Shown here: in pieces, positions 1-64,000 of the stretch
How the letters are laid out: every line of letters starts with the position of its first letter
Position numbering within the stretch: the first letter of the stretch is position 1
From: Erysipelotrichaceae bacterium
Lineage (GTDB): Bacteria > Bacillota_I > Bacilli_A > Erysipelotrichales > Erysipelotrichaceae
Length of the DNA: 64,000 nt
Assembly: GCA_016280635.1 (NCBI GenBank)
Contig: JAEEHC010000052.1
Coordinates: 1-64,000, forward strand
Direction of reading: 5' to 3'
Notes under the pieces: generated by a model
What the model saw: the letters and a program-made list of their open reading frames with translations, nothing else
Databases searched by the model: none
Told to the model about the DNA's origin: nothing
Program-made: the position numbers and the translations under genes

Positions 1-1
1 C

Positions 2-88
2 TCAGCCGCGGCCATCATCCTGTTTGCCATCGTGCTTTCCATTACCTGCATCAACCTGCTGGTAAGCAAGAAGCACGTTCACTATTAG
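2..88 (+). CDS. C-terminal fragment of ABC transporter permease (sugar type), truncated by window start
   Basis: Open frame ...SAAAIILFAIVLSITCINLLVSKKHVHY*, immediately upstream of a MalG-like permease. Confidence 0.6.
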   Translation, partial: SAAAIILFAIVLSITCINLLVSKKHVHY

Positions 89-99
89 GAGGTGCAGCC

Positions 100-969
100 A
101 TGAATAATGATTTTGAAAGAATGGAAAATCAGCTGCGCTGCCGCAAGAAGATCAAGAAGATCCTGACCTATGCCTTATTGGTATTCTGGGCGATCTGCGT
201 CATCTTCCCCTTCTACTGGATGATCCTGACCTCCGTCAAGAGCTATGGCGCTTATTCCTCGGAATATGTGCCGAAGTTCTTCACCCTTTCCCCGACTCTG
301 GAAAACTATGTCGAGGTCTTTATCGCCGTTCCCTTTGCCCGCTATCTGCTTAATACCCTGATCTTTGCGGTCGCGACAACGGGAGGAATGCTGCTGGTTA
401 TAATTCTGGCGGCCTTTGCCTTCAGCAAGCTGGAGTTCAGGGGTAACAATCTGGTCTTCACCATTCTGTTATCATTGATGATGATCCCCAATGAACTGGT
501 CGTCATCACCAACTTCGTCACCATTACCAACTGGAACATGCGCAACACCTTTCTGGGTCTGATCCTGCCTTCACTGACTTCGATCTTCTACATCTATCTG
601 CTGAAGGAGAATTTCTCCCAGGTTCCCGATGAGATTTACAAGGCTGCCAAGGTTGACGGTACTTCTGATCTGAAGTTTCTGTTCAAGGTGCTGATTCCGA
701 TCTGCCGGCCAACCATCGTCACGGTGGTCATCCTGAAAGTCATTGAGTGCTGGAACAGTTATGTCTGGCCGCGGCTGATCACCGATCAGCAAGCTTACTT
801 CCTGGTCTCCAACGGCATTCAGGAGATCCGGGAAAACGGCTTTGGCCGGGAAAACATTCCGGCCATGATGGCCGCCGTGGTGGTCATCTCGCTGCCGTTA
901 ATCGTACTGTTTCTGATCTTCCATAAGAAGATCATGGAGGGCGTTGCCCGGGGAGGTACCAAGGGATGA
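100..969 (+). CDS. Carbohydrate ABC transporter permease (MalG/UgpE family)
   Basis: 289 aa, multi-TM, EAA-loop-like segment 'VPDEIYKAAKVDGTSDLKFLFKVLIPICRPTIVTV'; GGAGG RBS. Confidence 0.92.
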   Translation: MNNDFERMENQLRCRKKIKKILTYALLVFWAICVIFPFYWMILTSVKSYGAYSSEYVPKFFTLSPTLENYVEVFIAVPFARYLLNTLIFAVATTGGMLLVIILAAFAFSKLEFRGNNLVFTILLSLMMIPNELVVITNFVTITNWNMRNTFLGLILPSLTSIFYIYLLKENFSQVPDEIYKAAKVDGTSDLKFLFKVLIPICRPTIVTVVILKVIECWNSYVWPRLITDQQAYFLVSNGIQEIRENGFGRENIPAMMAAVVVISLPLIVLFLIFHKKIMEGVARGGTKG

Positions 970-2576
970 GAAAGACTGTCCGCAGAATACTCCTGATGAT
1001 CGTTACACTGAGCCTGCTTATGCCGTTAAGCGGCTGCCATGGCCAGAGACAGATGGCTGATTTCGTGATGCCGGAAGCCTTTGACACTTCCCGGAATTAT
1101 GAGATCGTCTTCTGGGCAAAAAATGATACCAACAAGTATCAGACCGCCATCTACAACAAGGCCGTCAGCGACTTTGAAGCCCTTTATCCCAATGTCAAGG
1201 TCAACATCCGGCTTTATACCGACTATTCCCGTATCTATAACGATGTCATCACCAATCTGGCCACCGGTACGACCCCCAATGTCTGCATCACCTATCCCGA
1301 CCATGTTGCCACCTATCTGACCGGCAATAATACCGTGGTTCCGCTTGATGAATTGTATGTCAATGAAGATTACGGTCTGGCTGGCCGCCAGGTGCGCTTC
1401 GATTCGCCCTCCCTTGACCAGATGGTCAGCAAGTTTCTGGAGGAGGGAAAACTGAATGGCCACTATTACTGCCTTCCCTTCATGCGCTCTACGGAAGCGC
1501 TCTACATCAATAAGACCTACGTCAATAAACTGGGTTATGAAATTCCGGAAGTCATGAGCTGGGAACAGATCTTTGAGATTGCCCGGGCCGCCACTAAGAA
1601 GGACGCCGATGGCAATTATCTGGTCAACGGCCAGAAGATCATGATCCCCTTCATCTATAAGTCCACTGACAACATGATGATCCAGATGCTCAGACAGCTT
1701 AACGCACCCTATTGCAGCGGGGAAGGTGAAGTGCAGATCTTCAACGATCAGACCCGTCAGATCCTGGAAATGGTCCGGGAGAATGTTCAGGCCGGAGCCT
1801 TATCAACCTTCAAGATCTCGTCTTACCCGGCCAACTTCCTCAATGCCGGCCAGTGCATTTTCGCCATTGACTCCACTGCCGGGGCGACCTGGATGGGGCC
1901 GGATGCCCCGCTGGGTCATCAGGACATCGCTGAGGAGAATCTGGTGGATTTCGAGATGGTGGTGCGGATGATCCCGCAGTTTGACGCTGAACACCCGGCC
2001 ATGATCTCTCAGGGGCCTTCGATCTGCGTCTTCAATAAGGCGGATCCGCAGGAAGTCCTGGCCTCCTGGCTGTTTGCCCAATATCTTCTGACTAACGATA
2101 TCCAGATTGGCTACAGCCAGACGGAGGGCTACAGTCCGGTTACGCTGAAGGCTCAGCAGGATCCCGCTTATCAGCAGTACCTGTCCCTGGGCGGCAGCGA
2201 CAATGAGGAACACTATCATGGTAAGATTGACGCGGTAAAACTGCTGATCGCCAATACGGAAAACACCTTTGTTACCCCGGTCTTCAACGGCTCCGCTTCC
2301 CTCAGAGAAGCTGCCGGTGCCCTGATTGAGGAGACTGCCAAGGCGGTCAACCGTAAGCAGACGATCGATGAGGATTTCTATAAGAAACTGTATGGCAATG
2401 TCACTTCGCTTTACCATCTTGATCAGATCCAGGCCGGCACCAGCGGCAAGGCTGATCTCGGCCCGCTGCCGAAAACGGCGGTAGCATTACTGGGTGGCCT
2501 GTCCGTGGTCTGGCTGTTTCTTGCTGCGTATTACCTTAATGATATCCGCAAGGAAAGGCTTAAGAAAAACGGCTGA
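966..2576 (+). CDS. Extracellular solute-binding lipoprotein with an additional C-terminal TM helix
   Basis: Lipobox 'LMPLSGC', SBP family 1-like body; C-term 'TAVALLGGLSVVWLFLAAYYLNDIRKERLKKNG'; ATGA overlap with upstream permease. Confidence 0.85.
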   Translation: MRKTVRRILLMIVTLSLLMPLSGCHGQRQMADFVMPEAFDTSRNYEIVFWAKNDTNKYQTAIYNKAVSDFEALYPNVKVNIRLYTDYSRIYNDVITNLATGTTPNVCITYPDHVATYLTGNNTVVPLDELYVNEDYGLAGRQVRFDSPSLDQMVSKFLEEGKLNGHYYCLPFMRSTEALYINKTYVNKLGYEIPEVMSWEQIFEIARAATKKDADGNYLVNGQKIMIPFIYKSTDNMMIQMLRQLNAPYCSGEGEVQIFNDQTRQILEMVRENVQAGALSTFKISSYPANFLNAGQCIFAIDSTAGATWMGPDAPLGHQDIAEENLVDFEMVVRMIPQFDAEHPAMISQGPSICVFNKADPQEVLASWLFAQYLLTNDIQIGYSQTEGYSPVTLKAQQDPAYQQYLSLGGSDNEEHYHGKIDAVKLLIANTENTFVTPVFNGSASLREAAGALIEETAKAVNRKQTIDEDFYKKLYGNVTSLYHLDQIQAGTSGKADLGPLPKTAVALLGGLSVVWLFLAAYYLNDIRKERLKKNG

Positions 2577-2656
2577 CCGGCATGAGAGTTGATTATGCCT
2601 GCCGGCAGTTCTATAATTAATTAGCAGTCCCAAGGGACTGCAGAAGGAGAGAAACA

Positions 2657-3388
2657 ATGAAAAAGCTATTTGTCTTAATGTTATCCCTGCTCATGGTTTT
2701 ATCCTTTGCCGGTTGCGGCCAGAAGGATGATCCCAAGAAGAAGGGCGAAGGTGTCATGACTCACGAACAGTATGTCGCCGCTGAGCTTAACAGTGAAGTT
2801 ACCATTGAGACCTACATCCAGGCCAAGCAGTCCTGGTGGCAGGATAAGGGAACTTTCTATACTCAGGACGCTGACGGTGCCTATTTCCTTTATGAAATGC
2901 CCTGCTCAGAAGAAGAGTACAACAAGCTGACCGAGGGAACCAAGATCAAGGTTACCGGCTTCAAGGCTGAATGGTCCGGTCAGGTTGAGATCATCGATGC
3001 CAAGTGGGAGATCGAAGAAGGCAATTATGTTGCCAAGCCGGTTGATGTCACTTCCTTATTAGGCACTGAAAATCTGATCAGCCACATGACTGAGAAGGTC
3101 ACCTTCAAGGGTATGAAAGTTGAAGCCAGCACTGATCCCAACGGCAATGAAGTCGCTTTCCTGTATAACTGGGACGGCTCCGGTGAACCGGGCAGTGACC
3201 TCTACTTCAACGTTTCCAGCAATGGCGTTACCTATCAGTTCACGGTTGAATCCTACCTCTGCGGCAAGGATACCGCTGTCTATAAGGCTGTTGAAGGCCT
3301 GCAGATCGGTCAGACCGTTGATCTGGAAGGCTTCCTGTACTGGTATAACGGACCGAACCCCCACATCACTGCGGTAACCGTTAAGTAG
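2657..3388 (+). CDS. Lipoprotein, probable tandem OB-fold-like domains
   Basis: Lipobox 'LSFAGC'; beta-rich 'EGTKIKVTGFKAEWSGQVEIIDAKWEIEEG' and 'QIGQTVDLEGFLYWYNGPNPHITAVTV'. Confidence 0.6.
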   Translation: MKKLFVLMLSLLMVLSFAGCGQKDDPKKKGEGVMTHEQYVAAELNSEVTIETYIQAKQSWWQDKGTFYTQDADGAYFLYEMPCSEEEYNKLTEGTKIKVTGFKAEWSGQVEIIDAKWEIEEGNYVAKPVDVTSLLGTENLISHMTEKVTFKGMKVEASTDPNGNEVAFLYNWDGSGEPGSDLYFNVSSNGVTYQFTVESYLCGKDTAVYKAVEGLQIGQTVDLEGFLYWYNGPNPHITAVTVK

Positions 3389-3412
3389 GAGCTGGCCAAA
3401 ACAAGGCAGAAG

Positions 3413-3438
3413 AAGCGGGTGAATTGCCCGCTTTTTTT
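3413..3438 (+). terminator. Rho-independent terminator
   Basis: AAGCGGG-TGAATTG-CCCGCTT followed by T run. Confidence 0.9.
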
Positions 3439-3633
3439 CGGCGGCTGAACCGTATGAAACACTGGAACATGTTCAAACCATGGCGATTTTGTCCTGATTT
3501 TGGCAATAAAACAAGCAAATGTTGTTGTCAGGATAATCTGAAAATAGTAATATTAATATAAATGAGAATGTAATGATTTCAGAAGGTATTGTGTACCTTC
3601 ATTGATTGATAGCAATTCTTACGGAGGGTAGAT

Positions 3634-5751
3634 ATGCTTAGAAACAAAAAGGAAAAGAGATTACTTATACTGGTTCTCAGCCTCATCATGGTGCTGACCG
3701 GCCTGCAGAGCGCGGTTGCTCAGGATGAAGAGCCTAAAAACAGAGACGTAGTAAGAGATGTCGTCGTGCAGTTGGGCGATGTTGAGTTTACCGAAAACCT
3801 CACCATGCATGAACTGGCGTCCATTCGTCCGGACATGAGCCTGCGGCCGTCAGTAAATCCCTGGACAGACCGCGTAAACAACCTCTGGGGTGTCGGCCTT
3901 AACGGCGTCGACCCCAATGACAAGCCTTATGTCGAGTCAGAAGAATACCCCTATACTCTGGTCAATAACGGTCTGGCCAGCCGCATCATGGTGCAGTTTA
4001 CAGGCATCATCCCCCGGTCCCTGCGCGAAGGCGAAGACCCCAATGATCCGGAAGTCATCAGAAAGCGTTCCATTGACGTTCCCGGTCAGTACAAGCTGAT
4101 CGATAACCTCGGAAATGTTTATTACACCTACTGCTGCGACGTAGCGACTGACGCTAACCTGCAGGATACCTATAACGGCAGAAATGTCGAAGACGGCAGC
4201 TATTACAGTACTCAGGATGCGGAACACATCCGCTATATCTGCATGAACGGCTACTGGGGTTCCGTCAGCGGCACCGGTTCACTGGAAACTTTCAGAGAAC
4301 TGTTATTGGAAAACAATGTTCTTACGGAAGCCGAAGCCCAGGCTCTCACCCATGGTGAAGCACTGACCGCTACCCAGGCAGCAATCTGGAAATTCGGTAA
4401 CCGCGAACTCTCTTTCGCCGTTGATGAGACGGTCGTTACCGGTCCGGCTCTCAAGAACTATAGCTTCAATTCCACGGACTATGAGTGGCTGGAAAACTAT
4501 AAGAACGGTGGCAACCAGATCAAGAAGATCTACGATTTCCTGGTCAAGGGGCAGATCGCTGCTCACCCGCTGACCACGGTCTTTACCAAGACCAACTCTC
4601 TCGATGACGTTGACATTACCGTCCGGGAAAGAATCTCTCAGGGACAGGCAACCGACAATGACATCTACCTGGCCGATATCAGCTTCGAAATCGGAAGTGA
4701 GATCATGGACAGCGATGATCTTAAGGTCGTCATCAGCCAGAACGATGTTGACCTGGCAACCGTGAACATGGAGACCGGTAAGGCATCATATCTGGTTGAG
4801 GGTCTGCAGCTGAAGGAAAACAGTGAGATCACCCTTCAACTCAGCGGCTCCCGCGAGCTCAACAGCGGCTGCTACATCTTCGAGGCCAAGGAAGATGCTA
4901 AAGCCCAGACGCTGGTCGGCGTAGCTGAAGGTACTCAGTATGTCGGCTTAAAGCGCACCGTTGAGTTTGATGTCGGTTATCAGACCGAATGCGTTATCAC
5001 CGGCGAAAAGATCCTGGAACACGGTGAATTGGAAGACGGTCAGTTTACCTTTGAACTGCTGGATGAAAGCGGCGAACTGGTTGAAGCTGTCAGCAATGAC
5101 GCTGAAGGCAAGATCTCCTTCACTCCGCTGCAGTTTACCGTTGAGGATCTGGACAGAACTGATGATGAAGGCTGCCTGAGCTATACGGTCAGAGAAGTCA
5201 TCACTGATGAAGATGACATCATCTTCGATCAAGCCGAAAAGACGGTAAAGATCAGACTGACCTTTGACGGTGAAGAATTCAAGGCTGAAGTAGCTGATGA
5301 TTCCGATGAACTGACCTTCATCAATAAGATGGTCTGGATCGAACTGCCGGTCCGCAAGGTCTGGAAGGATAATGACAACGAGTATCAGATGCGTACCAAG
5401 AGCATTACCGTTCACCTGCTGGCAAACGGTGAGGATACCGGAAGAGTGCTGGTGCTCAGCGAAGCCAACCAGTGGCAGGGAGTCTTCGATGAACTGCCGG
5501 CTTACCTCGATGGCGAAGAGATCGTCTATGAAGTTGAGGAAGAAAAGGTAGAAAACTACGTAGTTTCCATCACCCGGGAAAAGGATTCATTCATCATTAC
5601 CAATACCTACCACAGTTCCACGCCGCCGACCGGCGACCGTGACTCCGTAGGTTACTGGCTGATGCTGTTCAGTGCCATTGGACTGGCCATGGACCTCTCC
5701 TGGATCAGTGATACCTCCCGCCGCAACCGCCGGGAAGAAGAACTGGCATAG
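3634..5751 (+). CDS. Cys-Gln thioester-domain surface adhesin with pilin isopeptide-type and Cna-B-type domains and a sorting signal
   Basis: Signal peptide; thioester-type motifs 'YYTYCCDVAT' and 'TQAAIWKFG'; 'FTFELLDESGELVEAV...' isopeptide domain; 'PVRKVWKDNDNEYQMRTKSITVHLLANG' Cna-B; C-term 'TPPTGD'-TM-'SRRNRR'. Confidence 0.88.
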   Translation: MLRNKKEKRLLILVLSLIMVLTGLQSAVAQDEEPKNRDVVRDVVVQLGDVEFTENLTMHELASIRPDMSLRPSVNPWTDRVNNLWGVGLNGVDPNDKPYVESEEYPYTLVNNGLASRIMVQFTGIIPRSLREGEDPNDPEVIRKRSIDVPGQYKLIDNLGNVYYTYCCDVATDANLQDTYNGRNVEDGSYYSTQDAEHIRYICMNGYWGSVSGTGSLETFRELLLENNVLTEAEAQALTHGEALTATQAAIWKFGNRELSFAVDETVVTGPALKNYSFNSTDYEWLENYKNGGNQIKKIYDFLVKGQIAAHPLTTVFTKTNSLDDVDITVRERISQGQATDNDIYLADISFEIGSEIMDSDDLKVVISQNDVDLATVNMETGKASYLVEGLQLKENSEITLQLSGSRELNSGCYIFEAKEDAKAQTLVGVAEGTQYVGLKRTVEFDVGYQTECVITGEKILEHGELEDGQFTFELLDESGELVEAVSNDAEGKISFTPLQFTVEDLDRTDDEGCLSYTVREVITDEDDIIFDQAEKTVKIRLTFDGEEFKAEVADDSDELTFINKMVWIELPVRKVWKDNDNEYQMRTKSITVHLLANGEDTGRVLVLSEANQWQGVFDELPAYLDGEEIVYEVEEEKVENYVVSITREKDSFIITNTYHSSTPPTGDRDSVGYWLMLFSAIGLAMDLSWISDTSRRNRREEELA

Positions 5752-5772
5752 AAACTGAAATGTAACCAACAG

Positions 5773-5800
5773 ACTGCCGGCTGTAAAGCCGGCAGTTTTC
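5773..5800 (+). terminator. Rho-independent terminator
   Basis: ACTGCCGGCT-GTAA-AGCCGGCAGT-TTTC. Confidence 0.88.
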
Positions 5801-5836
5801 TGTTAGAATTAGGAAAATGAACAATGAGGTGAAGCT

Positions 5837-6361
5837 ATGAAAAGAAGCATCATGATAGTATTGCTGACAGCGGTCATGCTGGTGATGATGAGCGGCTGCG
5901 GTTCCGGAAAAAATGAAGGTGGTCATCCTGATGCGCTTCCGGCTGATGAAAGCCTGGTGGTGATCAACGACTGTTCCTTCCGTCTTGATAAGGAGGCTGA
6001 ATTCAGCGGCGTCAGTTATCTGGCGGTTGCGGATTTTCAGGAAGTAAGGCAGAACATCTATGTCCAGTATAGCTATCTGCAGCAGGACAGTTCAAATCTG
6101 CTGTTCTTCCGGATCTTTTATTACCGTAATCAGGACTTCAAGGCCGCAATGAAGGATCTGGGCCTGGAAAGCGACATCCCTCTTAGCCCGGGAAAGACGG
6201 ATAACATCGATTACAGTTTTTATGAGGTTCCCCGTGATGACGGCGGTACCATTCATTTCTACTTCATTGAGCATGACGGCAGCAGTTATGTCCTGCATTT
6301 CGCTTCCCGTTATGACCTCAGCAACTTCGAACCAAAGGTCGTAAGATCCATTCATTTCTAG
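5837..6361 (+). CDS. Hypothetical lipoprotein
   Basis: Lipobox 'MMSGCG', 174 aa, RBS GAGGTGA. Confidence 0.7.
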   Translation: MKRSIMIVLLTAVMLVMMSGCGSGKNEGGHPDALPADESLVVINDCSFRLDKEAEFSGVSYLAVADFQEVRQNIYVQYSYLQQDSSNLLFFRIFYYRNQDFKAAMKDLGLESDIPLSPGKTDNIDYSFYEVPRDDGGTIHFYFIEHDGSSYVLHFASRYDLSNFEPKVVRSIHF

Positions 6362-6378
6362 TTGCTGCGAATGTACAG

Positions 6379-6402
6379 ACGGCTGGCTTGCCAGCCGTTT
6401 TA
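6379..6402 (+). terminator. Rho-independent terminator
   Basis: ACGGCTGG-CTTG-CCAGCCGT-TTTA. Confidence 0.82.
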
Positions 6403-6517
6403 TTGTGACGGGCTTTCGGCTTGTGAATAAATGTGGCAAGTCAAACACAAAGATAATGACATCAAAGTAAAAGTAGTATTACAATATACTTAATTCATAT
6501 AGATAGAGGAGGATAAT

Positions 6518-7780
6518 ATGAAGAAATTATTAGTTGTTCTGCTGGTAATTGGCATGGTCCTTTCCTTTGCCGGATGCTCCGGTCAGAAGGATCCTGAGCC
6601 GACGGGACCGGTTGAGGTCACCTACTGGCACACTTACACTGAACATCACAATGACTATCTGAACGCTCTGGTTGAGGAGTTCAATAAGTCACAGAATGAA
6701 GTTCATGTCACCGCTGTACAGCAGCCCTATCAGGATTATGATGCCAACCTGCTGCAGGCCGTCAGAAACGGTGTTGGCCCGGATGTCTGCTCAAGATACT
6801 CCAATGAAGTAATCGAGTACATCGCTGATGATCTGCTGGTCGACTTCGCTCCCTACATCAACGACAAGGAGATCGGCATTCCGACCTTCAAGAGCGACAT
6901 GGTAGGCAAGCTGTATGGTGAAGTTACCCAGTTTGGCGAGGACAAGATCTACATGATCCCGGTCATCTGCACTTCGGAAGTATACTACTACAACAAGACC
7001 CTGTTTGACGAGTTGGGTCTGAAGGCTCCGACCACCTGGAAGGAACTGGAAGAAGTCAGCCGTACCATCTATCAGAAGACCGGTAAACCGGGCTGGGGCT
7101 CTGACTCTCTGATGGATACCTTCGCCGGCATCATCATCCAGAAAGGCTCAGGCTACATCAACCCGACCACCAAGAAGGTTGAATTCGACAATGACATCGC
7201 TCTGGAAACCCTGAAGTGGCTCAAGAGCTGCATCGATGAGGGCATCTTCCGCTTAGTCGGTGATGACTACTACTTCTCCGGTCCGTTCACCAGCGGTGCC
7301 GTAGCTTCCTATACCGGCTCAAGCGCCGGTGTCGGCTACGCAACTGCCAATGACGGCAAGTTTGAAGTCGGCTGCGCTCCGATCATGCAGGATGCTCATG
7401 GATACATCCCGTCATGGGGTGGCGGCATGGTCTGCTTCAAGTCAACCCCGGAGAGAGAAAAGGCTGCTTACAAGTGGCTGAAGTACTTCTCATCAACAGA
7501 AGTAGCCGCCAAGTGGGCTATCGAGTTCGGTGCTTCACCGGCTTATACTTCATCCCTGAATACTCCTGAGTATCAGGAATACACCAAGACCAACATCGCA
7601 GCTGCCGCTCTGGCTGCTGAGATGCCGAATCTGAACTGGTTAAGCGGTATTTACGGTTCATCAACCGTCCGTACCGAGATCGATAAGATGCTGCTGACGG
7701 TTCTGACCGGCCAGGCTACCCCTGAGGATGCCTTAAAGGCCTGTGTCGATGCCTGCAACGCCGCCCTTAGCGAACACTAA
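6518..7780 (+). CDS. Extracellular solute-binding lipoprotein (UgpB/sugar SBP family)
   Basis: Lipobox 'LSFAGC'; 'VEVTYWHTYTEHHNDYLNALVEEFNKSQNEVHVTAV' typical of SBP family 1. Confidence 0.93.
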   Translation: MKKLLVVLLVIGMVLSFAGCSGQKDPEPTGPVEVTYWHTYTEHHNDYLNALVEEFNKSQNEVHVTAVQQPYQDYDANLLQAVRNGVGPDVCSRYSNEVIEYIADDLLVDFAPYINDKEIGIPTFKSDMVGKLYGEVTQFGEDKIYMIPVICTSEVYYYNKTLFDELGLKAPTTWKELEEVSRTIYQKTGKPGWGSDSLMDTFAGIIIQKGSGYINPTTKKVEFDNDIALETLKWLKSCIDEGIFRLVGDDYYFSGPFTSGAVASYTGSSAGVGYATANDGKFEVGCAPIMQDAHGYIPSWGGGMVCFKSTPEREKAAYKWLKYFSSTEVAAKWAIEFGASPAYTSSLNTPEYQEYTKTNIAAAALAAEMPNLNWLSGIYGSSTVRTEIDKMLLTVLTGQATPEDALKACVDACNAALSEH

Positions 7781-7804
7781 TCATTGATCAAAAACAGGTA
7801 ATAA

Positions 7805-7842
7805 CCAGAATAGTCACAGCTTGCTGCTTGTGGCTATTCTGG
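7805..7842 (+). promoter_or_regulatory. Intercistronic stem-loop between SBP gene and downstream operon genes
   Basis: CCAGAATAG(...)CTATTCTGG with inner pairing; no immediate T run. Confidence 0.65.
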
Positions 7843-7898
7843 CATTTACCGCTTTTTTGATGCTCTTTACATGTTTTTCAGAAAGAGAGAATTCCGAT

Positions 7899-9188
7899 AT
7901 GAAGAAACTGCTTGTTTTCATGATCGACGCCCTGTGTTCCTGTGACATTGAACGCATGGCTGCCATGCCCAATTTCGGCCCGGTAATTAAGAACGGCTCC
8001 CATGTTCATCACCTGCTGCCGGTTCACCCGGCGCTGACTTATTGCTGCCATGTATCCATTCTTACCGGTACTTATGTCGACAGGCACGGCATCGTTTCCA
8101 ATGAGCGGCTTTTGCACTGTGAGAAGAACGATACATGGTATGGCTATAAGCGGCAGGTCAATGGACCGACCCTGCTGGATCACGCCCGTGAGCATGGCCT
8201 GACTACCTGTTCGCTCAGCTGGCCGGTATCGGCGGGGGCTGACTACACCTACAACTGGCCGATGGTCGTTCCCTATCACTATGATGGCTATGCCCCGCTG
8301 CAGTATCTGGAAAACGGTAATGCGACCCAGAATCTGCTGGATGCCTATTACTGGAAATATGGAAGATATATAAAGGGTAAGGATTCATCTCTTGACCTGC
8401 TTACAATGTCGGTTGCCCCAGACCTGCTCAGAGACTTCGGTCAACCTGATGTCATGCTGATTAAGATGTGCGACCTGGACTCCGCCCGCCACCGCTATGG
8501 TGTCTACAGTCAGCAGGCCTTTGATCAGCTGCGCAAGCACGACGAGGAATTCGGAGTCATCATGGAATGTCTGAAACGCTACGGTGATCCGGATAACACC
8601 AATATCGTCATCATGGGGGACCACGGCCAGACGGACATTGATGATGTTCTGAATATGAATGTCCTGCTCACCGAGGCCGGATTCATCCGCCGTAAGGACG
8701 GCAGGATCGTTGACTGCGACTGCTTCGCTCATTCCAACGGCCTGTCCTGCTACATTGAACTGAAGGATCCGGAAGATAAAGTCATGGCTCAGAAGGTCAG
8801 GGATTATCTGGAGAGTCTGAAGTATAATCCTGATATCCAGCTGCTTTACGTATTGGATAAAGAGGAGATGAAGAAAGAGTACCACCTGGCCGGTCCGTTT
8901 GACTTCGTCATTGAAAGCCGGCGCAACATTGCCTTTAACGACGATCCCGATACCCCTTATCTCTGGAACAGCAAGATCCCCGGAGACCATTACATCGGGG
9001 CCGCTACTCACGGCTCACGGCCGGACCGCGATGAGAATACCGCCTTTATCGCCTGCGGACCTTCGATAAAAAAAGGCGTAGTGATTGAAAGAGCGGACAT
9101 GGTCGATGAAGCCCCGACCATGGCCAGAATGATCGGCTTCGAAATGCCGGATACGGACGGCAGAGTACTGGAGGAATTACTGGTATGA
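7899..9188 (+). CDS. Alkaline-phosphatase-superfamily phosphodiesterase/nucleotide pyrophosphatase-like, cytoplasmic
   Basis: 'MKKLLVFMIDALCSCDIERM', 'HPALTYCCHVSILTGTYVDRHGI', 'NIVIMGDHGQTDI', 'GDHYIGAATHGSRPD'; internal ATG at 7899 preferred over the 7821 ORF start because of RBS and the hairpin overlap. Confidence 0.88.
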   Translation: MKKLLVFMIDALCSCDIERMAAMPNFGPVIKNGSHVHHLLPVHPALTYCCHVSILTGTYVDRHGIVSNERLLHCEKNDTWYGYKRQVNGPTLLDHAREHGLTTCSLSWPVSAGADYTYNWPMVVPYHYDGYAPLQYLENGNATQNLLDAYYWKYGRYIKGKDSSLDLLTMSVAPDLLRDFGQPDVMLIKMCDLDSARHRYGVYSQQAFDQLRKHDEEFGVIMECLKRYGDPDNTNIVIMGDHGQTDIDDVLNMNVLLTEAGFIRRKDGRIVDCDCFAHSNGLSCYIELKDPEDKVMAQKVRDYLESLKYNPDIQLLYVLDKEEMKKEYHLAGPFDFVIESRRNIAFNDDPDTPYLWNSKIPGDHYIGAATHGSRPDRDENTAFIACGPSIKKGVVIERADMVDEAPTMARMIGFEMPDTDGRVLEELLV

Positions 9189-10243
9189 AAGTAACACTGG
9201 AACACTTAACCAAGCGGTTTGACGATGTCATTGCCGTCAATGATCTGTCGGAAACCTTTGAAAGCGGAAAGCTCATTGCCCTTTTGGGTCCGTCGGGCTG
9301 CGGCAAGAGCACCATGCTCAATATGCTTTCCGGCATCCTGCCGGTCAGCAGCGGCCGGATCTACTTTGACGATGTTGATGTGACCGACCTGACCCCGGAA
9401 AAGCGGGAAGTCGGGCTGGTCTTCCAGAACTATGCCCTCTATCCACACATGACGGTACTGCAGAACATCGCCTTCCCACTGAAGATCAGAAAAGTACCCA
9501 AGGCAGAAAGAAATGCCAGAGCACTGGAGTTTGCCCGGATGGTCCATATAGAGGACTACCTTGACCGCCATCCGGCTGAGCTTTCCGGCGGCCAGCAGCA
9601 GCGCGTAGCCATCGCCCGGGCGCTGGTCAAGGACCCAAAACTGTTATTGCTGGACGAACCGCTGTCCAACCTGGATGCCAAACTGAGAGTGGAGATGCGG
9701 GAGGAAATCCGCCGCATTCAGAAAGCTTCCGGGGTAACCACGGTCTTTGTCACTCACGACCAGGAAGAAGCTACTTCCATTTCTGATTACATCATGCTGA
9801 TGAAGCTGGGAGTCAAGCAGCAGTTTGACGCTACCAGAAATCTGTATGGCGATCCGGCCAACCTCTTTGTCGCCGACTTCATTGGTTCGCCCGCCATTAA
9901 TCAGCTGAAAGGCTGCTGGCACGATGGCGGCTTTGTGGCTGATGGCGATAAGCAGGTCATAAGGATTTCCAATCTGAAGATTGAAGAAGACAGGCGGGTT
10001 ATTCTGGCCATCCGGCCGGAATCATTCGTCTTTGATGACAACAAGGGTGAAACAACTGTTAAGGTTAATGAGATCTATCAGGCTGGTAAGGATACCCTGA
10101 TGAATGTATCGCTGGCTGATCAGCCGCTGAGAGGTTATATTGATCCCTATTACAATCCGTCCATCGGCTCTGAGGTGCGCTTCAGCCTGCGTGATAAGGG
10201 CGTCTTTGTCTTTGATGAAAAGACCGGGGAGCGTATCAGATGA
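9185..10243 (+). CDS. ABC transporter ATP-binding protein (UgpC/MsmX family)
   Basis: Walker A 'GPSGCGKST', 'LSGGQQQRVAIARAL', 'LLLDEPLSNLDAKLR', C-terminal MOBE/TOBE-like region. Confidence 0.95.
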   Translation: MKVTLEHLTKRFDDVIAVNDLSETFESGKLIALLGPSGCGKSTMLNMLSGILPVSSGRIYFDDVDVTDLTPEKREVGLVFQNYALYPHMTVLQNIAFPLKIRKVPKAERNARALEFARMVHIEDYLDRHPAELSGGQQQRVAIARALVKDPKLLLLDEPLSNLDAKLRVEMREEIRRIQKASGVTTVFVTHDQEEATSISDYIMLMKLGVKQQFDATRNLYGDPANLFVADFIGSPAINQLKGCWHDGGFVADGDKQVIRISNLKIEEDRRVILAIRPESFVFDDNKGETTVKVNEIYQAGKDTLMNVSLADQPLRGYIDPYYNPSIGSEVRFSLRDKGVFVFDEKTGERIR

Positions 10244-11163
10244 AGAAGAAAGAAAAAAAGAGAAGAAGAGATCAGGACGAGAAGATGACGGTGAAAAGCC
10301 TGGGCAAACCGCTGCTTTTCATCACTCCCTTCATGCTGGGAATCATCGTCTTTACCTTCTATCCCTTCATTAATGCCATTCTGATCTCCTTCAAGGAGGA
10401 TTACCGGGTCCTTACCGGCGCTTTCTCCGGCTATGGCATTGCCAACTACACCAAGATACTCTCTGACCCGACTTTCATCGGCGCCATTAAGAACACTACC
10501 CAGTATGTGCTGATCGTCGTTCCGGTTGCCATGGTCCTTTCCATCATCATCGCGGTGCTGCTTAACAGTTCCAGATGGCTTCAGGGCCTGTTTCAGACCG
10601 CATACTTCATGCCCCTGGTTACCTCAACGGCGGCCGTCGGTCTGGTCTTCCGCTGGCTGTTCAACTATGATTACGGCATCTTCAACTTCCTGATGTCGCT
10701 GTTTGGACTGAAACCGATCAACTGGCTTAATGACCCAACCTATTCGATGATCTCGCTGTCCATTTACGGCATCTGGTCGATGATGCCCTTTACCATCATT
10801 TTGTTACTGGCCGGTCTGCAGAACATCGACAAGCAGTACTACACCGCTGCCAAGGTCGATGGCGCCAAGACGCTGGATCTGTTCTTCAACATCACCCTGC
10901 CCCTGCTGGCACCGACCATCGGCCTGGTGGCTATCGTCAATACGATGAGCGCCTTCAAGGTCTTTGACTCCCTGTATGTGCTTTTCGGCGGCAAGCCGGG
11001 TCCGGCCTACAACCTTTATACCGTGATCTATTATCTGTATGAGCAGTTCTATACCAAGATGAGACTGGGACCGGCTGCGGCCAGCGCCATGGTGCTGTTT
11101 GTCATCATTCTGATCTTCACGCTGATCCAGAACTGGATCCAGAAAAAGTGGAGCTACCACTAG
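10240..11163 (+). CDS. Carbohydrate ABC transporter permease (UgpA/MalF family)
   Basis: Multi-TM, 'YYTAAKVDGAKTLDLFFNITLPLLAPT'. Confidence 0.93.
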   Translation: MKKKEKKRRRDQDEKMTVKSLGKPLLFITPFMLGIIVFTFYPFINAILISFKEDYRVLTGAFSGYGIANYTKILSDPTFIGAIKNTTQYVLIVVPVAMVLSIIIAVLLNSSRWLQGLFQTAYFMPLVTSTAAVGLVFRWLFNYDYGIFNFLMSLFGLKPINWLNDPTYSMISLSIYGIWSMMPFTIILLLAGLQNIDKQYYTAAKVDGAKTLDLFFNITLPLLAPTIGLVAIVNTMSAFKVFDSLYVLFGGKPGPAYNLYTVIYYLYEQFYTKMRLGPAAASAMVLFVIILIFTLIQNWIQKKWSYH

Positions 11164-11175
11164 GAGGGCAGAAAG

Positions 11176-12003
11176 ATGAAAAAACAGGCAACCATCAAAA
11201 ACATCGCCGTGATCATCGTCCTGGCTCTGGGAGCACTGACCATGATCTTCCCGTTCTTCTGGATGCTGGTATCAGCCACCAAGACCTGGGCGGAATGCAA
11301 CAGCACGCCGCCGACCCTCTTTCCGGCCAATCCGACATTGATGAACTTCGTCTATGCCTTTAAGACGGCACCTTTCCTGCAGTATTTCCGCAACTCGCTG
11401 ATCGTTACCCTGATCTGCGTCAGCGTCACGATGTTCAATACCATTCTGGCGGCATATGGGTTCTCCCGGCTGAAATTTCCGGGCCGCGATCTGCTGTTCA
11501 GCTTACTGGTGAGCATGATGATGATCCCCTTTGAAATGCTGATCATCACCAACTATTCCACCATTGTCAAGCTGAAGCTTTACGATACGCTGGCGGCGCT
11601 GATCATTCCCTTTACCTCCAGCATCTTCTATACCTACATACTGAGGAACTTCTTCATGTCGATTCCTGACAGCCTTTATTATTCCGCCAAGGTGGACGGA
11701 GCCAGTGACTGGCAGTATCTCTGGCAGGTCATGGTCCCCATCGCCCGCCCTTCGCTGGTCACCATCGGACTGCTTAACGCCATTACCTGCTGGAACAGCT
11801 TCCTGTGGGCCGTACTGGTCATCAATACCACCGCCAACCGTACCCTGCCCTTTGGCTTATTTGCCTTTACTTCCGAAGCTGGCATCCGCTATGAAAGGCT
11901 GATGGCCGGAGCTTCGATCGTCGTCATTCCGATGATCATCCTCTTCCTGTTCTGCCGCAAGAGCATCGTTACCGGTGTTTCCAAGGGCGGACTGAAGGGT
12001 TAA
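11176..12003 (+). CDS. Carbohydrate ABC transporter permease (UgpE/MalG family)
   Basis: Multi-TM, 'IPDSLYYSAKVDGASDWQYLWQVMVPIARPSLVT'. Confidence 0.93.
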   Translation: MKKQATIKNIAVIIVLALGALTMIFPFFWMLVSATKTWAECNSTPPTLFPANPTLMNFVYAFKTAPFLQYFRNSLIVTLICVSVTMFNTILAAYGFSRLKFPGRDLLFSLLVSMMMIPFEMLIITNYSTIVKLKLYDTLAALIIPFTSSIFYTYILRNFFMSIPDSLYYSAKVDGASDWQYLWQVMVPIARPSLVTIGLLNAITCWNSFLWAVLVINTTANRTLPFGLFAFTSEAGIRYERLMAGASIVVIPMIILFLFCRKSIVTGVSKGGLKG

Positions 12004-12021
12004 ACGAGAAAGGAAAAGTCA

Positions 12022-13497
12022 ATGACAATTACTGAATTGCACATTCTCAACCATGCTGATTACGACGGCGAATTCCGGGAAGATGAAAAAACACCGGGAC
12101 TGAGCCGGTTCTATTGCGCCATTGAATCCGTGCGCGCTAAGGACCCTCAGCATTGCCTGTTGCTGGATGCCGGTGACAACATCAACCGGATCCTGTGGCA
12201 CGGCAAGCAGGTCTTTGACGGTCTGGCTCTGATCGGTACCGATGCTATGACTCTGGGCAACCACGAATTTGACCGGGGAAAAGAGCAGCTTGAGGAAAAC
12301 ATCGCTCACATCAACCAGACCTTCCCAATCCTCTGCAGCAATATCGTTGATAAAATGACCGGAGACTTCATCAAAGGTACCAGGCCATATGTCGTAATAG
12401 AGAAGGCCGGCATCAAATACGGTATCGTCGGCTGTACTACCGAATATACGCCGTATATGGTGACCGCCAGTGCCTTTGCCCCCTTTAAGGCGATAAGCGA
12501 AGTGGAAGCTTTGAGGAAATACATTCCCATGGCTCGAGCCGAAGGAGCGGAAGTCATCATCGGCCTTTGTCATTTTCCCTTCTACTTTGATGAGGAAAGC
12601 GAATCGGGTGAGCTTATCGAGGTGATCGATCAGATCATCGATTTGAAGCCGGATGTGATGATCGGCGGTCACATTCCCGGTGATTACGCCCGCCTTTACC
12701 GGGGTGTCGCCGTTACCAAGGGCGGTTTTTCCGGCAAGAGCCTGCCGCACATTATCCTGCAGTTTGATGAGCAGAGCCGCAAGGTGGTCGGGGCCAGATG
12801 CGAGATCATCGATGTTCTGCATGATCACTTTGACCATGACGAACGGATCGATGCGTTTGTTGCCGAAATCGTTAAGCCTTATCAGTATTATTTCGATGAA
12901 GTCATCGGTTATAACGAGCGGACCATGAAGATGCGGCTTAGCTGCGAAAGCGAAATGGGTGACTTTCTGTGCGACGCGGTGATGGACAGAATGAAGAGTG
13001 ATATAGTTTACTTCAACGCCACCAGCTGCGGACGTCAGTTCCCTGAAGGGGAGATAACCAGATATTCACTGATATCAGTCATGGGATTCAACGACCCACT
13101 GATGAAGACAATGATGACCGGACGTCAGATCTGGCAGCTTTTTGAACTGGTTCACGAACCGGAGCGCTACGGCAATAACGGCAACATCATTTTTGCCGGG
13201 CTGAATGTCAAGATGGACCACACCAGGCCGGCCGGCCATAAGGTCGTCTTCATTCATGACCGCAATGGCAATGACCTTGATCCCAACCGTCTTTATACGG
13301 TCATAACCAGCGAGTACATGGCTTCCGGAGGCAACGATACTTCCAAGCTGACCAGGCAGCTAAACTATGAAAATACCGGTGTGCTAATCCATGACGCTCT
13401 GGTTGAATTCATCAGCCAGCAGAAAACGATAAGGGCACCACAGCTGGGCCGCTACATCTTCGTCGGCCAGCCGGAAAACGACAATTCACCCTGGTAA
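12022..13497 (+). CDS. 5'-nucleotidase/metallophosphoesterase family protein, no signal peptide
   Basis: 'LLLDAGDNINRI', 'MTLGNHEFDRG', 'VDKPDVMIGGHIPGDY'-like motif (seen as 'LKPDVMIGGHIPGDYAR'), C-terminal 5'-nucleotidase domain 'GDFLCDAVMDRMKSDIVYFNATSCG'. Confidence 0.88.
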   Translation: MTITELHILNHADYDGEFREDEKTPGLSRFYCAIESVRAKDPQHCLLLDAGDNINRILWHGKQVFDGLALIGTDAMTLGNHEFDRGKEQLEENIAHINQTFPILCSNIVDKMTGDFIKGTRPYVVIEKAGIKYGIVGCTTEYTPYMVTASAFAPFKAISEVEALRKYIPMARAEGAEVIIGLCHFPFYFDEESESGELIEVIDQIIDLKPDVMIGGHIPGDYARLYRGVAVTKGGFSGKSLPHIILQFDEQSRKVVGARCEIIDVLHDHFDHDERIDAFVAEIVKPYQYYFDEVIGYNERTMKMRLSCESEMGDFLCDAVMDRMKSDIVYFNATSCGRQFPEGEITRYSLISVMGFNDPLMKTMMTGRQIWQLFELVHEPERYGNNGNIIFAGLNVKMDHTRPAGHKVVFIHDRNGNDLDPNRLYTVITSEYMASGGNDTSKLTRQLNYENTGVLIHDALVEFISQQKTIRAPQLGRYIFVGQPENDNSPW

Positions 13498-13528
13498 AAG
13501 AGTCGGAAAGATAACCGCAGAAAAGAAG

Positions 13529-13558
13529 AAACGCCATTTGTGAAAGAATGGCGTTTTC
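13529..13558 (+). terminator. Rho-independent terminator
   Basis: AAACGCCATT-TGTGAAAG-AATGGCGTTTT. Confidence 0.85.
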
Positions 13559-13735
13559 TATTAAATGAACAGCGGAAAATGTCGCTGTTGAAAGATATAT
13601 GAAAACAATAAACAATGGCTGAAAAGATTTCAAAAGTTCTGAAAAGCTAAGGCTTTTTTCTTGCAATGAAGTAAGATGGAAAAGTAGAATATCATATATA
13701 TATTTTCAAATTCTATTGGAAAAGGAGGATAGAAT

Positions 13736-16700
13736 ATGAGGAGGATCAGACATTTCTTCGCTCTCACTCTGACCCTGGCAATGCTGTTCAGCAATATGTT
13801 CACCACATATGCCAGCACCCTGCCGTCAGCTGAGAAGAATGTTTCCGCTTCCGGCACTACAGCCGTCAGAATCAGTGATGTTGATCCTGAGACGCTTAAC
13901 GTCCCCAGGATGACTGATACGGAAGAAACTGACAGCGCTGAAGCGCCTGCCCATAAGGATACTGACATCGTTCGAGTCTCCATCATTCTGGACGGCAAGT
14001 CCACGCTTGATGCCGGCTATTCGATTGAAGGTATCGGCACTAACAAGAAAGCAATTTCTTACCGTGCTGCTCTGGAAAAGAAGCAGAACAAGTTAGCAAA
14101 GACGATTTCCAGTCAGGTTCTGGGTGGAAAGGAACTGGATGTCAAGTGGAATCTTACCCTGGCAGCCAACTTAATCTCTGCCGAAGTTGCCTATGGCGAC
14201 ATTGAAAAGATCGCCGGCCTTCCCGGAGTAAAGGAAGTCGTTATTGAAAACCGCTATGTTCCCTATGAGGATGATTCATCTGAAGCTGACCGGCCGACGA
14301 TGGTAAATGCCCGCGACATGACCGGGACCAACGGCGTCAACGCCACCAAATATAAGGGTGCCGGCAGCCGTCTGGCCATCATTGATACCGGTTTGGACAT
14401 TGAGCACCAGTCCTTTGATGAGGAAGCCTTCCTGCATGCCATTGAGGAAGACGGTACGCTCGATCAGCTGATGACGGCTGAAGATGTCGCCGCTGTCTGG
14501 GAACAGCTGAACTTCTCCAGGAAGAGCCCGTCCTCAAGACCTGAAGGCTCATATTACAGTGCCAAGATCCCTTTCATTGGCAACTATGTTGATAATAACC
14601 AGAATGTAACTCACCTCAACGATACTCAGGAAGAGCACGGCTCACACGTAGCCGGCATCTCCACTGCCAACCGCTATGTCAAGGCGGCTGACGGTTCCTT
14701 CGTTGATGCCGGTGAGACATATGGCGTTGTCGGCCAGGCACCGGATGCCCAGATCTTTGTCATGAAGGTCTTCGGTTCCGGCGGCGGAGCCTATGACTCT
14801 GACTACATGGTAGCCATTGAGGACGCCATTGTCATGGGAGCCAGCTCAGTCAACCTGTCTCTTGGTTCCAGTGCTCCCGGTACCTCCATTAATACTAATG
14901 GCGCATATCAGACCATTTTCAACAATCTGGCCAACAGCGGTATTGTTGCCGCCATTTCCGCCGGCAACAATACTTCCTGGGACAGCAACAAGCAGCTGTA
15001 TGCCGATGACATCAACTATCATACCGGCGGCAGTCCGGGTTCATTCACCAATTCCTTCACGGTTGCTTCAATTGATGACACCGGTGTTTATGCTCCCTAT
15101 CTGCTGTTCGACGGCTCAATTGAAGTCCGTTATGCTGAATTAAGCGGCGGCACGCAGAAGGCCCCGACAACCAGCGTAGCCGGAACTTATGATTATGTAT
15201 ACATTGACGCTGTTGGTAATCCGGAAGAATACGAGGCCGTTGCTGACCTCGTTGCCGGCAATATCGCCCTGGTAAACCGCGGCTCCATCACCTTCGGTGA
15301 GAAGGCGACCGGTGCGGTTGGCGTTGGCGCTGTTGCCACCATCATCGTCAACAATCAGGCTGGTACGCTGTCAAGCTCAACGGTTGGCGACGACTATCCC
15401 TATACCAATCCGGTAGCTGGTATTCTGCAGTCTGACGGCGCAGCCATTAAGGCTCAGTCTGAAGAACACGATGCCGGTAGCTTCAAGTACTATACCGGAA
15501 CGATCAAGATCGGTTCAGCCGGTGACCTTACCCCGATGGCCTACTACAGCATGAGTTCATTCTCATCCTGGGGCACTCCGGGTTCCCTGGTTATGAAGCC
15601 GGAGATCACCACTCCGGGCGGCTCCGTTCTGTCATTAAACGGCTATCACAGAGCTCAGACCGGTGGCTATGCCGGCGGACATGATCAGTATGAACTGATG
15701 AGCGGCACCTCGATGGCTGCCCCGCAGGTAACCGGCCTTGTTGCCGCTATCGCTCAGTATTACCGTGAGGAAAACATTGCTGAGAGAACCGGCCTGTCCT
15801 TAAGAAACTTCGCTCAGAGCATGTTCATGGCTACTGCCGTTCCGGTAATTGAACAGCAGTCAGACCACTACTACTCACTGCTTAATCAGGGTGCCGGTCT
15901 GGCGAACCTGGAAGCCGCCGTTACCGCCAAGTCATTCATTCAGATGAGCACTGACGATGGCACCATTACGGCCTTAATGGGTTCAGCCGCGGACGGCAAG
16001 GTCAAGGCTGAAGTAGGCGATGACCCGGCCAGAACCGGTAAGTTTAACTACACCTTTACCATTACCAACTTCTCTGAGGAAGCAGTCAAGTACAATCTGA
16101 GAACTGACCTGTTTACTCAGGATCTGGAAGCCGACGATACGCTGCTGTCTCACCAGACTACTCCGATCGAAGGCACGACCACTTATGACATCAGCCTCCC
16201 GTTCGAGTCTCATGACGTCAATAAGGACGGCAAGACGGACAGAGATGATGTTCAGGCTCTGCTGGACTATCTGAGCAGGAAGAGCAAGGTTGAGATCGAC
16301 ACGAATGCTGCTGAGGTTGACGGTAACAAGGGCTTATCCAGCCGTGACGCCTTAGTTCTGCTGCAGATCATCAAGGCTCAGGAAAGTGCCGTTGGCGCTG
16401 ATTCCTTCACTTTACAGCCCGGTATGACCGCAACCATTACCGTTAAAATCGCCATCCCGGCCAACGGAAAGCTGGCCAGCAGAGAAAACGGCGGTTATGT
16501 TGAAGGCTTTACCTTCATCGAAAGCGATGATGACGTAACCTACTCAATCCCTGTCTTAGGATACTACGGCAGCTGGACTGATCCTTCCATGTTCGATGCC
16601 GTTACCTATGTTGAAAAGCTGTATGGCTCTGAACAGTCATCATACTTTGGTGCCACCAATACCAACGGCATCCGCTTCAAGAAGGACGCCTCTTCCACTG

Positions 16701-19700
16701 ATCAGTTTGTTACCGGCAACCCGTATGCGGTTGAGAAGAATTTCCCGGCCGATAAGCTGGCAATCAGAAGCGAAGGTGTTATCTTCTCAGCTGTCTATAC
16801 ACTGATCAGATTCGGCGGAACGGTCTTCCCGGCCGCTACCAATGCTGACGGCAAGCTGATCTGGCTCGGCTCCGTCAACCGGAATCAGGCTAATGCCTAC
16901 TATAACACTCAGGCTACTACCCCGACCTGGCAGCAGACCAACAGCCGGACCCTTAATATGAACCTTCAGGTAAGCTCCTTAGGCTTAAGAGAAGGCGAGC
17001 AGTTCACTGCCGGCCTGTATGCCCTGCCCGAATACTACGGTATCCTGGCTTCAGACGGAACCAGTTCTTCACTGACCAATGACCAGATCACCGCAGTTGT
17101 GGAAAGCGGTGCGATCGGTAAAGGCGGCTTCCTTGGCTTCACCTTTACCATTGACGATACCAAGCCGGTCATTGAAGAAGTAAACTTCACGGACAGCACC
17201 ATTTCCGTAACCGTTAAGGATGACAGATATGTTGCCTACCTCGCTCTGATGGATGTCTCCGGCCGGAAGGTCTTCGGATCCGTCGTTCCCGAGCAGAGTG
17301 AACCCGGCACTTCCGTTACCTATACCTTTGACAGGGAAGGCATCAACGCCAATGCCGTTGTGGTCTTCACTGGCGACTATGCCGGCAATGAAAAAGCCGC
17401 CATCTACCGGATCGGTGAAGGCGACATCATCATTGAAAAGGACATCTATGTTCTGTCCGACCTCCTGGTAGCCGGCAAGGATTACCTGATCGTCAACACC
17501 AACGTTGTTAGCAGCGCAAATGCCCTGACTCACAGCGGTGCCACCAAGGGTGTCGATGCCGTAACCGTCTTCTATGATACTGAAAGAGGCATTGCCATTG
17601 ACGGTAAGGAAGTTGATGATACCAGTGTCTTTACAGCTTCAGCTAACGGCAGCGGTGTATTGCTGAAAAACGGTGAGTACTATCTTACTGCCGGCAGAAG
17701 CGGTTGGAGCTACAATGTTACATTCACCACCACGGCTCCTTCAACCAGCAATTACTTTACTTACAACCCCGATAACCATGCCCTGGGCTACAGATCCGGC
17801 AACAATACATACTATGTCCGCTACAACAACGGTCAGTATACGGCAGCAAACTCTGTTTACCCGGTATATCTGTACGAAAGATTCAGCTATACGGAAGTCT
17901 TTGACGAAAACAAGGTTGACGAAGTCATCGTGACTCCGACAAGTGCCCGCATCTTCGTCGGCGAAGAACCGATTCAGTTCAGTGCTGAAGTGCTACCCAT
18001 TACCTTGGACGACAAGACTGTGACCTGGTCCTCTTCCAATGAAGAGGTTGCTACGGTTGACGCCAATGGCTTTGTTACCGCAGTAGGCGCCGGTACGGTT
18101 ACCATCAAGGCAACTGCCAACAAGGACAACACTACCAGTGCCAGCGCAACGGTTATCGTTGAGGAGCTGACCAGAATGGACGCTTCCATCAATGCCCAGC
18201 TCTCCGATGACGATGGCGATAAGTTTGTCAGCATTGACCTGAACACAGGCAAGACGACCACCTTAGGCACCGCGGCTGCTCAGCATTACGGCGGCGGCCG
18301 CAGCGGCAATGCCATTCTTGGCATGACCTCCTCTGGCGACATCGTCTATACCGTGATCACCCCCAATGGCTACATCAGCGATTCACCGGGTGGCTACGGA
18401 ACCACTTCCTATAACTCCAGAGACGGCGCTCAGCTGCCGTATCTGAAGGCTACGGTTGATGGTGAAACGGTTACCGAGGAATACCTTGGCCTGCATGTCA
18501 GCGCCAGCTATGTCCTGACGTTTACCCCGGACTTCAGCCTTTCCGGCTGGAATACCCCGAACTTAACAGCTATTGCCTATATTGGAACCGACCTGGAATC
18601 CAATCTGCATTACTACTATACTCTCAACGGAACCATGCTTGGTTCAGCGATTCTCGGAGTGGACGCTGATGAACCGGTTACTACCGATGGAATCAATGCG
18701 ACACTGTCAACCGGTACTGTCGGTTCGATTGCTAACCTGACAGTTTCCGCCAACAACATGTCCATGACCATCCTGTCTACTGACAAGTACTATGGTCTGC
18801 TGATCGTCAACAACGAAAGCAAGGAAATGTCCTTCGTTGACCTGACCGCTGATACCCTTAATGCCGTTAAGGTAGCTGCCTTCACCGGTGCTGACCGCAT
18901 CTCAACGCTCTACAACGATAACGTCGATGCCGATGTGGTCGTCCAGAATATTGACAGCCGTGACAGGTTCATTGCCAGAACTGACAAGAGCGGTGGCAGT
19001 GTCTATAAGATGGAAAAGCTCGACGTTCTGCAGGCTCAGGAAAAGGAAGCTGACGGCGGTCTTAACGCCATCAGAAGCACCACCTTCGTCAAGGCTCCGA
19101 CAGATAAGAAAACAGTTCCGATTGAGCTGACCAGAAGCAATCTGCTGGGAACCAGTGGTGACAGCACCACCGGTGACGACGGCAGTGCCATCGTGGAGAT
19201 CAGCGAAGATGAGATCTTCAATAACGGTCTCTATGAAGTAAGTTACGATCCCGATGAACTGACTTTCGTGGAAGCTACCTGCAGCGAACTGGCGGATTTC
19301 TATTCCGTCAATAACGATGAGGGAAATGGCGTAGTAACCGTTACCGCCATCAGCCTGGATGGCATTCCGGCCGGCACAGCGATCGCTACCATTACCTTCG
19401 AAGTCGGCTGCAACAATGCTGATGTGACAATCACCACTAAGGAAGTCAATGAGGAACTTGAACTCAATGACAGCATCGTCGTGACCGTTCAGGGCACTGG
19501 CCACAACTGGGGTGCTCCGGTGTGGAGTTGGGCTGATGATAACAGCAGTGCTTCCGCCACCTTCACCTGTGAAAACGACAGCACTCATACCGAGACCGTC
19601 GAAGCCACGATGAGTGAAGAAGTAACCAAGGAACCGACCACTGAGGAAACCGGCACAAAGACCATTACCGCTACGGTAGTCGGTCCGGATGGCGAAACCT

Positions 19701-19855
19701 ATACTGACAGCCGGGAAGTTGAGATTCCGAAGCTGGATCCGGTTATCCCGGATACCGGTGATCATTCTCACTTAGGCTTATATGCCGCCACAATGCTGCT
19801 GTCTGCTCTCGGCATGGCACTTGTTGTCATCAAGAGAAGAAGACAGATGAATTAG
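13736..19855 (+). CDS. Cell-wall-anchored S8 (subtilisin-like) serine protease, lactocepin/C5a-peptidase type, with dockerin-like, Big_2-like and cohesin-like segments
   Basis: Catalytic motifs 'LAIIDTGLDIEH', 'HGSHVAGI', 'SGTSMAAPQVTGL'; PA-like insert; 'HDVNKDGKTDRDDVQALLDYL...AEVDGNKGLSSRDALVLLQII'; 'VTPTSARIFVGEEPIQFSAEVLP...'; C-term 'IPDTGD'-TM-'KRRRQ'. Confidence 0.93.
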   Translation: MRRIRHFFALTLTLAMLFSNMFTTYASTLPSAEKNVSASGTTAVRISDVDPETLNVPRMTDTEETDSAEAPAHKDTDIVRVSIILDGKSTLDAGYSIEGIGTNKKAISYRAALEKKQNKLAKTISSQVLGGKELDVKWNLTLAANLISAEVAYGDIEKIAGLPGVKEVVIENRYVPYEDDSSEADRPTMVNARDMTGTNGVNATKYKGAGSRLAIIDTGLDIEHQSFDEEAFLHAIEEDGTLDQLMTAEDVAAVWEQLNFSRKSPSSRPEGSYYSAKIPFIGNYVDNNQNVTHLNDTQEEHGSHVAGISTANRYVKAADGSFVDAGETYGVVGQAPDAQIFVMKVFGSGGGAYDSDYMVAIEDAIVMGASSVNLSLGSSAPGTSINTNGAYQTIFNNLANSGIVAAISAGNNTSWDSNKQLYADDINYHTGGSPGSFTNSFTVASIDDTGVYAPYLLFDGSIEVRYAELSGGTQKAPTTSVAGTYDYVYIDAVGNPEEYEAVADLVAGNIALVNRGSITFGEKATGAVGVGAVATIIVNNQAGTLSSSTVGDDYPYTNPVAGILQSDGAAIKAQSEEHDAGSFKYYTGTIKIGSAGDLTPMAYYSMSSFSSWGTPGSLVMKPEITTPGGSVLSLNGYHRAQTGGYAGGHDQYELMSGTSMAAPQVTGLVAAIAQYYREENIAERTGLSLRNFAQSMFMATAVPVIEQQSDHYYSLLNQGAGLANLEAAVTAKSFIQMSTDDGTITALMGSAADGKVKAEVGDDPARTGKFNYTFTITNFSEEAVKYNLRTDLFTQDLEADDTLLSHQTTPIEGTTTYDISLPFESHDVNKDGKTDRDDVQALLDYLSRKSKVEIDTNAAEVDGNKGLSSRDALVLLQIIKAQESAVGADSFTLQPGMTATITVKIAIPANGKLASRENGGYVEGFTFIESDDDVTYSIPVLGYYGSWTDPSMFDAVTYVEKLYGSEQSSYFGATNTNGIRFKKDASSTDQFVTGNPYAVEKNFPADKLAIRSEGVIFSAVYTLIRFGGTVFPAATNADGKLIWLGSVNRNQANAYYNTQATTPTWQQTNSRTLNMNLQVSSLGLREGEQFTAGLYALPEYYGILASDGTSSSLTNDQITAVVESGAIGKGGFLGFTFTIDDTKPVIEEVNFTDSTISVTVKDDRYVAYLALMDVSGRKVFGSVVPEQSEPGTSVTYTFDREGINANAVVVFTGDYAGNEKAAIYRIGEGDIIIEKDIYVLSDLLVAGKDYLIVNTNVVSSANALTHSGATKGVDAVTVFYDTERGIAIDGKEVDDTSVFTASANGSGVLLKNGEYYLTAGRSGWSYNVTFTTTAPSTSNYFTYNPDNHALGYRSGNNTYYVRYNNGQYTAANSVYPVYLYERFSYTEVFDENKVDEVIVTPTSARIFVGEEPIQFSAEVLPITLDDKTVTWSSSNEEVATVDANGFVTAVGAGTVTIKATANKDNTTSASATVIVEELTRMDASINAQLSDDDGDKFVSIDLNTGKTTTLGTAAAQHYGGGRSGNAILGMTSSGDIVYTVITPNGYISDSPGGYGTTSYNSRDGAQLPYLKATVDGETVTEEYLGLHVSASYVLTFTPDFSLSGWNTPNLTAIAYIGTDLESNLHYYYTLNGTMLGSAILGVDADEPVTTDGINATLSTGTVGSIANLTVSANNMSMTILSTDKYYGLLIVNNESKEMSFVDLTADTLNAVKVAAFTGADRISTLYNDNVDADVVVQNIDSRDRFIARTDKSGGSVYKMEKLDVLQAQEKEADGGLNAIRSTTFVKAPTDKKTVPIELTRSNLLGTSGDSTTGDDGSAIVEISEDEIFNNGLYEVSYDPDELTFVEATCSELADFYSVNNDEGNGVVTVTAISLDGIPAGTAIATITFEVGCNNADVTITTKEVNEELELNDSIVVTVQGTGHNWGAPVWSWADDNSSASATFTCENDSTHTETVEATMSEEVTKEPTTEETGTKTITATVVGPDGETYTDSREVEIPKLDPVIPDTGDHSHLGLYAATMLLSALGMALVVIKRRRQMN

Positions 19856-19880
19856 GGCGAAACAGTTAATCATCATGATG

Positions 19881-19908
19881 AGAGCGGGTCAGCTGACCCG
19901 CTCTTTTT
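19881..19908 (+). terminator. Rho-independent terminator (24-nt perfect palindrome plus T run)
   Basis: AGAGCGGGTCAGCTGACCCGCTCTTTTT. Confidence 0.88.
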
Positions 19909-19985
19909 GCGGAAGCGAAAACAGTTGGCGGTTGAGAGAGAAGGGGGATATTTGTTATAATTAACTGTCATAAGGAGGCTGAACC

Positions 19986-21113
19986 ATGCTCGTCAAAAAC
20001 GATTACCGCCAGTGCATCACTTCCATCGGCTGTTCCGTACAACGCTATTTCGGTCTTCAGCCGGCTCATGAAACGCTGAATGATCTGGACGAACTGCTGG
20101 AGAGAGAACAGCCGGAAAATGTCATCGTGCTGCTTTATGACGGCATGGGATCAAGGATCCTGGACCGCCACCTCAGTCCCGACAGCTTCCTGCAAAGAAA
20201 CCGCCTGAGAGAACTCGCCACGGTCTTTCCGGCCACCACGACGGCAGCAACCACCTCGGTGATCTGCGGCCTGAATCCGGTTGAACATGGCTTTCTGGGC
20301 TGGGACTGCTATGTTCCACCCATCGATAAGGTCATCACCCTGTTCCGCAACCGCGAAAAGGGCCATCAGGAGATCTGCCAGCCCTTTGTTGATCTGCTGG
20401 ATCAGTTTCAGCCCAAGCGAATCATTGACCAGATAAACGAGGCCGGTAAATATCAGGCCTATGGCGTCAGCCCATTCATGGAAGTGCCTTATGAAAGCTA
20501 TGATGAAATGCTGGACAAGATCGTCGAACTGACCCGCAAACCGGGCCGCAAATACATTTATGCCTATGATACCCAGCCGGATTCCGCAATGCACCATTAC
20601 GGCCCGGACAGCCCGGAAGTAGTAGCCCTGATTGAGGAAAGAAACCGTAAGAGTGAGATTCTGGCCAGCCGGCTGAAAGATGCCGTACTTATAATCACGG
20701 CCGACCATGGTCACATGGCGGTGGATAACTACCTCCTTGAGGATTATCCTCAGCTGCTGGACCTGTTGGAAAGACCGGTCTCCATTGAACCCCGGGCGGC
20801 CAGTTTCAAGGTCAGAAAGGGAAAAAAGAGGGAATTTGAAAGGCTGTTCAAAGCGATATTCAAGGATGACTTCCGCCTTTATAAGGCTGATGAGATCATC
20901 CGTTCCGGCCTGTTTGGCCCCGGCCGGGAACATCCCTGGTTCCGCCAGCAGCTGGGTGACTACCTGGCCATAAGTTACGGCAACAAGGCCATGGTACAGA
21001 GCGAAAATGAGGCAATCGCCTCACAGCACGCCGGCTACAGCGATGACGAGATTTACATTCCGCTGATCGCTGTCTGCTCAGATTGTCAGAATGTACAAAA
21101 AGAAGGAAATTAA
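19986..21113 (+). CDS. Alkaline-phosphatase-superfamily (type I phosphodiesterase/PglZ-like) protein
   Basis: 'NVIVLLYDGMGSRILDRHL', 'FPATTTAATTSVICGLNPVEHGFLGW', 'AVLIITADHGHMAVDN', 'SQHAGYSDDEIYIPLI'. Confidence 0.87.
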   Translation: MLVKNDYRQCITSIGCSVQRYFGLQPAHETLNDLDELLEREQPENVIVLLYDGMGSRILDRHLSPDSFLQRNRLRELATVFPATTTAATTSVICGLNPVEHGFLGWDCYVPPIDKVITLFRNREKGHQEICQPFVDLLDQFQPKRIIDQINEAGKYQAYGVSPFMEVPYESYDEMLDKIVELTRKPGRKYIYAYDTQPDSAMHHYGPDSPEVVALIEERNRKSEILASRLKDAVLIITADHGHMAVDNYLLEDYPQLLDLLERPVSIEPRAASFKVRKGKKREFERLFKAIFKDDFRLYKADEIIRSGLFGPGREHPWFRQQLGDYLAISYGNKAMVQSENEAIASQHAGYSDDEIYIPLIAVCSDCQNVQKEGN

Positions 21114-21114
21114 C

Positions 21115-21876
21115 ATGGTAGCGGAAAGAATAAAACTGGAATCAATGCTGAACACCAGAGACCTGGGTTCACTTGTCAATAAGGATGGTGTCAGGATCAG
21201 AAGCCGGAAACTGATCCGTTCCGGAGAACTGTCACGCAGTTGCCTTGAGGACATCAAGACTCTGTATCATTCATATGACCTGCGGCAGGTCATCGATCTG
21301 CGCGGGGCGGACGAAATGGTCGAAAGGCCGGATAAATCATACCGGAACATCATCAATGTCCCACTTTCAGCGATGCCGCAGAGGGCTTCCGGAGTCAGCC
21401 GGGACAAGAAGTTCGAGGATGAACTGAAGGAACTGGAAACGACCAGCGGTCCTCAGGCAGCCCGGGTAAGAATGCGCGGTTTCTACCGGATGATGGTCAG
21501 CAGTGAATACTGCCTGCAGCAGTATCACCGCTTCATTGACCTCTTGCTGGCAAACAAGGACCATGCCACCCTCTGGCACTGCGCGGTTGGCAAGGACAGA
21601 GCTGGCATCGGAGCCATGAATGTGGAACTGCTGCTGGGCGTCAGCCGTGATGACATCATTGCTGACTACATGTTTACCAATGAGTGCTATTTCCCGGGTA
21701 CCCAGCCAAGGGAAAGCGTTTTTGACTACTATAACTTCGCCTTCCGGGAATACATTGACATGGCTTTCAGCACCATCGACGAGGTCTTCGGTGATACCGA
21801 TACCTATATCCGTGAAGGATTGAAGATTTCTAAGGAAAAGCACGACGAATTCCGTAAAGCCTTTCTGGAGGTTTGA
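21115..21876 (+). CDS. Tyrosine-protein phosphatase family protein (YwlE-unrelated, Tyr_phosphatase_3-like)
   Basis: 'LNTRDLGSLVNKDG', 'HCAVGKDRAGIGAMNVELLLG' (CX5R P-loop); start at 21115 preferred. Confidence 0.88.
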   Translation: MVAERIKLESMLNTRDLGSLVNKDGVRIRSRKLIRSGELSRSCLEDIKTLYHSYDLRQVIDLRGADEMVERPDKSYRNIINVPLSAMPQRASGVSRDKKFEDELKELETTSGPQAARVRMRGFYRMMVSSEYCLQQYHRFIDLLLANKDHATLWHCAVGKDRAGIGAMNVELLLGVSRDDIIADYMFTNECYFPGTQPRESVFDYYNFAFREYIDMAFSTIDEVFGDTDTYIREGLKISKEKHDEFRKAFLEV

Positions 21877-21877
21877 A

Positions 21878-23191
21878 ATGAAGCTTCCCGATGCTTTCCT
21901 GGCCCAGATGCGGGAAATCCTGAAAGACGAGTATGACGCCTATCTGGCCAGTTTTGACCAGCCGCGCCATTTCGGCTTACGGGTAAATGAAGCAAAGATA
22001 TCGGTGGCTGATTTTCTCAAGATCAGCCCCTTTGAACTTAAGCCGGTAGAGTGGTGCCACAGCGGCTTTTACTATGACGGCTTACAGGCCAAGCCGGCCA
22101 AGCATCCCTACTATCATGCCGGACTGTATTACCTTCAGGAGCCCAGCGCCATGGTTCCGGCGGAGATCCTTGATATTGAAGATGGCGATGTAATATTGGA
22201 TGGCTGCGCCGCTCCGGGCGGTAAGAGCACCCAGCTTTACGGCCGGATGGGCACAAACAGCCTTCTGGTGGCCAATGACATCAGCGCGTCCCGCGCTCAG
22301 GGCTTGCTTAAGAATCTGGAGATGGCCGGCTGCACAAACATGCTGGTGACGGCCAGTGAACTGGAAAAACTGGACATGATGTTTGACAAGATCCTGATCG
22401 ATGCTCCCTGTTCCGGTCAGGGCATGTTCCGTAAGGAACCGCAGCTGATCAGCGCTTATCAGAATAGGGACGGTGGTTATTACAGTCCGATTCAGAAGAA
22501 ACTGCTGAAGACCGCGGCCGGAATGCTTAAACCGGGAGGCCGACTGGTCTATTCGACCTGCACCTTTGATCCCCGGGAAAATGAGGAAGTCATTCAGGAT
22601 GCTCTTGACAGTGATCCAGAACTGCGCCTTCTGCCGATTAAAGGCTATGAAGGCTTTGCGGACGGGCTGAACGGTCTGACAGACTGCAAGCGTCTTTACC
22701 CGCACCGGATACAGGGCGAGGGCCATTTCCTGGCCCTGCTGCAGCGAAAGGGCAATAGTCCCAAGCCGGCTTTTGAACCGGCAACATTTACCTGCGATGA
22801 TCCCTTCTTCCGGCATCTTGATCCCGCCTTCCTGCGCGGCCATCTGGAAGTACGGGATGAGCGCATTCTGATGGTACCGACATTAAGAACCGGTAAGAGC
22901 GTACGGGTATTGCGCAGCGGGCTGCTTTTGGGCCGGATGAAAAACAACGGCTTTGAGCCTTCTCAGGCCTTAGCCATGGCTTTGAGGAAAGAGCAGTTTG
23001 ACCAGGTGCTCGATCTTAACAGCAGCGATGAGCGGGTGATCCGCTATCTGAAGGGTGAAACCATTGATTGCCGGCAGTATGATCTGGAAGGCTGGGTCCT
23101 GATTTGTGTAGACGGGTATCCGCTGGGCTTTGCCCGGATCAGTTCCGGCATCTTCAAGAACCGCTATGACCGTAACTGGAGGTATGTATGA
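21878..23191 (+). CDS. RsmF/RsmB-like rRNA cytosine-C5 methyltransferase (NOL1/NOP2/Sun family)
   Basis: 'DGCAAPGGKSTQL', 'IDAPCSGQGMFRKEP', 'VYSTCTFDPRENEEVI'. Confidence 0.93.
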   Translation: MKLPDAFLAQMREILKDEYDAYLASFDQPRHFGLRVNEAKISVADFLKISPFELKPVEWCHSGFYYDGLQAKPAKHPYYHAGLYYLQEPSAMVPAEILDIEDGDVILDGCAAPGGKSTQLYGRMGTNSLLVANDISASRAQGLLKNLEMAGCTNMLVTASELEKLDMMFDKILIDAPCSGQGMFRKEPQLISAYQNRDGGYYSPIQKKLLKTAAGMLKPGGRLVYSTCTFDPRENEEVIQDALDSDPELRLLPIKGYEGFADGLNGLTDCKRLYPHRIQGEGHFLALLQRKGNSPKPAFEPATFTCDDPFFRHLDPAFLRGHLEVRDERILMVPTLRTGKSVRVLRSGLLLGRMKNNGFEPSQALAMALRKEQFDQVLDLNSSDERVIRYLKGETIDCRQYDLEGWVLICVDGYPLGFARISSGIFKNRYDRNWRYV

Positions 23192-23925
23192 GACTTGATA
23201 AGTTCATCGCAGACATGACGCCCTATTCGCGAAATGATATAAAAAAACTGATCCGCAGGGGGGCAGTTAGCGTAGACGGCAAGAAGGCTGTCAGCGGTTC
23301 CCAGCAGGTTCAGGAAGACAGCGAGGTATATCTCGATGATCAGCTGATCACCTATCAGCGCTATGAATACTATCTGCTTAATAAGCCGGCTGGCTACATC
23401 TGTGCCAATAGCGACGTCAGCGCTCCGGTAGCTCTGGAGCTGATCGATTCACCGCGCCGCGATCTCAGCTGCGTCGGACGTCTGGATAAGGATACTGAAG
23501 GGGCATTGCTGATAACCAATGACGGCCAGCTTAATCACGCCCTGTTAAGTGCCAACAACCATGTTGAGAAGACTTATTATGCCAGATTTTCCGGCACATT
23601 GCCGGATAACGCCGCCGAGGTAATGGCCAGAGGCATCAGCTTCAAGGAATTCACCTCCCGGCCAGCCAGGTTAGAGGTCATTGACCGGCAGAGCGCCAGG
23701 CTTACCATCTGTGAGGGCAAGTTTCATCAGGTCAAAAGGATGTTTGCCCATTTCGGCTGTGATGTGACTTATCTGCGCCGGGATGTCTTTGCCGGCTTAA
23801 CGCTGCAGGGACTTGAAGTCGGTGAGTACCGTCCGCTTGACAGTCAGGAAGTCGGGCAGTTATGGCAGCTGGCCGATCCGCAGAAGGTAAAAACTGACCA
23901 GCTGACGGCCGAAGAAGACAGTTAG
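23188..23925 (+). CDS. RsuA-family 16S rRNA pseudouridine synthase
   Basis: S4 domain 'MRLDKFIADMTPYSRNDIKKLI', 'VGRLDKDTEGALLITNDG', 'EGKFHQVKRMFAH'. Confidence 0.93.
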   Translation: MRLDKFIADMTPYSRNDIKKLIRRGAVSVDGKKAVSGSQQVQEDSEVYLDDQLITYQRYEYYLLNKPAGYICANSDVSAPVALELIDSPRRDLSCVGRLDKDTEGALLITNDGQLNHALLSANNHVEKTYYARFSGTLPDNAAEVMARGISFKEFTSRPARLEVIDRQSARLTICEGKFHQVKRMFAHFGCDVTYLRRDVFAGLTLQGLEVGEYRPLDSQEVGQLWQLADPQKVKTDQLTAEEDS

Positions 23926-24609
23926 AATGGCACCGATGAGAATGAAGGGAACAAAGGGAAAGGGCTGAAAGGCCTTTTTTCGCTGAAAGATCAGACAGTA
24001 AATGATGCCGCTCAGACAGCTTATCAGCAGGATCAGCAGATTTCTTTCCCAGGAAAAATAGCAGCCCAATATAAAGAAGAGTTTGATGTCTCCCAGCCCC
24101 ATCGGCTGCTTTTTTCTTATCAGCCGGAACATCAATGAAAAAGCGATGAGAAAGCCCGCAACCGGCAGGGCATTGGTGAAGACAGACGGCAAATGGTCAG
24201 CTGACTGAAAGGTGATCACTCGCCATGCTAACAAAAACACCAAAAGCGCGTCAGAAACCTGAAGGCTGATGATGTCCAGATAGGCTGATGCCAGCAAGAC
24301 CGTAAAAAGGATCAGGTAGCGGGCTAAAAGAATGTTAATCCCGTAAAAATGATAAAGACACAGAAAAAGGCTGCCGTTAAGCAGCTCGCAACCGAAAAGC
24401 CAAATGCTTATCCGGCTGCCGCAATAGCGGCAGCGGCCTTTCAGAAACAGAAAGCTTAAGACGGGAATCAGGTCATTGAAAGCCAGCTGATGGCCGCAGT
24501 GCGGGCATTGAGAGCGGCCAAGCGGGCTCTGACGGCTCAGCCAGCGGTCAGCCATGCAGCAGCTGAAACTGGCCAGTACGCTGCCCAGAAGGAAAAAGAA
24601 AACGCTCAT
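23860..24609 (-). CDS. Prepilin peptidase (A24 family, type IV leader peptidase)
   Basis: 'CPHCGHQLAFNDLIPVLSFLFLKGRCRYCGSRIS' cysteine motif, 'MGLGDIKLFFILGCY' catalytic GD. Confidence 0.9.
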   Translation of the reverse strand: MSVFFFLLGSVLASFSCCMADRWLSRQSPLGRSQCPHCGHQLAFNDLIPVLSFLFLKGRCRYCGSRISIWLFGCELLNGSLFLCLYHFYGINILLARYLILFTVLLASAYLDIISLQVSDALLVFLLAWRVITFQSADHLPSVFTNALPVAGFLIAFSLMFRLIRKKQPMGLGDIKLFFILGCYFSWERNLLILLISCLSGIIYCLIFQRKKAFQPFPFVPFILIGAILTVFFGRQLVSFYLLRIGQLP

Positions 24610-24641
24610 GACAGATTATTTGACTGCTGAGCGTCAGATTC

Positions 24642-25310
24642 CTAAAAGGCGGTGTTTTCCCGTTTTCTTATCCGATAGTCGGCAACCAGGAAATGGATGC
24701 AGAGTCCGATGAGGATGACGACGATGGCGATGGCACAGTTGCGGAAGAATACCTCAGGAAGGATGTTAATGATCTGGTCTTCATAAGGATCGAAGAGCCA
24801 GTTGGTCTTGCCGGGGAAGAAGATCTGGTGGAAGATCACGAAGGTCCTGTCGAAGTTGCCCAGCGACAGCAGGGTAATGGCGATGAAGATGAAAGCCAAA
24901 AGCTCGGCGCCATAGTATCCGGGAGTGTGACTGTAGAAGCGGTAGGGTTCGATGATCTTTTTCTTCTTCAGCAGCCAGACAGTCCCCATGATCAGCCCGC
25001 TGATCAATAAGACGGCCAGATCGAGCAGAAACAGAAAGCGGACATCAACGAAGTGCAGCCTGCCGCTTTCGGAAAAGCGCAGATCGCCGGTAGAAAAGGT
25101 ATCGGTCAGACCAAAGCAGAAATTCATCATTTCATCATAGGCGGTCCGGATCTGATCATAGCTGTATCCGGTAGTCTGCGGAAGCTTTAACAGGTTGATG
25201 TGCCAGTAGTAAAACGGCCGCAAAACGATGGGGACGGCGATGGAAAAAGAGAGGATGAACAGGGCGCTGACAATGATCATGATGACTCCAAGCGGTTTAC
25301 TTTTCTTCAT
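24642..25310 (-). CDS. TIGR01906/DUF1461-like integral membrane protein
   Basis: Four or five TMs, 'IRTAYDEMMNFCFGL' and 'ESGRLHFVDVRFLF' pattern characteristic of this family. Confidence 0.8.
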   Translation of the reverse strand: MKKSKPLGVIMIIVSALFILSFSIAVPIVLRPFYYWHINLLKLPQTTGYSYDQIRTAYDEMMNFCFGLTDTFSTGDLRFSESGRLHFVDVRFLFLLDLAVLLISGLIMGTVWLLKKKKIIEPYRFYSHTPGYYGAELLAFIFIAITLLSLGNFDRTFVIFHQIFFPGKTNWLFDPYEDQIINILPEVFFRNCAIAIVVILIGLCIHFLVADYRIRKRENTAF

Positions 25311-25905
25311 TAATGCTTTCTCCTAAACACAGGATCACCTGTGACGGTACATAGAACAGCCAGATGGCGTAAGGAATGATCCGGTTTTCGGGTAACAGGT
25401 TATGAGCGCCGACACTGACGTCACACAGCCAGAACAGCATAAACCCCCAAAACCAGATGGGCTGCCTGAGACTTAAGGCATCCAGGCAGTTAAAGGTCAG
25501 ATTGACGATGTTGACCAGGGCCAGCAGATTGAGCAGGCTGAAGCGTCCCAATACCGTCAGAAGCGCTGCCATAACCACGCTGGCGGTTAACCGCCATTTC
25601 CAGAACTGCCGGTTATCCATCAGAATACCGTAGAGAATCTCCACGCTGACAAACAGTCCGACCGCCAAGAGATAGTGGTCATCACGGATGACCAGCAGGT
25701 AATCGGCAGCCAGCGTCAGCAGCCTGATCAGCAGAAACAGCGGGTGGCTGCTTTTAAACTGGCTGGCGGTAAGATGGAGCGCGTATAAAGCGCAAAGGGC
25801 AATGACGGCGAATTTTACCGCTGAGATGCCGGTCAGAGAAAACAGTTCGGCAGTCAGGATGATCAGGTAGAGCAGCGACTGGATGGCGATGAACAGCACT
25901 TTCAT
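25297..25905 (-). CDS. Hypothetical multi-TM membrane protein
   Basis: TM-rich ORF; ATG at 25905 preferred over the longer ORF start; overlaps the downstream gene by 14 nt. Confidence 0.6.
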   Translation of the reverse strand: MKVLFIAIQSLLYLIILTAELFSLTGISAVKFAVIALCALYALHLTASQFKSSHPLFLLIRLLTLAADYLLVIRDDHYLLAVGLFVSVEILYGILMDNRQFWKWRLTASVVMAALLTVLGRFSLLNLLALVNIVNLTFNCLDALSLRQPIWFWGFMLFWLCDVSVGAHNLLPENRIIPYAIWLFYVPSQVILCLGESINEEK

Positions 25906-26035
25906 GTTTCCATTATATAGCAGCGGAAAAACTGAATAAAGCCGAAAGAAGAACCGACGGCATTGAAATGGCTGATATCGAAGGGACTTTCCCCTCTTAT
26001 TGCGGTAGAATGGAATCAGAAAAAGGAGAATCATC

Positions 26036-26668
26036 ATGAAACTTCAGCTAGCCCTTGATACCCTGTCAATTGCCGACGGCATTGAACTGATGAGAAGAAT
26101 GGAAGAGCACATCGATATCATTGAGGTCGGTACGCCGATGATCATGGAATACGGCATGTCGGCGGTGCGCGCCTTTAAGTCAGCCTTTCCCGCTAAGACC
26201 ATACTGGCCGACGCCAAGATCATGGATGGCGGCCGGTTTGAGGCGGACAGCTGCTTCAGGGCCGGTGCCGACATCGTGACCGTTCTGGCAGTAGCCAATG
26301 ATCTGACCATCAAAGCGGCCCGGCAGAGCGCTCAAGAACATGGCGGTCGGCTGATGGCGGACATGATCGAAGCGCCGTTTTTCGCAAAAAGGGTCAGGGA
26401 ACTAGATGATCTGGGTGTCGACATCATCTGCGTGCATACCGCCTTTGATGTCAAGACCACCGGGAAAGATTCCTTTGCGGAATTAAGGCAGACTAATGAG
26501 ATCGTCCAAAACGCAAAAGTAGCCCTGGCCGGCGGCATTACCCTGGATAACCTGCAGTCGGTCATTGACATCGGGGCGGATACGGTAGTGGTAGGAACCG
26601 CCATCATAACTTCTGATGATCCGCTGGCGGTCGCGGCGGCCATGAAACGGCGCATCAGCGCCCGCTAA
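26036..26668 (+). CDS. 3-hexulose-6-phosphate synthase-like (OMPDC superfamily)
   Basis: 'LADAKIMDGGRFEADSCFRAGADIVTV', 'ALAGGITLDNLQSVIDIGADTVVVGTAI'; RBS AAAGGAG. Confidence 0.85.
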   Translation: MKLQLALDTLSIADGIELMRRMEEHIDIIEVGTPMIMEYGMSAVRAFKSAFPAKTILADAKIMDGGRFEADSCFRAGADIVTVLAVANDLTIKAARQSAQEHGGRLMADMIEAPFFAKRVRELDDLGVDIICVHTAFDVKTTGKDSFAELRQTNEIVQNAKVALAGGITLDNLQSVIDIGADTVVVGTAIITSDDPLAVAAAMKRRISAR

Positions 26669-26753
26669 AGCGGCCATGGTTCAGATGAAAAGTCGTCCGG
26701 CAGGCGACAAAAGTGCAGCCGGCATCGTCTATGATAATACCGGGAGGTAAATC

Positions 26754-26990
26754 ATGATCACATTGAAACAGGCCATCAGTAAGGCCAAAAAGCTTAATCC
26801 TGACTTCGACATTTACTCAGAATATGAAAGTGCCTACGTATTCTGCCAGGAAAAGTACCTGGATAACATTGGAGGCAAGGGAACCCCATTTGCTATCATG
26901 AAGGAAACCGGAGAGGCGATGCCTTTTACCGCTTTTCTTCTGATGATACCGGAGAATGAAGAGCCGGTTAAACTGAAAGTAAGAATATGA
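26754..26990 (+). CDS. Small conserved-looking hypothetical protein (78 aa)
   Basis: RBS GGGAGG upstream; own terminator downstream. Confidence 0.55.
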   Translation: MITLKQAISKAKKLNPDFDIYSEYESAYVFCQEKYLDNIGGKGTPFAIMKETGEAMPFTAFLLMIPENEEPVKLKVRI

Positions 26991-26997
26991 GAAGCAG

Positions 26998-27018
26998 GCA
27001 ACGGAAACGTTGCTTTTT
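26998..27018 (+). terminator. Rho-independent terminator
   Basis: GCAACG-GAAA-CGTTGC-TTTTT. Confidence 0.8.
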
Positions 27019-27157
27019 CAGGTAATTGGCAGGCATTAATGCCATTATGCCGACAGTTTTCCCTCACTGAAAGAATAATGAAAGTTGCTGATTTACTAAA
27101 CAGTCTTTATGTGATAAGATAAAACAGTTGAAATTATAAGAGAGGTAAAAGAAAGAA

Positions 27158-29380
<2,223 letters not shown>

Positions 29381-29394
29381 TAACTGAACAGTTG

Positions 29395-29420
29395 CCGGGG
29401 GAGCAATCCCCCGGTTTTCT
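29395..29420 (+). terminator. Rho-independent terminator of pnp
   Basis: CCGGGGG-AGCAAT-CCCCCGG-TTTTCT. Confidence 0.9.
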
Positions 29421-29442
29421 TATGGGTGATCTGAGGCGGTAA

Positions 29443-29464
29443 TTGCGGCCGGAGCCGGCCGCAA
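29443..29464. repeat. Perfect 10-bp inverted repeat (GC-rich) between pnp terminator and licT-like promoter
   Basis: TTGCGGCCGG-AG-CCGGCCGCAA. Confidence 0.7.
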
Positions 29465-29471
29465 ATTGTGA

Positions 29472-29501
29472 TTGACGCTTTTACTTGGACGGAATTATAA
29501 T
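29472..29501 (+). promoter_or_regulatory. Sigma-A type promoter of the licT-like gene
   Basis: TTGACG-N18-TATAAT. Confidence 0.7.
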
Positions 29502-29514
29502 GAAAACAGAAGTT

Positions 29515-29552
29515 AAGGTTTGTTACTCGGGATTCCTGGAGGCTTATCCTTT
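29515..29552 (+). promoter_or_regulatory. RAT-like ribonucleic antiterminator overlapping a putative terminator hairpin
   Basis: AAGGTTTGTTACTCGGGATTCCTGGAGGCTTATCCTT resembles AGGATTGTTACTG...CAGGCAAAACCT; GGGAAT plus T7 at 29585-29596 can pair with ATTCCT. Confidence 0.68.
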
Positions 29553-29616
29553 GACATAATACGATTATGTTTTAGTGGGCAAATGGGAATTTTTTTATCA
29601 TATAACAGGTGAAGAC

Positions 29617-30447
29617 ATGAAGGTAATCAAGAACATCAATAACAATGTTGCTCACTGTACCGACTCGAAAGGCCGCGAGGTCGTTGTCTTTGGAAAGGGT
29701 ATTGGTTTTCATAAGCCCGGTGAAGAGATCCCGCTGCGTGACATCAACCGCACCTTCTACAACATCAAGGATACTGACTTCGGCATTCTCCGCGCCATTC
29801 CGACCGTGATCATCAATACGGCCATCACCATCATTGACTATGTCTCCGATGAACTGAATCTGAACTTTCCTTCTTCAGCGGCCATTACGCTGGCCGACCA
29901 TCTGCAGTTTGCCATTGAGAGAAAGGATAAGAACATCTACCTGGAGCAACCAATGCTTCAGGAGTTGAACATGCTGTATCCCAATGAGATGCAGGCTGCT
30001 CTGAAATCACTGAAGATCATCAGGGAAATGACCGGGGAAAAACTGCCCCGCATGGAGGCGGGAACGCTGGCCATGCACTTCATTGCCGACCGCATCAATG
30101 ACCGGGAAAGGAAGACGCTGGACACCGTAGAGATCACGGAAAAGTGCACTGAGATCATTGAAGAGGAATTCAGGATCTCCTTAGACCGCAGCAGCTTTAA
30201 TTACAGCCGTTTCATCACCCATCTGGATTATCTGTGCCGGAGATTGTCAGAGGGATCACAGATCGAATCGCAGAATGAAAAAATCATTGCGGAAGTGAAG
30301 AACGATTATCCGGAAGTGTTCAGGTGTGCGGAAAAGATCCGCAGATTTCTGAATCGTCAGTTTGACCAGCAGGTCTCTGATGAGGAGATCATGTACCTGG
30401 TCATCCACATAAACCGGCTGTTGTCAAGAATAGAAGAGCCTGCCTGA
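29617..30447 (+). CDS. BglG/LicT-family PRD-containing transcription antiterminator
   Basis: 'MKVIKNINNNVAHCTDSKGREVVVFGKGIGFHKPGEEI' CAT domain and two PRD domains; ATG at 29617 rather than GTG at 29575. Confidence 0.93.
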   Translation: MKVIKNINNNVAHCTDSKGREVVVFGKGIGFHKPGEEIPLRDINRTFYNIKDTDFGILRAIPTVIINTAITIIDYVSDELNLNFPSSAAITLADHLQFAIERKDKNIYLEQPMLQELNMLYPNEMQAALKSLKIIREMTGEKLPRMEAGTLAMHFIADRINDRERKTLDTVEITEKCTEIIEEEFRISLDRSSFNYSRFITHLDYLCRRLSEGSQIESQNEKIIAEVKNDYPEVFRCAEKIRRFLNRQFDQQVSDEEIMYLVIHINRLLSRIEEPA

Positions 30448-30576
30448 GCAGGACCTTACTTGATGATTTTGGTTTTCCGGTTGCCTGCGGGCAGCCTTTT
30501 TGGTTGTCTTTTATTGCATGGCTGATGACAGTGGGCGGAAAATGAAAGTATAATAAATAAAAAAGGAGAGATGGTT

Positions 30577-31689
30577 ATGAGCGTTTTTACTGGTAAGGAA
30601 AAACTGAAACTCGGATTCGGCCTGATGCGTCTGCCGAAAAATGAAGACGGCTCGATCGACATTCCTCAGACCAGCCAGATGGTTGACGAATTCATTGCGG
30701 CCGGCGGCACTTATTTTGATACCGCTTTTGCCTATCCCGGTTCGGAAGAGGCCATCAGACAGGCTTTGGTTGAAAGATATCCCCGGGACAGCTACACTCT
30801 GGCTACCAAGCTGATGGTCAAGCCGGAAGGAGTAAGTGAAGAGCAGGCCAAGCAGGAGATCCATACATCTCTGCAGAGAAGCGGAGCCGGCTACTTTGAC
30901 TATTATCTCATTCATGCCATCCAGCGCAGCAATTACCGTAAATATGAGGATTATGGCATCTGGGAATATGTCCGTCAACTCAAGGATCAGGGCATAATCA
31001 GACATTACGGTTTTTCGTTCCACGGCGACCCTGATCTGCTGGAATGGCTGCTGGAAAAACATCCCGACGCTGAATTCGTGCAGCTGCAGATCAATTACGC
31101 CGACTGGGAAAACCCGGGTGTCAAGTCACGCATCAACTGGGAGATCTGTAAGAAACACGGTAAGCCTGTCGTGGTCATGGAACCGGTAAAGGGCGGCATT
31201 CTGGCTGATCCCATTGATACGGTAAAGGCCATCTTTGACCGGGAAAACAACGGCCTGTCCTATTCTTCCTGGGCTCTGCGCTTTGTGGCCGGCAAGGAAA
31301 ACCTGCTGGCCGTGCTGAGCGGCATGAGTTCCATTGAACAGATGCGGGATAATCTGAGTTTCATGAAGGATTTCCAGCCCTTAAACGAGCACGAAGAAGA
31401 GGTCATCAGAGAGGCTCAGCAAGCCATCAACGCCGACCAGTCGATTGCCTGCACCGGCTGCCGGTATTGCACCAAGGGCTGTCCGATGGGCATCCCGATT
31501 CCCGATATCTTCGCCGTTGAAAACCGCAAGAAAGGCAGCCCGGAATTCCGGACCAAACGGGAATATGCCATCGTTACCAATGAAAAGGGCAAGGCTTCTG
31601 ACTGCATTCAGTGCGGCCAGTGTGAAGGTGTCTGCCCCCAGCATCTTTCCATCATCGAACTGCTGCAGCAGTGCCGTATCTGGGAATAA
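30577..31689 (+). CDS. Aldo/keto reductase with C-terminal 4Fe-4S ferredoxin-like domain
   Basis: 'LGFGLMRLP', 'YFDTAFAYPGSEEAI', 'CTGCRYCTKGCPMGIPIPDIF', 'CIQCGQCEGVCPQHLSI'. Confidence 0.92.
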   Translation: MSVFTGKEKLKLGFGLMRLPKNEDGSIDIPQTSQMVDEFIAAGGTYFDTAFAYPGSEEAIRQALVERYPRDSYTLATKLMVKPEGVSEEQAKQEIHTSLQRSGAGYFDYYLIHAIQRSNYRKYEDYGIWEYVRQLKDQGIIRHYGFSFHGDPDLLEWLLEKHPDAEFVQLQINYADWENPGVKSRINWEICKKHGKPVVVMEPVKGGILADPIDTVKAIFDRENNGLSYSSWALRFVAGKENLLAVLSGMSSIEQMRDNLSFMKDFQPLNEHEEEVIREAQQAINADQSIACTGCRYCTKGCPMGIPIPDIFAVENRKKGSPEFRTKREYAIVTNEKGKASDCIQCGQCEGVCPQHLSIIELLQQCRIWE

Positions 31690-31715
31690 TCATTTGGTGA
31701 TCAATCGAGACAATA

Positions 31716-31745
31716 AAAATCACTTCCGCAATGGGAAGTGATTTT
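31716..31745. terminator. Bidirectional terminator between convergent genes
   Basis: AAAATCACTTCC-GCAATG-GGAAGTGATTTT (12-bp perfect stem). Confidence 0.9.
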
Positions 31746-31765
31746 CCATGGTTATGAGAAGATTA

Positions 31766-32938
31766 TTACCGGCGGTTGACGCCACTCTTTTTGGCCGCAT
31801 CAGCGACGGCCTTGGCGACGGCCGGGGCAACCCGCTTGTCAAAGGGGCGGGGAATGATGTATTCCTCACTGAGCTCTTCATCGCTGACCAGATCAGCCAG
31901 AGCAAGAGCGGCAGCCATCTTCATATCCTCATTGATCTGACTGGCCCTTACGTCAAAGGCCCCGCGGAAGACACCGGGGAAGGCCAGAACATTATTGATC
32001 TGGTTGGGGTAATCGCTCCGTCCGGTCGCTACGATGCGGGCTCCGCCTCTTTTCGCTTCTTCCGGGAAGATCTCCGGGGTCGGGTTGGCACAGGCGAAGA
32101 TGACGGCATCCCTGTTCATGGTCTTTACCATGTCAGCGTCAAGCAGGTTGGGGGCACTGACACCGATGAAGCAGTCTGCATTCTTAAGAGCGTCAGCCAG
32201 ACTTCCGGTTTCATTATGCGGATTGGTGATCTGGGCCATTTCCGCTTTAGCCCAGTTGAGATCTTTTCTATCCCTGCTGATGATGCCCTTGCGGTCGCAC
32301 ATGATGACATTGCGGAAGCCGTAATTGATCAGCAGCCGGACGATGGCGGTAGCGGCCGCGCCGGCTCCGGAAGTGACGACCTTGACCTCCTCTTTTTTCT
32401 TGCCGACGATGCGCATGGCGTTGATCATGCCGGCCAGGGTTATGATGGCGGTACCATGCTGGTCATCGTGGAAGACGGGGATGTCCAGTCTTTCCTTAAG
32501 CTTTCTTTCAATTTCAAAGCAGCGGGGCGCGGAGATGTCTTCCAGATTGATGCCGCCGAAGCTCTTGGCAATCAGTGCAACGGCATTGACGAACTCGTCG
32601 ACATCCTTGGTGTTGACGCAGATCGGGAAAGCATCGACATTGCCGAAACTCTTGAAGAGCACGCATTTGCCCTCCATGACCGGCATGCCGGCTGATGGAC
32701 CGATGTCACCCAGGCCAAGCACGGCGGTACCGTCGGTAATGACGGCGCAAAGGTTGCCTTTGGCGGTCAGATCGTAGGCCAGTTCTTCGTTCTTCTGGAT
32801 TTCCAGGCAGGGCTGGGCTACACCCGGGGTATAAGCCAGTGAAAGATCTTCGGCAGTTTCGACCGGAACCTTGCTGTCGACGGTGATCTTGCCCTTCCAC
32901 TGATAGTGTTTCTTTAATGATTCTTCTGCATAATTCAT
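31766..32938 (-). CDS. NAD(P)-dependent malic enzyme
   Basis: 'LAYTPGVAQPCLEI', 'AVLGLGDIGPSAGMPVMEGKCVLFK', 'PVFHDDQHGTAIITLAG'. Confidence 0.95.
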   Translation of the reverse strand: MNYAEESLKKHYQWKGKITVDSKVPVETAEDLSLAYTPGVAQPCLEIQKNEELAYDLTAKGNLCAVITDGTAVLGLGDIGPSAGMPVMEGKCVLFKSFGNVDAFPICVNTKDVDEFVNAVALIAKSFGGINLEDISAPRCFEIERKLKERLDIPVFHDDQHGTAIITLAGMINAMRIVGKKKEEVKVVTSGAGAAATAIVRLLINYGFRNVIMCDRKGIISRDRKDLNWAKAEMAQITNPHNETGSLADALKNADCFIGVSAPNLLDADMVKTMNRDAVIFACANPTPEIFPEEAKRGGARIVATGRSDYPNQINNVLAFPGVFRGAFDVRASQINEDMKMAAALALADLVSDEELSEEYIIPRPFDKRVAPAVAKAVADAAKKSGVNRR

Positions 32939-32948
32939 GTGCTTTCTC

Positions 32949-34298
32949 CTATATCATTTTCCGGTAGTCCATTAACCGGTCAAATTCTTCTTCGCTCAGA
33001 TAGCCCAACTGAAGCACGGCCTGCTTGAGCGTCAGGTCATTTTCATGAGCCAGATGGGCGACTTCCGCCGCCTTTTCATAGCCGATAGCCGGTGAAAGAG
33101 CGGTAACGGACATTAATGAGCGGTGAAGATACCCTTCCATGGCTTCCCTATTGGCCTTTAATCCGCTAAGGCAGTTGAGCCGGAAGCTGTTGATGCCCTC
33201 AGCCAGCAGCCTTACCGACTGCAGGAAGTTGTAGGCGATCACCGGGGCAAAGACATTGAGTTCAAAATTGCCCTGTGAGGCCGCAAAGCCGATGGCCGCG
33301 TCGTTTCCCATGACCTGAACGGCAACCATGGTCAGCGCTTCACATTGGGTTGGATTGACCTTGCCGGGCATGATGGAACTGCCCGGTTCGTTGGCCGGAA
33401 TGGTGATCTCACCCAGACCGCAGCGGGGTCCGGAAGCCATCCAGCGGATGTCATTGGCGATCTTCATCAAATCACCGGCCAGTGCCTTAAGACTTCCGTG
33501 AGCGAATACCAGAGAGTCCCGGCTGGTCAGGCCGTGGAACTTGTTTTCATCCGGGACAAAACTCAAACCAGTCAGTTCGGAAAGCTTGCGGCAGGTCAGG
33601 ATATCAAAGTCCTTTGGAGAATTGATGCCGGTACCAACGGCGGTGCCGCCGATGGCCAGTCGGGAAATGTATTTCAGAGAATCGCAGATCATTTCCCGGT
33701 CCGCTTCCAGCGAACTGCGATAACCGGAAAGCTCCTGGCTGAAGGAGAGTGGCGTGGCATCCATCAGGTGAGTACGTCCGCTTTTTATGAGGCCTTCATT
33801 CTCTTCTTCCAGTCTTTTGAATTCACGGATGATGGCATCCAAAGCCGGTAAGAGGCGGTTAGTGATGGCAAGCAGAGCTGCCATGTGCATGGCAGTCGGG
33901 AAGGTATCATTTGAGGACTGCGACATGTTGACATCGTCATTGGGGTGAACTTTCTTCAGACAGATGTGGCTTATTACCTCATTCACATTCATGTTGCTCT
34001 GGGTACCGGAACCGGTCTGCCAGACAACCAGAGGAAACTCATCCGGGTATTTGCCGGTGAGTATGTCATCACAGGCTGCAACGATGAGCTCCTTCTTTTC
34101 ACCGCTCAGTTTGCCGAGGTCATGGTTTACCAGCGCGCAGGCCTTTTTCAGCAGCACCAGAGCGCTGATGACTTCTTCAGGCATCTTTTCCTGACCGATG
34201 CGGAAGTTTTCCAGTGAACGCTGGCTCTGAGCGCCCCAAAGGTGGTCGGCATCTACCCTGACTTCACCAATGCTGTCCTTTTCAATCCGATAATTCAT
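32949..34298 (-). CDS. fumC: Class II fumarate hydratase
   Basis: 'GSGTQSNMNVNEVI', 'GSSIMPGKVNPTQCEALTMVAVQVMGND'. Confidence 0.94.
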   Translation of the reverse strand: MNYRIEKDSIGEVRVDADHLWGAQSQRSLENFRIGQEKMPEEVISALVLLKKACALVNHDLGKLSGEKKELIVAACDDILTGKYPDEFPLVVWQTGSGTQSNMNVNEVISHICLKKVHPNDDVNMSQSSNDTFPTAMHMAALLAITNRLLPALDAIIREFKRLEEENEGLIKSGRTHLMDATPLSFSQELSGYRSSLEADREMICDSLKYISRLAIGGTAVGTGINSPKDFDILTCRKLSELTGLSFVPDENKFHGLTSRDSLVFAHGSLKALAGDLMKIANDIRWMASGPRCGLGEITIPANEPGSSIMPGKVNPTQCEALTMVAVQVMGNDAAIGFAASQGNFELNVFAPVIAYNFLQSVRLLAEGINSFRLNCLSGLKANREAMEGYLHRSLMSVTALSPAIGYEKAAEVAHLAHENDLTLKQAVLQLGYLSEEEFDRLMDYRKMI

Positions 34299-35709
34299 AG
34301 TAATCCTGCTTTCCCAAAATGCCCGGAGAGGTCATCTTGCGGTCATCCATCATGACATCCAGCTGCTGTTCGGTCAGCAGCCCTTCTTCCAGTACCAGTT
34401 CCCGGATGGTCCTTCCGGTCTTCAGCGCCTTCTTGGCGATCTCAGCGGACTTCTGGTAGCCCAGATACGGGGCCAGCGCGGTGACGGTACCGACTGAGCT
34501 GTCCAGCTGAGCGGCACAGTGTTCGCGGTTGGCGGTAATGCCGTCAATGCAGTTGTCGATCAGGGTGGCAATGCCGTTAGTGAGGGTTTCGATGGACTGG
34601 AAGAGATTGTAGAAGACTACCGGTTCAAAGGCGTTGAGTTCCAACTGTCCGGCTTCCGCGGCCATGGTGATGGTCTGGTCATTGCCGATGATGTTGAAGG
34701 CGATCTGGTTGACGACTTCGGGTATTACCGGATTGACTTTGCCGGGCATGATCGAGGAGCCGTTCTGCCGGGCCGGCAGATTGATCTCGCCGATGCCGGT
34801 GCGCGGACCGCTGGCGATCAGCCGCAGGTCGTTGCAGATCTTGGAAAGGGTAACAGCGAGGGCCTTGATGGAACCGGAAACGGCAACGAAGCCGTCGAGG
34901 TTCTGGGTAGCGTCAATCAGGTCTTCAGCCTGCTTGAGCCCCAGATGAGATACCTTGGAGAGGGTGGGAACGATCAGTTCCTCGTATTGAATGTCAGCGT
35001 TCAGTCCGGTGCCGATGGCGGTACCGCCAAGGTTGACGGTGTGCATTTCCGCTCCGACCTTGTCCAAACGCTTGCGGCAGCGGCGCACGGAGGTAGCGTA
35101 GCCGTTGAATTCCTGACCAAGTCGGATCGGTACGGCATCTTCCAGCTGGGTGCGTCCCATCTTGAGGATGTCGTCGAATTCCCGGGCCTTGGCATCAAAG
35201 GAAGTTATGAGCCTGTCCAGCTGTTCGTCGAGTCTGTCAAGCAGCCTGATGACGGCGATCTTGCCGGCCGTGGGAATGACGTCGTTGGTTGACTGACCCT
35301 TATTGACATCATCGGTGGGGCTGACGGACTGGTAGGCACCCTTGGGACGTCCCAGGATCTCCAGTGCCCGGTTGGCGATGACTTCGTTGGCATTCATGTT
35401 CATGCTGGTACCGGCTCCGCCCTGAATAGCGTCGACGATGAAACTGTCATGCAGTTTTCCGTCAATGATCTCGTCGCAGGCCTGTACGATGGCGTCTTTC
35501 TTGCGCTTGCTCAGCAGTGACGCATGAAAGTTGGCAAGTGCGCAGGCTTTCTTGACCATGGCAATGGCGATGATCATTTCCCGGTTTACCGGCTGGCCGG
35601 TAATGGGAAAGTTCTCTTTGGCCCGCAGTGAATGAATCCCGTAATAGGCATCAGCCGGAACCTGAAGAGTACCGACGGAATCCTGTTCTACCCGATATGA
35701 ATCGTCCAT
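34282..35709 (-). CDS. aspA: Aspartate ammonia-lyase
   Basis: 'GGAGTSMNMNANEVIANRALE', 'GSSIMPGKVNPVIPEVVNQIAFNIIGND'; ATG at 35709 preferred. Confidence 0.93.
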   Translation of the reverse strand: MDDSYRVEQDSVGTLQVPADAYYGIHSLRAKENFPITGQPVNREMIIAIAMVKKACALANFHASLLSKRKKDAIVQACDEIIDGKLHDSFIVDAIQGGAGTSMNMNANEVIANRALEILGRPKGAYQSVSPTDDVNKGQSTNDVIPTAGKIAVIRLLDRLDEQLDRLITSFDAKAREFDDILKMGRTQLEDAVPIRLGQEFNGYATSVRRCRKRLDKVGAEMHTVNLGGTAIGTGLNADIQYEELIVPTLSKVSHLGLKQAEDLIDATQNLDGFVAVSGSIKALAVTLSKICNDLRLIASGPRTGIGEINLPARQNGSSIMPGKVNPVIPEVVNQIAFNIIGNDQTITMAAEAGQLELNAFEPVVFYNLFQSIETLTNGIATLIDNCIDGITANREHCAAQLDSSVGTVTALAPYLGYQKSAEIAKKALKTGRTIRELVLEEGLLTEQQLDVMMDDRKMTSPGILGKQDYYELSD

Positions 35710-35876
35710 AATAAAACCCCCTGTGGCATAAAAGCCCATATTCATTATAAGTGATAAATGCCTTTTGGTTAAGCCCAATGAGACTTTAAGACTCATATGC
35801 TGGTGTGCCGGAGCCATTGAAGCCTGGCGGTTGTTATTTGAATGCGGCGGTGCTAGAATAAGATAGGTGAAAACTG

Positions 35877-36512
35877 ATGAGAATGCGAAAGAAACCGTGG
35901 GCTAAGGACATGATAGCGGCGCGAACGGACTGCGTCATAGCCCAGCCGGAAGAGTTAAAAGGCAACTGGAAACAGCTGGGAAGCCAGCACGTCATCGTGG
36001 AGATCGGTGCCGGCAAGGGCGATTACTGGATCAACATGGGACACATGTATCCTGATGAACTTTGGATCGCCGTGGAGAAGAATGTCGATGCCGCCGGAAT
36101 CGCTTTGAAGAAGAGCATTGACAATACCGCCGCCAACATGAAGTTCATCGTCGGCGATGCTGCCAGCATCAGCCAGTGGTTTGCAGAAAATGAGGTGGAA
36201 CGTATCCATCTGAACTTCTCTGACCCCTGGCCCAAGAAGCATCACACTAAGAGAAGACTTACTTACTCCAGTTTTCTGAACGATTACCGCAGCATCCTGA
36301 TGCCGGGCGGCAAGATCGTCATGAAGACGGACAATGCCAGGCTTTTTGAATACAGCCTGGTCAGTTTCGCACAGGCCGGCTGGCTGCTTACGGAAGCTTA
36401 TGTCGATTACCGCAGCCAGAGCCATGATGAAGATGCCATCACGGAATATGAGAGCAATTTCATCGCACTTAACCAGCCCATTTACCGGGCCGTCTGGGAG
36501 GTCGTTAAATAA
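35877..36512 (+). CDS. trmB: tRNA (guanosine(46)-N7)-methyltransferase
   Basis: 'VEIGAGKGDYWINMG', 'IHLNFSDPWPKKHHTKRRLTYSSFLNDY'. Confidence 0.96.
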   Translation: MRMRKKPWAKDMIAARTDCVIAQPEELKGNWKQLGSQHVIVEIGAGKGDYWINMGHMYPDELWIAVEKNVDAAGIALKKSIDNTAANMKFIVGDAASISQWFAENEVERIHLNFSDPWPKKHHTKRRLTYSSFLNDYRSILMPGGKIVMKTDNARLFEYSLVSFAQAGWLLTEAYVDYRSQSHDEDAITEYESNFIALNQPIYRAVWEVVK

Positions 36513-37334
36513 ATGAAGAAATTTGGAAAACCGTTGCTTTTCCTGTTAGCCCTGTTCATGCTTGCCGGCTGTGCCGGTACTGATGAACAGTCCTTCAGCC
36601 ATCAGCTTGACCAGGCCATCGCTCAGGCCATCGGTGCTCAGATCCCGGAGAGCGACATGAATAACTGCGTCAAGACTTACTATTCCTATTATCGTAACAA
36701 TGACATCGGCAAGATCTACAACGATGCCATCTATAACCAGTTCAACATCCATGGCAATGTTTCCACGCTGGCCCTGGACGTTGAAAGCATCGTTTCCAAT
36801 CAGATCTCGGGAAAGAGCGACGAAAAGACGATCAGAAAGATCGTCGATGTCGCTAACCCGGTCTATGAGAAGAGCGGTGAATATGTCAACTCATCACATG
36901 TGAAGATTCCCTTCCATATTCAGGTTGCCAAGCTTGATGAGGAAAGGCAATATCTGATCTACATTCAGAGCAGCGAGTTCATGTTCGTTTCTCAGGTAAA
37001 CAAGGGAAGCTGCGCCGACACGCTGTATGACATGATGATACTGTTAAGGAGCTGCAATGCCGATGCCACTCGCATCATTCTCGATTACGGCTCTGATTCG
37101 CTGATCTCTACCGGCGACAGCATCATCACCCTTTTTGAAGATGTTCTGCCGGCTTCCGGCTATGTCATTGACTATATTGACAGCTGGAAGGATGATACCT
37201 CCTTCATCATCATCGACCCCGTTGAGGAAGGCGATGAAGGCGGAGGAAGCGAGGAAGACATGAACGACGATGATGATTATCAGGAGGAAGATATCGAAGA
37301 TGGCGCTGATGAAGAAACTGAAGAAAATGGTTGA
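36513..37334 (+). CDS. Hypothetical lipoprotein with acidic C-terminal tail
   Basis: Lipobox 'MLAGCAG'; tail 'DEGGGSEEDMNDDDDYQEEDIEDGADEETEENG'. Confidence 0.7.
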   Translation: MKKFGKPLLFLLALFMLAGCAGTDEQSFSHQLDQAIAQAIGAQIPESDMNNCVKTYYSYYRNNDIGKIYNDAIYNQFNIHGNVSTLALDVESIVSNQISGKSDEKTIRKIVDVANPVYEKSGEYVNSSHVKIPFHIQVAKLDEERQYLIYIQSSEFMFVSQVNKGSCADTLYDMMILLRSCNADATRIILDYGSDSLISTGDSIITLFEDVLPASGYVIDYIDSWKDDTSFIIIDPVEEGDEGGGSEEDMNDDDDYQEEDIEDGADEETEENG

Positions 37335-38082
37335 CAGGGTTGTCGAATTCATGACGGAAGATGTTGAGGAACCCGATAAGGTCGAGCAGCTCAATAAGGA
37401 AGTCAGAAAGTCAGCCAAGGTAATCGAAACAGTAGAAAAGAAACTGGAAACTCCGGCAGCACGCAAGAACGAGGAAATCCCGGTCAGCCGTAAAGTTGAG
37501 GAAAAGCCGGTAAAACCGGTGGAAAAGAAAGTCAGACCAATTGAACCGACTCCCTTTGTCACCGTTGGCAGCGCCGAGAAGAAACCGGCCGAGCCGCCCA
37601 AGCCCCAGCCGGCAGTCAGCCATGCTGAGCCGGTCAGGGAAAAGGAAAGCGGCTATGTTCCCCGCAATGTCATTTCCCCGATTTTCGGCTCGGGTGAAAA
37701 CGCCACCGAGCGCTACAGCACCTCGCCGATGGTCCAATACGATGATGAGACGACGCAGCAGAGCGTCATCGGCACCATTTTCTCGCCCATTCACGGAAAG
37801 TATGTTCCCCAAGCGCAGCCTGATGATGAGGTCAGCGCGGAAGTAGCCAGCCTGACCACAACGGATTTCATTGAAAAAGTATCCGGGCAGCCTCAAGCTG
37901 ATCAGCAGCCGGCCTTTCTGGATGCCGATTACAACACCATGAGCGTTCAGGACCTGGAGCCGCTGCAGCCGGTGTCTGAACCGGCCCATGAACCGGAAGC
38001 GGAGATCATCTCAGCTCAGCCGGTCATCCGTCCGCAGAGCGATGAAGCCGAAGAAGGCTACGAGAATCTGAGTTTATTCTGA
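37300..38082 (+). CDS. Hypothetical low-complexity cytoplasmic protein, conserved short motifs in the middle
   Basis: AGGAGG RBS 37282-37287 upstream of ATG 37300; overlaps the preceding CDS; 'YVPRNVISPIFGSG' and 'SVIGTIFSPIHGKY' repeated motif. Confidence 0.6.
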   Translation: MALMKKLKKMVDRVVEFMTEDVEEPDKVEQLNKEVRKSAKVIETVEKKLETPAARKNEEIPVSRKVEEKPVKPVEKKVRPIEPTPFVTVGSAEKKPAEPPKPQPAVSHAEPVREKESGYVPRNVISPIFGSGENATERYSTSPMVQYDDETTQQSVIGTIFSPIHGKYVPQAQPDDEVSAEVASLTTTDFIEKVSGQPQADQQPAFLDADYNTMSVQDLEPLQPVSEPAHEPEAEIISAQPVIRPQSDEAEEGYENLSLF

Positions 38083-38083
38083 A

Positions 38084-38107
38084 AACAGGCCACGGAAGTG
38101 GCTTGTT
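38084..38107 (+). promoter_or_regulatory. Stem-loop directly upstream of murC
   Basis: AACAGGCCAC-GGAA-GTGGCTTGTT (one G-U). Confidence 0.5.
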
Positions 38108-38128
38108 AACCGAAAGGAAGCAATTCGC

Positions 38129-39505
38129 ATGAAACAGTACAGAGAAGAAGACAACATCCTCAAGAATGTCAAGCATATCCACATGATCGGCATCGGCGGT
38201 TCCGGCATGTGCCCGCTGGCGGAGATCCTCCACAGCAAGGGCTACATCATCAGCGGTTCCGACAACAACGAATCTGACCCGCTCAAGAAGGTCAGGCGCT
38301 TTGCCGATGTTCATCTTGGCCACGATGCCGCTAACATTGAAGGCGCTGAACTGGTGATCTACTCAGCCGCCATCTTCAAGGATAATGTTGAGCTGGTGGC
38401 GGCCCGTCAGAAGGGCATTCCCACAATGGAGAGAAGCCATGCCCTGGGCGCTCTGACCAGGATGTTTGACAATGTCATCGGTGTCTGCGGAACCCATGGC
38501 AAGACCACGGTAACCTCCCTGATCACCCAGATTCTGATCCAGAATGACTGCAAGCCCAACGCCGTCATCGGCGGCAAGCTGCCGTTAGTTGACCACTATG
38601 GCGTGGTTGGTGATTCCGAGACAATGGTGGTGGAATCCTGCGAATTCGTCGATACTTTCCTGCAGCTTTCCGAGGATGTGGCTGTCTTGCTGAACATCGA
38701 TAACGACCATCTGGATTATTTCAAGACCATGGACAACATGGTTGCTTCCTTCCATAAGTTCGTTTCGATGGCCAAGATCGTCTTTGTCAATGGCGATGAT
38801 GAAAGAAGCATGGTCGCCGTTAAGGACATTGACGGCCAGGTGATCACCTTCGGTCATAAGGAGAGTGACGACTATCGCTTTGAAAATCTCCATCCAGGCA
38901 AGTTCGGCTATGAATATGATGTCTATTTCCGTGATCAGAAACTGGCATCAGTCCGCATGAGCATTCCGGGCAGGCACAATGCCTATAACGGTCTGGCTGC
39001 CTTCGCGGTCTGCCACCACATGGGCTTACCGGTTGAAGGCATTGTCAGATCGATTGAGGACTTTCATGGCGCGGCCCGGCGCTTTGAGTTCATCGGTGAT
39101 TACGGCTTCATGCTGGCCGATGACTATGGCCATCACCCCACTGAGATCAAGGCCACCCTTAAGGCGGCCAAGGAACTGGATTATAAACGGGTTATTGCCG
39201 TCTTCCAGCCCTTTACCTATTCGCGAACGGCGATGTTACTGAACGACTTCGCCGATGCCTTATCCGTGGCTGATGAAGTCGTGCTGACCCCGATCATGGG
39301 ATCCAGAGAAGTGAATACCTATAACATCTATTCTGAAGACCTGCTGGCTCTGCTGGAAAACGGCATTCTGCTTCCGGACTTTGAATCCATCAAACAGCAC
39401 ATCCTGAGCCACTACGGTCCAGGTGATCTGGTGATCACGATGGGCTGCGGTGACATCTACAAGGTCTGCCGGATGATCAGCGAGACCGAAAAAAAGCAGC
39501 ATTGA
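38129..39505 (+). CDS. murC: UDP-N-acetylmuramate--L-alanine ligase
   Basis: 'HMIGIGGSGMCPLAEIL', 'GVCGTHGKTTVTSLI', 'DDYGHHPTEIKATL'. Confidence 0.96.
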   Translation: MKQYREEDNILKNVKHIHMIGIGGSGMCPLAEILHSKGYIISGSDNNESDPLKKVRRFADVHLGHDAANIEGAELVIYSAAIFKDNVELVAARQKGIPTMERSHALGALTRMFDNVIGVCGTHGKTTVTSLITQILIQNDCKPNAVIGGKLPLVDHYGVVGDSETMVVESCEFVDTFLQLSEDVAVLLNIDNDHLDYFKTMDNMVASFHKFVSMAKIVFVNGDDERSMVAVKDIDGQVITFGHKESDDYRFENLHPGKFGYEYDVYFRDQKLASVRMSIPGRHNAYNGLAAFAVCHHMGLPVEGIVRSIEDFHGAARRFEFIGDYGFMLADDYGHHPTEIKATLKAAKELDYKRVIAVFQPFTYSRTAMLLNDFADALSVADEVVLTPIMGSREVNTYNIYSEDLLALLENGILLPDFESIKQHILSHYGPGDLVITMGCGDIYKVCRMISETEKKQH

Positions 39506-39512
39506 TTGCTGC
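39488..39512 (-). terminator. Minus-strand terminator overlapping the murC 3' end
   Basis: On the minus strand: GCAGC-AATCAAT-GCTGC-TTTTTTT. Confidence 0.65.
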
Positions 39513-39513
39513 C

Positions 39514-39954
39514 TCAGATCTTAACTTCAAACTGCTTATGACAATTGGGACAGATGACATTGTGTCTGCCCTTTTTGTTAGGCAGCCGCAATACCTTTTT
39601 GCAGGCCGGACAGGTGCGGAAGCGGTAATCCTTCCGTTCCCTGAAGCGCCTGATGGTCAGCTTGAAGAGATTGCGGGAATTGTTCTTCAGGTTGACAAAC
39701 CGGGTATTTTCATCGTAGCGGGCCTGAATGTTTTTGGAAAACAGCCGGTAACTGTTATAGATGATCGGGATCCAGACCAGAAGCGAGAAAACATAATTGC
39801 GGAAAACAAAACTCAGGGCGATCAGAACCAGATTAAGAACCGTCAGAAAGCGATAGAGTTCATCAGGCTGGCCGTACCGGCCAACCATGAAGCGCTGGAA
39901 CCTTTCCATCATGCGGTAGCGCAGCTGAGAAAGCTTATAGCGGAAATCATTCAT
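39514..39954 (-). CDS. Small membrane protein with C-terminal zinc ribbon
   Basis: Two TMs then 'RTCPACKKVLRLPNKKGRHNVICPNCHKQFEV'. Confidence 0.75.
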   Translation of the reverse strand: MNDFRYKLSQLRYRMMERFQRFMVGRYGQPDELYRFLTVLNLVLIALSFVFRNYVFSLLVWIPIIYNSYRLFSKNIQARYDENTRFVNLKNNSRNLFKLTIRRFRERKDYRFRTCPACKKVLRLPNKKGRHNVICPNCHKQFEVKI

Positions 39955-39966
39955 GCCATTACCTCC

Positions 39967-40647
39967 TTACAGATAGCAGCAGATCCAGGGCCAGCAGCTG
40001 ATGGAGCCGCCGGAGCAGACCGATAAGAGAAACCAGATCAGCAAGCCCCTGACGCAGGTGGAATTGCGGCTGAAGGGCCGGGAGAACTGGGAACTTCTGG
40101 CGCGGTAGGAAGACCGGCCGTTCTTGATGACATCGCGGATCTGCCGGTATTGAGCGTTATTGGGCTCAAAGCTGCAGGCCCGTTCGATGTGTTCCAGGGC
40201 AACGGTGCGGTTGCCAAGGCCGTAGTTGGCCAGAGCACTCAGGCAGTACCAGCGGGCGTCGTGAACGGCAATGCCGCTTAAGACATTGAGGGCCTGTTGA
40301 AACTGACCGTTATTGACGAAGTTGGTCGCGACATCCAGATCGCTGTAGCTTTGCTGGTTGCGCTGGTTGAAACCGGTGAAATCGTAGAACTGAAAGGGGC
40401 CATAGAAAAACGAATTGGGTTGGGAATAGCCATAGGATGATGACTGGGACTGATAGCCGTAGTTATTAGCCTGACCGCTTTTGATCAGGTCATAGGCAGC
40501 ATTGACTTCTGCCATCTTTTCGGCGGCAGCCTTGTCATTGGGATTCAGGTCCGGGTGATACTTCTTGGCCAGAGCGCGGTAAGCCTTGGTTATCTCCTCA
40601 TCGGAGGCGCTGCGGCTGACCCCCAGCACTTCATAGGGATCTCTCAT
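39967..40647 (-). CDS. DnaJ (J-domain) protein with TPR-like region and C-terminal TM
   Basis: '[34 protein letters not shown]'; HPD motif. Confidence 0.88.
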
Positions 40648-41440
40648 GACGTTTCTCCTTTCGCTTATGCAGGTCGTACTTACTCCAGATGCCGGAGTAA
40701 ATGATGTTTTCCAATATTGTTTCGTTGATGTTCAGCTTGCGGTAGGCGGCATCGACATCCTCCATTACCATCATGAGCATATCCTCAAAGCTGACGCTTT
40801 CGAAGGCGGTAAGCGGATTGTAGCGGCCTTTCTTCAGATCATCCTTCAGGTCGATGACCGCATCCAGCAGATAGATGAACCGGCCCAGATGGAAGCCCAG
40901 ACGCTCCAGATCTTCGTTTTCGTTGACCTTGAGCAGTTCACCCATCAGCCGTCCGAAGTGGCTGGCTCCCAGATCAGGATTGAGGATGTTGTCCTTTTCG
41001 ATCAGGGAGATCTGGTGCAGCTGCTGTTTTATCACTTCGCATTTCTGCGGGTACTTTTCCTCAATCGTCCGTACCCAGTCCTGCAGTCTGTCAGCGTTTT
41101 TGCGGGCCGAAGTGCTGTTGTCATCAGCAACATCATCGAGGAACTTATAGTAGCTCAGATAGATGTTCATGTCCGCACAGTATTCGCTGAAGGCGTTATA
41201 AATTGCTTCGTGCTTTTTCAGCGGATGCAGAGGACAGCGCTCTGTTATGACGGTGTTGTCCTGCGGGTAAACGCTGGAGAGCAGGATGGTAATAAAGGTA
41301 AAGTCGTAAGTCAGCGTCTTTCGGCCGGTATTGCCGTAGCCGGCAAAAAGCCGGTTGCACAGTCCGCAGTACCAGCTGCGGTAGCGCTGATTATCCGGCT
41401 TGGACAGTTCAGTGTAATTGGTCGTCAGATAGCCGAACAT
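40631..41440 (-). CDS. DUF5685-like protein (cysteine-containing)
   Basis: '[31 protein letters not shown]'; located next to J-domain gene; ATG at 41440 preferred. Confidence 0.75.
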
Positions 41441-41453
41441 CGACAGGCAACCC

Positions 41454-41714
41454 TTAGTAGAAATCGTAGCCTTCCAACTCGACGGTTCCTTCCTGGAGAA
41501 CGACATCCTGAACTTCCGGCACTTCGGACATGATCCAGGACTTGATGCCGTCGTTGAGGGTGGTACCGATCAGCGAGCAGCCGATGCAGGCGCCGGAAAG
41601 CGCGATGGTAACAATGCCATCCTTATAGGAGATGTATTCCAGATCGCCGCCATCGGCAAGGATGTACGGTCTGATGTGTTCGATGATCTTGATGATCTTG
41701 GTTTCAGCATCCAT
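41454..41714 (-). CDS. NifU C-terminal-domain Fe-S scaffold protein
   Basis: 'IRPYILADGGDLEYISYKDGIVTIALSGACIGCSLIGTTL'; CxxC. Confidence 0.9.
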   Translation of the reverse strand: MDAETKIIKIIEHIRPYILADGGDLEYISYKDGIVTIALSGACIGCSLIGTTLNDGIKSWIMSEVPEVQDVVLQEGTVELEGYDFY

Positions 41715-41728
41715 GATAAATCAACCCC

Positions 41729-42175
41729 TTAATGCATGATCAGGTACAGTAAGCCGCTTACCGTCAGCCCCAGGATCAGTCCGAAGAATACTTCGACATA
41801 AGTGTGGCCCAGTACCTCTTTCATTTTCTTCTCATATACCGGATCATCAACGCTTAACAGGGCCAGTTCCCTGAGATCGTTGACGATCTTCTCGGTAAGT
41901 TCAATGTTCTGCCCGGCATAATAGCGCACATTGGCGGCGTCATAACAGACGATCAGTCCGAAGACAAGCACGATGGCAAACCCGGTGGAATCAAAGCCGT
42001 CCTTCAGTCCGGTGGCCAGAGCCAGAGCGGCTACGGCCGCGGAATGGGAAGAGGGCATGCCGCCGGTAGCGAAAAACAGTTTCCACTTCCACTCGTGATT
42101 GATAAGCCTGTGACAGAATGGTTTCAGGATCTGGGCGGCCAGCGCCGCCAGACCGGCTGCGTATAACGTGTACAT
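41729..42175 (-). CDS. Divergent PAP2 family membrane protein
   Basis: 'FFATGGMPSSHSAAVAALALATGL', 'LGHTYVEVFFGLILG'. Confidence 0.9.
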   Translation of the reverse strand: MYTLYAAGLAALAAQILKPFCHRLINHEWKWKLFFATGGMPSSHSAAVAALALATGLKDGFDSTGFAIVLVFGLIVCYDAANVRYYAGQNIELTEKIVNDLRELALLSVDDPVYEKKMKEVLGHTYVEVFFGLILGLTVSGLLYLIMH

Positions 42176-42283
42176 TGAATCACCTTACCTATAATAGCAT
42201 AAATCATCGGTTAAAACATTAATGAGACACTCAGTTTATGTGAATGAGGTGGCGATTTTTGTTATAATAGTAATGGTGGTAAA

Positions 42284-42634
42284 ATGCATAAGATTGGACA
42301 GCTGATCCCGGTAACGGTGACCGGTGTCAAGCCGTATGGGGCCTTTGTCAGAACTGATGACGGGGCCAGCGGGCTGATACACATCTCCGAGATCTCGGAA
42401 TTCTACATCAGAGACGTCAGCCGCTTCTTCAACAAGGGGGAGAAACTGGTCGTCAAGATCATCGACATTGACGCCAACGGTCAGCTGCGGCTTTCCCTGA
42501 AGGCCATTCAGTCTAACCGCAAAGGCGCCATTCCCACCAAAAGGGACATCAGCGCCATCAATACCATCGGCTTTGATTCACTTAAGGAAAAACTGCCTGT
42601 CTGGATCAGTCAGGCGAAAAAGGAGAATAAATGA
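42284..42634 (+). CDS. S1 RNA-binding domain protein (YugI/CvfD-like)
   Basis: 'GQLIPVTVTGVKPYGAFVRTDDGASGLIHISEIS'. Confidence 0.88.
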   Translation: MHKIGQLIPVTVTGVKPYGAFVRTDDGASGLIHISEISEFYIRDVSRFFNKGEKLVVKIIDIDANGQLRLSLKAIQSNRKGAIPTKRDISAINTIGFDSLKEKLPVWISQAKKENK

Positions 42635-43905
42635 TTAAATTAGATTACACCAATACTTCTCTGAAGGAAGATCTCAGCGCCTATCAGAAGCGCGTCAGCG
42701 AGATCCATCAGCAGCTGCTGGACAAAAACTGCCTGGGCAGCGACTTCGTCGGCTGGCTGGACTGGCCGCTGAACTATGACAAGGAAGAATTTGCCAGAAT
42801 CAAGGAAACCGCTAAGGAGATCCGGGAAAGAGCGGATGTCCTGATCGTCTGCGGTATCGGTGGCTCCTATCTGGGTGCCCGCAGCGCCATTGAGATGATG
42901 AAGGGCTTGTATCCCGATGACAAGCTGGAGATCATCTTCTCCGGCAATACCGTCTCCTCAACCTATCTGGCCCAGACCCTGAAGCACATCGAAGGCAAGA
43001 GCGTCTACGTCAATGTCATCTCCAAGTCCGGCACGACCACCGAAACGGCCGTTGCCTTCAGACTGTATGAGCAGTATCTTGAGGAAAAATATGGAAAGCA
43101 AGAGGCTGCCCGGCGCATCATCGCCACTACCGACAAGGCCCGGGGCACGCTGAAGAATCTGGCGGATAAGAAGGGCTACCGTACCTTTGTCATTCCCGAT
43201 GACATCGGCGGCCGCTATTCTGTCTTTACCGCTGTTGGCTTATTGCCGATCGCGGCAGCCGGTTTGGACATCGATAAGCTGATGGCCGGCAGTGCCAAGG
43301 CCCGGGAGGATTTCCTGAGCGATGATCTGAACAAGAACGCTGCCTATCAGTATGCCGTGTTAAGACGCATTGAGGAAAAACAGGGCAACACCGTCGAGTT
43401 CTTTGTCAGCTATGAACCCTCACTGACGATGACCGCTGAGTGGTGGAAACAGCTTTATGGCGAATCCGAAGGCAAGGAAGGAAAGGGCGTACTGCCGGCT
43501 TCCGTAACCTTTACCACCGACCTGCACTCGATGGGCCAGTTCATTCAGGAAGGTACCAAGAACTTCTTTGAAACGACCCTGATGATCGATAAGCCGATGG
43601 AAGATCTGATCTTCCCGGCTGATGAGGATAATCTGGATAACATGAACTACCTGGCCGGTAAGAGCATTGACTGGGTCAACAAGATGGCCTTCCAGGGTAC
43701 CGTAGATGCTCACTTCAACACCGGCGGCAATGACAACATCATCATTCACCTGCCCGATAACAGTGAATTCAGCTACGGCTACATGATCTACTTCTTCTTC
43801 AAGGCCTGTGCCATGACCGTTCTGTTACTGGATGTCAACCCGTTCAATCAGCCCGGCGTTGAGGTCTACAAGAAGAATATGTTCAAACTTTTGGGCAAAA
43901 TCTAA
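42631..43905 (+). CDS. pgi: Glucose-6-phosphate isomerase
   Basis: 'VCGIGGSYLGARSAIEMM', 'VISKSGTTTETAVAFR', 'GRYSVFTAVGLLPIA'. Confidence 0.96.
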   Translation: MIKLDYTNTSLKEDLSAYQKRVSEIHQQLLDKNCLGSDFVGWLDWPLNYDKEEFARIKETAKEIRERADVLIVCGIGGSYLGARSAIEMMKGLYPDDKLEIIFSGNTVSSTYLAQTLKHIEGKSVYVNVISKSGTTTETAVAFRLYEQYLEEKYGKQEAARRIIATTDKARGTLKNLADKKGYRTFVIPDDIGGRYSVFTAVGLLPIAAAGLDIDKLMAGSAKAREDFLSDDLNKNAAYQYAVLRRIEEKQGNTVEFFVSYEPSLTMTAEWWKQLYGESEGKEGKGVLPASVTFTTDLHSMGQFIQEGTKNFFETTLMIDKPMEDLIFPADEDNLDNMNYLAGKSIDWVNKMAFQGTVDAHFNTGGNDNIIIHLPDNSEFSYGYMIYFFFKACAMTVLLLDVNPFNQPGVEVYKKNMFKLLGKI

Positions 43906-43933
43906 TCAAAATAAAACAAAACTAATATATGAG

Positions 43934-43968
43934 AGTGCGAATATGTTCTATTTTCGCACTTTTATTTT
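43934..43968 (+). terminator. Rho-independent terminator of pgi
   Basis: AGTGCGAA-(11 nt)-TTCGCACT-TTTATTTT. Confidence 0.85.
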
Positions 43969-43972
43969 GTAA

Positions 43973-44017
43973 AACAGAACAAATTCTGTTGACTAAGAGG
44001 GTATGGAGGCGTAGTAT
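43973..44017 (+). promoter_or_regulatory. Promoter with perfect inverted-repeat operator-like site overlapping -35
   Basis: AACAGAA-CAAA-TTCTGTT (43973-43990) overlapping TTGACT-N17-TAGTAT. Confidence 0.7.
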
Positions 44018-44044
44018 GTACTTGTTATGAAAAAGGAGATCGTT

Positions 44045-45025
44045 ATGAAAAAACTTCTTATCGCATTATTAACCGTACTGATGACCCTCAGCTTTGCCGG
44101 CTGCAGTTCATCAAAATCCGATAAAATCGTCATCTATACCTGTCAGGAAGAAGAGCGCATTCAGGCCATGAAGGCTGCCATTTCCGAAAAGTTCCCGGAT
44201 CTCGACATCGTCATCGAACAGGTCGGAACCGGCAATCTGGCCGCGAAAATCAAGACCGAAGGTACCGGCATTGAAGCCGACATCATCGTTGACCTGGAAG
44301 CTGCCCACATGGAGAATCTGAAGGACAACTTCGCTGATCTTTCTTCCTTTGATACATCCGCCTTTGTTGAAGGCGTCAATCCCGCTCATCACAAGTATGT
44401 CATGTGGGTAAAGCAGTACTGCGGCATTACCTTAAACGCAGCATACTTCCGCGAGCACAACTGGGAATACCCCAAGACTTATGAAGATCTGCTGGACAGC
44501 AGATATCAGGGCTTACTGGCCATGCCTGACCCGACTACTTCCGGTACCGGCTATGCCTACTATCTGAATGTTGTCAACATGGTTGGCGAAGACAAGGCTC
44601 TGGAATACTTCAAGGCCTTAGCCGGCAATGCCAAACAGTTCACTTCCTCAGGAAGCGGCCCGATCAGCTTATTAAAGCAGGGCGAGATCGTTCTGGCCAT
44701 GGGCATGGTCTTCCAGGGCGTCGCTGAGATCAATGACGGTGCTGACTATGCAGTCATTGAACTGGAAAGCGGCGATCCCTACAACCAGACCGGTGCTGCC
44801 ATCATCTCCGGCAGAGAAAACAAGGAACACGTTGCCGAAGTCTTCCAGTGGTTCATTACTGATGCCCACCTGATCGACTGTGAGCAGTTCTGCCCGGGCA
44901 ACATCATGAAGAACGAAACCACCAAAATTCCCAACTACCCGCACATCAACCAGGATGCTGACATGAATGGTCTTGACAGCATCAGCCGCAAGAGCGAACT
45001 GTTAGGAAAGTGGGACTTATCATGA
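44045..45025 (+). CDS. ABC transporter substrate-binding lipoprotein (iron/2-aminoethylphosphonate type)
   Basis: Lipobox 'LSFAGCS'; 'DKIVIYTCQEEERIQAMKAAISEKFPDLDIVIEQVGTGNLAAKIKTEG'. Confidence 0.85.
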   Translation: MKKLLIALLTVLMTLSFAGCSSSKSDKIVIYTCQEEERIQAMKAAISEKFPDLDIVIEQVGTGNLAAKIKTEGTGIEADIIVDLEAAHMENLKDNFADLSSFDTSAFVEGVNPAHHKYVMWVKQYCGITLNAAYFREHNWEYPKTYEDLLDSRYQGLLAMPDPTTSGTGYAYYLNVVNMVGEDKALEYFKALAGNAKQFTSSGSGPISLLKQGEIVLAMGMVFQGVAEINDGADYAVIELESGDPYNQTGAAIISGRENKEHVAEVFQWFITDAHLIDCEQFCPGNIMKNETTKIPNYPHINQDADMNGLDSISRKSELLGKWDLS

Positions 45026-45786
45026 GTGAATTCTTTGAAGCCAGGAACATAACCAAGCATTTCAATAAGAAACTTATCCTTAATGACGTATCCTTTACCG
45101 TCAACAAGGGGGAACTGATGTCCATCATCGGTCCTTCCGGCTGCGGCAAGACCACGCTGTTAAGAATGATGATCGGTCTGGAAACCGCTGACAGTGGCCG
45201 GATGTACCTGGAAGGCCAGGACATTACCGATCTGCATCCTTCCAAGCGCAACATGGGCATCGTCTTCCAGAACTATTCCCTCTTTGAGAACATGAACGTT
45301 CTGGAAAACGTCGCCTACCCGCTGCGCAACAAGCGCAAGATCAGCAAGGAAGAATCCGTCAAGCAGGCTCTGGAACTTCTGGAAATGGTCAAGCTGACTG
45401 ATGAGCAGAAGAAGTATCCCGCTCAGCTTTCCGGCGGCCAGAGACAGCGTGTCGCCATCATCCGTACCTTGGCCCTGCAGCCGGACATCATCCTGTTCGA
45501 CGAACCGATGAGCGCCCTTGATGCCAACATCCGTCTGACTCTGCAGAAGGAACTGAAGGCTCTGCAGAAGCGCACTCACACCACCATGTGCTATGTTACC
45601 CATGACGTTGAGGAAGCCTATCTGCTTTCCGATCGGATCATGATCATTGATGAGGGCGTCATCCAGCAGCTGGATACCCCGACCAACATCTTCGTCAATC
45701 CGGCCAATGACTTTGTCCGGGAATTCGTCAACGGACACATTCTCGACAAGATGGAGTCGTTAGAAAGCGTCGTGCCGCATGTATAA
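45022..45786 (+). CDS. ABC transporter ATP-binding protein
   Basis: 'IGPSGCGKTTLLRM', 'LSGGQRQRVAIIRTLAL', 'ILFDEPMSALDANIR'. Confidence 0.95.
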   Translation: MSEFFEARNITKHFNKKLILNDVSFTVNKGELMSIIGPSGCGKTTLLRMMIGLETADSGRMYLEGQDITDLHPSKRNMGIVFQNYSLFENMNVLENVAYPLRNKRKISKEESVKQALELLEMVKLTDEQKKYPAQLSGGQRQRVAIIRTLALQPDIILFDEPMSALDANIRLTLQKELKALQKRTHTTMCYVTHDVEEAYLLSDRIMIIDEGVIQQLDTPTNIFVNPANDFVREFVNGHILDKMESLESVVPHV

Positions 45787-47359
45787 GAAGAACCGCGCAT
45801 TGGGCATTCTTCTGACCGTCTTCTTTACGGTTACCGTCCTGGTTCCCTTTTTCAGCCTGATCACTGCCATCGAGCCCGGCTCACTGGCCCCGCTGCTGCA
45901 GTCGGAACAGTTCAAGAAAGCGCTGCTTAACTCGCTTTCGGTAACCTCCTTTTCAACGGTCATTGCCCTGTCCATTGCCTATGTGATCGCCTTTACGATC
46001 AACCGGACCAAGATCAGACACCGGGAATTTCTGACCATGCTGTTCACGCTGCCAATGCTGATCCCGTCCATTTCCCACGGCATTGGCTTCATCAACCTGT
46101 TTGGTACCAATGGCCTGATCGCCAACCTGAACATCTTCGGCTTCAAGGGAATCGTGATGGGAAGCATCATGTATTCCTTCCCGACCGCCTTTCTGATGTT
46201 CAATGATGCCTTCAAGTACATTGACAACTCCCTGTATGAAAACGCCCGCGTTCTGGGTCTGAACCGCTGGGAAACCTTCCGGAAGATCACTTTCCCTTAC
46301 ATGCGCAAGTCCTTCTTCCCCTCCCTGTTTGCGGTATTTACCCTGATCTTTACCGACTATGGCGTACCATTAACCATCGGGGGCAACTACATCACCCTGC
46401 CGGTCTACCTCTACAAGCAGGTCATCGGCTTGCTGGACTTCTCCAAGGGAACGATCATCGGTCTGTTCCTACTGATCCCGGCTACCATTTCCTTCTTGAT
46501 GGATGCCTTCCGCAAGGATCATGAGGTCAACGACAACGTCGTCAATCCCTATGTCGTTCAGCCCAACAAGGTCAGAGACGTCATCTGCGCGGCAGTGTCC
46601 TATTCGGTCATCGTGCTGATGGTTGCCATTCTGGGTTCCTTCGTCTACCTGTCCTTTGTCCACAAGTTCCCCTCGGACATGTCACTGTCCCTGGACCACT
46701 TCGGCTATCTGGCCCGCAATGATCTGAGCAAGTATTTCTTCAATTCCCTGATCATCTCGGTGGCTACTTCCGTTCTGGGTACCGCCATCGCCTATGCCAG
46801 TGCCGTCATGGTCACCCGCAGCAACAACAACCTGCGCAAGCTGATCCACATTCTCTCCATCGTTTCAATGTCCATTCCCGGCATCGTTCTGGGTCTGTCC
46901 TACATCATCGCCTTCCGCAAGACGCCGGTGTTCAACACCTATGTGATCATTGTCATCTGTAACATCGTCCACTTCACTTCTTCACCTTATTTATTGGCCT
47001 ATAACGCCCTCAATAAGGTAAACAAGACCTATGAAGACCTCGGTGCTACCTATGACATCAACACCGCCAAGATCACCTGGAAGGTTCTTATCCCGGTCAC
47101 CCGGGGAACGATATTGGAGATGTTCAGCTACATCTTCGTCAACTCGATGATGACCATCAGTGCCGTGGCCTTCCTGTACAACAGTTCGACCATGCCGCTG
47201 TCCCTGCTCATCAACCGCTATGAAAACTCCCTGATGATGGAGGAAACCGCCATCATCTCCCTGCTCATCCTGGTAGTCAACCTGCTGGTGAAGAGCGCTG
47301 TCTACCTGATCAAGAGAAAGGATGCCAGGAGGAAGAAAGAACATGAGCTTAACTTATAA
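45779..47359 (+). CDS. ABC transporter permease, fused two-domain type (FbpB/PhnUV-like)
   Basis: 526 aa, about 12 TMs, two EAA-like loops ('LYENARVLGLNRWETFRKITFPYMRKS' and 'YEDLGATYDINTAKITWKVLIPVTRG'). Confidence 0.92.
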   Translation: MYKKNRALGILLTVFFTVTVLVPFFSLITAIEPGSLAPLLQSEQFKKALLNSLSVTSFSTVIALSIAYVIAFTINRTKIRHREFLTMLFTLPMLIPSISHGIGFINLFGTNGLIANLNIFGFKGIVMGSIMYSFPTAFLMFNDAFKYIDNSLYENARVLGLNRWETFRKITFPYMRKSFFPSLFAVFTLIFTDYGVPLTIGGNYITLPVYLYKQVIGLLDFSKGTIIGLFLLIPATISFLMDAFRKDHEVNDNVVNPYVVQPNKVRDVICAAVSYSVIVLMVAILGSFVYLSFVHKFPSDMSLSLDHFGYLARNDLSKYFFNSLIISVATSVLGTAIAYASAVMVTRSNNNLRKLIHILSIVSMSIPGIVLGLSYIIAFRKTPVFNTYVIIVICNIVHFTSSPYLLAYNALNKVNKTYEDLGATYDINTAKITWKVLIPVTRGTILEMFSYIFVNSMMTISAVAFLYNSSTMPLSLLINRYENSLMMEETAIISLLILVVNLLVKSAVYLIKRKDARRKKEHELNL

Positions 47360-48248
47360 TCAGTTTGAAATACTGACCTACCTGGAGAAGAACCCCCAGG
47401 AAAAGGTCTCCCAGCGTCAGCTGTCCCAGGATCTGAAGCTTTCCCTGTCCACCATCAACAAGACGATCGGTGAACTGGATGATTTGGATTATGTCAAGTA
47501 CGATTCTTCACTGATCCTGACCATGGCCGGTCTGAAGGCTCTGGAGCCCTACCGGGTCAGACGGGCGATCATGCTGGCAGCCGGTTTCGGCTCCCGAATG
47601 GTACCGCTGACTCTCAATACCCCCAAGCCGATGATCAAGGTCCATGGCAAGCCGATGATCGAGACCCTGCTGGATGCCTGCGTCAAGGCGGAGATCCAGG
47701 AGATCATCGTCGTCATCGGTTATCTGGGAGAGCAGTTTGAGATCCTCAAGAAGAAGTATCCCAACATCATCTTCCTCACTAATGACCTCTATAATGAGAC
47801 CAACAACATCTCCTCCGCCCTGGTCGCCAAGGATTTCTTCCAGAGCGCCTACGTCATGGAGAGCGATCTGGTCCTCTATAACGACAGCCTGATCAGAAAG
47901 TATGAGTATCACTCAAACTTCTTGGGCAAGTATGTTCACCGCACTGATGACTGGTGCTTTGAGGTAAACAAGAAGGGCATCATCACCGAGGAAAAGGTCG
48001 GCGGCATTGACTGTTATCACATGTACGGCATTTCCTTCTTCAGTGCTGAAGACGGCCTGAAACTGGCCACTGACATTCCGGAAGTCTATGAGTCTCCGGG
48101 CGGAAAGGAAAAGTACTGGGAACAGGTACCGCTGGTCTACCGCCGCAAGAACTACAATGTTCACATCCGGGAATGCCATGAGGATGACATTGTCGAGATC
48201 GATACCTTCAATGAACTGAAGCAGATCGATCATGTCTATGATTGTTAG
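47343..48248 (+). CDS. Winged-helix domain fused to LicC/phosphocholine-cytidylyltransferase-like nucleotidyltransferase
   Basis: N-term 'NQFEILTYLEKNPQEKVSQRQLSQDLKLSLSTINKTIGELDDLDYV' wHTH; 'RRAIMLAAGFGSRMVPLTLNTPKPMIKVHGKPMIETLL' NTP-transferase signature. Confidence 0.9.
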   Translation: MSLTYNQFEILTYLEKNPQEKVSQRQLSQDLKLSLSTINKTIGELDDLDYVKYDSSLILTMAGLKALEPYRVRRAIMLAAGFGSRMVPLTLNTPKPMIKVHGKPMIETLLDACVKAEIQEIIVVIGYLGEQFEILKKKYPNIIFLTNDLYNETNNISSALVAKDFFQSAYVMESDLVLYNDSLIRKYEYHSNFLGKYVHRTDDWCFEVNKKGIITEEKVGGIDCYHMYGISFFSAEDGLKLATDIPEVYESPGGKEKYWEQVPLVYRRKNYNVHIRECHEDDIVEIDTFNELKQIDHVYDC

Positions 48249-48271
48249 CCGCTGATTGCCAGCGGCTTTTT
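48247..48271 (+). terminator. Rho-independent terminator
   Basis: AGCCGCTG-ATTGC-CAGCGGCT-TTTTC. Confidence 0.88.
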
Positions 48272-48317
48272 CTATGGTTTATAATAGAAATGATATGAAA
48301 AGAAAAGAGGTTTTGAA

Positions 48318-49907
48318 ATGATAAAGAAACTCAAGGGCTGGGCCCTTGTAATCTGGATACTGATCGTACTGGTCGGCTACTTCATCATGCTGCCGCCGAT
48401 CAATCCGACTTCGATTGCCTTCTGGGCATTCTTCCTGCCGGTATTCTTCGTACCGCTGTTTGTGATAACCCAGGTTTTCTCCCTGAAGGGCGGTTTCAAG
48501 AAGGGAAAGGCTTTATGGCCGGTCTATCTGGTCGTTGGCTGCGTTGCCGTCTACCTGCTTGGCTCGCTGCTGTTTTCACCGGTGATCAATGCCAAACATT
48601 ATACCAACCGCATCACCATTACTACCGCGGATTTTGAAAGCAGCTTCAATGAGGTTGACTTCAATAATCTGCCGTTACTGGACAAGGCTTCCTCACAGAA
48701 GGTTGGTGACCGGGTGGTAGGTCAGGCTGCTGATCTGGTATCGCAGTTTTCCGTCAGTGATGAATATTCACTGATCAACTACCGCAATGAAATTGTCCGG
48801 GTTACTCCCTTAGAGCATAATGGATTCTTCAAGTATCTGGGTAACCTGAAGGGTACCGCCGGATATGTCATCGTCGACTGCACAACCGGTGACGCCCGGC
48901 TGGTAAGAACTCAAGAGGGACTGCGCTATCTGCCCAGCGCCTACATGTTCCATGACCTGCACCGTCATGTCCGCTTCCACTATCCGTTCGAAAATCTTGG
49001 TGAGACTTCCTTTGAGGTCGATGAGAATGGTGTTCCCTACTGGATCATTCAGACCATCAGCTATACCTGGGTCAACCTGCGTCCGCAGGTTTCCGGCATC
49101 ATCGCCGTCAATGCCATGACTGGTGATTGTCATAAGTATCAGGTCTCGGAAGTACCGCAGTGGATCGATAATGTCTATGACGCCTCACTGGTCATCAGCG
49201 AGATCGATTCCTGGGGTCTGTATCAGAACGGCTACTTCAATTCCCTGTTCGCTCAGAAAAACGTCGTACAGACAACGGACGGCTATACCTACATCACTGC
49301 TGACGATGATGTCTTCATGTACACCGGCATCACTTCCGTTTCCAGCGATGAAAGTAACATTGGCTTCGTACTGGTCAATCTGCGTACCCATCAGGCTGAC
49401 TACTTCGAGATCCCCGGTGCTGAGGAATTCAGCGCCATGGACAGCGCCGTTGGTGCCGTTCAGGAAAAAAACTACATCTCCACCTTCCCGCTATTGATCA
49501 AACTGTCTGGCCGGCCAACCTATCTGGTCTCTTTGAAAGACAGCGCCGGTCTGGTCAAGATGTACGGTTTCATCGATGTCTCCAACTATCAGAAGGTTAC
49601 CGTAACTGACAGCTCACTGGGCATCGTCAATGCGGCTAATGAATACCTGAAGACCTATCACAATGATCCGGTCATTGATGAGTATCATGAGGATCTGATG
49701 ACCATCGTCACGATCAATCAGACGGTTGTCAACGGCAACACCTGCTACTTCATCACTGACCAGAACTATAACCGCTACCAGCTGGATATCAATGTCGACC
49801 TGTCAGTTACTCCGTTCATTGGAGTTAATGACACCTATAAGGTGAAATATTATGAAAACGGCTCACTAAGAGTCATTGTAGGAATCGAGGCAAACTATGG
49901 ACAGTAA
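48318..49907 (+). CDS. Large membrane-anchored hypothetical protein with extracytoplasmic domain
   Basis: Three N-terminal TMs, then about 420 aa soluble region; overlaps galactokinase start. Confidence 0.7.
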   Translation: MIKKLKGWALVIWILIVLVGYFIMLPPINPTSIAFWAFFLPVFFVPLFVITQVFSLKGGFKKGKALWPVYLVVGCVAVYLLGSLLFSPVINAKHYTNRITITTADFESSFNEVDFNNLPLLDKASSQKVGDRVVGQAADLVSQFSVSDEYSLINYRNEIVRVTPLEHNGFFKYLGNLKGTAGYVIVDCTTGDARLVRTQEGLRYLPSAYMFHDLHRHVRFHYPFENLGETSFEVDENGVPYWIIQTISYTWVNLRPQVSGIIAVNAMTGDCHKYQVSEVPQWIDNVYDASLVISEIDSWGLYQNGYFNSLFAQKNVVQTTDGYTYITADDDVFMYTGITSVSSDESNIGFVLVNLRTHQADYFEIPGAEEFSAMDSAVGAVQEKNYISTFPLLIKLSGRPTYLVSLKDSAGLVKMYGFIDVSNYQKVTVTDSSLGIVNAANEYLKTYHNDPVIDEYHEDLMTIVTINQTVVNGNTCYFITDQNYNRYQLDINVDLSVTPFIGVNDTYKVKYYENGSLRVIVGIEANYGQ

Positions 49908-51168
49908 GGAATTAAGAAGAAGACTGGAAAATGATGAACTGAAGGATCAATTGCTGGACATCTATCTGGATCCCAGCTGGCTGGACAGACAGAAACAGCG
50001 TTATCTCAAGGCTCTGGATCGCTTTGAGGAACTCTATGGACCGGGTGAGGTAATGGTGTTGTCCGTACCGGGCCGCAGCGAGGTTGGCGGTAACCATACC
50101 GACCACCAGCACGGCAAGGTCGTAGCCTGTGGCATTAACCTGGACATCATCGCCTTCATACGCAAGGCGGAGGACATCGACTTTGTTTCTGATGACCGCA
50201 GCGTCAAGATCAGCCTGAATGATCTCGCCTATGCCAAGAAGGAAGAGCATACCACCCGCTCACTGGTCAAGGGCGTCGTCAAGAGACTGGCTACCCTGGG
50301 TTATCAGACCGGCGGCTTCCGCGGCTTCATGACCTCGGAAGTACTGGTCGGCTCGGGAATGAGTTCTTCCGCTGCCTTTGAAGTCATGATCGGCAACATC
50401 ATCAGTTATCTCTACAATGACGGTAAGATCGACGGCGTGGAGATCGCCAAGGTCTCCCAGTTTGCCGAGAATGTCTATTTCGGCAAGCCCTGCGGACTGA
50501 TGGACCAGATGGCCTGTTCCCTGGGCAATCTGATCAACATTGACTTCAAGGATAATGATAATCCGTTGGTTCACCGCGTTGATGTCGATTTCTCCCGTTT
50601 CGGCTATTCGCTGTGCATTGTTGATACTAAGGGCTCCCATGCCTCTCTGACCGATGAATATGCCGCCATTCCGGAAGAGATGAAGAAAGTTGCAGCCGTA
50701 CTTGGTCACACTTACGTCAGCGAAATGACTTATGATGAAGTTATTGAGCACATTGACGAGATCAGAGAGAAATGCGGCGACCGCGCGGTGCTCAGAAGCG
50801 TGCATGTCATTCAGGAAAACAAACGGGTCGATCAGCAGGTAGAGGCGCTGGAAAGCGGCGACTTTGCCGGTTTCCTGAAACTGGTCAAGGCCTCCGGTGA
50901 TTCTTCCTACAAGTATCTGCAGAATGTCTTTGCCTGCAAGGACTACAATAACCAGTCCGTTTCCCTGGGCTTATTGGCCAGTGAGCTGGCCTTAGGTGAC
51001 AATGGGGTGGTCAGAGTGCATGGCGGCGGGTTTGCCGGCAGCATTCAGGCCTTTGTCAAGGACGGCTTTGTACCCGAATATAAGGAAAAGATTGAAAAGG
51101 TCTTTGGACCGGGTAGTTGCCATGTACTGAAGGTCAGGAAGTACGGTGGGCTGAAAGTCATAGGTTAA
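49897..51168 (+). CDS. galK: Galactokinase (divergent GHMP subfamily)
   Basis: 'GRSEVGGNHTDHQHGKVVACG', 'VGSGMSSSAAFEVMIG', 'VHGGGFAGSIQAFV'. Confidence 0.85.
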   Translation: MDSKELRRRLENDELKDQLLDIYLDPSWLDRQKQRYLKALDRFEELYGPGEVMVLSVPGRSEVGGNHTDHQHGKVVACGINLDIIAFIRKAEDIDFVSDDRSVKISLNDLAYAKKEEHTTRSLVKGVVKRLATLGYQTGGFRGFMTSEVLVGSGMSSSAAFEVMIGNIISYLYNDGKIDGVEIAKVSQFAENVYFGKPCGLMDQMACSLGNLINIDFKDNDNPLVHRVDVDFSRFGYSLCIVDTKGSHASLTDEYAAIPEEMKKVAAVLGHTYVSEMTYDEVIEHIDEIREKCGDRAVLRSVHVIQENKRVDQQVEALESGDFAGFLKLVKASGDSSYKYLQNVFACKDYNNQSVSLGLLASELALGDNGVVRVHGGGFAGSIQAFVKDGFVPEYKEKIEKVFGPGSCHVLKVRKYGGLKVIG

Positions 51169-51192
51169 GGCTGGTTAAGCAAATTCAAAATG

Positions 51193-51230
51193 AAAACGGA
51201 CTGGTTAAGTTCATGAGCCCAGTCCGTTTT
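51193..51230. terminator. Bidirectional terminator between galK and deoR-type gene
   Basis: AAAACGGACTGG...CCAGTCCGTTTT (12-bp stem). Confidence 0.88.
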
Positions 51231-51250
51231 TATGTGGGAAATTGAGAATC

Positions 51251-52015
51251 TTAGTCGGCAATTATGACTTCAATGCCGTCAGCCTGACAACTGCGGATAT
51301 CGTCTTCCGGAGTCTTACTGTCGGTAACCAGAACATCGATGTCCCGATAGGAAGCCACGGTGTAGCGTACTCTCCGGTTGAATTTGGAATGATCAGCCAC
51401 AAAAATGACCTTATCTGACTGATCGATGATGTACTTCTTCAGTATGGTGACATCGAGAGAGTAATCGGTGACACCTTGCGAGGGAGAGATGGAAGCTGCG
51501 CCCATGATGGTCTTCTGAAAGTTGAAAACGCCGATATCATAACTGTTGAGCATGTTGGTGACCGTTCCGTCGTCCCTTTTAAGTAGTCCGCCGAGGATGA
51601 TTACCTTGATGTTTTCACTGCTCAAAAGAGCTTGGGCAACGGCAAGAGCATTGGTAACCGCAACGACCTTCTTACCGCTGGCAGCCAGCTGCTTGGCAAC
51701 TTCCAGAGCAGTGGTACCGCCGTCAATGAAAACTGCTTCCTCGTCTTCGATCATTTCCACCGTCTTGCGGGCGATCGCCTGCTTTTCCGCCAGTCTGGTG
51801 ACGGCACGGCTGTCAAATGACTGCTCAGGTTCGTATACCCTGCCTTCTATGGCGCCTCCGTAAACCCGGCGTAACAGGCCCTGTTCTTCGAGTTCCTCCA
51901 GATCGCGTCTGACAGTCTCCATCGTTACATTAAAGCGTTGTACGATGTCCTGAGCCTTGATCTTCTTGTCTTTTCTCAATGTATCAAGGATGTAGTCTTT
52001 TCTTTCTAATTTCAT
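51251..52015 (-). CDS. DeoR/GlpR-family transcriptional regulator
   Basis: 'MKLERKDYILDTLRKDKKIKAQDIVQRFNVTMETVRRDLEELEEQGLLRRVYGGA'; C-term sensor 'VFIDGGTTALEVAKQL'. Confidence 0.95.
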   Translation of the reverse strand: MKLERKDYILDTLRKDKKIKAQDIVQRFNVTMETVRRDLEELEEQGLLRRVYGGAIEGRVYEPEQSFDSRAVTRLAEKQAIARKTVEMIEDEEAVFIDGGTTALEVAKQLAASGKKVVAVTNALAVAQALLSSENIKVIILGGLLKRDDGTVTNMLNSYDIGVFNFQKTIMGAASISPSQGVTDYSLDVTILKKYIIDQSDKVIFVADHSKFNRRVRYTVASYRDIDVLVTDSKTPEDDIRSCQADGIEVIIAD

Positions 52016-52095
52016 GGTTAATCTCCAATACGCAATATTATTATGACTAATTTGGTGTTGGATTACAACTTTTTGGTGAAAATCTTTACGAAAAA

Positions 52096-52218
52096 TGTTG
52101 TATCGCAACATTTATATGTTGCAATCAAAGAAATATATGTTATTATCTAATTGAAAAAAGGTTGTATCGCAAATTGCGATGTTGATATTAATGCTACATT
52201 TAGTGTTGCGATACAACA
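52096..52218. promoter_or_regulatory. Operator cluster in divergent deoR/PTS intergenic region (three sites) with promoter TTGCAA-N16-TATTAT
   Basis: TGTTGTATCGCAACA (52096-52110); ATCGCAAATTGCGAT (52166-52180); TGTTGCGATACAACA (52204-52218, exact reverse complement of site 1). Confidence 0.85.
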
Positions 52219-52251
52219 TTATGCCACGTCATGGCAGAAAGGAGAATGCTT

Positions 52252-52734
52252 ATGGTCGTCTTATACAGAGTTGATGACCGGCTGATCCACGGACAGGTTC
52301 AGACTTCCTGGATCAGAGAGTATCAGGTTAACCGGATCATTGTCATTGACGATAAGGTTGTCAATGAGCCATTGACCGTTCAGATCCTGAAAATCGCCAA
52401 ACCTCCGCATGTTGATTTAGTTATCTGTGGCACCGATCGGGCAATTAATTTGCTGGAAAAAGATGCGGCGCAGGCCAATGCCAGAACGTTGGTCATCTTT
52501 AAAACCATTGCCACAGCGGCTGAACTGGTGAGGCAGGGTCTGGATATCAGATCCATGGTCATTGGTCCGACCGCTAATAAGGAAGGAACCGTCCAGATGG
52601 CTAAGAACACCTATTTCTCACCGTTAGAAGTAGATGCTGCCCGTTATCTTAATGCTAAAGAGGTAGAGATGAATATCCAATTACTGCCAAGCGAACCAAA
52701 GGTCAGCGTTGGCAGTGTACTAGAGAAAATGTAA
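52252..52734 (+). CDS. PTS mannose/fructose/sorbose-family IIB component
   Basis: 'YRVDDRLIHGQVQTSWIREYQVNRIIVIDD'; RBS AAAGGAG. Confidence 0.95.
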   Translation: MVVLYRVDDRLIHGQVQTSWIREYQVNRIIVIDDKVVNEPLTVQILKIAKPPHVDLVICGTDRAINLLEKDAAQANARTLVIFKTIATAAELVRQGLDIRSMVIGPTANKEGTVQMAKNTYFSPLEVDAARYLNAKEVEMNIQLLPSEPKVSVGSVLEKM

Positions 52735-52763
52735 CAAAATAGTTAAGGAAAGGAGAGAACACT

Positions 52764-53549
52764 ATGGAGATTACATTAATGCAGGCTGTACTGATTACCG
52801 TGTTCAGCGTGCTGTCCAACCTGATGTTCCCGTTACTGGGCGACATCGGCGGTTACTTTGGAATCGGCAGACCGTTAATTGCCGGTACCATCGTTGGTCT
52901 CATTCTCGGTGATGTCAAAACCGGTATGATGATCGGTGCTACCCTTAATGCCGTTTATATGAACTCCCAGGCAGTTGGCAACGTCATGTCATCCGATGTC
53001 ACCATGGCCGGTTACACAGCTACGGCTCTGGCTATGGCCGGCGGCAGTGATACTGCCATGGCTCTGGCCCTGTCCATTCCGATCGGCATTTTCGGTGCTT
53101 TGCTGTTTACTGCACAGAATGCCGTATGCGTATTCGTCTGCCATTGGTGTGACAGGTATGCAGCTGAAGGCAACACAAAGAAGATGTGGCTCTACGGCAT
53201 CATCATTCCGGCTGTTATCTTCAATATCATCCGTTTCGCCACGACCTTCCCGGTCATTTACTACGGCGCTCAGTATTCAGCAGCCATTGAGGCCTGGATG
53301 CCTGAAGTAGTTACCAATGCCATGGGCGTTGTCGGCGGAATCCTGCCGGCCGTTGGTATGGCATTGCTGCTGAAGGTCATGGTTACCAAGCCTTCACACT
53401 GGTGCTTCTTCCTGTTCGGCTTTGTTGCCTTTGCCGTCTTGGGAATCGGATCCGTCCCGTTAACAATTCTGGCCATTGGTCTTGCTGTCGTTCTTGACAG
53501 TGTCAGAAGCCAGAATACTCCAGTAGATTCACTGGAAAGTCTGGAATAG
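52764..53549 (+). CDS. PTS mannose-family IIC component
   Basis: 'GRPLIAGTIVGLILGDVKTGMMIGATLNAVYMN'. Confidence 0.93.
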   Translation: MEITLMQAVLITVFSVLSNLMFPLLGDIGGYFGIGRPLIAGTIVGLILGDVKTGMMIGATLNAVYMNSQAVGNVMSSDVTMAGYTATALAMAGGSDTAMALALSIPIGIFGALLFTAQNAVCVFVCHWCDRYAAEGNTKKMWLYGIIIPAVIFNIIRFATTFPVIYYGAQYSAAIEAWMPEVVTNAMGVVGGILPAVGMALLLKVMVTKPSHWCFFLFGFVAFAVLGIGSVPLTILAIGLAVVLDSVRSQNTPVDSLESLE

Positions 53550-53561
53550 GAGGAACGAACA

Positions 53562-54383
53562 ATGTCAGAAAGAAATTACAAGTTAACTGATGCTGATCTC
53601 AGAAAATCATGGTTCACCTGGATTATGTTTGACTGCTGTTCAAACAACTGGGAAAGAATGCAGAACATTGACTGGGCACTGGCAATGGCTCCGACCTTAA
53701 GAAAGCTTTATCCTAATGATGATAAGGCCTTCGCGGACAGACTGACTGCTCACATGGAATTTTTCAACACTCAGCCGACTGTTGGCTGTGCCATCCTGGG
53801 TATCGTCAATGCCATGGAAGAAGAAAAGGCTGCCGGTAAGGAAATTCCTTCTGAAGCCATCTCTTCTGTCAAGTCATCAATGATGGGTCCCTTAGCCGGT
53901 ATCGGTGACTCCGTCATGAACTCACTGATCGAAGTCATCCTGATGTCCATCGCCATGACTCTGGCATATCAGGGCAATGTCTTCGGACCGATTCTGTACA
54001 TGATCACCTGGGTTCCGATCTCTGTCGGCATTTCCTGGTTCTTAATGAAGCGGGGCTATGAATTAGGCGTTGATTCCATCTCTGTTCTTAACGGCGCCGC
54101 CATGAACAGACTTGTTGAAGGCCTGACAACTGTTGGTCTGGTCGTTATCGGCGGTCTGACAGCTACTTATGTCGCTCTGTCAACTACTTTACAGATCAAT
54201 GTCGTTGATGCTGATTCCACGGCTGTTCAGGGAGTTCTCGACAGCATCCTGCCGGGTCTGTTACCGTTAAGCATAACCCTGTTCTGCTACTGGCTGCTGA
54301 CCAAGAAGAAGGTATCACCGATGGTGCTGATCCTTATCCTCTTTGTTGTCGGTACACTCTTATCAGTATTAGGAATCTGCTAA
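53562..54383 (+). CDS. PTS mannose-family IID component
   Basis: 'FFNTQPTVGCAILGIVNAMEEEKAAG', 'SVKSSMMGPLAGIGDSV'. Confidence 0.95.
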   Translation: MSERNYKLTDADLRKSWFTWIMFDCCSNNWERMQNIDWALAMAPTLRKLYPNDDKAFADRLTAHMEFFNTQPTVGCAILGIVNAMEEEKAAGKEIPSEAISSVKSSMMGPLAGIGDSVMNSLIEVILMSIAMTLAYQGNVFGPILYMITWVPISVGISWFLMKRGYELGVDSISVLNGAAMNRLVEGLTTVGLVVIGGLTATYVALSTTLQINVVDADSTAVQGVLDSILPGLLPLSITLFCYWLLTKKKVSPMVLILILFVVGTLLSVLGIC

Positions 54384-54397
54384 AAATGCATAATTAT

Positions 54398-54432
54398 GGC
54401 GGGTATCAGGATACTGATATCCGCCATTTTTT
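54398..54432 (+). terminator. Intra-operon terminator/attenuator-like hairpin between IID and ADH genes
   Basis: GGCGGGTATCAG-GATA-CTGATATCCGCC-ATTTTTT (one G-U). Confidence 0.82.
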
Positions 54433-54446
54433 ACAGGAGGTCACTT

Positions 54447-55622
54447 ATGTTGAATTTTACTTTCCAGAATCCCTGTAAGATCATCTTTGGTAAAGATGAG
54501 CAGAAGCAGGTAGGCAAACTCGTAAAAGAGTATTCCAGCCGTGTCCTGATGGTATACGGGCGTAACAGCATCAAGGCAAGCGGACTCTACGACCAGATCT
54601 GCGATGCTCTGAAGGCTGAAGGAATTGAATTTGTGGAACTGTCCGGAGTAAAAGGCAATCCGGAGATGGATCTCGTCTATAAGGGAATCGATCTTTGCCG
54701 AAAGAACGATCTGGACTTCGTGTTGGCAGTAGGCGGCGGCAGTGTAATCGACACCGGCAAGGCCATCTCGGTAGGCGTCCCTTATGATGGCGACGTCTGG
54801 GATTTCTATCTGCGCAAAACCAAGCCTTTGAAGGCTCTGCCCATAGGAACGGTTCTGACCGTTGTCGGGGCCGGATCAGAAATGAGCTGCAGTAATGTCG
54901 TAACCAAGGCTGATGAAAAGCTGAAGAGAGACTTTGACAATCAGGTCATCATCCCGAAGTTCTCGATTCTCAACCCGGAACTGACCTATACCGTTTCCCG
55001 TTATCAGACCGCCTGCGGCAGCTTTGACGCCCTCTCCCATGTCATGGAAAGATACTTTACTCAGGTAGAACATACTGATGTAACCGACAGGCTGTGTGAA
55101 GCGCTCATGAAGACTATCGTTACCTTCACTCCGCTTATCCAACAGCAGCCGGATAATTACGATTACCGCGCTGAAGTCATGTGGGCAGCAACGCTGGCAC
55201 AGAATAACCTGATGTCAACCGGTCGGGATGGTGACTGGGCCTGCCATAAGATTGAACATGAACTGTCCGGTGAATATGACATTGCTCATGGTGAAGGCCT
55301 GGCAATGCTGTATCCTTCCTGGATAAGATATGTCTATAAGAGCAATCCTGAACGCATCAGGCAGTTTGGACGCCGTGTCTTCGATATTGACCTGGCTGGC
55401 TACGATGATGATGCTGCCTGTCTGAAGGTTGCTGACGCAATGGAAGATTTTGAGAAGAAGATCGGTCTGAAAACCGACCTGAGTTCACTGGAACTTGACG
55501 GGGAAAAGGCCAGAATGCTGGCAGAAAGATGCTGCTGGAATTCTCCCACCAAGGGCAAGTTCAGAAAACTGGATGCCGCAAGCATTGCTGAACTGCTGAT
55601 GCTGGCATCAGAAAAGAGGTAA
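54447..55622 (+). CDS. Iron-containing alcohol dehydrogenase (BDH/YqhD-like)
   Basis: 'FQNPCKIIFGKDEQKQVGKLV', 'VLAVGGGSVIDTGKAISVG', 'CHKIEHELSGEYDIAHGEGLAMLYPSW'; ATG at 54447. Confidence 0.93.
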   Translation: MLNFTFQNPCKIIFGKDEQKQVGKLVKEYSSRVLMVYGRNSIKASGLYDQICDALKAEGIEFVELSGVKGNPEMDLVYKGIDLCRKNDLDFVLAVGGGSVIDTGKAISVGVPYDGDVWDFYLRKTKPLKALPIGTVLTVVGAGSEMSCSNVVTKADEKLKRDFDNQVIIPKFSILNPELTYTVSRYQTACGSFDALSHVMERYFTQVEHTDVTDRLCEALMKTIVTFTPLIQQQPDNYDYRAEVMWAATLAQNNLMSTGRDGDWACHKIEHELSGEYDIAHGEGLAMLYPSWIRYVYKSNPERIRQFGRRVFDIDLAGYDDDAACLKVADAMEDFEKKIGLKTDLSSLELDGEKARMLAERCCWNSPTKGKFRKLDAASIAELLMLASEKR

Positions 55623-55626
55623 GTAA

Positions 55627-56703
55627 ATGTTATCGTGCATTTTAAGAGAAGATAAGGTTAGCAGAAGCATTATTGATAACCGCAAGGAAACATTCAAACA
55701 ACTTTTAGAATATTATTGCAAGGATACCGGCCGATTTAATGAAATCGTCATCGTTGGTTCCGGTTCGAGTTTTACTTCGACAACAGCTGCCTTTCAGACA
55801 GTTGAAAGATTCAGTGGTATCTGTACCAATGCCATGATGCCTAATCTGTTCATCAATAAGGTAGCCTATAATCCGAATGCTTTATATGTATTCATTTCCC
55901 AAACCGGTTCATCAGCCCTGACTCAGGCCGGTGTCATCCGGGCCAGAGAGCATGGCTGCGTAACTTTGGCAGTAAGTGAGGCTCCGGATACCAAGGTGGC
56001 CAGTGAAGCGGAACTGTTTGTCAACATGGGAGCAGGCTTTGAGGAATACGGTCAGAGAACCATTGGTTTCTGCGCTACCGTTTTAACAGAAATGCTGATG
56101 GGTCTGGAACTTGGTCTGGCTAACGGTCATCTCAGCCAGCAGGAATATGATGCCTATATTGATGAGGCCTACAGGATGTGCGACAATGTCCCCAAGGTTA
56201 TTGAGGCATCAGACAAGTGGCTGGCTGCTCATCTGGAAAACCTGTCAAGCGGTGATAATTTCATGCTGTTTGGACCCAAGAGTCTTTACGGTATTGCCCT
56301 TGAGGGTGCTCTGAAGATGCTGGAAGTTGTCAAGAAGTTTGGCGCTGTCGGCTATGAGATGGATGACGGACTGCATGGTCCTAACATGGGCATGACGGAT
56401 AAAACAAGAGTCATTGTTTTATCTGACGGTGTTTCCGATCAGCCGCTGGCTCAGGGAATTGCCAGATATGTTAAGAATGAAGTAGGTACTGCCTATATTG
56501 TTGGAAAGAATGTCATCGATGATAGCGATTTTGAATTGAATTTTGTCACAGAAAATTTCCTTTCTCTGGAATTCGCTCCCTTTGTACAGCTTCTTTCTTA
56601 CCGACTGGCAGAATATCTCGGGGTTGAAGTGCCGCTGTTCAAGGATCTGGTATTACCGGATCAGAAGTATTTCAACACCCATACTGAACACCTTGGTAAA
56701 TAG
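55627..56703 (+). CDS. Double-SIS-domain sugar isomerase/deglycase-like protein
   Basis: 'EIVIVGSGSSFTSTTAAF', 'VFISQTGSSALTQAGVIRAREHG', 'LFGPKSLYGIALEGALKMLE'. Confidence 0.88.
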   Translation: MLSCILREDKVSRSIIDNRKETFKQLLEYYCKDTGRFNEIVIVGSGSSFTSTTAAFQTVERFSGICTNAMMPNLFINKVAYNPNALYVFISQTGSSALTQAGVIRAREHGCVTLAVSEAPDTKVASEAELFVNMGAGFEEYGQRTIGFCATVLTEMLMGLELGLANGHLSQQEYDAYIDEAYRMCDNVPKVIEASDKWLAAHLENLSSGDNFMLFGPKSLYGIALEGALKMLEVVKKFGAVGYEMDDGLHGPNMGMTDKTRVIVLSDGVSDQPLAQGIARYVKNEVGTAYIVGKNVIDDSDFELNFVTENFLSLEFAPFVQLLSYRLAEYLGVEVPLFKDLVLPDQKYFNTHTEHLGK

Positions 56704-56725
56704 GTAGGTACATTAACGACACAAC

Positions 56726-56765
56726 AAAAGGGAGATGAACAGTTTAACTGATCGGTCTCCCTTTT
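56726..56765. terminator. Bidirectional terminator
   Basis: AAAAGGGAGA...TCTCCCTTTT. Confidence 0.85.
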
Positions 56766-56781
56766 CAATTGAGAACATTAT

Positions 56782-57585
56782 TTAGTCAAGTATTCTGTCG
56801 ATAGCTTCAGCGACTCCATTTTCATTATTTGAGGCGACTGTATGTTCACAGATCTGCCTGACAAAGTCGCTGGCATTGGCCATCGCAAATGAATGGCGGG
56901 CAAAGGAGAGCATAGTAAGGTCATTATCGGAGTCGCCAATGGCGGCGACGTTTTCCCGGCTGATGTCCAGACGGTGGCAGAGCCACTTCAAAGCTGCGCC
57001 TTTGGATGACATCCGGTCATTGACCTCCAAAGCTCCCCCAGCGGTATCCATGACATTGAGGCCGATGAATTCGCCCTGCAGCTGCAGTACCTTCGGTTCA
57101 TTTTCCTCCAAGGTCCTGATGGCGATCTTTTCCAGGGAGAAATCCTCACGGTCGAGAAGATCATAGAGGTTGCGGACATAGCGTCCTCGGGGATTGCGGA
57201 CCATCGGAAAACGGATGGCGATGTCGTTGATGTTGCGGCCGCTGTAGTAAAAGTCATCACCGCTTTCAAAGCCGATCCAGACATCCATGCCTTCCAGAGC
57301 TTCCAGAAAGCTCTTAGCCATTTCCTTGTTCATTGACTGATGAAAGATGATCTGGCGGGTGCGCAGGTCGATTACCCGGGCACCGTTGGAGATGATTGCA
57401 TAATTAAGGCCGAGATCCAATACCTGTTGTGGAAGCACGACCAGCGGCCGGCCGGAAGCGATTACGACCTCAATACCGCTGTTGGCAGCTCGCTGAACCG
57501 CGGTCAGGTCAGTATCGCTGATGCTTTTGTCATCTCTTAACAGTGTTCCGTCCATGTCAATGGCCAGCAGTTTAACTTCACCCAT
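56782..57585 (-). CDS. Cof-type HAD-IIB family phosphatase
   Basis: 'KLLAIDMDGTLLRDDKSIS', 'VAAIGDSDNDLTML'; ATG at 57585 preferred over upstream TTG. Confidence 0.93.
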   Translation of the reverse strand: MGEVKLLAIDMDGTLLRDDKSISDTDLTAVQRAANSGIEVVIASGRPLVVLPQQVLDLGLNYAIISNGARVIDLRTRQIIFHQSMNKEMAKSFLEALEGMDVWIGFESGDDFYYSGRNINDIAIRFPMVRNPRGRYVRNLYDLLDREDFSLEKIAIRTLEENEPKVLQLQGEFIGLNVMDTAGGALEVNDRMSSKGAALKWLCHRLDISRENVAAIGDSDNDLTMLSFARHSFAMANASDFVRQICEHTVASNNENGVAEAIDRILD

Positions 57586-57704
57586 GTCGCTTGCCTTTAT
57601 CCCTTCCAATTTATTCTATTATACACTAAAGCAGTATCTCGGGCATCTTGTGTGATAGAGCGCTTCAACGAAAAATTCAATCAACGCACTTTTATACAAA
57701 CTTC

Positions 57705-57829
57705 TTGCATTACCGCCGATATGTGTTAATATAATACCAATGAACTTTAAGACGGTGCAGAGACGCCGGCAAGTTTGCGCAGTTATGGTTTTTTGCGAGC
57801 AAATCCTGTCGGTGCGACAGGATTTTTTT
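57705..57829 (+). promoter_or_regulatory. pyrR leader: promoter, PyrR-binding hairpin, terminator
   Basis: TTGCAT-N19-TATAAT; CGGTG-CAGAGA-CGCCG anti-antiterminator loop after CTTTAAGA; terminator AAATCCTGTCG-GTG-CGACAGGATTT-TTTT (57801-57829). Confidence 0.83.
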
Positions 57830-57842
57830 CAGGGAGAGCATT

Positions 57843-58379
57843 ATGAAACTGAAATCGCAGATCATGAATGAAGAAGACATCAACCGGACGCTGATCAGGC
57901 TGGCCCATCAGATCCTGGAAAAGAATAACGGAGCGCAAGAGCTCTGCCTGATAGGCATTAAGACCCGTGGAGTCCCGCTGGCTTTACGCATCGCCGCAAA
58001 CATTGAAAAAATCGAACATGTAAAGGTTGAAACCGGAGTTTTGGATATCACTCTCTACCGTGATGATCTGAGCAGGATTAATCCCGATCCGGTAGTCAGT
58101 CAGTCGCATGTTCCTTTTTCAATAGAGGATAAGACCGTTGTTCTGGTCGACGATGTCATTTTCACCGGACGGACCGCCAGGGCGGCTCTGGATGCCCTGA
58201 TGGCTCTGGGCAGACCGAAAAAGGTTCAGCTGGTAGAACTGATCGATAGGGGCCACAGTGAACTGCCGATCAAGGCCAATTACGTAGGGAAGAACATTCC
58301 CACATCATTGAATGAGGTTGTCGCCGTACAGCTTCAGGAAACCGATGGTGTGAACAGTGTTGTCATATACGAACTTTAA
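57843..58379 (+). CDS. pyrR: Bifunctional pyrimidine operon regulator / uracil phosphoribosyltransferase
   Basis: 'GIKTRGVPLALRIAANI', 'VVLVDDVIFTGRTARAALDALM', 'LIDRGHSELPIKANYVGKNIPTS'. Confidence 0.97.
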   Translation: MKLKSQIMNEEDINRTLIRLAHQILEKNNGAQELCLIGIKTRGVPLALRIAANIEKIEHVKVETGVLDITLYRDDLSRINPDPVVSQSHVPFSIEDKTVVLVDDVIFTGRTARAALDALMALGRPKKVQLVELIDRGHSELPIKANYVGKNIPTSLNEVVAVQLQETDGVNSVVIYEL

Positions 58380-58392
58380 GGAGGGATAAGAA

Positions 58393-59688
58393 ATGACACA
58401 GAAAAACGATTCACAGAGATTTGAAAGCTATCTTCCGCAACAGACACCGCCGTTAGGCAAACTGCTGCTATATGCCATCCAGCAGGTCATCGTCATGTTT
58501 CCGGCAACCATCACCGTTGCCCTGATCACCAAATTCCCGGTCAGCACCACGATCTTTGCCAGCGGTATCGCAACCGTCGTGTTCACCATTCTTACCAAAG
58601 GAAAGCTTCCCATGTACTACGGCAGTTCCTTCGCTTATCTAAGCGCTGTACTGGGACTGGCCTGCACTGAGCTGGGCTGCACTGTTGATGAACTGCCGAT
58701 CGTCTTACCGGTTGAAGTAATCGGCAAGGCTCAGTTCGGTATCGTCTTAAGTGGTTTTGTTTCCATCTTTGCCGGCCTTCTGGTCAGAAAACTGGGGAAT
58801 GACATTCTGCAGAGATTCCTTCCTCCAGTCGTAACTGGAAGTGTCGCAGCTGCCATCGGCTTATCACTGGCTACTAACGCTGTCAGCGACTTCGGCATCA
58901 AGACGCAGAACTGGTCATACATCACTGTCGCCGTCGTAACCCTGATCAGCATCGTTCTGGCTACCAGATATCTTAAGGGCTTCATCGGTCAGCTCTCATT
59001 GCTGATTGGTACCGCTGCCGGCTGCCTTGTTGCTGCCTGCTTCCATTTCACCGGCATTGATACCGGACTGTTCAGAGAGATCGCGGAAGAAGCCGTTGCC
59101 GGTCTGGCAACCTTCGGACCTCTGACCGTTCCGCTGTTCAACCTGCCGATTCCCAATACCGCTGCCCTTAGCATCATCCCGATCGCTCTGGCCACCATTC
59201 CGGAATCATCCGCTCATACCATTCAGCTTGACGCCATCATTAAGAACGCTACCGGTGAGGAAACCGGCATCAAGGATATGCTGGACAAGGATCTGATCGG
59301 TGACGGCATCTGCGACATGGTCTCCGGCTTTGTCGGCGGCCCGGCCGGCACTAACTATGGCGAGAACATCTCCGTCATGGCCATCACCAAGGTCTTCTCC
59401 ACCAAGGTCATGGTCGTAGCCGGCATCATGGCAATGATCATCTCCTTCTTCAAGCCGCTGATCGGCGTGATCTACGGCATCCCGCTGGCTGTCATCGGCG
59501 GTCTGGAAGTCTACCTGTTCGGCGCCATTGCCGTCCAGGGCATCATGATGCTCAAGGAAGTAAACTGGGGCGCCAAGGAAATCTCCATCGCCTCAATCGT
59601 GCTGATCGTCGGCATGGTCGACATCGGCCTGGCTGCCATCCTTGGTCTGTCCTTAAGCTTCGTTCTGTCATTCGGCAGAAAGGACTAA
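58393..59688 (+). CDS. Uracil/xanthine permease family transporter (UraA/PyrP-like)
   Basis: 'MYYGSSFAYLSAVLG', 'FVGGPAGTNYGENISVMAITKVFS'; immediately downstream of pyrR. Confidence 0.93.
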   Translation: MTQKNDSQRFESYLPQQTPPLGKLLLYAIQQVIVMFPATITVALITKFPVSTTIFASGIATVVFTILTKGKLPMYYGSSFAYLSAVLGLACTELGCTVDELPIVLPVEVIGKAQFGIVLSGFVSIFAGLLVRKLGNDILQRFLPPVVTGSVAAAIGLSLATNAVSDFGIKTQNWSYITVAVVTLISIVLATRYLKGFIGQLSLLIGTAAGCLVAACFHFTGIDTGLFREIAEEAVAGLATFGPLTVPLFNLPIPNTAALSIIPIALATIPESSAHTIQLDAIIKNATGEETGIKDMLDKDLIGDGICDMVSGFVGGPAGTNYGENISVMAITKVFSTKVMVVAGIMAMIISFFKPLIGVIYGIPLAVIGGLEVYLFGAIAVQGIMMLKEVNWGAKEISIASIVLIVGMVDIGLAAILGLSLSFVLSFGRKD

Positions 59689-59700
59689 ATAACACAATAA

Positions 59701-59733
59701 AGGAAGTCGGAACAGTTATCCGGCTTCCTTTTT
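59701..59733. terminator. Bidirectional terminator
   Basis: AGGAAGTCGG-AACAGTTAT-CCGGCTTCCT-TTTT. Confidence 0.85.
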
Positions 59734-59752
59734 GCTGGCATGAAGGCATTCT

Positions 59753-60481
59753 TCAGCGATTGCGGATGTGAGAAATGGCGGTCAGAATGCTGATGAGCGT
59801 TTCCTCATCGACTGCCTGATATGAGGTGTTGGGATCGGTTGGATCATGGATGCGCCGGGAAGCAGAGCAGTGGACCTGCCGCAGACCGGTGGTCTGAAGC
59901 AGCTCGGCGACATTATCGGCTCTTACCCCGCCGCCGGGTAATATCTGGATCAACCCGTCATAACGGATGGCCAGCCTCCTTAATAAGGGAGCGCCGTTAA
60001 GAATGTGGGGATAATTGTTGCCGCCGGAAGTCAGAACTCTGTCGACACCAAGATCAACTAGTTCGCGGATGGCCTCAGGCATGTCGGTAAGGTCAAAGGC
60101 CTTGTGAAAGATGGCTTCCCGGTGATAGTTTTTGATCAGCCGGACCATTTTCTCGGTCTGTTTTTTATTGACGGTACAGTCCTCATTGAGAAAACCGAAT
60201 ACGATGCCGTCAGCCCCGGCCCTGAGCAGATCATCAGCCTGACAAAGCATCAGCTGAAAATCGTCATCGCTGTAACAGAAACCGCCGGTACGGGTGCGAA
60301 CCATGCAGCAGACAGGCAGTGGAGTGATCTTCTTTGCTTCCTTCAGCAGAGCGGTATTCACGGTTAAACCGCCCAGTTCCAGAGCTGTATTGAGTTCAAT
60401 GCGGTCAATCGGCTGCCTGATGGCGGTTCTGACGTCATTCACTGTTCCGCAGCAGACTTCAATGGTGATGTTGTTGAGCAT
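59753..60481 (-). CDS. cutC: CutC family protein (copper homeostasis annotation)
   Basis: 'IEVCCGTVNDVRTAIRQPIDRIELNTALELGGLT', 'MVRTRTGGFCYSDDDF', 'VDRVLTSGG'. Confidence 0.94.
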   Translation of the reverse strand: MLNNITIEVCCGTVNDVRTAIRQPIDRIELNTALELGGLTVNTALLKEAKKITPLPVCCMVRTRTGGFCYSDDDFQLMLCQADDLLRAGADGIVFGFLNEDCTVNKKQTEKMVRLIKNYHREAIFHKAFDLTDMPEAIRELVDLGVDRVLTSGGNNYPHILNGAPLLRRLAIRYDGLIQILPGGGVRADNVAELLQTTGLRQVHCSASRRIHDPTDPNTSYQAVDEETLISILTAISHIRNR

Positions 60482-60557
60482 GGGGCACCTCCCGGTTACT
60501 ATATTTCATTCTAAGATAATTATGTGATAAAATAAACGGGAAAGGTGGTGATTAATC

Positions 60558-61124
60558 ATGACAGCATATCTCGTTGATTTCGAAAACGTCAAGTCTGACG
60601 GTCTGAACGGAATCGGCAACCTCAAGGAAAACGACCGTGTTTTCATCTTCTATAGTGTCAACGCTGACAAGATCACCTTCTCTCTGCATAAGAAGATCAA
60701 TGAATCGCAGGCTAAGATAAATTACTTCAAGGTGGAAGTCGGCAGCAAGAACGCCCTTGATTTCCAGCTGGTAAGTTATCTGGGCTATCTGATATGTGAA
60801 GATAAGAAGGATGAATACGTCATCGTCAGCAATGACCATGGCTTTGCCAGCGTCATTAAGTGGTGGCAGAAGCGCAATGTCAGGACCTCTCTGGTCGCGG
60901 ACCTGACCAAGCAGGATGTCATGCAGCGCGAGAAGGACATGTTCACTCAGGTAAGCAAGGCCGTTGAGGATGAGAAGGATGCCAAGCTCTGCACCGAGTA
61001 CATTCTCAAGTACAAGACCAAGCAGGGTCTCAATAACGCTCTGGCAAAGGTATACGGCACGACCAAGGGCGGCAAGCTGTACAATGCCATCAAGCCGCTG
61101 ATCTCCGATAAGAAGGGAAATTAA
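60558..61124 (+). CDS. PIN/NYN-like domain protein
   Basis: 'AYLVDFENVKSDGLNG', 'ALDFQLVSYLGYLI', 'EYVIVSNDHGFASVIKWW' acidic-residue pattern. Confidence 0.75.
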   Translation: MTAYLVDFENVKSDGLNGIGNLKENDRVFIFYSVNADKITFSLHKKINESQAKINYFKVEVGSKNALDFQLVSYLGYLICEDKKDEYVIVSNDHGFASVIKWWQKRNVRTSLVADLTKQDVMQREKDMFTQVSKAVEDEKDAKLCTEYILKYKTKQGLNNALAKVYGTTKGGKLYNAIKPLISDKKGN

Positions 61125-61159
61125 GCGTTTTTGTGGCTGAAATGTACTGAAAAATCCGA

Positions 61160-61181
61160 TAAGCATTATTGAAAATGCTTA
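61160..61181. repeat. 8-bp inverted repeat upstream of ytxG-like gene
   Basis: TAAGCATT-ATTGAA-AATGCTTA. Confidence 0.6.
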
Positions 61182-61216
61182 CATTTTGCGCTACTATAGT
61201 TATGAGGTAATGTTTT

Positions 61217-61603
61217 ATGGAAATTTTTGAAAAGATCAGCAGGGTATTCGGCCTGGTTTTGCCGATACTCGGCGTTATTGCCCTGATCATCCTGATCGTC
61301 CTGCTGGCTAAGATCAACAAGATCGTCTCCTCACTTGATACGACCGTTGGCTCCGCCAATCAGTCACTGGATCTGGTGAAAGGCTATCTCGGTGAGTTCA
61401 ATACCACTGTCAAGGCGGTCAACAACATGTCCATGTCCGTGGAAAGCGTCAGAGTGACCCTGTCGTCTCTGATCAGCAAGGCCATTAAGAAATGGGCACA
61501 GGAATACGAGACCATCAGAAACATGTTAACTTCGATCCTGGAAAATCTGACCAAGAAAGATAACGAAGTTACGATAGTTGAACAGAAAAAGGAGGAAAAT
61601 TAA
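61217..61603 (+). CDS. YtxG/DUF948-like membrane protein
   Basis: Single N-terminal TM, coiled region; followed by YtxH-like and CcpA-like genes. Confidence 0.65.
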   Translation: MEIFEKISRVFGLVLPILGVIALIILIVLLAKINKIVSSLDTTVGSANQSLDLVKGYLGEFNTTVKAVNNMSMSVESVRVTLSSLISKAIKKWAQEYETIRNMLTSILENLTKKDNEVTIVEQKKEEN

Positions 61604-62212
61604 ATGGAAGACGAAAAGAAATTCGAAGAAGCAAATCAGAATCTCGATGAAGACATCGAAGGACTGGAAGACGAAGAATTCAATGATGCCGTAGGCAGAA
61701 TGAAAGATGCTCTGAATGATGTCAAGAACGGGCTGGCCAAGACCGTTGAAGACCTGAAGTCCAAACTGTCAAATGTTGACCTCAGCAAGGAAAAGGTTCA
61801 GGGTTATCTGGATGATTTCGGTAAGGCCGTCAACAATGTTGTAGAGTCTGTCAGCAAGACCTTCAAGGATGTCAAGGACAATCCGAAGACCGCCGAAGTG
61901 TTCAACAAGGCCAAGGAAACCTATGAAAAGGTTGCCAACAATGTCAAGGAAGGCGTCACCAACGCCTACAACAAGGCCAGAGAGAACGAGACTGTCAGAA
62001 CTACTACCGATAAGGTCGGCGAAAACGTCAAGAACGCCGCTGATACCTTTGCGGAAAAGTATCATGATTTCACTCATGATCCCAAGGTCAGAGAGACTGT
62101 TGTCGGTGCTGTCAACGCGGTTACCGGAGCCTACAACAAGGCCGTTGAAGCCGTAAAGGAAGCCTTACAGCCCAAGGAAGAAGCCAAGGAAGAAGAAAGC
62201 AAAGAAGAGTAA
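61604..62212 (+). CDS. YtxH-like/apolipoprotein-like amphipathic helical repeat protein
   Basis: Lys/Glu-rich amphipathic helices 'VEDLKSKLSNVDLSKEKVQGYLDDFGKAVNNVVESVSKTFKDVKDNPKTAEVFNKAKETYEKVANNVKEG'. Confidence 0.65.
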   Translation: MEDEKKFEEANQNLDEDIEGLEDEEFNDAVGRMKDALNDVKNGLAKTVEDLKSKLSNVDLSKEKVQGYLDDFGKAVNNVVESVSKTFKDVKDNPKTAEVFNKAKETYEKVANNVKEGVTNAYNKARENETVRTTTDKVGENVKNAADTFAEKYHDFTHDPKVRETVVGAVNAVTGAYNKAVEAVKEALQPKEEAKEEESKEE

Positions 62213-62218
62213 TTGTTT

Positions 62219-63226
62219 ATGAGTAACAGCGAGAAAAAGAAAGTAACTATTTATTCAGTTGCCAATGAGGCGGGAGTATCTCTTGCTACGGTTTCTCGTG
62301 TCATAAATGATTCAGGATTAGTAAAGCAGGAGACCAAGGACAAGGTCGAAGCTGCCATCGTCAAGCTGGGCTACCGGCCCAATGCCGTTGCTCAGGGTCT
62401 GGCTCTGAAAAAGACCACGACCATTGCACTGGTGGTTCCCGATTCCAGTTTCCTGTACATTGGTAAGATCATCAATGGTTTACTTGATGTAGCAAAGATT
62501 TACAAGTACAACATCACGCTGCACACGACCAGTTCTTCGATCAATGAAATGTCGGAGATCATCGACAATATCGTCAAGTCGCGGGCTGACGGTGTCATCA
62601 TCTACAATGAGTCACTGTCCAACAGCGAGAGTGAAGTGCTTAACTCTTTCCAGGTCCCGATGGTGTACATCGGACACAAGACGACCAATCTTTCCAGCTG
62701 CAATGTCTATGTTGACTACTCTCAGGCCCTCTATGAGCTGGTAAATGAGTATCTTGACAAGGGCATTGATGACATCATCATCGTAGAAGACCGGAAGAAC
62801 CCTGATACGATCAGCCAGATCATCAGCGGCATCAGCCGGGCGTATGAGGAACATGGCAAGAAGTTTGACGGCTATGTGGAGATTCCCGAGCAGTATCACA
62901 ACTCCTACGAGTTCCTCAACGAATACTTCTCCAGGCACAAGCACGATGTGGTCATCAGCATGAGAGATTCCCAGGCCGTTGCCGTCCTGAACACCTGCCG
63001 GGAAAACGGCATCAGAGTTCCAGAGGATACGGATGTCATCAGTGTCCTCGATTCACGGATCAATGACATGGTAAGACCGAGAATATCATCCTTTGTCATC
63101 CCGTCATACGACCTGGGAGCGCTGGCCATGCGCGTCATGACCAAGATGCTCAACGGAGAAACCGTCAAGGAGAGGGATTACAAGCTAAACTACATCTACG
63201 AACGCAAAGCTTCAACCAAGAACTGA
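62219..63226 (+). CDS. LacI-family regulator, CcpA-like
   Basis: 'VTIYSVANEAGVSLATVSRVINDSGLVKQETKDKVEAAIVKLGYRPNAVAQGLALKKTTTIALVVPD' closely CcpA-like; ytxG-ytxH neighbours. Confidence 0.85.
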   Translation: MSNSEKKKVTIYSVANEAGVSLATVSRVINDSGLVKQETKDKVEAAIVKLGYRPNAVAQGLALKKTTTIALVVPDSSFLYIGKIINGLLDVAKIYKYNITLHTTSSSINEMSEIIDNIVKSRADGVIIYNESLSNSESEVLNSFQVPMVYIGHKTTNLSSCNVYVDYSQALYELVNEYLDKGIDDIIIVEDRKNPDTISQIISGISRAYEEHGKKFDGYVEIPEQYHNSYEFLNEYFSRHKHDVVISMRDSQAVAVLNTCRENGIRVPEDTDVISVLDSRINDMVRPRISSFVIPSYDLGALAMRVMTKMLNGETVKERDYKLNYIYERKASTKN

Positions 63227-63234
63227 TTCGAAAC

Positions 63235-63255
63235 AGGCCGCATTAAGCGGCCTTT
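63235..63255 (+). terminator. Rho-independent terminator
   Basis: AGGCCGC-ATTAA-GCGGCCT-TT. Confidence 0.8.
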
Positions 63256-63278
63256 ACTATGGCTTTGTTTGCGGTCAG

Positions 63279-63300
63279 TTAAGCGCTAAGTAGTGCTTAA
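63279..63300. promoter_or_regulatory. Inverted-repeat operator-like element upstream of lipoprotein gene
   Basis: TTAAGCGCT-AAGT-AGTGCTTAA (one mismatch), just upstream of TAAAAT -10-like box. Confidence 0.5.
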
Positions 63301-63383
63301 ATCATTTTTGTATGCTAAAATAGAGCGGTATGAAAGAAAATTGGCATCTTCATGATGCTGTATAAGATGGCAGGTGCGGAAAA

Positions 63384-63893
63384 ATGAAGAAACTATTAAC
63401 GGCAATTCTGGCACTGCTGCTGCTGAGCGGCTGCGGTTCAGATGTTACCAGGGAACTGGACAAGGAAAGATATGATGCCTACATGACATACTATCAGGCC
63501 ATTCTCGAAGAGGAAAACAAGTTAAATAAGTCCCAGAACTACAATACGGAACTGGTAGTTAATAAGCTTTCAGACGGTACCTACCGCTATGATGTCATCA
63601 TTGACAATCCCCGGGTCGCCATGTACAAGATCAAGGCACTGGCTGTCATTGATGACCTGAGTGCCAGGATCGACCGGGAAAACATGATGCCTTCAGTCGG
63701 CATTCTCGATGATGCCGTCTATAACATGATGCCCAACATCTTTGACAAGGAGAAGGGTTTCGTTGCCGGACTGACGCTGTCACTGGTTTCCGAGAAACCG
63801 CAGTTAAGGATCGGTTTAATGGTCGAATACATTGATTCCAGCAAAGTCAGCAGCAGACGTGAGTACATCACGCTGTTTGCCAGCTATGAATAA
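63384..63893 (+). CDS. Hypothetical lipoprotein
   Basis: Lipobox 'LLLSGCG'. Confidence 0.7.
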   Translation: MKKLLTAILALLLLSGCGSDVTRELDKERYDAYMTYYQAILEEENKLNKSQNYNTELVVNKLSDGTYRYDVIIDNPRVAMYKIKALAVIDDLSARIDRENMMPSVGILDDAVYNMMPNIFDKEKGFVAGLTLSLVSEKPQLRIGLMVEYIDSSKVSSRREYITLFASYE

Positions 63894-63906
63894 AGGGTGA
63901 AATGAA

Positions 63907-64000
63907 ATGAGTGAAGTTGTTAAGGATAACAGAAAGAAGCAGTCCATCATCGCCGGTGCCCTGACCGGTTCGGCCGGTGTTTTCATCACCAAGGCCATTG
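63907..64000 (+). CDS. N-terminal fragment of a polysaccharide flippase-like (MurJ/SpoVB-type) membrane protein, truncated by window end
   Basis: MSEVVKDNRKKQSIIAGALTGSAGVFITKAI..., similar in style to flippase N-termini. Confidence 0.4.
   Translation, partial: MSEVVKDNRKKQSIIAGALTGSAGVFITKAI

Follow-up and report, generated by a model that had tools for sequence, protein, structure and literature searches.

A dockerin nested in a putatively wall-anchored S8 protease and its probable cognate cohesin, in fused and split forms among gut Bacillota

The protease gene and its modules

The window, a 64,000-nucleotide stretch of DNA from an Erysipelotrichaceae bacterium, harbors the gene of a large secreted protease whose features are compiled in Table 1. 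The catalytic triad is intact (D217, H301 and S659, in the motifs DTG, HGSH and GTSMA) and invariant across both paralogues found in this genome, and the S8 domain bearing it, the PA insert and the Fn3-like domain are all present, which is the set of features that characterizes S8 cell-envelope proteases. The original prediction of a single S8 protease carrying both a dockerin-like and a cohesin-like module was borne out, since the two modules lie in one unbroken ORF at the positions proposed, separated by about 940 residues, with the cohesin adjoining the predicted wall anchor. Anchoring to the cell wall had also been anticipated, and in fact a PDTGD signal was found that scores slightly under the cut-offs of the LPXTG models (PF00746, 16.9 bits, cut-off 20; TIGR01167, 14.5 bits, cut-off 15.9), together with one sortase gene over the cut-off in the genome. 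The protein is taken as a probably wall-anchored S8 protease placed outside any cellulosome.

Table 1. Coordinates of the protease gene and its modules in the window.
Feature	Residues	Coordinates	Strand	Evidence
ORF, secreted multidomain S8 protease	2039 in total	13736..19855	+	Pfam/NCBIfam
Putative N-terminal signal peptide, MRRIRHFFALTLTLAMLFSNMFTTYAS	~1-27	13736..13816	+	Sequence inspection
Peptidase S8 catalytic domain	209-701	14360..15838	+	Pfam PF00082, E 1e-36
PA domain inserted into the S8 domain	494-571			Pfam PF02225, E 2.7e-11
First half of the dockerin-split Fn3-like (fn3_5) domain		15995..16201	+	AlphaFold2 strands, the last at residues 814-820
Type I dockerin	826-876	16211..16363	+	PF00404, family HMM, PDB profile search, AlphaFold2 helices
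Second half of the Fn3-like domain	883-941	16382..16558	+	PF06280, positions 56-112 of 112
Big_2 Ig-like domain	1394-1470	17915..18145	+	PF02368, E 1.8e-14
Cohesin domain	1818-1907	19187..19456	+	Family HMM, E 8.6e-30; AlphaFold2; Foldseek; Pfam Cohesin in homologues
Uncharacterised GHxWG surface repeat	1922-1998	19499..19729	+	Further copies in other proteins of the same genome
Putative cell wall signal of the sortase type (PDTGD, then a hydrophobic segment and an RRR tail)	2003-2036	19742..19843	+	

The Pfam scan of the whole protein left the dockerin under the cut-off (Dockerin_1, 18.7 bits against 22.9) and missed the cohesin; therefore, the two modules were approached through alignments of the domains in relatives and through structure models, and HMM searches and structure prediction of the two segments indicated that both modules are real. 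On the isolated segment Dockerin_1 reached 26.8 bits, and it matched 40 of the 46 homologous dockerin segments, while searching the PDB with the dockerin family profile retrieved the CelS dockerins (E ~3e-10). The two calcium-loop/helix repeats expected of a type I dockerin were recognized, with AlphaFold2 helices at residues 836-847 and 869-885. The paired calcium loops proposed from the sequence stood only in part: the first loop is canonical (DVNKDGKTDRDD), but the second is degenerate (EVDGNKGLSSRD), its positions 1 and 6 being occupied by E and K, respectively.

The Fn3-like domain, with the dockerin nested in it, was modelled with a pLDDT of 90, and the same domain is uninterrupted in relatives that have no dockerin. 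The Fn3 scaffold, matched by the Fn domains of SpyCEP, ScpA and Vpr, dominated the fold comparison of this combined model, in which dockerin entries were not singled out among the best matches, and the nested segment is identified as a dockerin by its sequence profiles and its predicted helices. The PDB entries 8x39 and 8x3a, a 'serine protease' with a dockerin, were also among the dockerin profile matches and represent a possible precedent; a literature search found no paper naming them.

The C-terminal segment formerly described as cohesin-like has its core at 19220-19432. Pfam Cohesin (PF00963) gave no match at E 0.1 on the window's own copy; it matched 19 of the 27 homologous cohesin segments (best E 2.3e-10), and the cohesin of the paralogue on contig C26 is over the PF00963 cut-off. 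The AlphaFold2 model presents the beta-sandwich fold of cohesins, eight-stranded and with a core pLDDT above 90, and the best Foldseek matches in the PDB were nearly all cohesins (E 4e-6), with that of Clostridium perfringens GH84C, a non-cellulosomal cohesin, at the top. Because of this modelled sandwich and of the predominance of cohesins among the best fold matches, the alternative of a BACON or Ig-like domain was excluded at the fold level, and the earlier assignment agrees with the fold, the structural matches and the Pfam matches of the homologues.

Distribution of dockerins and cohesins

Profile searches for further dockerin and cohesin proteins, which had been suggested together with the prediction, revealed three dockerins and three cohesins in this genome (91% complete), all of them encoded by the genes of two such proteases and by one pair of neighbouring genes. 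The second protease is the C26 paralogue, 42% identical to that of the window and of the same layout, and the third dockerin belongs to a glucosaminidase-like enzyme on contig C51, whose gene is adjacent to a cohesin gene. The search of the genome revealed neither a multi-cohesin scaffoldin, the cohesins being single and on separate proteins, nor a complex of dockerin-bearing glycoside hydrolases. Since the two proteases and the gene pair explain all these modules, and scaffoldins and dockerin-bearing carbohydrate-active enzymes are absent, membership in a cellulosome was rejected. Similarly, the protein was not taken as a peptidase scaffoldin of the ScaO/ScaP type, as Pfam detected no PPC domain in it and a cellulosome is absent. 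A weak PF00963 match in an ORF of an SLH-type surface protein on contig C18, where the subfamily cohesin profile finds nothing, is likely due to chance.

Among 273 genomes of the family, surveyed with subfamily dockerin and cohesin profiles, 38 of the 44 subfamily dockerins were accompanied by a subfamily cohesin on the same ORF; the other six corresponded to four ORFs running off contig ends, one natural split (genome G240) and one case left unchecked. Moreover, the S8 relatives devoid of the dockerin were devoid of the cohesin as well (12 of 12; 11 ORFs and the relative L034). The site of the dockerin varies, being found in the Fn3 domain, in the catalytic domain (L035) or farther downstream (L033 and L038), and the cohesin is always present despite these shifts. 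The spacer between the two modules ranges from ~390 to ~2000 residues, so that no fixed clasp geometry is conserved.

In the split form, the cohesin gene is adjacent to that of the dockerin protease and usually overlaps its stop. For example, in all 20 Butyrivibrio genomes with the protease (20/20), the gene that follows overlaps the stop of the protease gene and codes for a cohesin protein with a signal peptide, and in Butyrivibrio sp. AE3009 this partner is the sole Pfam cohesin match in the genome. In an Oscillospiraceae MAG, both dockerin proteases adjoin a cohesin-SLH gene, and the split cohesin of G240, also from Erysipelotrichaceae, has a signal peptide and an NPNTGD sortase-type end. 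Wall anchors on split-form cohesin proteins, where found, consist of SLH, choline-binding repeats or a sortase signal; most of the Butyrivibrio partners are without a recognised one, and consequently wall tethering is not universal. A frameshift artefact was rejected as the origin of the split genes because every inspected cohesin ORF carries its own signal peptide.

A mirror-tree comparison of dockerin and cohesin beyond shared phylogeny gave a weak residual (partial r 0.28), smaller than that of dockerin and Fn3 (0.49), and was set aside as evidence of pairing.

Coupling of the two modules and alternative readings

Fused in cis, split as adjacent genes or absent together, the dockerin and the cohesin are, by this pattern of fusion and fission, a probable cognate pair, and their distribution supports the notion that they act in evolution as one functional unit. 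This coupling, made up of module identities, nesting, co-occurrence and fused/split distribution, is the new result presented here. For the window protein itself, we consider it likely that its two modules are the cognate pair of a wall-anchored S8 protease, and we infer that they bind each other, that the contact depends on calcium and that it serves in tethering. The degenerate second calcium loop of the dockerin speaks against this reading.

The dockerin is spliced into the Fn3-like domain after the catalytic domain, and the cohesin lies beside the predicted wall anchor. In the split form, such a pair would most simply tether the secreted protease to the surface, and in the one-chain form it would most likely return the catalytic end to the end next to the anchor through a contact that requires calcium, within one molecule or between neighbours. 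This docking would brace the long stalk, or keep the catalytic half at the wall once the stalk is cut. It is tentatively proposed, as a scenario with an appreciable chance of being right, that a two-gene system composed of a dockerin protease and an anchored cohesin receptor became one polypeptide, whose former receptor contact would now be an intramolecular clasp, dependent on calcium, that bends the stalk back and can retain the catalytic half after the stalk is cut, defining a class of self-docking proteases in gut Bacillota.

It is possible, though less likely than not, that the dockerin of one molecule binds instead the cohesin of a neighbour or of the C26 paralogue, generating a protease network on the surface. 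The coexistence in this genome of two paralogues that share their layout, the two-gene versions, which act in trans by construction, and the wide variation in spacer length are consistent with such a network, but two modules on one chain meet at a high local concentration, which favours the cis contact unless geometry forbids it, and many surveyed genomes show just one such protease, so that a partner paralogue is not required.

Recruitment in the manner of ScaO/ScaP, with the cohesin capturing dockerin enzymes, the dockerin docking on a scaffold and no binding between the two, is unlikely. In Acetivibrio cellulolyticus, the ScaP cohesin binds the dockerin of another enzyme, Xyn10, and the ScaP X-dockerin bound no cohesin tested (PMC4217186). 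Candidates for such recruitment are the extra dockerin enzyme and the extra cohesin on C51; however, these look like a pair of their own, the scaffoldin and the glycoside hydrolase complex are missing from the genome, the only cohesin match of AE3009 adjoins the protease, and gain, loss and splitting affect the two modules jointly.

Finally, that the dockerin would be a calcium-stabilised EF-hand insert stiffening the Fn3 domain and the cohesin-like fold a stalk module, co-occurring by common descent, fits the degenerate second loop and the shared ancestry of the relatives, whose module-state tree is explained with just 5 changes, but is very unlikely given that splits in several bacterial families retain the cohesin gene beside the protease, often overlapping its stop, that the pair persists while the dockerin site shifts, and that relatives without one module are without both.

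Significance and comparison with known systems

Pairs of cohesin and dockerin are known chiefly for holding together the different enzymes of cellulosomes. The cognate pair proposed here would be a dedicated, one-to-one pair of a single surface protease, found now in cis, now in trans among the Erysipelotrichaceae, Oscillospiraceae and Lachnospiraceae. Provided that the two modules bind each other, they would form a natural clasp or tether that depends on calcium and exists in a one-gene and a two-gene version, a comparison from which to learn how a receptor and its ligand evolve into an intramolecular lock. Dockerins and cohesins that occur alone in genomes lacking cellulosomes would also gain a function. 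Moreover, the pair may account for the retention of a secreted subtilisin by the cells of rumen Butyrivibrio: serine protease activity bound to the cells was reported for B. proteoclasticus, in a strain described as having no cohesins (PMC2914790), and this enzyme may be a candidate member of the family.

The combination of peptidase, cohesin and dockerin on one chain has a precedent in ScaO and ScaP from A. cellulolyticus and Pseudobacteroides (Bacteroides) cellulosolvens, secreted polypeptides with a putative peptidase, which in A. cellulolyticus is of the S8 family (PMC3413522, PMC4217186, PMC5590126). However, ScaO and ScaP are found in large cellulosomes and carry PPC modules, neither of which applies to the window protease, which differs further in the dockerin nested in an Fn3-like domain, in the sortase-type anchor end and in the conservation of this type of pair as a unit across gut Bacillota. 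The complexes of GH84C/NagJ and other enzymes of C. perfringens (PDB 2jh2, 2o4e, 2ozn) involve a non-cellulosomal cohesin, as in the window. Their cohesin and dockerin lie on different glycoside hydrolases, which they join, whereas here they belong to one protease or to an adjacent gene pair.

Anchoring proteins of the OlpA/SdbA/ScaF type are composed of cohesin and SLH, a layout shared with the Oscillospiraceae cohesin-SLH partners; the former serve the cellulosome, whereas the latter are dedicated to the neighbouring protease gene. Lactocepin, streptococcal C5a peptidase and SpyCEP resemble the window protease in having an S8 domain with a PA insert, then Fn3-like domains and a wall anchor, which in the window protease is a predicted one. 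To our knowledge, proteases of this type have neither a dockerin in the Fn3 domain nor a cohesin, and it is by these two modules that the window protease differs from them.

Domain architecture of the window protease

The window protease, whose features are collected in the table below, carries an N-terminal signal peptide and a C-terminus in which PDTGD is followed by a hydrophobic stretch and RRR, and the genome encodes a single sortase. Its catalytic triad, read from motifs, is D217, H301 and S659, and is identical in the paralogue on contig C26. The C-terminal repeat recurs, as several copies, in further large proteins encoded by this genome (G000:C79:9266-10144, C69 and C5) and by relatives. 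The gene neighbourhood (ABC transporter parts, phosphoesterases) gave no hint of function.

Features of the window protease (aa) and of the window (nt)
Feature	Position	Strand	Basis or remark
Window protease ORF, 2039 aa	13736-19855	+	single unbroken ORF
Peptidase_S8	aa 209-701		Pfam
PA domain inserted in Peptidase_S8	aa 494-571		Pfam
Dockerin_1	aa 826-876		Pfam
fn3_5, second half	aa 883-941		Pfam
Big_2	aa 1394-1470		Pfam
Sortase anchor	C-terminus		Pfam, weak match
~77-residue repeat (GHxWG...FTC...H)	19499-19729		near protease C-terminus; no Pfam family
Pilin-like surface protein	3634-5751		thioester (TED), FctA and Cna_B domains

The original prediction had proposed an EF-hand-like dockerin and a cohesin-like fold in this protein, and both were borne out. 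The isolated dockerin segment scored 26.8 bits against PF00404 (cut-off 22.9), which matched 40 of 46 homologous segments, and the family profile retrieved CelS dockerins in PDB (E ~3e-10). Calcium loop 1 is canonical and loop 2 degenerate. The AlphaFold2 model of the Fn3 and dockerin region (aa 734-958; 41-sequence alignment; mean pLDDT 90.5) placed the dockerin helices between two sandwich strands: the dockerin is nested in, and splits, a single Fn3-like domain. This scaffold resembled the Fn domains of SpyCEP, ScpA and Vpr in fold matching, and the same domain was found without insertion in the relatives L033, L034 and L038.

The window cohesin is too diverged for Pfam; PF00963 nevertheless matched 19 of 27 homologous segments (best E 2.3e-10). 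The core of its model exceeded pLDDT 90, and nearly all of its top PDB matches were cohesins, not unrelated Ig or BACON domains, headed by the GH84C cohesin of Clostridium perfringens, a non-cellulosomal one (2jh2, E 4e-6).

Co-occurrence of the two modules

A survey of 273 genomes of the same family recovered 44 subfamily dockerins, 38 of which shared their ORF with a subfamily cohesin at a spacing of 28 to 1035 residues. Five of the other six were accounted for: four ORFs ran off contig ends and one was a natural split (genome G240). Since the profiles were built from these same proteins, their recovery was expected, and the informative part is the absence of unpaired copies. Moreover, the cohesin was also missing in 12 of 12 S8 relatives without dockerin.

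The dockerin site itself varies: one copy in L035 (8543-8764; Oscillospiraceae MAG RGIG5575) is inserted in the S8 catalytic domain, shortly after the catalytic histidine motif, and those of L033 and L038 lie further downstream; a cohesin was present in each of these relatives with a dockerin outside the Fn3 domain.

Two other arrangements were observed. A secreted protein of 545 aa encoded on the minus strand of L074 (G055:C123:88000-90979) has no protease domain, and its dockerin and cohesin are separated by just ~30 residues. In L076 (G135:C16:16000-26480), each of three consecutive genes encodes a cohesin of the same type, the middle product (2016 aa) also ending in a dockerin and the third bearing leucine-rich repeats, which has the appearance of a small scaffold-like cluster.

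Fused and split forms and their putative role

The G240 protease has no anchor at its end and is followed by an overlapping gene (TAATG) encoding a 205-aa cohesin protein that has a signal peptide of its own and a sortase-type C-terminus (NPNTGD). Similarly, each of two dockerin proteases in L035 adjoins a gene for a cohesin with three SLH domains. In Butyrivibrio sp. AE3009 the protease and cohesin genes overlap, and Pfam finds no second cohesin in that genome. Across the genus, the protease was found in 20 of 79 genomes, and in every one of them the protease stop is overlapped by the following gene, whose product is a cohesin protein with a signal peptide; choline-binding repeats occur in one of these 20 partners, and most show no recognised anchor.

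Split and fused cohesins aligned profile-to-profile (hhalign probability 96.5, E 9e-10). In a quick, unrooted catalytic-domain tree with some long branches, the split forms branched outside the fused ones, which fits the fusion of a two-gene system, its direction being left unproven by the tree.

Because the modules are fused, encoded by adjacent overlapping genes or jointly absent, the dockerin and cohesin of these proteases are most likely binding partners; a mirror-tree test contributed little to this pairing. Where two genes encode the system, the simplest role of the pair would be to retain the secreted protease at the cell surface; several partners carry wall anchors, but the proposal is limited by the Butyrivibrio partners, most of which show no recognised one. 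In the one-chain form, the putative contact would attach the catalytic end to the anchor-bearing end of the same or a neighbouring molecule.

Genome inventory and known systems

The source genome (1.87 Mb, 91% complete) contains three dockerins, in the window protease, in the C26 paralogue (42% identity, same layout) and in a glucosaminidase-like enzyme on C51, and the subfamily profile recovered the same three. Its three cohesins belong to both proteases and to a membrane-anchored protein encoded beside the C51 enzyme (weak Pfam match, 17.4 bits). The C51 enzyme (G000:C51:48061-51156; L018:5062-8157, minus strand) is secreted with a C-terminal dockerin, and its directly adjoining partner combines a cohesin-like segment at its N-terminus with a cadherin-like domain; they appear to form a second, separate one-to-one gene pair. 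Because neither a multi-cohesin scaffoldin nor a series of dockerin-bearing carbohydrate-active enzymes was found in this 91% complete genome, it is considered to have no cellulosome.

A literature search covering few subscription journals found no description of a dedicated protease dockerin-cohesin pair, or of its split and fused forms. Subtilases with a dockerin alone have been listed in a survey (PMC2605481), and Ruminococcus flavefaciens has one-cohesin, one-dockerin proteins regarded as adaptors (PMC4081043). The closest layout is that of ScaO and ScaP of Acetivibrio cellulolyticus and Pseudobacteroides cellulosolvens, in which a single polypeptide likewise combines a peptidase with a cohesin and a dockerin; in A. 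cellulolyticus, the cohesin of ScaP binds the Xyn10 dockerin (PMC3413522, PMC4217186, PMC5590126); unlike the window protease, however, ScaO and ScaP are part of cellulosomes.
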